Source of the DNA: a virus
Strand: one strand, 5' to 3'
Virus record (IMG/VR): IMGVR_UViG_3300031841_003548
Location: 1-22,511 of that record
Length of the DNA: 22,511 bases
Within the stretch, counting starts at the first letter, position 1; the number at the start of each line of letters is the position of its first letter. Position numbers and translations under genes: made by a program. Positions 1 through 22,511 of the stretch are shown one piece after another. The notes beneath the pieces are model-generated. The model ran no database searches. It was not told where the DNA came from and saw only the letters and a program-made list of their open reading frames with translations.

Positions 1-8
1 TATTTATA

Positions 9-692
9 ATGAAAAATCAATACTATGGTTTTGAGCTGAAAGATATGATAAGGCAGTTTATTACTGCCTTTAATAGTATTGTAATAAACAGATATAATAA
101 AAGTAAGACTGTTGTAGATCAGCTCAAAGTTGGTTTTTATTACGGTCCTAAAGAACGTGCACTTCATGATGTAGTCAATAAAGCAGGCTCTTTAAAGCTC
201 CCAGTTGTTGCTGTACATTATACATCTATTACTAGAGACCCTGATAGAGTCTTTAATAAGATACCTGGTTTTTATTTCAGCAAAGCACCTACAGTGAGCG
301 CCGGTGCCCTTAATTCTGATCATTTAAAAACACCATTACCAGTTAATGTTGGTATCAACATGTCTATTATGACAAAGTTTCAAACAGACATGGATCAAAT
401 TATTAGTAACTTTGCTCCCTATAACAATCCATATATTATAATGAGCTGGATTATACCTACATCTCAAAACTTAGCTAGTAACTATGAAATTAGATCAGAG
501 GTATTATGGTCAGGAGATATAAGTTTAGATTACCCTATTGAAGTATCTAGTACTCAACCTGCAAGGGTTATTGCTAATACGAGTTTTACAATTAAAGGTT
601 GGTTATTCAAAGGCCCAGCTGCTGAAGATACTAAGAACATTTTCACAATAGATCAAAAATTTGTCCCTGTGAGTGGGTTTGATTATGAGTAA
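9..692 (+). CDS. 15: gp15-like tail sheath stabiliser / tail completion protein
   Basis: Predicted terminator of the contractile tail: in T4, gp15 forms a hexameric ring that caps the finished tail and sheath and docks it to the neck. The 227-residue protein follows the gp15 pattern as I know it. There is an N-terminal segment with YYGFELKDMIRQF, then a strand containing QLKVGFYYGPKERAL, then PLPVNVGINMSIMTKFQTDM followed by a DQIISNF helix and a run of strands ending FTIKGWLF. T4 gp15 is somewhat longer (about 270) because of a C-terminal tail missing here. The start is the ATG at 9; only eight bases of leader are in the window, so an upstream start cannot be excluded. The stop overlaps the next gene by eight bases, which suggests coupled translation. 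Position just ahead of portal and neck genes fits a head-tail joining role. Confidence 0.82.
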   Translation: MKNQYYGFELKDMIRQFITAFNSIVINRYNKSKTVVDQLKVGFYYGPKERALHDVVNKAGSLKLPVVAVHYTSITRDPDRVFNKIPGFYFSKAPTVSAGALNSDHLKTPLPVNVGINMSIMTKFQTDMDQIISNFAPYNNPYIIMSWIIPTSQNLASNYEIRSEVLWSGDISLDYPIEVSSTQPARVIANTSFTIKGWLFKGPAAEDTKNIFTIDQKFVPVSGFDYE

Positions 693-1161
693 ATTTATAA
701 AATACAATAGTACATTAACTGATGTAACGTCATTTAGCGCGAACTTTGAAACACAAGAATTATCTGCTAGACCAGAATTTTCTAAGGACAATACTTATAC
801 AACTCTAACATGTGGTTTTTCTGGTAGTAGAACTTTTACTGGTTATGGTCTTGATTCAGTAGAGAGTATTCTGTTAAGCGCAACAAATAATGCATTAGTA
901 TTTACTAATGCTGCAAGTGGTTTATTTGTTAATTGGCCTGTCTCTGGATTTACATCTATTTCATCTTTATGTGACGGGGCGACATTAGATCCACCACTTT
1001 CAGGACTGCTTTTTAGCGACTTTACCCTAAATAACTATAATACTATGACTGTAAATTTCCCTGAGTTAACAGCGACTGGCTCTATTGACATTATTCCTAT
1101 GAACGCTGCAGGTTATGGTAGTTTAGTAAACGATATAGGTACAACAATAACAATTAATTAA
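685..1161 (+). CDS. Small beta-rich structural protein, IPT/TIG-like pattern, unknown role
   Basis: A 158-residue protein starting at the ATG at 685, which overlaps the end of the gp15-like gene. An in-frame GTG at 673 would add four residues and is less likely. I do not recognise a T4 counterpart. It is not gp19 tail tube, although the size and place would suit, because none of the tube-protein sequence pattern is present. The region from about residue 45 to the end alternates short strands in an immunoglobulin-like IPT/TIG order: RTFTGYGLDSVESILL early, NYNTMTVNFPELTATGSIDI then MNAAGYGSL late. In other proteins such folds decorate capsids, neck or fibres. Its place between the sheath terminator and portal makes a neck or head-decoration role plausible, but this is inference. 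No signal peptide or membrane segment is visible. Confidence 0.5.
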   Translation: MSKFIKYNSTLTDVTSFSANFETQELSARPEFSKDNTYTTLTCGFSGSRTFTGYGLDSVESILLSATNNALVFTNAASGLFVNWPVSGFTSISSLCDGATLDPPLSGLLFSDFTLNNYNTMTVNFPELTATGSIDIIPMNAAGYGSLVNDIGTTITIN

Positions 1162-1162
1162 T

Positions 1163-2950
1163 ATGGCAGACGACGGAAAAAAAGGAACATTCGGTAGAGG
1201 TTTACAAAAGTTTATAGCTAATAACTTACCGTATAGGTCACCAGCGGCAATTATCGATGATGTTGCGGCAGAAAACCCTAAGTTTAAAGAGTTCTATAAA
1301 GCTGGTACGGTACGTAAAGAACTATTAGCTCAACACTCTGTTATAGCTCCTAAACTACCAGAAGGGTCGCACCCGGTAGGTTCGTTTTTAGCTGACAAGG
1401 CTTATAACGAATTAATGTACGCTACATTAGACGTAGATAAGTATCGTCGTATTAGAGATTATCGTACAATGGCACAATTTGCCGAAGTCGCGGATGCTTT
1501 AGATGAAATCTGTGATGAATTTTTAAACGAAGACGAACATGGTAATATGATTAATCTCAAATTGCGAAATATTGTTGGAGATTTTGACCCTCTAATAAGT
1601 AAACAATTACATACTGAGTTTAATAAATTTATTAATCTTTTTGACTTAAAAGAAAATGCCTGGGAGTACGTTAGAGGTTTACTTGTTGATGGAGAGTTAT
1701 ATTTTGAAAATATTATTCATGAAAAGCATTTAAGAGAAGGAATCCTAGGTGTAATAAATGTTCCCGTACAAGCAATTGACCCGGTATATGATAATTTTCA
1801 AAATATGCATGTAAAGGCGTTTTTGTTGCGTAAAGCTAAACATCACAAAGAGCAAGATGAACATCAAGATGCTTATACTGGCATGCAAGACAAAGATTTT
1901 ATTCCAATGGAAAAAAATCAGGTTACGTATATTAACTCTGGTACATGGAATGAAAATAAAACATTTAGAATACCTTTTATTGAAAATGCCCGTCGCGCGT
2001 ATAGACAATTATCATTAATTGAAGATTCTATTATCATATATCGACTAGTTAGAGCTCCGGAGCGGTTAGTATTTAATGTGGATGTCGGTAACATGAGTCC
2101 ACCGAAAGCAGAGAGTTATATTCGTAAACTTATGCAAAACTATTGGAGTAAAAAAGCTTTTAGTTTAGATGAAAATAAGAGAGTTAATTCTTTTAACCCG
2201 CAGTCAATATTAGATGCTTACTGGTTTCCAAAAAGAGAAGGTAGTACTGGGACAGAAGTTAATACCTTACCTGGTGGTCAAAATTTAGGAGAGTTACAAG
2301 ACTTAGTTTATTTCGTTAAGAAGTTATACAAAGCTCTTAAAGTACCTACCAATAGAGTAGATGTTGAAAATTCTCAATATAGCGCAGACGCTAATGTATT
2401 GAGAGAAGAATTAAAATTTGCTAACTTTATTGTTAGATTACAACATCAATTTGCAAAAGGATTAAAAGATGCATTTGTCACTCATCTCAAGCTCAAAGAT
2501 ATGTGGGGTCAGTTCGATTTAAAAGAAAATGCTTTTGACTTAGAGTTTACACCGCCCCGGAATTATTTTGAATTACGTAAGCAACAGATACTTGATCTTA
2601 AAGTTAATAATTTCAATACCCTTACTTCTAATGAATCTATATCTAAAGGGTACAGTCAGAAAGAATATCTCGGGTGGACAGATGAGCAGATTAAAGCCAA
2701 TAGAGAGTGGTTACGTAAAGATGCTGCTTTACAGCATGAATTAGAAGGTATACGAAGTGGTGGAGCTGATTGGGCAGCAGGAGGAGGAGCAGCAGCACCA
2801 ATGGGAGGAGGAGCGCCTGCAGGTCCTGGTGGAGAAGAGATGCCACCTGATATGGGCCCGGATGCAGCACCTGACGCAGGCGGCGAAGAAGCACCTGCAC
2901 CTGAACCTGTACCTACTCCTGGTGGGGAAACTTCAGCGTTGCCGACATAA
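1163..2950 (+). CDS. 20: gp20-like portal vertex protein
   Basis: The 595-residue portal subunit: twelve copies form the head vertex ring through which DNA is packaged and ejected and to which neck and scaffold attach. Recognisable T4 gp20-family stretches include AQFAEVADALDEICDEF, a WEYVRGLLVDGELYFE block, RAPERLVFNVDVGNMSP, then AESYIRKLMQNYWSKK, and near the clip/crown region VENSQYSADANVLREELKFA with FVRLQHQFAKGLKDAF. Length is slightly above T4 gp20 (524). The excess is a C-terminal tail from about residue 532 made almost entirely of Gly, Ala, Pro and Glu, which looks disordered and lies beyond the conserved fold. The start ATG at 1163 has an AT-rich leader without a Shine-Dalgarno sequence. 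The stop codon TAA at 2948-2950 is itself the first part of the late-promoter-like box of the next gene. Confidence 0.93.
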   Translation: MADDGKKGTFGRGLQKFIANNLPYRSPAAIIDDVAAENPKFKEFYKAGTVRKELLAQHSVIAPKLPEGSHPVGSFLADKAYNELMYATLDVDKYRRIRDYRTMAQFAEVADALDEICDEFLNEDEHGNMINLKLRNIVGDFDPLISKQLHTEFNKFINLFDLKENAWEYVRGLLVDGELYFENIIHEKHLREGILGVINVPVQAIDPVYDNFQNMHVKAFLLRKAKHHKEQDEHQDAYTGMQDKDFIPMEKNQVTYINSGTWNENKTFRIPFIENARRAYRQLSLIEDSIIIYRLVRAPERLVFNVDVGNMSPPKAESYIRKLMQNYWSKKAFSLDENKRVNSFNPQSILDAYWFPKREGSTGTEVNTLPGGQNLGELQDLVYFVKKLYKALKVPTNRVDVENSQYSADANVLREELKFANFIVRLQHQFAKGLKDAFVTHLKLKDMWGQFDLKENAFDLEFTPPRNYFELRKQQILDLKVNNFNTLTSNESISKGYSQKEYLGWTDEQIKANREWLRKDAALQHELEGIRSGGADWAAGGGAAAPMGGGAPAGPGGEEMPPDMGPDAAPDAGGEEAPAPEPVPTPGGETSALPT

Positions 2951-2956
2951 ATAATT
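2947..2956 (+). promoter_or_regulatory. T4-late-type promoter box before the neck gene
   Basis: ATAAATAATT directly overlaps the portal stop codon and ends two bases before the GTG start at 2959. With T4 late geometry (box centred near -10, +1 six bases after the final A of the TAAATA core, here at 2953) the transcript would begin at 2959, the start codon itself. Box resemblance is seen; promoter activity is inferred. Confidence 0.55.
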
Positions 2957-2958
2957 AT

Positions 2959-4308
2959 GTGGCTACAGATATCTGGTCAGATTCATATTTAAGTGCTGGT
3001 GGTTTAGTATATTCTACATATTTAGCTAACCAGGTAACTACATATCAGCGTTTAGCAGATAGAATATCATACGCTCTTGGTTGGCCTATTGTTAATTTAG
3101 AGTTACACGGCAATCAAATATATACAAATATTGCTCAGTCTGTTGAATTTTTTAGTAAATACGCCGGTTACACAGAAGAGCATTTAGTTTTTGATAGTGA
3201 TAAGTATACCCGTGGCAAAGGTTTAGATATCGCAGAGCTATTAACTCTTACTCCAGAGCTTACAGCGACATATGATTCTACTATTGAAGTTACTACTCGT
3301 ACTACTTCAGAAGTAGCAACAACAACAGGTAGAGATTTTAATGCTGGTAGTGAAGGTACATTTATTTCATTATTCGAATTTAATGTAGGCGACGCTTCTG
3401 TCGATCCGTCGGAATATACATTTACTGTAACTCTCAATGATTCCAACGCACAGGTTTCAAAAGCTTTAGTTATTGCTGTTTCAGGAGATACAGCGTCTGA
3501 ATCTGCTGATGTTAGTCTTACTCAATATGGTGATGTATTTACGACATCAACTGAAATCTTCGAAGTAAGTGCAATACCCGGGACTACAACGGAACAAGTT
3601 GGTGGTAGTTATACAAACGCAGTCTCGGTTGGTATATTATTAGGCGATCAAATGACTAAAGCAGGATCTGTTAATGCGAACCGCAATGCTGTATCTACTG
3701 ACGCTACAACTACCCAACAGCTTACAACCCAAAAACCTATTATTGGAAACTTTGATGATTTAACAAGACAAAGACGTAAAGTAATAGATGTATATAGCCA
3801 TGAAGAGTCAAGTAGTAGTAGTTTAAATACATTATTTACAATTGAACAAACTTTAGCGCAACAAACATATTTTAGTTATGCTATGGGTAATTATGGTTTT
3901 GACTTAATTAGCTGGTACGTCCTCAAACAATGGTTAGAGACTCGAGAGAAAATGCTTTCTACAAAACGATACTTCAAGTTTGATGAACGTACTCAGCATT
4001 TATTACTAGTACCGGAACCGAAAACCGGTGAACGTTTTTATGGTTGTGTAAGTTGTTATGTTGAAAAACCAATTAGAGATATAATTAAAGAACCGTGGGT
4101 TTTTCAATACGCGCTAGCTTTAACTAAAATCACACTAGGTCGTGTCAGAGGTAAGTTTGGTAACGCTCAGTTATTTGGTGGTACTAGCTTAGATACGTCT
4201 ATCCTTCAAGAAGGTCTCCAAGAAAAGAAAGAGCTAGAAGAGATGATGACCACAGGCGGATCAACCGGGTTTGGAGACGGTGCACCACCAATGTTTTTTG
4301 TTGGGTAA
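2959..4308 (+). CDS. Neck protein candidate, gp13-like
   Basis: A 449-residue protein starting with GTG at 2959. An ATG two bases earlier is in another frame and stops quickly. The N-terminal region (about residues 28-75) has a helical pattern LADRISYALGWPIVNLEL followed by NQIYTNIAQSVEFFSKYAGY. The C-terminal third contains YFKFDERTQHLLLVPEP, CYVEKPIRDI, a helix WVFQYALALTKITLGRVRGK with a downstream FGGTSLD, and an end reading PPMFFVG. This resembles the organisation of T4-like gp13 neck/head-completion proteins as I recall them, with a Thr/Ser-rich beta insertion (about residues 95-270) that makes it longer than T4 gp13 (309). The position between portal and head-completion nuclease supports a connector role. 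The assignment is tentative; it could be another lineage-specific neck protein. Confidence 0.5.
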   Translation: MATDIWSDSYLSAGGLVYSTYLANQVTTYQRLADRISYALGWPIVNLELHGNQIYTNIAQSVEFFSKYAGYTEEHLVFDSDKYTRGKGLDIAELLTLTPELTATYDSTIEVTTRTTSEVATTTGRDFNAGSEGTFISLFEFNVGDASVDPSEYTFTVTLNDSNAQVSKALVIAVSGDTASESADVSLTQYGDVFTTSTEIFEVSAIPGTTTEQVGGSYTNAVSVGILLGDQMTKAGSVNANRNAVSTDATTTQQLTTQKPIIGNFDDLTRQRRKVIDVYSHEESSSSSLNTLFTIEQTLAQQTYFSYAMGNYGFDLISWYVLKQWLETREKMLSTKRYFKFDERTQHLLLVPEPKTGERFYGCVSCYVEKPIRDIIKEPWVFQYALALTKITLGRVRGKFGNAQLFGGTSLDTSILQEGLQEKKELEEMMTTGGSTGFGDGAPPMFFVG

Positions 4309-4778
4309 TGGCACTTCACAAAAAAGGGGATTTCAAGAAAGGTATATATCGTCCGATATATAAACACAAATTCTTAGGTAAAAAATTCCCACAATATAGA
4401 AGCTCGTGGGAACTTCATTTCTTTAAATGGTGTGATTATAATGCTAACGTTTTAGAGTGGACGAGTGAAGGTATTATAGTTCCATATGTAAGCCCTTTAG
4501 ATACTAAAACTCATAGATACTTTGTTGATAATAGTTTAGTACTAAATGAGCGAGGTAATAAGCGAAGATACTTAGTAGAGATTAAACCATACAGTCAAAC
4601 CCAGCGCCCAGTAATGCGTGGTCGTAAGAAACAAAGTACGTTTTTACATGAGCAGGCTACATACGATGTTAATCAAGCGAAATGGAGAGCTGCTAAGCAA
4701 TGGGCAGATGATCATGGTTATAAGTTCCTTATTTTAACAGAAAGAGAACTATTTAGCGGAAAAAGCGCAAAGAGATAA
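4308..4778 (+). CDS. 4: gp4-like head completion nuclease
   Basis: A 156-residue protein of the T4 gp4 (gp50/gp65) head-completion family, needed to finish DNA-filled heads before tail joining. Family hallmarks are clear: YRSSWELHFFKWCD at residues 30-43, NVLEWTSEGIIVPYVSPLD at 47-65, then THRYFVDN around 68-75 and RRYLVEIKPYSQT at 86-98. The D75 followed by E91-I-K93 spacing fits a PD-(D/E)xK nuclease core, with E35 a likely additional active-site residue. The usual family motif PDF is VDN here, keeping the Asp but changing its neighbours. The start codon at 4308 overlaps the preceding stop as TAATG, implying translational coupling with the neck gene. Length matches the T4 protein (about 150). 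Confidence 0.88.
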   Translation: MALHKKGDFKKGIYRPIYKHKFLGKKFPQYRSSWELHFFKWCDYNANVLEWTSEGIIVPYVSPLDTKTHRYFVDNSLVLNERGNKRRYLVEIKPYSQTQRPVMRGRKKQSTFLHEQATYDVNQAKWRAAKQWADDHGYKFLILTERELFSGKSAKR

Positions 4779-4787
4779 TAAATAATT
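4776..4787 (+). promoter_or_regulatory. T4-late-type promoter box before gp21
   Basis: TAATAAATAATT begins at the stop codon of the gp4-like gene. The core ends at 4784, so T4-like geometry would place +1 near 4790 and give about a seven-base leader before the ATG at 4797, one of the longest in this window. No Shine-Dalgarno sequence is evident in that leader. Confidence 0.5.
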
Positions 4788-4796
4788 TATAAGATT

Positions 4797-5453
4797 ATGT
4801 CATTTAAGTTACTTGTCGAAAAAACAGACCCGCAAGAGTTTGAGTATATTCTCGAAGAGAAAAATACAAAAGAATCTCCGAGGTTATATATCAAAGGACC
4901 ATATATGATGGCAGATGGTGTTAACAAAAACAAACGCATATATGATCTTGATAATATGATTGAGGAAGTCGCGCGGTATGAAAAAGAAATGATTAAAAAC
5001 GACCGCGCGATGGGAGAATTAAATCACCCTACTACTGCTGATGTAGATCTCGAAAGGGCTTGTCATATAGTAACTGAATTGAAACAAGAAGGTAGTACTT
5101 TTATTGGTAAGAGTAAAGTATTACAAACTCCATGTGGTGAAATTGTTCGAAAACTCATCATGGATGACGTTCAACTTGGTATGTCTTCCAGAGCTCTTGG
5201 TAAAATTGATCAAGATGGAGATATCGGTAAAGTAACTGAAATGAAACTAGTAGCTATTGATTGTGTTGCTGATCCTTCTTATTCTGATGCTTTTGTAAAT
5301 GGTATTTTAGAGTCAAAACAATGGATTTTAAATAAAGAAGGTACATTTGAAGAGCACTATGATAAGTTCGAAGACAGCTTAAAGAATTTACCACGTAAAG
5401 ATGTTAATGATTTCTTAACGGAAAAAATTATTGCGTTTATCCGAAATATATAA
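4797..5453 (+). CDS. 21: gp21-like prohead core protease
   Basis: A 218-residue serine protease that resides in the prohead core and, on activation, cleaves scaffold, core and capsid proteins after (L/I)-x-E sites. Family pattern: KGPYMMADGVNKNKRIYDLD (residues 33-52), MGELNHP with the likely catalytic His77, then GMSSRALG near 128-135 with the nucleophilic serine (Ser130 or Ser131), and a following VAIDCVADPSY block. These correspond to the His and Ser of T4 gp21 and the herpesvirus-type assembly proteases. Length matches T4 gp21 (212). It sits between the head-completion nuclease and the core/scaffold genes in the T4 order 21-22-23, with the small core gene moved between 21 and 22. Confidence 0.93.
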   Translation: MSFKLLVEKTDPQEFEYILEEKNTKESPRLYIKGPYMMADGVNKNKRIYDLDNMIEEVARYEKEMIKNDRAMGELNHPTTADVDLERACHIVTELKQEGSTFIGKSKVLQTPCGEIVRKLIMDDVQLGMSSRALGKIDQDGDIGKVTEMKLVAIDCVADPSYSDAFVNGILESKQWILNKEGTFEEHYDKFEDSLKNLPRKDVNDFLTEKIIAFIRNI

Positions 5454-5471
5454 GAAAAATAGCGAAAAGAA

Positions 5472-5482
5472 TATAAATAATT
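5472..5482 (+). promoter_or_regulatory. T4-late promoter, perfect TATAAATA
   Basis: A perfect TATAAATA at 5472-5479, continuing ATT, ends seven bases before the ATG at 5486. T4 late geometry puts the transcription start at 5485, one base from the start codon. It would drive the core protein, scaffold and possibly capsid genes late in infection under a gp55-type sigma factor. Confidence 0.65.
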
Positions 5483-5485
5483 AAG

Positions 5486-5629
5486 ATGGACCAAAAACAA
5501 GACATCAAAAGTTTTATCTCTAATGTAGTAGATAAAAACTATGCAGCTGCAAACAAAAATTTGCAGTCTGTTGTTAATGCAAAACTCAAAGAGAGGGTTG
5601 CAAAAGCTAAAAAGAAAAATTTATTTTAA
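5486..5629 (+). CDS. Small prohead core protein, gp67-like
   Basis: A 47-residue basic, helical protein that I read directly between gp21 and gp22. It begins MDQKQDIKSFISNVVDKN, continues YAAANKNLQSVVNAKLKERV, and ends with AKAKKKNLF and a TAA. Its own start sits just behind a perfect late promoter and its stop lies five bases before the scaffold ATG. In T4 the small core proteins gp67 (PIP) and gp68 lie beside gp21. The Ala/Lys helix with a repeated LQSVVNAKL-type pattern is in keeping with gp67-like proteins of marine T4-likes, though the acidic tail of T4 gp67 is absent. The function as an internal prohead core component is inferred from place, size and composition. The open frame overlapping it in another phase (from 5541) is an upstream extension of the scaffold frame. 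Confidence 0.7.
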   Translation: MDQKQDIKSFISNVVDKNYAAANKNLQSVVNAKLKERVAKAKKKNLF

Positions 5630-5633
5630 GATC

Positions 5634-6515
5634 ATGAGCAAGATATCTGATTTATTACAAGAAGTTGGGAAAGACGTTCTTACAGAAGAAAGTCTTGAGC
5701 AAATTGAAACAGTCTTTAAAGAGGCTGTAGACCAAAAAGCTGAAGAACGCGCTCAAATCGCGACTGAAGCAGCACTACAAGTACAAGACGACGAACACTC
5801 GAAGAAACTTGAAGAGCTCTTGGAAGCAATAGATAAAGATCACGCGAAGAAACTCGAGAAAGTTGTTGAGGCTGTTGACGCCGACAGAACACGTAAGCTC
5901 AAAAACATTATTCGTAAGTATCAGACATCTCTTAACGAAGAAGCTAATGGCCTTAAGGATACAGTTGTTGAATCCGTTTCAGATTATCTTGACTCATATA
6001 TTAACGAAGCGATTCCAACTAAGACAATTGAAGAAGCCACCAAGAATCGTCGCGCTATGGAGGTCTTAGAACAATTTCGCAAGACATTATCAGTTGATAT
6101 GGTACTTGCTAATGAATCTATCAGAGAAGCCGTTAAGGACGGTAAAGCTACTATTGAAGAATCTAAAAAGCAAATTGCTGATCTTACTGAAAGGGCATCT
6201 GATCTTAAAGTTCAGTTAGAAAGCACACAAAAAGAATTATTCTTAGAAAAGAAACTTGCTGGCTTTGATGAAAAGAAATCCAATTTTGTAAGAAAGACAT
6301 TCGCAGATAAAGAATTGTCTTTCATCGAAGAAAATTTTGACTACACAGTTACAATGTTTGATAAGAAAGCTCAAGAAGCTCTCGAAGTTATCAAAGAAGA
6401 AGCTACTAAGGATTGTAAAGCCCAGGAAGCTGAAGTAGTTGTAGAAGAGAGCTCATCTGCTCCTAAGTCTGCGACCGAACTTTACGCTGCTGAGTTAGCT
6501 AACATGAGACTGTAA
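5634..6515 (+). CDS. 22: gp22-like prohead scaffold protein
   Basis: The 293-residue main scaffold of the prohead: it forms the internal core around which gp23 assembles and is degraded by gp21. I chose the ATG at 5634 (MSKISDLLQEVGKDVLTEES) over the longer frame from 5541 because those 31 extra residues overlap the small core gene and read as non-coding. The protein is almost entirely charged heptad-like helix. Near residues 45-90 it contains a repeated unit HSKKLEELLEAIDKD / HAKKLEKVVEAVDAD / RTRKLKNIIR, a tandem coiled-coil repeat. Many L-x-E and I-x-E triplets suit gp21 processing. The motif FDEKKSNFVRKTFADKEL with a following FIEENFDYTV block is typical of gp22. Length is close to T4 gp22 (269). 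Confidence 0.9.
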   Translation: MSKISDLLQEVGKDVLTEESLEQIETVFKEAVDQKAEERAQIATEAALQVQDDEHSKKLEELLEAIDKDHAKKLEKVVEAVDADRTRKLKNIIRKYQTSLNEEANGLKDTVVESVSDYLDSYINEAIPTKTIEEATKNRRAMEVLEQFRKTLSVDMVLANESIREAVKDGKATIEESKKQIADLTERASDLKVQLESTQKELFLEKKLAGFDEKKSNFVRKTFADKELSFIEENFDYTVTMFDKKAQEALEVIKEEATKDCKAQEAEVVVEESSSAPKSATELYAAELANMRL

Positions 6516-6553
6516 AGTAGTCTAAAACTACTGTTGAGGTATATTAATTACCT
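6516..6553 (+). other. Two small hairpins in the gp22-gp23 spacer
   Basis: Right after the scaffold stop, AGTAGT-CTAAA-ACTACT (6516-6532) and then AGGTA-TATTAAT-TACCT (6537-6553) each form perfect short stems. Neither is followed by a T run, so they do not look like intrinsic terminators. They may be RNA processing or stabilising elements ahead of the highly expressed capsid gene. The base pairing is seen; the role is speculative. Confidence 0.4.
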
Positions 6554-6578
6554 GATTCTCCAATGCAACGGAAAAACA

Positions 6579-6590
6579 TTAAATAAAGGA
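6579..6590 (+). promoter_or_regulatory. Late-promoter-like box and Shine-Dalgarno-like run before gp23
   Basis: TTAAATA (6579-6585) is followed by AAAGGA (6585-6590), ten bases before the ATG at 6601. This is the only late gene here with an evident purine-rich Shine-Dalgarno-like sequence, which suits very high expression. If the box worked with T4 spacing the transcript would begin near 6591 and exclude that sequence, so either the promoter lies elsewhere or the AAAGGA serves only read-through mRNA from upstream. Confidence 0.45.
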
Positions 6591-6600
6591 AAATAAAATT

Positions 6601-8142
6601 ATGAACGAAACAAAAACTCGTCCTAATACAGATTATATTGATAATAATCGCGCACAATCCTTGTTGGAGAAGTGGAGTCCAGTTTTGGACTATACCTCTG
6701 ACAAAGTTGATGCTATTGATAACGCTCATACGCGTTTGAACACCGCCATTCTCCTTGAGAACCAAGAAGAATGGTGTTTACGGGAAGCCAACGTACACGG
6801 TGGATCCGCTTCAGGCGGCCAAGGTGTTTTTGGTGCTACAGCTGGTAATCAGACCGGTGCAGGCCAAGGTGGTGGAAATTATACTTCAGCTGATACATAC
6901 GCTAATGGTGATGCACGTTTACCGAAGATTCTTATTCCGATGATTCGCCGTACATTCCCTGAGTTGATCACTAACGAAATCGTTGGTGTACAGCCCATGA
7001 GTGGACCGGTTGGTCTTGCTTTTGCTCTTCGCTACAAGTACAGTTCCGCTTCTATTGACGGTGTGACTAACTCTGGCGCGGTTGATGCAGGTGCACAGAA
7101 CCCAGAAGATGCTGATAAGGGTGGTCATGCTGCCCAAGAATTGGGTCATAACTATCTTGGTACTGCCTTTACAGGTGCTTCTGGCGCTGATGTTCGCGCA
7201 GCAGGCGATAACGGTGCTATTAGTAGTGCATTGTCTGGTACTAGTGCACAAGGTCAACGCTGGATTACAGGTAACTTTGCGAGCGCTGATCTAGGTTTTG
7301 CCGCAGCTCTGTCTGCTTTCGAGCTTGATAACGCTAAGACTGCTAACACAGTTGAGTTGAGCTTTGAAAAGACAGCTGTTGAAGCTGGTACACGTCGCTT
7401 GAACGCTCGTTGGTCGGTTGAGCTTGAGCAGGATCTTAAGAACATGAATGGTATTGATGTTGACGCAGAGTTGACAAATGCTATGTCATATGAGATTCAA
7501 GCTGAGATTGATCGTGAAATGATCATCCGCATGATTCAGGCTGCTTTAGGCGCTGGGGTTAATGGTGGTGGTTTCTCTGTCTATCAGGTCTCCGCTGCTG
7601 ACGCACGTTGGTTAGCTGAAAGAAACCGTGACTTCTATCAGAAGTTGATCATTGAGGCTAATCGTCTTGCAGTTAAGAACCGCCGTGGTGCTGCTAACTT
7701 TATTGTTGCTACACCTCGTGTTTGTGCTATTCTTGAGATGCTTCCTGAGTTCTCTTGGATGACAGTTGACGGTAACGTTAACACACAGCCGGTTGGTGTT
7801 GCTAAGGTTGGTAACGTTGGTGGTCGTTTTAACGTCTATCGCGACACCCGTACTGAAGCTCAGTACAACCTCGGTGAGAGTACTGAACTCAATAAGATTG
7901 AGTATGCATTGCTCGGTTATAAAGGTCCAGAGTATTATGATACTGGTATCATTTACTGTCCTTATATCCCGGTTATGGTTCAGAGATCTATTGATCCTAA
8001 TTCCTTCTATCCGAAGGTTGGTATGTTGACACGCTACGGTGTTGTTGACCACCTCTTCGGTGCTGCAAACTACTACCATGTAGTGTTTGTTCGTGGAATG
8101 GGCACACAGGTTGCGAACTTCACCGCCGACACTTATCTATAA
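6601..8142 (+). CDS. 23: gp23-like major capsid protein
   Basis: The 513-residue HK97-fold precursor of the main capsid protein. Family blocks are plain: PKILIPMIRRTFPELITNEI with VGVQPMSGPVGLAFALRYKY, WSVELEQDLKNMNGIDVDAE, AEIDREMIIRMIQAA, ANFIVATPRVCAILEMLPEF, and near the end GPEYYDTGIIYCPYIPVMVQ and NSFYPKVGMLTRYGV. Length is close to T4 gp23 (521). The N-terminal propeptide is expected to be removed by gp21; L60-R61-E62 before Ala63 matches the (L/I)-x-E rule and nearly the T4 position (after residue 65). A cysteine-bearing and Gly-rich insertion follows. Codon choice is visibly different from its neighbours, with many CTT, CGT, CGC, AAG and GGT codons, as expected for the most abundantly translated gene. 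An intrinsic terminator follows its stop. Confidence 0.97.
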   Translation: MNETKTRPNTDYIDNNRAQSLLEKWSPVLDYTSDKVDAIDNAHTRLNTAILLENQEEWCLREANVHGGSASGGQGVFGATAGNQTGAGQGGGNYTSADTYANGDARLPKILIPMIRRTFPELITNEIVGVQPMSGPVGLAFALRYKYSSASIDGVTNSGAVDAGAQNPEDADKGGHAAQELGHNYLGTAFTGASGADVRAAGDNGAISSALSGTSAQGQRWITGNFASADLGFAAALSAFELDNAKTANTVELSFEKTAVEAGTRRLNARWSVELEQDLKNMNGIDVDAELTNAMSYEIQAEIDREMIIRMIQAALGAGVNGGGFSVYQVSAADARWLAERNRDFYQKLIIEANRLAVKNRRGAANFIVATPRVCAILEMLPEFSWMTVDGNVNTQPVGVAKVGNVGGRFNVYRDTRTEAQYNLGESTELNKIEYALLGYKGPEYYDTGIIYCPYIPVMVQRSIDPNSFYPKVGMLTRYGVVDHLFGAANYYHVVFVRGMGTQVANFTADTYL

Positions 8143-8164
8143 TTTTTATAGATATATACAAATT

Positions 8165-8194
8165 AAGAGCGCCCGAAAGGGCGCTCTTTTTTTT
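8165..8194 (+). terminator. Strong intrinsic terminator after gp23
   Basis: A perfect ten-base stem AAGAGCGCCC / GGGCGCTCTT with a GAAA tetraloop is followed by a run of T to 8194. It ends the capsid transcript and insulates it from the convergent modification operon, whose last stop lies 19 bases away. On the minus strand the stem is followed only by TTAATTT, so it would be a weaker terminator in that direction. Confidence 0.95.
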
Positions 8195-8212
8195 GTATAT
8201 GATGAATAAGGA

Positions 8213-9124
8213 TTATTGTCTCAATGTCTTGATCCACGGAACCTTATGATCCCAAAAGAACTCATCAATCAAATATTCATGAGTAGTTCTGATAGGGTTA
8301 ATGTCCCAACCACCTCGTCGTACATATAAACATGCTACCATAAGGGATCGCGGTTCAAAAGTATTATTCAATCTAGTGAAAATAGTCTCACATATCTCTT
8401 CGTGAAAATGACATTCATCTCTAAAAGAGATAATATATTTTAACAATTCTTTATCAGATGGATGCTTAGTACCTTCAAGAGAGATAAACACATCACCCCA
8501 GTCAGGTTGAGAGGTAACACGGCAGTTACTCTTAAGTAATGATGACATTACCTTATAAGGTTTATTAGTAGAGTTCAAATGCTTTGTCTCTAACAAGCTA
8601 GCAGTTTCGCTATATACATCTACATAATAACTCTCAGCATCAATCTCATCAGTATTTTCTAATCTCCTATAGTTTTTATCAGTATAAGGATTATCATTAC
8701 TAAATGTATCGCTTGTAGGAAATACAGTTACTCTTACATCAGTGCGAAGATACTTACTCAAGTCTTTTGAGGCTGTTTCTTCTAGATTCTTAACTACCTT
8801 GTCAAATGTATCTCCCATCTTAGTCATATTGAATGTGTTCCAATACAACTTCATAGATTTAGATTCAACGATATACTTACTATCAGAAGGATATACTACT
8901 TTAGCGACCCCACAAACAGGAACACCATTATTAGTTAATGCTGATACCTCGTAACCATTCCATACATCACAACCAATAAAAGGTAAGCTCTTTTCTTTAA
9001 TGCCTAAGTGCTTACGATTACTCGATCGTGGTTCTCTCACTAACAGACTTGCATCATACTCAGATTTATACTGACTAGATTGTCCTAAGTGCTTACTAAT
9101 ATTTTTATTATCTAGTTTTGACAT
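8213..9124 (-). CDS. queF: QueF, NADPH-dependent preQ0 reductase (long type)
   Basis: Reduces the nitrile of 7-cyano-7-deazaguanine (preQ0) to 7-aminomethyl-7-deazaguanine (preQ1) using two NADPH. The 303-residue protein is of the long, two-tunnel-fold-domain (E. coli-like) type, slightly longer than the 282-residue E. coli enzyme. Near the start the conserved pattern LGQSSQYKSEYDASLL then PRSSNR is present. The QueF signature ESKSMKLYWNTFN lies at residues 87-99. The catalytic half carries SNCRVTSQPDWGD with nucleophile Cys201 and Asp208, and FHEEICETIF with His241 and Glu242; YVRRGGWDINP follows. Spacing matches E. coli Cys190, Asp197 and His229, so the enzyme looks intact. I chose the ATG at 9124; the longer frame uses TTG at 9130. 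It overlaps the kinase gene by 17 bases and is last in the operon. In phages QueF usually goes with 7-deazaguanine in DNA. Confidence 0.93.
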   Translation of the reverse strand: MSKLDNKNISKHLGQSSQYKSEYDASLLVREPRSSNRKHLGIKEKSLPFIGCDVWNGYEVSALTNNGVPVCGVAKVVYPSDSKYIVESKSMKLYWNTFNMTKMGDTFDKVVKNLEETASKDLSKYLRTDVRVTVFPTSDTFSNDNPYTDKNYRRLENTDEIDAESYYVDVYSETASLLETKHLNSTNKPYKVMSSLLKSNCRVTSQPDWGDVFISLEGTKHPSDKELLKYIISFRDECHFHEEICETIFTRLNNTFEPRSLMVACLYVRRGGWDINPIRTTHEYLIDEFFWDHKVPWIKTLRQ

Positions 9125-9662
9125 CTTCAATAATCTCTATCATCTTATTATATCTACTCTCTACACTTCCTTCCAGTACATAAATATTAGGATACTTACC
9201 TAATATCAATTCTTCATATAGTTTAATAATTTGACTTCTAAAACTTTCACTCATAGATCTCTCCCCATCATTGATGAGAGGAACATCATAAGGATTAGTA
9301 TAGAAGATACAATCATACCTTTCTATATATCTACCTAAAGCATAACTAAACATTTTATCTACAAACTCATTTACTTTACCTTGCGTTCTAAAATATCTAG
9401 TATAAACAAACCCATCTACTATACAACGATCCAAGATATTGTTCATATCTTTACCACTATAAGTAAACAAATTTTGAATATGGTCAGCAAAAATAGCTAA
9501 CTGCGTATCATTATAGTTTGAACCATCGTCGTTAATCTCAAAACCACCACGACGGATACGCCTAGTAACCTCATCGACTGAGCCCCATGCATTTGACTCT
9601 AAGAATTCGCGCAACAGAGTAGTTTTACCACTACTCTGCGCGCCTGTAAAAGAAACTAACAT
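9108..9662 (-). CDS. P-loop kinase, AAA_28 / NadR-like, probable nucleoside or nucleotide kinase
   Basis: A 184-residue protein with a Walker A P-loop, GAQSSGKTT, at residues 7-15. A DRCIVDGFVYTRYF segment near residue 80-95 is in the place of the substrate-binding/DR(x) motif of NadR-type and AAA_28 kinases. A later ERSMSESFRSQI lid-like stretch is rich in Arg. The length fits these small phosphotransferases, which phosphorylate nicotinamide riboside or other nucleosides. Here the context suggests a modified deoxynucleoside or nucleotide as substrate, but nothing in the sequence shows the specificity. The start codon overlaps the upstream DUF1599 gene's stop as TAATG, and its end overlaps queF by 17 bases, so it is made with the modification enzymes. 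It might instead simply supply dNTPs. Confidence 0.75.
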   Translation of the reverse strand: MLVSFTGAQSSGKTTLLREFLESNAWGSVDEVTRRIRRGGFEINDDGSNYNDTQLAIFADHIQNLFTYSGKDMNNILDRCIVDGFVYTRYFRTQGKVNEFVDKMFSYALGRYIERYDCIFYTNPYDVPLINDGERSMSESFRSQIIKLYEELILGKYPNIYVLEGSVESRYNKMIEIIEDVKTR

Positions 9663-10012
9663 TATTTACCCCAGACCCCATTATCGACTATCTGAGCAAT
9701 TTTGCAATATAAACTTGAATCTTTCCATGCATCTTGAATAGGTTCATTAGCAGCTTCTGCAGTACGTTTCTTAATGATGAGATTAATGAGTCTCTGTACT
9801 TTATCATTAACACGGAATACTAGTCCAGCTTTAGCAACTAAACGGCCATCCGGTTTAGATAAGTCCTGACCTACAGAAATATTAGTAGGGCCATAATCGT
9901 ATTGCTTATTAATAAATAGCTTGTATTCTTCTTCGAGAAGATCTCTCAACATTGCACATGTTTCAGGATAATCATTCTCTACTTCCGCCTTGATTTCAGT
10001 GTAATCTTTCAT
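9662..10012 (-). CDS. DUF1599/Nmad1-type protein (nucleotide modification associated)
   Basis: A 116-residue all-helical protein. The diagnostic stretches are KQYDYGPTNI (about residues 36-45), RVNDKVQRLINL (67-78), then NEPIQDAWKDSSLYCKIAQI (89-108) and a final GVWGK. This is the pattern of DUF1599, which has been grouped as 'nucleotide modification associated domain 1' because it recurs with kinases and base-modifying enzymes in phages. It resembles MazG/NTP-pyrophosphohydrolase-like helical proteins, with several conserved acidic residues (E28, D39, D70, E90) that could bind metal and nucleotide. It could hydrolyse or bind a modified dNTP, but no catalytic activity can be read from sequence. 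The start at 10012 lies inside the end of the formyltransferase gene (17-base overlap) and its stop overlaps the kinase start. Confidence 0.75.
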   Translation of the reverse strand: MKDYTEIKAEVENDYPETCAMLRDLLEEEYKLFINKQYDYGPTNISVGQDLSKPDGRLVAKAGLVFRVNDKVQRLINLIIKKRTAEAANEPIQDAWKDSSLYCKIAQIVDNGVWGK

Positions 10013-10568
10013 TTAAAAAATTTATCCAAAGTTTTGTAGATTCAACATGAAGAGCCTTTTCTAGTTCTTCATATGTATTAAAGTTATTATCTATAATTGC
10101 ATTTGCAACAATAGGACCATCATCGAGCTCAGGCGTTACCTTATGAATAACGCACCCGGCTCGATCATGTCTTGCTTCCCAAGCTTTTTTCTGAGGGTTA
10201 AAGCCTTTTAATTCTGGATAGATATCAATAGCGCCTGGATGACCATTATAGATGTTTGACGATCTAGTAAAGTCTGGAGGTAATATTCTAAGATAACCAT
10301 GAAGAGTGACAAATACATCTTCCTTCCAATCATCATTAAGAATAGAATAACTTAAAGCATCTGCTGCTTTAAGATAATCCATCTCTTTTGGCCATTTAGG
10401 TAATCGTACAAACGGAAGATCCCCAGTTGATCTCTTATATATTAATTCAATATTCGTACCTTTATCTTCTTGTCTATTAGTTACAATAAGATCAGGCCAT
10501 CTTTTGATCTGTTTAGAGATGTTTACAATTTCAGAACCAGTCTGACTATAAAATGCTACCCACTTCAT
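9996..10568 (-). CDS. PurN-like formyltransferase in a modification operon
   Basis: A 190-residue enzyme of the 10-formyl-THF-dependent formyltransferase fold (as in PurN, Fmt, ArnA). The C-terminal half is clear: LHGYLRILPPDF (residues 89-100), then NGHPGAIDIYPELKG (108-122), HDRAGCVIHKVTPELDDGPI and a TYEELEKALHVES helix. The catalytic Asn-His-Asp set of PurN (N106, H108, D144) is preserved as Asn108, His110 and Asp149. The N-terminal half (ending near residue 85) is less conserved and lacks an obvious PurN phosphate-binding GSGSN loop, so glycinamide ribonucleotide is an unlikely substrate. I use the ATG at 10568 because it forms a TAATG overlap with the upstream stop; a TTG at 10574 would be longer. 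In this operon an attractive substrate is the primary amine of preQ1, free or in DNA. This is inference. Confidence 0.85.
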   Translation of the reverse strand: MKWVAFYSQTGSEIVNISKQIKRWPDLIVTNRQEDKGTNIELIYKRSTGDLPFVRLPKWPKEMDYLKAADALSYSILNDDWKEDVFVTLHGYLRILPPDFTRSSNIYNGHPGAIDIYPELKGFNPQKKAWEARHDRAGCVIHKVTPELDDGPIVANAIIDNNFNTYEELEKALHVESTKLWINFLNERLH

Positions 10569-11398
10569 TACCAATATCTTCTTTTAATAATTCTTTTGAA
10601 TTGACTTGTGTTATATAGAATACGCTCTACAGCATCTTCATCAGGCTGTGCACCAATCAAGTCAGCTAACAGCTGTGATGGTTTATGATCTAGTCCAAAG
10701 TCAGCATTATATGTATACCCCAACAACCCAGCAACAACAGGGTTAGATGTATCTAAGCTTCTAATATTATAGATATTATTATCTACATACCATCTAAACT
10801 CACTCGCAAGTGACGCACCTAACAAATGATGAGGTTTATTCCAGTCCCACTCTCCTTCGTCAATTAATCTTTTAACTAGATTCTGACGACCAGTGGCTTG
10901 TCTTTTTAATTTAGCGTTGTTGTCGCATATATGGCTAATACCGGTTACATGATACATGCTAAAATCAAAACTGATAGCAACGTAATCAGCATTACTTCTC
11001 ATAAAGCGATAACAATCTACCACCTCTGACCAAGTTTCGCCTTGAACAGCACCGATTGTCGCTCCTGGTAAATTACCATAATTAGCTCTAAAATCTTTAA
11101 ACTGACTTATTGTTGCCGGTCCGTTTTCAAGAACATCAGGTACAATATAATAATTAGGTTTAATTCCCTCGCACCACATAGCGTATTTGTCTGCATCAAA
11201 CGCCTCTTTAAGTTCAAAAATAGAATTATCTAAGAGAATTTCACCATTAGGTACTTTAGCTCTATATTTTTCTAGAAACCATTCTTTATATTCTTCTTGT
11301 TCTTCCATTAGATGAACTAAACAATATTGATAATCATTGTATTCTACCGATTCTGGTAGAAGAGCTATAGGAGATTCGTGCGATACCTTAATCGTCAT
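10568..11398 (-). CDS. dpdA: DpdA-like DNA guanine transglycosylase (TGT paralogue)
   Basis: A 276-residue TIM-barrel protein of the tRNA-guanine transglycosylase superfamily, best explained as a phage DpdA-type enzyme that swaps guanine in DNA for a 7-deazaguanine. Landmarks appear in TGT order. LLDNS with Asp57 sits where TGT has SDSGG (D102). IVPDV with Asp88 is at the D156-like position, followed by IGAVQG (115-120), like GIVQG. HLLGAS (191-196) is like YLMGVG, and SLDTSNP with Asp216 is at the place of the nucleophile D280. The zinc-binding CxCxxC tail of tRNA TGT is absent and the protein is about 100 residues shorter, as in phage DpdA families. It is the first gene of the operon, starts next to a sigma70-like promoter and overlaps the formyltransferase by one base. 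Identity rests on motif order, not on an alignment. Confidence 0.8.
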   Translation of the reverse strand: MTIKVSHESPIALLPESVEYNDYQYCLVHLMEEQEEYKEWFLEKYRAKVPNGEILLDNSIFELKEAFDADKYAMWCEGIKPNYYIVPDVLENGPATISQFKDFRANYGNLPGATIGAVQGETWSEVVDCYRFMRSNADYVAISFDFSMYHVTGISHICDNNAKLKRQATGRQNLVKRLIDEGEWDWNKPHHLLGASLASEFRWYVDNNIYNIRSLDTSNPVVAGLLGYTYNADFGLDHKPSQLLADLIGAQPDEDAVERILYNTSQFKRIIKRRYW

Positions 11399-11404
11399 AC
11401 TTTT

Positions 11405-11432
11405 ATTATAGTGGTTTCACTATAAAGATCAA
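11405..11432 (-). promoter_or_regulatory. Sigma70-like promoter with palindromic operator for the modification operon
   Basis: On the minus strand TTGATC (11432-11427) and TATAAT (11410-11405) are 16 bases apart, a good host-type promoter. A perfect eight-base inverted repeat TTATAGTG / CACTATAA with a four-base centre (11406-11425) fills the spacer and overlaps the -10, the classic place for a repressor or activator site. The predicted +1 lies at about 11398, the first base of dpdA. Confidence 0.65.
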
Positions 11433-11435
11433 GTA

Positions 11436-11445
11436 ATAAATAATT
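11436..11445 (+). promoter_or_regulatory. T4-late-type promoter box, divergent from dpdA
   Basis: ATAAATAATT ends two bases before the ATG at 11448; the TAAATA core ends at 11442, so T4 geometry gives +1 exactly at the start codon. It lies back to back with the sigma70-like promoter of the opposite operon, separated by only four bases from its -35. Confidence 0.55.
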
Positions 11446-11447
11446 AT

Positions 11448-12326
11448 ATGGCTTTCAGCTTTGATACTCTTGTTAAAGATCAGAAGCAATCTGCAATAGA
11501 TGTTGTGGATGCGATTACTCCTGTACAAGTAACACAACTTGGAGCTGCATACAAAGAAGGTCTTAACGCTTCTCCGAAGCAAGTCATTAATGAGACGTTA
11601 GGAGAGTTTACTGGTATAGATTTTAGTCAAACTGCAGGTATAGATGGTCTAGGCGCCAAAGCAAAAGATTTTATTCAAGCTAAAGGAGCAGATTTAGCAA
11701 TGCAACTAGAACAACAAATTCTTGGTTGTATTAATACTGCTATAAGAGACTTAATGAATAAACACCCTGAGGTTGATTTTATATTAAACTTTGAGGATAG
11801 AATAAATGGTATATTAGGAAAGTTTCGTAATAAATTAGAACGAAAAATTGACGAGGAGTTACGTAAGTTGACTTATCAAAAACTTAAAGTTCAACAAATC
11901 GCTCTATTCAAGCAGAGATTGAGACAGAAAATTAAAAATATATGTCCGGCTGCTACTCCAGCTAGCGTTGCTGAGGTACAAGACTTTAATAATAAGATAA
12001 AGGGATTAATTAATAGAAGAAAATCTACTAACCAACCAATAGACACAGCCCCTACATTAAAGCAGGAGAAAATATCTGAACCAAAAACAGAAACTAAAAC
12101 CCAAAATCAGACACCTCCTGAACCTATTAGTGAAAAAGCAAAAAAAGAATATAAAGATGAGAGAGTTGCTACTAAAATCGCAAAAGAAAAAGCACAAGAA
12201 CTCAAAGTAGAGGTAGAAGAAGAAACTAAAAAGCAATTAGAGCAACCAGAAGCTCTTACTATAGAAGATTTATTACTTAGAACTGAAGGTACTCCTGCAA
12301 TTGAAATAGACGTTTATCCAAACTAA
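11448..12326 (+). CDS. Unknown coiled-coil-rich structural protein next to gp5
   Basis: A 292-residue protein I cannot assign to a family. An N-terminal part (to about residue 75) is mixed and Ala/Gly-rich. A helical section around residues 75-180 contains LEQQILGCINTAIRDLMNKH and a basic coiled coil FRNKLERKIDEELRKL. From about residue 185 there is a Pro/Lys/Glu-rich, low-complexity tail, probably disordered. The last residues (PAIEIDVYPN) are more ordered. Its stop overlaps the gp5-like start (TAATG), implying coupled synthesis in fixed ratio. By analogy with T4, where hub genes 26, 27, 28, 29 and 51 surround the hub functions, it may be a baseplate hub component or assembly chaperone. No enzymatic motif, signal peptide or membrane helix is seen. 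Confidence 0.55.
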   Translation: MAFSFDTLVKDQKQSAIDVVDAITPVQVTQLGAAYKEGLNASPKQVINETLGEFTGIDFSQTAGIDGLGAKAKDFIQAKGADLAMQLEQQILGCINTAIRDLMNKHPEVDFILNFEDRINGILGKFRNKLERKIDEELRKLTYQKLKVQQIALFKQRLRQKIKNICPAATPASVAEVQDFNNKIKGLINRRKSTNQPIDTAPTLKQEKISEPKTETKTQNQTPPEPISEKAKKEYKDERVATKIAKEKAQELKVEVEEETKKQLEQPEALTIEDLLLRTEGTPAIEIDVYPN

Positions 12327-14689
12327 TGAGCATATTTGTTAACTCAACTACAGATACAGAAAAAACTAAACAATATTTTGGTAACTATCTCGGTATAGTT
12401 GTACAAAATAATGACCCTGATAAAGCTGGTAAAATTAAAGTTTGGGTACCAGAGATTTCTCCTACGATTTATGATAATTGGGATAACAAAGACACCTCTA
12501 AGAGCTTTAAGTTTATCGGTAAGAATTTAGATAGTGACCTTACTGATATTATAGAAGATTTAAAAAAGGTTCTCCCGTGGGCTGAGTGTGCTTCTCCTAT
12601 TATAGGTAGTGCAGCACCTGGTAGATATAATGCTTGGGAACAAAAAGGTACAATATCAGATTCAAATAGATTAGATACTTCCTACCCTGAAGACATACAA
12701 AGTAAATATAATCTTAATAGCGATGGTATTGGAGAGAAACCAGCTCGTAAATATGAAGTTCATCAATTAAAAGTCTCAGATGCATTTGCTGATAAAGATA
12801 AAATTAAGTTTAACAATGTAAACAAGTATTCTTATAGCTATGTACCTGAGTCTTATTCTAATAGTGCTAAAGGTAGCTTTAGTATTCCTAATGTAGGTTC
12901 TTATGTATGGGTATTCTGTGTCGGTGGAGATCCAAATGCGTTAGTTTACTTTGCTACTACACATGGTCAAGCTGAATGGCAATCAATTTATAAAAACTTT
13001 AATGAAGAAGGTCAAGACTATCCTGGTTCATATGAGAATACATCTAAAGATTTAGATCCTAATTATAATCACAATACAGAGACATATAGAAACAAATATG
13101 TTATAAACCAAAAGGGTGGTACTATAGAGATAGTTAGTACTGACAATAGAGAGAAATTAAAGTTTACACATTACTCAGGTTCATTTAAAGAGTTTAATAA
13201 TGAGGTTAATATTGAACTTGCTACTAATAACAATCAAAAGTTAGTACAAGGAGATGAGTTCTTTACTATCAAAGGTATGAAGAATGATTACGTTGGTAGA
13301 GACTTTGATCAAATTATCAACGGAGATTATTATAAGAAGATTGGTAACCTTAACTCTGAAGTACAAAGTGGTTGGAGAGACTTAATGGAGACAATTGCTG
13401 ATGCAAAGCAATTATTTGAAATTCAGAGAGCTGAATCAATTACAGACAGTAACGACTTTATTAAAAAGACTAGCGCTGCTCAAGCTCGTGCTGGAGAGTT
13501 TGGTCCTTGTCCGTTATGTAAAGAGCCTACTACAAGAGATCAATTATGGGATAATAGTTATGCCTTTACTTCTGTTACTCCTAATTTTGAATATAAGGAG
13601 GGTGTCAATGTGTTTAATCACTCTACTAAAGTTACATCTACTAACTCTGATACTATTAGTAAGATAATATTACCAAGTACAACGACAAACTTTTTAGGTT
13701 CTGGTGCGTGTCCTGTATGTGGTGGTACAGGAGATAGCCCTTCTAGTTATAACGGTACGTGGGAAACCCAAGATAAAGATACTCTTATTGTAGATAACTT
13801 TAGACTTAAAGTAAGAGAGTTACTTGATTTAGAGAAGCAGTTTGGTTTAGGTGGTAGTGAGATAGTTAATATAACTAAGCACAAAATAGAAAATATAGGA
13901 TTAATATATAATGATTTTCCTTCTACTCGCATTGATGAGGTTGGTAAAATCGATAATCATGAAGTTAAAGTATTTGCTAAAGGGGTAGCTGTTACTAAAA
14001 AAGAATCTGCTCTTATTGAATATGTACATGTTGACGATTTTCCAGGGGGTGACTTAACACAGAACATTAGTAACAAATGGAATGTGTTAGTTGGTAGTGG
14101 AGGAGTTAGTCTTAAATCTACAGGTGGTGTAGATATTGGAGGTACTATTACAAACATTGCTGGTCAACAGATTAATGTCGCTTCTGAATATGAGACTAAT
14201 ATCTCCTCTAAGAGAGTTACTATTGCAGCTGAAATGCTTACTCTAAGAAATAAAAACAATAGACAAGTTCTTGTTGATGGTAACTTAGGAGTAAATCAAA
14301 ATATAGTTGTAGGTGGTAGTATGCATGTAGAAGGAGAGTTGAGTGTACATCACATTACTGCTCCTGTTGAAATTCAAGAAACTGAGCCTGTAATAGTATA
14401 TTCTGAATTAGTTACTGGTAAACAATTTAAGTTAAAACTTGTCTCAGGTACTGGGGATAATTGGAATCAAGGAGAAACTGGTTTAGTAGAAGTTGTGGCA
14501 TATGAGGATACTAATATTATTAAAGCTCACGCGCATACCCATCCATTCAAGAATGTACCTCTTAAGTTAATGAAAGACAAAGATGAAGTACGTAAGGTAG
14601 GGGCTAAACAAACAGACTTACAAGGTCGTTCATCTGCAATCCCGGTCATACATGAAAAGAAAACCGGTGAGACAGGTCCCACCGGTTAA
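12326..14689 (+). CDS. 5: gp5-like baseplate hub / cell-puncturing spike protein
   Basis: A 787-residue VgrG/gp5-like spike subunit at the centre of the baseplate. An OB-fold domain opens with YFGNYLGIVVQNNDPDKAGK (about residues 17-36) and KVWVPEI, and is completed by SIPNVGSYVWVFCVGGDPNA near 187-206. A C-terminal beta-prism with repeats such as GGVDIGGTITNIAG, GQQINVASE and LVDGNLGVNQNIVVGG covers roughly 585-680. The T4 lysozyme domain is not present: no recognisable glycosidase motif lies between them. Instead the middle carries CPLC (395-398) and CPVCGGTG (462-469), which look like a four-cysteine zinc site of DnaJ type. Near the end HAHTHPF (735-741) could bind metal. The gene begins on a TAATG overlap with the preceding ORF. 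Confidence 0.82.
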   Translation: MSIFVNSTTDTEKTKQYFGNYLGIVVQNNDPDKAGKIKVWVPEISPTIYDNWDNKDTSKSFKFIGKNLDSDLTDIIEDLKKVLPWAECASPIIGSAAPGRYNAWEQKGTISDSNRLDTSYPEDIQSKYNLNSDGIGEKPARKYEVHQLKVSDAFADKDKIKFNNVNKYSYSYVPESYSNSAKGSFSIPNVGSYVWVFCVGGDPNALVYFATTHGQAEWQSIYKNFNEEGQDYPGSYENTSKDLDPNYNHNTETYRNKYVINQKGGTIEIVSTDNREKLKFTHYSGSFKEFNNEVNIELATNNNQKLVQGDEFFTIKGMKNDYVGRDFDQIINGDYYKKIGNLNSEVQSGWRDLMETIADAKQLFEIQRAESITDSNDFIKKTSAAQARAGEFGPCPLCKEPTTRDQLWDNSYAFTSVTPNFEYKEGVNVFNHSTKVTSTNSDTISKIILPSTTTNFLGSGACPVCGGTGDSPSSYNGTWETQDKDTLIVDNFRLKVRELLDLEKQFGLGGSEIVNITKHKIENIGLIYNDFPSTRIDEVGKIDNHEVKVFAKGVAVTKKESALIEYVHVDDFPGGDLTQNISNKWNVLVGSGGVSLKSTGGVDIGGTITNIAGQQINVASEYETNISSKRVTIAAEMLTLRNKNNRQVLVDGNLGVNQNIVVGGSMHVEGELSVHHITAPVEIQETEPVIVYSELVTGKQFKLKLVSGTGDNWNQGETGLVEVVAYEDTNIIKAHAHTHPFKNVPLKLMKDKDEVRKVGAKQTDLQGRSSAIPVIHEKKTGETGPTG
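14662..14687 (-). terminator. Possible intrinsic terminator for hsp20, inside the gp5 3' end
   Basis: AACCGGTG and CACCGGTT form a perfect eight-base stem with a ten-base loop overlapping the last codons and stop of the gp5-like gene. On the minus strand the stem is followed by TTCTTTTC, giving a moderate U tract, 24 bases beyond the hsp20 stop. On the plus strand no T run follows. Confidence 0.5.
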
Positions 14690-14710
14690 CTAAAATTAAT
14701 GTAAGTAGTT

Positions 14711-15133
14711 TTAAGCTACCTTAACATCAATTACTTTAGCTTCTTTACGAGCTTTCCGAGGAATAGTGATACTAAGTACCCCTTCTGAGATAGTAGCATC
14801 AAGCTCCGCACAATTCATCTCATTACTAGGATGAAATGAGCGTGTATATGTTTCTTCTTTCGAACCAGTCTTTGTAGTGATAGTTCGTTTAGCTTCCACA
14901 TAAACGTTATTAGATTCCTCAGAGTAAGTAACCTTGAGGTTTTCTTTCTTCACACCTGGAAGATCAATTTCAATGCGAGCACCATCTTCACTTTCGTTGA
15001 AACGAATATTATCGTTAGAGAATGAAGCTGGAGTAGCAAAGTTGTCTCCAAATGCAGTGTTGAATAAGTCAACGACTGGGCTGACTGACCCCGCCCGAGG
15101 GTTTGTTGTTAAGTAATTAAATAAGTTAGACAT
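14711..15133 (-). CDS. hsp20: Hsp20-family small heat shock protein
   Basis: A 140-residue alpha-crystallin-domain chaperone that holds unfolding proteins and is frequent in T4-like cyanophages and other marine relatives. A short N-terminal arm (to about residue 42) is followed by the crystallin domain: ESEDGARIEIDLPGVKKENL (residues 47-66), VYVEAKRT strand, RSFHPSNEMNCAELDATISE and the hallmark A-x4-GVL as Ala113 to GVL at 118-120 within EGVLSITIPRK. The C-terminal VIDV (134-137) is the I/V-x-I/V tail motif that links dimers into larger assemblies. Length is usual for the family. It is transcribed opposite to the flanking fibre and spike genes from its own perfect late promoter, so it would be made with virion proteins and may assist their folding. 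Confidence 0.95.
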   Translation of the reverse strand: MSNLFNYLTTNPRAGSVSPVVDLFNTAFGDNFATPASFSNDNIRFNESEDGARIEIDLPGVKKENLKVTYSEESNNVYVEAKRTITTKTGSKEETYTRSFHPSNEMNCAELDATISEGVLSITIPRKARKEAKVIDVKVA

Positions 15134-15141
15134 AACGTAAG

Positions 15142-15149
15142 TATTTATA
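15142..15149 (-). promoter_or_regulatory. T4-late promoter, perfect TATAAATA, for hsp20
   Basis: The minus strand reads TATAAATA from 15149 to 15142, with eight bases before the ATG at 15133. T4 geometry puts +1 at about 15136, leaving a three-base leader. The surrounding bases differ from the TAAATAATT form used elsewhere in the window. Confidence 0.7.
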
Positions 15150-15173
15150 CGCTATTCCACAGAAAGTGCAACG

Positions 15174-15410
15174 TTAAAGTATTCTTTCGGTCTTTTTTCC
15201 TGTTTTTACATTGAGAATAGTGAGTTTCTTATATGTACCAATCTGGAGAGTTAACGTTACTGTATCTCCGGACATAACAGGTTGGGAAACTATCTTGCCT
15301 GGAAGTCTATATAATTTAAACACATTAGCTTTCACAGTGTCTCTAACTTCTAACTTTACTGAGCTTCCTTGTTCAGTAGCGACTGCGTAATATGTTTCGT
15401 TTTTGTTCAT
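15174..15410 (-). CDS. Small beta-rich protein of unknown function
   Basis: A 78-residue basic protein that I do not recognise. It reads as alternating short strands (TYYAVATEQGSSVKLEVRDT, then VFKLYRLPGKIV, DTVTLTLQIGTYKKLTILNV) with no cysteines, no signal peptide and no membrane helix; a small beta-barrel or sandwich is likely. It has its own late-type box three bases ahead of the ATG and lies 40 bases before the hsp20 gene on the same strand. It is divergent from the fibre gene, with only 54 bases between the starts. A real gene is supported by the promoter placement and the compact packing. A virion or capsid-decoration role would suit late expression, but nothing in the sequence demonstrates it. 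Confidence 0.6.
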   Translation of the reverse strand: MNKNETYYAVATEQGSSVKLEVRDTVKANVFKLYRLPGKIVSQPVMSGDTVTLTLQIGTYKKLTILNVKTGKKTERIL

Positions 15411-15413
15411 TAT

Positions 15414-15422
15414 AATTATTTA
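15414..15422 (-). promoter_or_regulatory. Late-type box TAAATAATT for the 78-residue gene
   Basis: The minus strand reads TAAATAATT from 15422 to 15414, three bases ahead of the ATG at 15410. The core ends at 15417, giving a predicted +1 at 15411. The layout (TAAATAATTATAATG) is identical base for base to that of the 55-residue gene at 18138. Confidence 0.55.
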
Positions 15423-15451
15423 ATAAACCTGGTATTAATGTGATTGTTATA

Positions 15452-15461
15452 TTAAATATTT
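15452..15461 (+). promoter_or_regulatory. Late-type box before the fibre-like gene
   Basis: TTAAATATTT ends three bases before the ATG at 15465; the TAAATA core ends at 15458 and the predicted +1 is 15464. It lies back to back with the box serving the opposite gene. Confidence 0.45.
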
Positions 15462-15464
15462 TAT

Positions 15465-16502
15465 ATGGCAGAGGTAAAAAAGGCTAGATTATTTTTACGT
15501 AGAGGAACCGATGTTGACAGACAAGATACGGTTTTGTGTCAAGGTGAACTCGGTTATTCTACTGATGCTTTTAGAGTTTTTGTTGGAGATGGTTCGACCG
15601 AGGGTGGTAAAACACTAGGGTTGATGGCGTTTGTGAGCGCTGGTGCAAACTTTCAGACTAATCTTACAGTTGCTTCTGGATCAGGATTAGCGCATTTCGG
15701 AGACCTAGCTATATTTCCATCATCTAACTATACTGCTGCTGACGGTACTGCAAGAGTGATTGATACCTCACATGCCACAACAGTAATGATACTTACTGGT
15801 ACTAACCCTGCTACATCAAGTCACTGGGTTAATGTTAATAACAATATTCCATTTGGTAATATTTCAGTTTCAGCTGATGATATTTCTGGTAACTATGTAT
15901 CCGGTGGTATTATATCTGCTCCTATTACTTTATCTGGTGGCCCTATTACCCTAGGTGGGGACGATACTAATGAAACATTAGTATTATCTGGAGTAGGATT
16001 GAAGGCAGAAGGCGGGGTAGGTGTACCTACAGGTAAGATTTACCCGCTCGGTATCACTGGTACTGGTGCTGTAACTGCTTTAACCGGTGTTGATAGTTTT
16101 ACCAATAGATCTATTGAGCATAGAACATATTATATCTATACCATGAGACAAACTGGAGTAGATATTTCAAACGCTCTTAATACACACTATGATTCAAATA
16201 CTTTTACCGCGGGTGGTACTACTCCGACATTAAATTTTATGGGGGATTTTTTATCAAATAAATGGCCAACGTCAAAGATAGGAGACACAGTTCAATTACT
16301 GTGGGCAGGGTCTGGTTCGGCTCGGAAAATTAAAAGTTACTTACCCATTTTTATAACTGATTGGTTAGTAGTTAATCTTCAAAGAACTGGAACTAACGCT
16401 AATCAGTGGACTATAATGGATTGGGTCATGACTTCTAGTAGTAGGTCTTACACTACTCGATCGGTGCACAATACAATTGTTGCAGGAAGTGAATCAAACT
16501 AA
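15465..16502 (+). CDS. Tail-fibre-like structural protein
   Basis: A 345-residue protein whose N-terminus carries the module seen on many phage fibre and receptor-binding proteins: LFLRRGTDVDRQDTVLCQGE (residues 9-28) then LGYSTDAFRVFVGDGST with the GDG(S/T)xGG turn. The middle (about 60-210) is rich in Gly, Thr and Ser with short strands (APITLSGGPITLGG and ALTGVDSFTNRSIEHRTYYI), fitting a beta-helical or trimeric shaft. The C-terminal third has KIGDTVQLLWAGSGSARKIK then WLVVNLQRTGTNANQWTIMD, probably a globular tip. It is late-expressed and followed 22 bases on by the oxygenase gene. Receptor binding is inferred; it may equally be a short-tail-fibre or baseplate-whisker component. Confidence 0.65.
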   Translation: MAEVKKARLFLRRGTDVDRQDTVLCQGELGYSTDAFRVFVGDGSTEGGKTLGLMAFVSAGANFQTNLTVASGSGLAHFGDLAIFPSSNYTAADGTARVIDTSHATTVMILTGTNPATSSHWVNVNNNIPFGNISVSADDISGNYVSGGIISAPITLSGGPITLGGDDTNETLVLSGVGLKAEGGVGVPTGKIYPLGITGTGAVTALTGVDSFTNRSIEHRTYYIYTMRQTGVDISNALNTHYDSNTFTAGGTTPTLNFMGDFLSNKWPTSKIGDTVQLLWAGSGSARKIKSYLPIFITDWLVVNLQRTGTNANQWTIMDWVMTSSSRSYTTRSVHNTIVAGSESN

Positions 16503-16524
16503 GTGATAGTCGCTAATTAGGTTA

Positions 16525-16980
16525 ATGTTACCGGTTGAACAGAATAAGATAAAAAACTCAGCAGAAATTATTTCATATGTTGAGAAAAATAATTTCCGAT
16601 GGGTAGATAGAGACTTAGAAACTAAAATAGGTTACTCGCGTTTTCAAACTCTGTACGGAGATGACATGGATCAGTCTTTAAAAGATTTAATCTTTCAAAA
16701 TTTAAATAAAGAATTAAAAATTATTAATAAATTTGTTCAGATACAAAAATATAACCCCGGTGATTATATTTTACCTCATAAAGATCACGTACAATTAATT
16801 ACAAAACTCCATTTATTTACTCTGACTACTTCTAAAGTAGATGGTCTAACGTGTGAGTATAAAGATAAATTTTATAAAATACCAGATATTGCTGGTCAAT
16901 ATATAGATTTTCCAATGTTTAGCTGGCATTGGGTTAATCCTGTACAAGATAAGCGGTATAGTTTAGTTATTGGAGAGTAG
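16525..16980 (+). CDS. Small 2OG-Fe(II) oxygenase
   Basis: A 151-residue double-stranded beta-helix oxygenase predicted to oxidise an unknown substrate using iron and 2-oxoglutarate. The metal triad is complete: His85-x-Asp87 in LPHKDHV and His135 in MFSWHWVNPV, with Arg144 in KRYSLVIG as the likely 2-oxoglutarate anchor. YNPGDYILPHKD is a typical strand leading into the first ligands. Such compact oxygenases are common in marine T4-like phages, usually near fibre or structural genes, where hydroxylation of a virion protein has been suggested; the substrate is not known. The leader has only a weak TTAGG-like element and no late box, so it is likely translated from the fibre transcript. It is not an obvious DNA-base dioxygenase (no extra TET/JBP elements). 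Confidence 0.85.
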   Translation: MLPVEQNKIKNSAEIISYVEKNNFRWVDRDLETKIGYSRFQTLYGDDMDQSLKDLIFQNLNKELKIINKFVQIQKYNPGDYILPHKDHVQLITKLHLFTLTTSKVDGLTCEYKDKFYKIPDIAGQYIDFPMFSWHWVNPVQDKRYSLVIGE

Positions 16981-16981
16981 C

Positions 16982-16992
16982 TATAAATAATT
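16982..16992 (+). promoter_or_regulatory. T4-late promoter, perfect TATAAATA
   Basis: TATAAATA at 16982-16989, continuing ATT, begins two bases after the oxygenase stop and ends two bases before the ATG at 16995. The predicted transcription start is 16995, exactly the first base of the start codon: the clearest case of a predicted leaderless late mRNA in the window. Confidence 0.65.
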
Positions 16993-16994
16993 TT

Positions 16995-17486
16995 ATGCAT
17001 GCTTTTTTTAAAAAAAGAGACAAAGCTTTTGTAGGTTATTGTGATGACGCCCCTGCGAGTCTCGAGGATGATACATATTTATATAAAGATGTAAAAGATA
17101 CTGACCCTATGTCATTTAAATGGGTCGGAGATTACGATACAGGTAAATTAGTTTCTATCTATTCAAAGGATGTGAAATTAGCTGATTATAGTGATACCTA
17201 TCATGTTTATGAATCTGATATTAAAAAAGAAACAGAAGATCGTATAATTAATACTCACAATTTACCAATACATAAACAGATTAATATAATGTTTGACCAA
17301 ATTAATATTATTTGCGATAAATTAAAAGTTAAAAAATCTAAAGAGTTTTCTAATGCGTCTGAAATTATATCTGCCGAGTTAAAAAACATGAAGAAACAAA
17401 TTAAATTTAATAAAGACAATCCTGATAAATTTAAATTTATAGAAACTAAAAAGTATAATGAGTTTATGACGGACCAGTTTGTTTAA
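16995..17486 (+). CDS. Unknown protein, possible fibre-associated factor
   Basis: A 163-residue Lys/Asp-rich soluble protein without recognised domain. The first half has aromatic, strand-like segments (HAFFKKRDKAFVGYCDDA, MSFKWVGDYDTGKL). The second half is helical: TEDRIINTHNLPIHKQINIM, then FDQINIICDKLKV and AELKNMKKQIKF. The I-x-x-x-[YH]-P-[IL]-x-KQ-x-N pattern is reminiscent of small proteins encoded behind fibre genes and of some fibre-assembly chaperones, but this is too weak to name it. It has its own perfect late promoter. Its stop overlaps the stop of the convergent phosphoribosyltransferase gene by four bases (TTAA shared by both). Confidence 0.55.
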   Translation: MHAFFKKRDKAFVGYCDDAPASLEDDTYLYKDVKDTDPMSFKWVGDYDTGKLVSIYSKDVKLADYSDTYHVYESDIKKETEDRIINTHNLPIHKQINIMFDQINIICDKLKVKKSKEFSNASEIISAELKNMKKQIKFNKDNPDKFKFIETKKYNEFMTDQFV

Positions 17487-17974
17487 ATATTTTCCCACGG
17501 AAAAACGATCCACTCATCATTGTTAAAATTTCTTACTGTATAATTAGGGGTAAATGTAGATTTAGGTTTATAGTATAGTGTTGAATAAACCCATTTATTT
17601 TGTTCTGGTTTTTCCCATGTGACTATAGTATCTATTTGCTTCACTTTGCGGAGAGTCATTCCAGTATCAGCTAAGTCATCTACTACAAGTATTTTTTCTT
17701 CGTCTCTTAAAGTTCCAAAATCTGGAAATGTAATTAGTCTTACTACATCGGTTTCAGAGTGTACCCCATCTCTAGGTTTATCATTTACATACGACTTTAA
17801 ATTCGCAGAAAGTAATTTATCGACTTCAAGGTGTTTAGCTAATAATGTAGCAGGAATCATACCACCGTTCGCAATACCAATAATACAGGTAATGTTTTCT
17901 TTTGATAAGCTATCTGCTAAAGTTTTGCAGTCTTGTTTTATATCTTCCCAAGTTAAAAAAGTCTTTTTACTCAT
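17483..17974 (-). CDS. Phosphoribosyltransferase, purine (XGPRT-like) type
   Basis: A 163-residue type I PRTase. The PRPP-binding signature ILVVDDLADTGMTL is at residues 95-108 with the usual two adjacent acids, and IGIANGGMIPATLLAKHL (33-50) carries the pyrophosphate loop with the non-proline peptide turn. The C-terminal hood has WVYSTLYYKPKS and DEWIVFPWE, which resembles xanthine-guanine and hypoxanthine PRTases, so attachment of a purine base to PRPP is likely. Exact base specificity cannot be read. The start at 17974 overlaps the stop of the small upstream gene as ATGA. Converting guanine or an analogue to a nucleotide could serve purine salvage in the infected cell, or influence the free guanine/preQ pool used by the modification operon; the latter is speculative. 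Confidence 0.85.
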   Translation of the reverse strand: MSKKTFLTWEDIKQDCKTLADSLSKENITCIIGIANGGMIPATLLAKHLEVDKLLSANLKSYVNDKPRDGVHSETDVVRLITFPDFGTLRDEEKILVVDDLADTGMTLRKVKQIDTIVTWEKPEQNKWVYSTLYYKPKSTFTPNYTVRNFNNDEWIVFPWENI

Positions 17975-18138
17975 ATATCGACAATCATCTCTTTACCAAT
18001 ATATTTTACGAGTTCTTTTAATTTTGCAAGCACCTTTATTCTTTCAGCTTCAGACATGGTTTTCGACTCCTTATATATTTGTAATATAAGATCCGGAGTT
18101 ATTTTATGTCTTGATTGTTTTTTTACCCCTCTTGGCAT
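17971..18138 (-). CDS. Small basic helical protein, coupled to the PRTase
   Basis: A 55-residue gene I read directly. It opens MPRGVKKQSRHKITPDLILQ, continues IYKESKTMSEAERIKVLAKL, and ends KELVKYIGKEMIVDI then TGA. A late-type TAAATAATT box lies three bases before its ATG, and its stop overlaps the PRTase start (ATGA), so the two form a two-gene operon. An internal in-frame ATG preceded by AAGGAGTCG (18081-18073) at residue 28 has the best Shine-Dalgarno sequence of this region, so a shorter 28-residue product from the same frame is also possible. The basic N-terminus followed by two amphipathic helices could bind nucleic acid or a partner, but no family is recognised. Confidence 0.65.
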   Translation of the reverse strand: MPRGVKKQSRHKITPDLILQIYKESKTMSEAERIKVLAKLKELVKYIGKEMIVDI

Positions 18139-18141
18139 TAT

Positions 18142-18150
18142 AATTATTTA
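18142..18150 (-). promoter_or_regulatory. Late-type box TAAATAATT for the 55-residue gene and PRTase
   Basis: The minus strand reads TAAATAATT from 18150 to 18142, three bases before the ATG at 18138. The predicted +1 is 18139. It is the only visible promoter for the two-gene operon. Confidence 0.55.
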
Positions 18151-18194
18151 CACTTCTTCTTTTAACTTCAATCTGTTAAATTGGGGTTTATTTG

Positions 18195-18204
18195 TTAAAT
18201 AATT
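18195..18204 (+). promoter_or_regulatory. Late-type box before the giant adhesin
   Basis: TTAAATAATT ends four bases before the ATG at 18209; the core ends at 18201, giving +1 near 18207 and a two-base leader. It faces away from the divergent box at 18142-18150 across 44 bases. Confidence 0.55.
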
Positions 18205-18208
18205 AATA

Positions 18209-21200
18209 ATGGCTAGTTCAGTATATAGTGAAGTAACATCAGTCTCTACCTACGGATACGAAAGAGATCGAGTTTTAGATAAACTTAAAACAGCTAGTAA
18301 GGATTTACCATACAGTGTAGATGATATTACTATCAGTCATAATGATTTCGCTGTCGCAGATGTATATAATGATAGTTTAAGAAAGTTATATAGTAATTAT
18401 TTGTTTCTTATTGCTAATGCTGAAATATCTAGTACGTCAACTCCTTTATCTGCAGCATCAAATTATATTGCAATAAAAACTAACGGGAGTGTTCTTCCTA
18501 CACCAATTGGTCTTACTCCTAATGTCGGGTTAGATCATACTCAAACCCTTTCTGCTTTAGGGGAAACATTTATTATTAGTCAAACAGATGGTACAGGTAA
18601 GCTTTTATATTTTAATTATGCAAAAGATGATTCATTCGTATTTGAAACAAACTCTCATATAACTAACGCAATAGGTTTATTATCTGGTAATGAAATAGAG
18701 TTTAATAAAACGTTTAAATTTAAAGATGTAGTAAGTGTTGATGTAAAAGACAATATTTTATTTGTTTTAGATAAGGGAGCTAATACTGTATATAAATTTG
18801 ATATTACTGGTTTAATAACTAGTGACAAAGGACTCAAGCGTAATAGTGTAACTGATAGTGAAAGACCGGGTCGGTATCTTTTAAAAACAATAGGTGGGGA
18901 AGGAACTAATCAAACTAAAAATAAATTATCAAGCCCCAATTCTTTATCTGTACATGAAAATAGGGTTTATATACTTGACAACGGTCATAATAGTATCAAA
19001 GTATTCGATTTAGACTTTAATTTTATACAAGAGGTAAATTCACCGAGTTTATTCAACAACCCAAATTACGGAGAATTAATGTCTATAATTGTTGATAAAT
19101 ATTCTGATACTTCGGACTTAGCACAAGGTTACGTACTATCTTCTCGTGGTAAGATATTTACATATGATATAATTAACAATGAAATAAAACTGCCGACTTC
19201 TTTATATGATTATTATGATACACGAGTTAATCTTTTATCTGCAACAGACTTAAGTAATTCTTTTAATAAAATAGTTAATTCTAAATTTAATAAGAATATT
19301 TTATATATAAGCAATAAAGGTCGTATATATAAGTATTACAAAACTAATTTTAAAACGTATATTTCTGAACTGGATTTACTTAAACATGGAATAGCTATTG
19401 GCACAGAAGAGGATCAAAAAGAAATACTTTCTTTTGATACAACATTACATAATGGTAAAGAGTATATTGCAGTAACTACGACAAATTATCCTGACCAAGA
19501 AGTATCAACCTATGTTTTCTTAGACGATCACGCTACTACGAAACTATATCATGAGAATTTTTATACTAATTATTTTAGTTTATCTAATATTTTAGTATTA
19601 CCGCAAGAAATAGTTAATAATGTTACTTTTAATAAAACTACAAAAAAATTAATTTATAATCATTATTCATTTTTTGAAAATTTAAATAAAAAGATATACA
19701 GTAGTTATAGTACTGTTGCTGGACTAGCACCGTTTCCAACACTGAGTGCAATTGTACCTCATGAGTTTACAAAACCTCAAGCCTTAGAAGAGAATCATAA
19801 CTTGTATATAGGTGTAAATGAGCCGCTTCTCACGGATGTAATTAACAGACCATTACGATTATTGTTTGCCCAGCAAGAAGCTCTATTTGACTTAATTAAA
19901 GAAGAATCATTAAATTCTAATCCTCCAGCAGATTATACTATTCATTTACCAGGTGATATCACTCAATTTCCTAATGTTGTTGAATTTAAAAACTCCTCTA
20001 CTAGTGTAGATTCTGGTTCTAGTATAGAGGTAGAAGTAACTCGCACTAATATATTAACTGGGGCTCCAGCATGTAGTTTTCAATATTATACAGTTACTGG
20101 GACAGCGACTAAAAACGACTATTATCATATAGAATCTACAAATCCTGCTATAGGCAAATTTACTAAAAATGTTGATTCGATTACTATACCGATAGATACT
20201 GAATTACTATATGGCTCAGGAACAAAAAGTTTTAGTATAGTATTAAAGTCAAACACTAATTGTATTATTGGAAATAAAAATACACACACCATAAATATGT
20301 CTCTTAGACAACCAGCATATACTATTTCTTTATCTGCTAGTGATGGTAATTTATCAGAAGAGGATACAGCTCGAGTAGAAGTAAAACGAGTACCTACCTC
20401 TGGAACAGATATATTAACCGCAGGGGATACTTCAGTTAATATATCAATAGATCCATCAAACATTGTTAATAATAACTATAGACCTAACGTATCATTTAGC
20501 ACAATATATTCTGTAGTAGACGATAAGTTAACAGATTTCCCTCTTGTAAGACCCGCTCAAACTTCAGCAGCAAAAGTAAACAGCACTAGTACTATATTTT
20601 TTACTGATACAATTACATCAGTTATATTTGATTTAAGCGCAGCGAACACTCCTACTGCGACGTATACTGGTACAAAATTAACTGTTAAACTAAATAACCC
20701 AAGTAAAAATTCTACTTTAGGTAATATTTCAGAACAAGTTTTTAGAGTTGCTGATAATTTTAAAACTACAAACTTGTTCTTGTCTTCTATTTCTGCAACA
20801 TATCGAGCTGATGGAACGAGTAATGAATTGTTATCTTGTGTTAATATTTGGGAAGCTTTATCAGCTAGCACTGCTGAGAATAATGGTACTGCTTTTTCTA
20901 CCTTCTCAGCAACTAATCCGTATATAATTAATTTTACAGTACAGGAACCTCTTTCTATTTTCTCAGTAGATGTATTGTCCGCAGCCCTACAATTTATACC
21001 AGATCATGACTTGGTTTTTCCAAATAATGAAATGAATATTATAGTTGATGAAGGAGCTGGTGTGGTAGGTAAAGGAGGTAAAGGTGGTTATGGTGCGTTG
21101 TATCTATCAGGAACAGACTTAACACAAAGTGGCTCTGAAGATGATGATGTATCTATATATTATGATGACCTTAATCCTTTAGTTGATGGTGGTCCGGCAA

Positions 21201-21850
21201 TAGGTAATATAGACATGAGTAGATTTTTTCTAGATATTAATATAAAAAATTACGGTCATGTATTTGGAGGAGCTGGTGGTGGTGGTGGTGGTGTGGTAGG
21301 GGTCTCAGCAAGTACTATGGAACATCTCACGTCATTATCTGCTGGTTGTGGTGGAGGAGGTGGCGCTGGTATCCATATTATGAATGTAGGCACCGGTGGT
21401 CTTGCAGCAGTGTCAGGAAAATCTACAAATGAGGAAGTTTCCTCTGCTGAAGTCGATGATACTGTTTATAGTCAACATCCTCTTTTTGCTGATATTTTTC
21501 TTTCTAATGGTAGCGATGGTGCAGTAAACGGTGCTGGTGGTTCTGGAGGAGCCTTTACTAATGCTGCTGGTGCTGTATCTTTACAACCAACTGGAAGTGT
21601 TAATATTAGCGCATTTCCAAGTATGAGTGGTTTAGATGGAGGCCAACTCGGAGAAGATGGAGGTTCCGATAGCGAAACAGTAGCTATATTACCAGGAGAT
21701 GGTCATGATGCAGGTAGTAGTTTTTCTACCGTAAGTAGTGAGTATAGTGTCCGGCGTGGTGGTACAACAGGTGGTATTTTTTCTACCATGGGTAGTAACA
21801 TATTAAGCTCTGGTAGTACAGGTACATTCAGAGGGCCATTAATGTCCTAG
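18209..21850 (+). CDS. Giant fibre/adhesin: propeller, Calx-beta-like and glycine-rich tip
   Basis: A 1213-residue virion protein, probably a tail fibre or host-recognition adhesin. The N-terminal ~100 residues contain HNDFAVADVYNDSLRKLYSN, a likely attachment domain. From about residue 165 to 440 there are NHL/beta-propeller-like blades, for example DVKDNILFVLDKGANTVYKF and then LSVHENRVYILDNGHNSIKV. Around 589-700 and again 704-845 lie beta-sandwich units resembling Calx-beta repeats (SSIEVEVTR, EEDTARVEVKR). The last ~265 residues are glycine-rich with runs such as GGAGGGGGGVVG, GCGGGGGAGIHIM and GGAGGSGGAF separated by variable loops, the composition of polyglycine-II tips such as the gp38 adhesin of S16-like phages. 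No transmembrane segment is seen. It has a late-type promoter and is followed by a Clp ATPase gene. Confidence 0.75.
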   Translation: MASSVYSEVTSVSTYGYERDRVLDKLKTASKDLPYSVDDITISHNDFAVADVYNDSLRKLYSNYLFLIANAEISSTSTPLSAASNYIAIKTNGSVLPTPIGLTPNVGLDHTQTLSALGETFIISQTDGTGKLLYFNYAKDDSFVFETNSHITNAIGLLSGNEIEFNKTFKFKDVVSVDVKDNILFVLDKGANTVYKFDITGLITSDKGLKRNSVTDSERPGRYLLKTIGGEGTNQTKNKLSSPNSLSVHENRVYILDNGHNSIKVFDLDFNFIQEVNSPSLFNNPNYGELMSIIVDKYSDTSDLAQGYVLSSRGKIFTYDIINNEIKLPTSLYDYYDTRVNLLSATDLSNSFNKIVNSKFNKNILYISNKGRIYKYYKTNFKTYISELDLLKHGIAIGTEEDQKEILSFDTTLHNGKEYIAVTTTNYPDQEVSTYVFLDDHATTKLYHENFYTNYFSLSNILVLPQEIVNNVTFNKTTKKLIYNHYSFFENLNKKIYSSYSTVAGLAPFPTLSAIVPHEFTKPQALEENHNLYIGVNEPLLTDVINRPLRLLFAQQEALFDLIKEESLNSNPPADYTIHLPGDITQFPNVVEFKNSSTSVDSGSSIEVEVTRTNILTGAPACSFQYYTVTGTATKNDYYHIESTNPAIGKFTKNVDSITIPIDTELLYGSGTKSFSIVLKSNTNCIIGNKNTHTINMSLRQPAYTISLSASDGNLSEEDTARVEVKRVPTSGTDILTAGDTSVNISIDPSNIVNNNYRPNVSFSTIYSVVDDKLTDFPLVRPAQTSAAKVNSTSTIFFTDTITSVIFDLSAANTPTATYTGTKLTVKLNNPSKNSTLGNISEQVFRVADNFKTTNLFLSSISATYRADGTSNELLSCVNIWEALSASTAENNGTAFSTFSATNPYIINFTVQEPLSIFSVDVLSAALQFIPDHDLVFPNNEMNIIVDEGAGVVGKGGKGGYGALYLSGTDLTQSGSEDDDVSIYYDDLNPLVDGGPAIGNIDMSRFFLDINIKNYGHVFGGAGGGGGGVVGVSASTMEHLTSLSAGCGGGGGAGIHIMNVGTGGLAAVSGKSTNEEVSSAEVDDTVYSQHPLFADIFLSNGSDGAVNGAGGSGGAFTNAAGAVSLQPTGSVNISAFPSMSGLDGGQLGEDGGSDSETVAILPGDGHDAGSSFSTVSSEYSVRRGGTTGGIFSTMGSNILSSGSTGTFRGPLMS

Positions 21851-21873
21851 AGATCAACAAGTTACTTCATAAG

Positions 21874-21881
21874 TATAATTA
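21874..21881 (+). promoter_or_regulatory. Weak late-type box before the Clp gene
   Basis: TATAATTA ends seven bases before the ATG at 21889, the same spacing as the better late boxes, but with two differences from TATAAATA. It is the only candidate in the 38-base gap. Confidence 0.3.
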
Positions 21882-21888
21882 AGAATAT

Positions 21889-22511
21889 ATGAAGTTTAGT
21901 CAAACCGCTCAAAGCGCGCTCGCTTTATCTAAAAACTATGCTGAAGAGTTTAAATGTAGGTACGCGGGTACTGAGCATTTACTTTTAGGTTTAGTAGAAA
22001 GTGAAGATGAATTTCTTGAGCAAACTTTTAGTAGATTAAAAGTAGATATTACTCACTTAAGAGATGTAGTGAGCAGTATATGTCAGTTAGAAGAAAATAA
22101 TAAACTTTTCAAATTAGAAGCTGGTCCTAACTTTACTCCGCGGGTTATGCGAATTATAGAGTTCGCAAAAGGTCTTGCAGAAAAACTTAATAAAAATACT
22201 GTTGATGTAATACATTTATTTCTTTCTCTTTTATATGAAAACGATGGAGTAGCTACTTCTATACTCTCTGAATATGGTTTAAATTTTGATAATGTAAAAT
22301 CAGCCATACAGCAAGAGCTTGGTAATTTAGAGAAAGAAAGTGCACAGCTAATTACTACAACTATACCAGAAAGTTTAGAACCGTTTTTTATAGATTTAAC
22401 TCACCAAGCTGCTATTAATCAATTACAAAGTACATTTTCTCGTGATGCAGAATTCGAAAAGATATATTTAACTTTAGGTAAAAAACATAACACAAATATT
22501 ATTATTACAGG
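21889..22511 (+). CDS. ClpC/ClpA-type AAA+ unfoldase, N-terminal part (runs off the window)
   Basis: The first 207 residues of a Clp/Hsp100 ATPase. Two tandem Clp N-domain repeats are clear. The first has FSQTAQSALSLSKNYAEEF and GTEHLLLGLVESEDEF; the second (about 81-145) has FTPRVMRIIEFAKGLAEKL and VIHLFLSLLYEN. A linker follows, then IDLTHQAAINQL and FSRDAEFEKIYLTLGKKH, which match the LT-x-x-A and GRD-x-E-[IF] lead-in of the first AAA+ module. The sequence ends at IIIITG, immediately where the Walker A GxxGxGKT would begin. Family members unfold proteins for ClpP or remodel complexes. No partial truncation or frameshift is seen within the window. The start codon at 21889 follows a 38-base gap after the adhesin. 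Confidence 0.9.
   Translation, partial: MKFSQTAQSALALSKNYAEEFKCRYAGTEHLLLGLVESEDEFLEQTFSRLKVDITHLRDVVSSICQLEENNKLFKLEAGPNFTPRVMRIIEFAKGLAEKLNKNTVDVIHLFLSLLYENDGVATSILSEYGLNFDNVKSAIQQELGNLEKESAQLITTTIPESLEPFFIDLTHQAAINQLQSTFSRDAEFEKIYLTLGKKHNTNIIIT

Follow-up and report, generated by a model that had tools for sequence, protein, structure and literature searches.

The DNA analysed here (hereafter the window) is a virus record of 22.5 kb with the gene set of a T4-like myovirus, in which we could recognise a gp15-like sheath stabiliser, the portal gp20, a head-tail adaptor, a head closure protein, the gp21 protease, the gp23 capsid protein, and a gp5-like hub. Judging by sequence, the lineage is distant from cultured phages, since its capsid protein reaches ~33% identity to cyanophage gp23 at best and its hub protein had no tblastn match among 50,697 phage records. 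A metabolic block on the opposite strand (8213–11398, −) lies between the capsid and tail genes and comprises a GTP cyclohydrolase, a thymidylate-kinase-like gene, and a weak PurN-like match. The hub gene is adjoined by a gene for an Hsp20-type small heat-shock protein (14711–15133, −), and the protein encoded at 15465–16502 (+) has an Mtd_N (major tropism determinant) head. The latter gene is followed by a 2OG-Fe(II)-oxygenase-like gene and orf163 (16525–17486, +), which were found at this site only in the window and in one relative (L019); the other relatives carry other small ORFs there, or the two genes are absent. Relatives spanning the region share the gene order hub, Hsp20-like protein, orf78, Mtd_N protein, phosphoribosyltransferase, adhesin ORF, and Clp ATPase, which gives the adhesin ORF a fixed place adjoining tail genes. 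Directly downstream of it, relatives encode a 794-aa ClpA/B-like ATPase and the large subunit of ribonucleotide reductase (6965–12553 in L014).

The predicted adhesin and its features are listed in Table 1. Relatives of the ORF are numerous in IMG/VR contigs, and every complete full-length relative found (~20 contigs) has one and the same architecture, with propeller and tip present together in all of them. N-terminal head, NHL propeller, Calx-beta and second sandwich, and a tip of the gp38 superfamily are thus fixed together across the family. The sole short ORF (509 aa; L162, 898–2424) ends before the sandwiches and the tip, and may be due to misassembly or to a disrupted gene. In a 200.8 kb contig of a relative, we found one adhesin copy and no separate PF05268 gp38 gene. 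Database searches gave no match for the whole protein in PHROGs, and tblastn returned none for the whole protein or the tip among the 50,697 phage records, a search in which the low-complexity filter of BLAST may mask Gly-rich matches. The Pfam GP38 model (PF05268) matched neither the protein nor its tip, nor four related contigs, and the helical cap Gp38_N (PF21721) had no match in the protein. No match to the tip profile was obtained by hmmsearch against PDB sequences, and a search of four related contigs for a T7-type tail-fibre N-terminal domain was negative.

Table 1. Features of the predicted adhesin ORF, with positions in the window and the evidence for each assignment.
Feature	Residues	Position	Strand	Basis
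Whole ORF, putative composite adhesin	1213 aa	18209..21850	+	ORF call; homologues with the same architecture
N-terminal head, most conserved part (71–84% identity)	1–80	18209..18448	+	Family alignment
Six-bladed NHL-type beta-propeller	~81–445	18449..19543	+	Near-cut-off Pfam NHL repeat; AF2; VIA Z 23
Well conserved linker with predicted helices, 58–84% identity, low model confidence	~446–585	19544..19963	+	AF2 and identity
Calx-beta sandwich	~586–702	19964..20314	+	AF2, structure comparison
Second, less certain beta-sandwich	~703–855	20315..20773	+	AF2, structure comparison
Region collinear with gp38 before its first Gly motif, low model confidence	~856–953	20774..21067	+	Profile alignments
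gp38-type Gly-rich tip, ten Gly motifs and five variable loops	954–1213	21068..21847	+	Profile comparison, motif order
Gly motif 1, GKGGKGG		21068..21088	+	
Gly motif 2, DGGPA		21185..21199	+	
Gly motif 3, GGAGGGGGG, counterpart of S16 gp38 151–158		21266..21292	+	
Gly motif 4, GCGGGGGAG		21344..21370	+	
Gly motif 5, GTGG		21389..21400	+	
Gly motif 6, NGSDG		21506..21520	+	
Gly motif 7, GAGGSGG		21530..21550	+	
Gly motif 8, GLDGGQ		21629..21646	+	
Gly motif 9, GEDGG		21650..21664	+	
Gly motif 10, RGGTTGG		21755..21775	+	

A first-pass annotation of the DNA, made from the sequence alone, had described the protein as a propeller followed by Calx-beta-like sandwiches and a Gly-rich tip, and the structural comparisons agree with this description for the propeller and the first sandwich, and less certainly for the second. 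AF2 (11 aligned sequences) returned an all-beta propeller for residues ~85–440, with pLDDT mostly 75–93, and Pfam located one NHL repeat at 19.8 bits against a cut-off of 20. The best PDB matches by Foldseek and VIA were the NHL propellers of Brat, Thin, and TRIM71, and VIA comparison of residues 77–443 with NHL propellers yielded Z 22–23 and an rmsd of 3.1–3.8 over ~265 residues. In the AF2 model of residues 590–1213 (12 relatives), the Calx-beta sandwich (residues ~590–702) reached a pLDDT of ~90, and it matched NCX1 CBD1 and the Calx-beta domain of integrin beta4 with Z 16 and an rmsd of 1.4–1.7. The acidic cluster typical of Ca-binding CBDs is not evident when the sequence is read by eye, with GSGTKSF standing at the usual acidic stretch. 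Model confidence was lower for the second sandwich, and the tandem could be aligned with NCX CBD12 at high rmsd only. The region that follows is collinear with a part of gp38 that forms a beta-helix in S16.

The propeller and sandwich folds best match cellular proteins, in which Calx-beta and NHL domains are common, and the ORF might accordingly be read as a secreted or cell-surface protein of host type that was acquired by the phage and does not belong to the particle. We consider this highly improbable, as inspection of the protein by eye reveals no evident signal peptide, the gene adjoins tail genes in the relatives spanning the region, and the tip falls into a superfamily of viral tips (see below).

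The Gly-rich C-terminal runs with variable loops, likewise part of the earlier description, are confirmed by composition and by the ten motifs. Glycine accounts for 59 of the 264 residues (22%) at 950–1213 versus 42 of the 949 (4%) before, and the maximum in any 264-residue window was 39 in 2000 shuffles of the whole protein. The motifs extend over residues 954–1189, with variable segments between them. S16 gp38, the structure of which is described in PMC6851490, contains ten polyglycine-II segments (positions in PMC13243192), and the ten motifs of the window can be placed in the order of these segments. Among 12 relatives, the even-to-odd gaps, which are expected to form proximal turns, are nearly fixed at 18–22, 6, 3, and 1 residues (19, 1, 2, and 2 in gp38), and the odd-to-even gaps, expected to form distal loops, are variable at 28–61, 17–22, 20–35, 18–36, and 23–35 residues (1–2, 7–12, 3–8, 6–10, and 3–10 in gp38). 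The gp38 fold predicts such a pattern, a prediction that could have failed; because we set the motif boundaries with gp38 in view, the agreement is supportive rather than blind.

Profile comparisons point in the same direction. Aligned by hhalign to a family of S16 gp38 and nine other gp38 proteins, the tip family scored E 3.8e-5 (probability 71%), and a global alignment covered 207 columns (probability 73%); against S16 gp38 alone, the E-value was 0.0015. None of 300 column- or block-shuffled gp38 alignments scored as high, nor did the reversed alignment, although 15-column block shuffles came near the real score (best probability 65%). Searching viral contigs with the pattern IxNxGx[IVM]xGG[GA]GGG revealed 121 ORF matches; 103 viral tips among them, none from the adhesin's own family, were combined into a superfamily that serves as a bridge. 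The HMMER profile of these tips, a set selected by the shared motif, gave 72 bits to S16 gp38 and 39 bits to the window, with the best decoy at 23, and in hhalign the superfamily scored E 9.8e-13 to the adhesin family and E 8e-23 to gp38. Removal of the INxGxIxGGGGGGG block lowered the direct gp38 similarity to background, and the window with the motif masked gave 1.8 bits only. The inferred homology to gp38 therefore consists of one block plus the order of the motifs, and we claim no independent similarity outside the conserved Gly block. Taken together with the bridge, these comparisons strongly support placing the tip in a gp38 superfamily that is wider than PF05268, in line with the likeness to gp38-type tips proposed in the first-pass annotation.

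Residues from ~860 onwards gave no usable AF2 model (pLDDT mostly <50 in the run on 590–1213), and the Foldseek and VIA comparisons cover the propeller and sandwiches only, so that no conclusion on the fold of the tip is drawn from them. It is from kinship with gp38 that we infer polyglycine-II helices in the predicted tip. The missing confident topology would also be compatible with a structural component of the tail or baseplate that ends in a Gly-rich domain of another fold, for instance the TNF-like and Gly-rich arrangement of Pam3 gp24. This appears unlikely to us, since the match to Pam3 gp24 comprises just 16 columns at E 0.087, compared to E 0.0015 for S16 gp38 and E 3.8e-5 for its family, and since the ten motifs and the gap pattern follow gp38.

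In S16 gp38 (PDB 6F45), T2/PP01 gp38, and PF05268, ten Gly motifs occur in the same order as in the window tip; both show an INxGxI strand followed by a long run of Gly, and in both, variable loops alternate with fixed turns. In known phages, the gp38 tip decides the receptor. However, gp38 is a separate protein of ~250 aa, whose helical N-terminal domain (PF21721) caps the gp37 trimer, whereas the window tip ends a chain of 1213 aa, and its loops are 17–61 aa long in the family versus 1–12 aa in gp38. A single-polypeptide version had been regarded as a different design in the first-pass annotation, and this is too strong, because one-chain proteins are already known. The Pseudanabaena phage Pam3 fibre gp24 (PF21722, Gly_rich_2) has been solved as one chain with a Gly-rich tip (PMC9608196), and like the window adhesin it terminates in a Gly-rich lattice, the tip of which is variable; it differs in its size (280 aa), TNF-like base, helical trimer stem, and requirement for the chaperone gp25, and direct sequence similarity is small. 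Tail fibre proteins of PHROG 11439 (775 aa) also end one long polypeptide with a gp38-like tip, and two members of the adhesin family match this profile weakly (best E 3.6e-4). The N-terminal two thirds of PHROG 11439 and similar viral ORFs are, in contrast, unrelated to the window adhesin, and no NHL propeller or Calx-beta match was obtained in the scanned examples of such ORFs.

PF05268 matches also lie inside several viral ORFs of 655–1329 aa. In the longest (L120, 6819–10805, −), the GP38 domain (E 4e-13) is near the N-terminus, an unusual position for a gp38-type domain, and DUF7483 is at the C-terminus. Sixteen of the 96 complete motif ORFs exceed 400 aa and have the motif within their final 250 residues; these include two adhesin-family members (L046 and L112) and one duplicate pair (L039 and L111). 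By their description, the Gly-rich, T-even-like adhesins of the Hafunaviridae (haloarchaeal viruses), whose hypervariable segments track host range (PMC8651126), resemble the window tip, but are encoded by separate genes. The part of the design claim that stands is the shaft of propeller and Calx-beta domain under a gp38-type tip, together with the long loops. Both appear to be undescribed; a literature search of limited coverage found no combination of NHL propeller, Calx-beta domain, and gp38-type tip.

Variability of the loops among close relatives had been proposed as a test of the tip, and the outcome was broadly as predicted. Across four close pairs, residue differences amounted to 18–30% in the putative distal loops, 2–18% in the Gly core, and 1–6% in the head; the loops exceeded the core in three pairs, and loops and core differed equally in the fourth (L014/L012). 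Values of dN/dS were <1 in nearly all domains, with a 23-codon tail in one pair as the exception, and do not show positive selection on the tip; dS was also raised there. On these grounds, recombination rather than positive selection would explain much of the tip divergence. Between the window and its relatives L011/L014, the Clp and Hsp20-like gene products share 99% and 100% identity, respectively, compared to 60% for the adhesin. At the DNA level, identity is ~76% from 17492 to 20091; beyond residue ~630 and over the whole tip it drops to 65% or the sequences do not align, before recovering to 94% from position 21848, where the stop codon lies. Such a pattern is consistent with phages exchanging tip alleles, which would be expected if the gene governs host range. 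The low dN/dS and the dS raised across the tip would also suit a variable tip that serves as decoration or shield and diverged by hitch-hiking recombination. We judge this very unlikely, as the changes cluster in the loops by which gp38 phages bind their receptors (PMC12892980), the Gly core is better conserved, and the gene holds its fixed place beside tail genes.

Overall, we consider it likely that, in this marine phage of T4-like type, the ORF encodes a receptor-binding protein consisting of one chain. The conserved N-terminal head would attach it to the virion by docking on the tail or baseplate, and propeller and sandwiches would form an arm. The tip would fold as a gp38-like polyglycine sandwich presenting five long distal loops, which would make contact with the host surface and determine host range, as the distal loops of gp38 decide the receptor in T-even phages (PMC12892980); tip alleles may be swapped between close phages by recombination. 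As the tip loops vary fastest, the adhesin probably serves host recognition. A counter-point is the Mtd_N protein, which may be the true host-range determinant instead. Its C-terminal part yields no DNA alignment with near relatives that are at least ~85% identical upstream, which makes it a second candidate host-range gene. A more far-reaching version of the receptor-binding reading, to which we give somewhat less than an even chance, is that the gene constitutes a complete tail fibre: the NHL propeller and Calx-beta arm would replace the gp34–37 fibre and carry a gp38-type polyglycine sandwich with distal loops several-fold longer than in the gp38 proteins compared, so that an uncultured marine lineage of T4-like phages would recognise its hosts through a scaffolded set of loops that can be exchanged.

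Most host-range proteins in uncultured marine T4-like phages escape recognition, because they lack a family match. If the assignment is true, the hosts of such phages could be predicted with the help of a marker gene and a defined set of loops, and the gp38-type tip would be a module that is carried on very different shafts.
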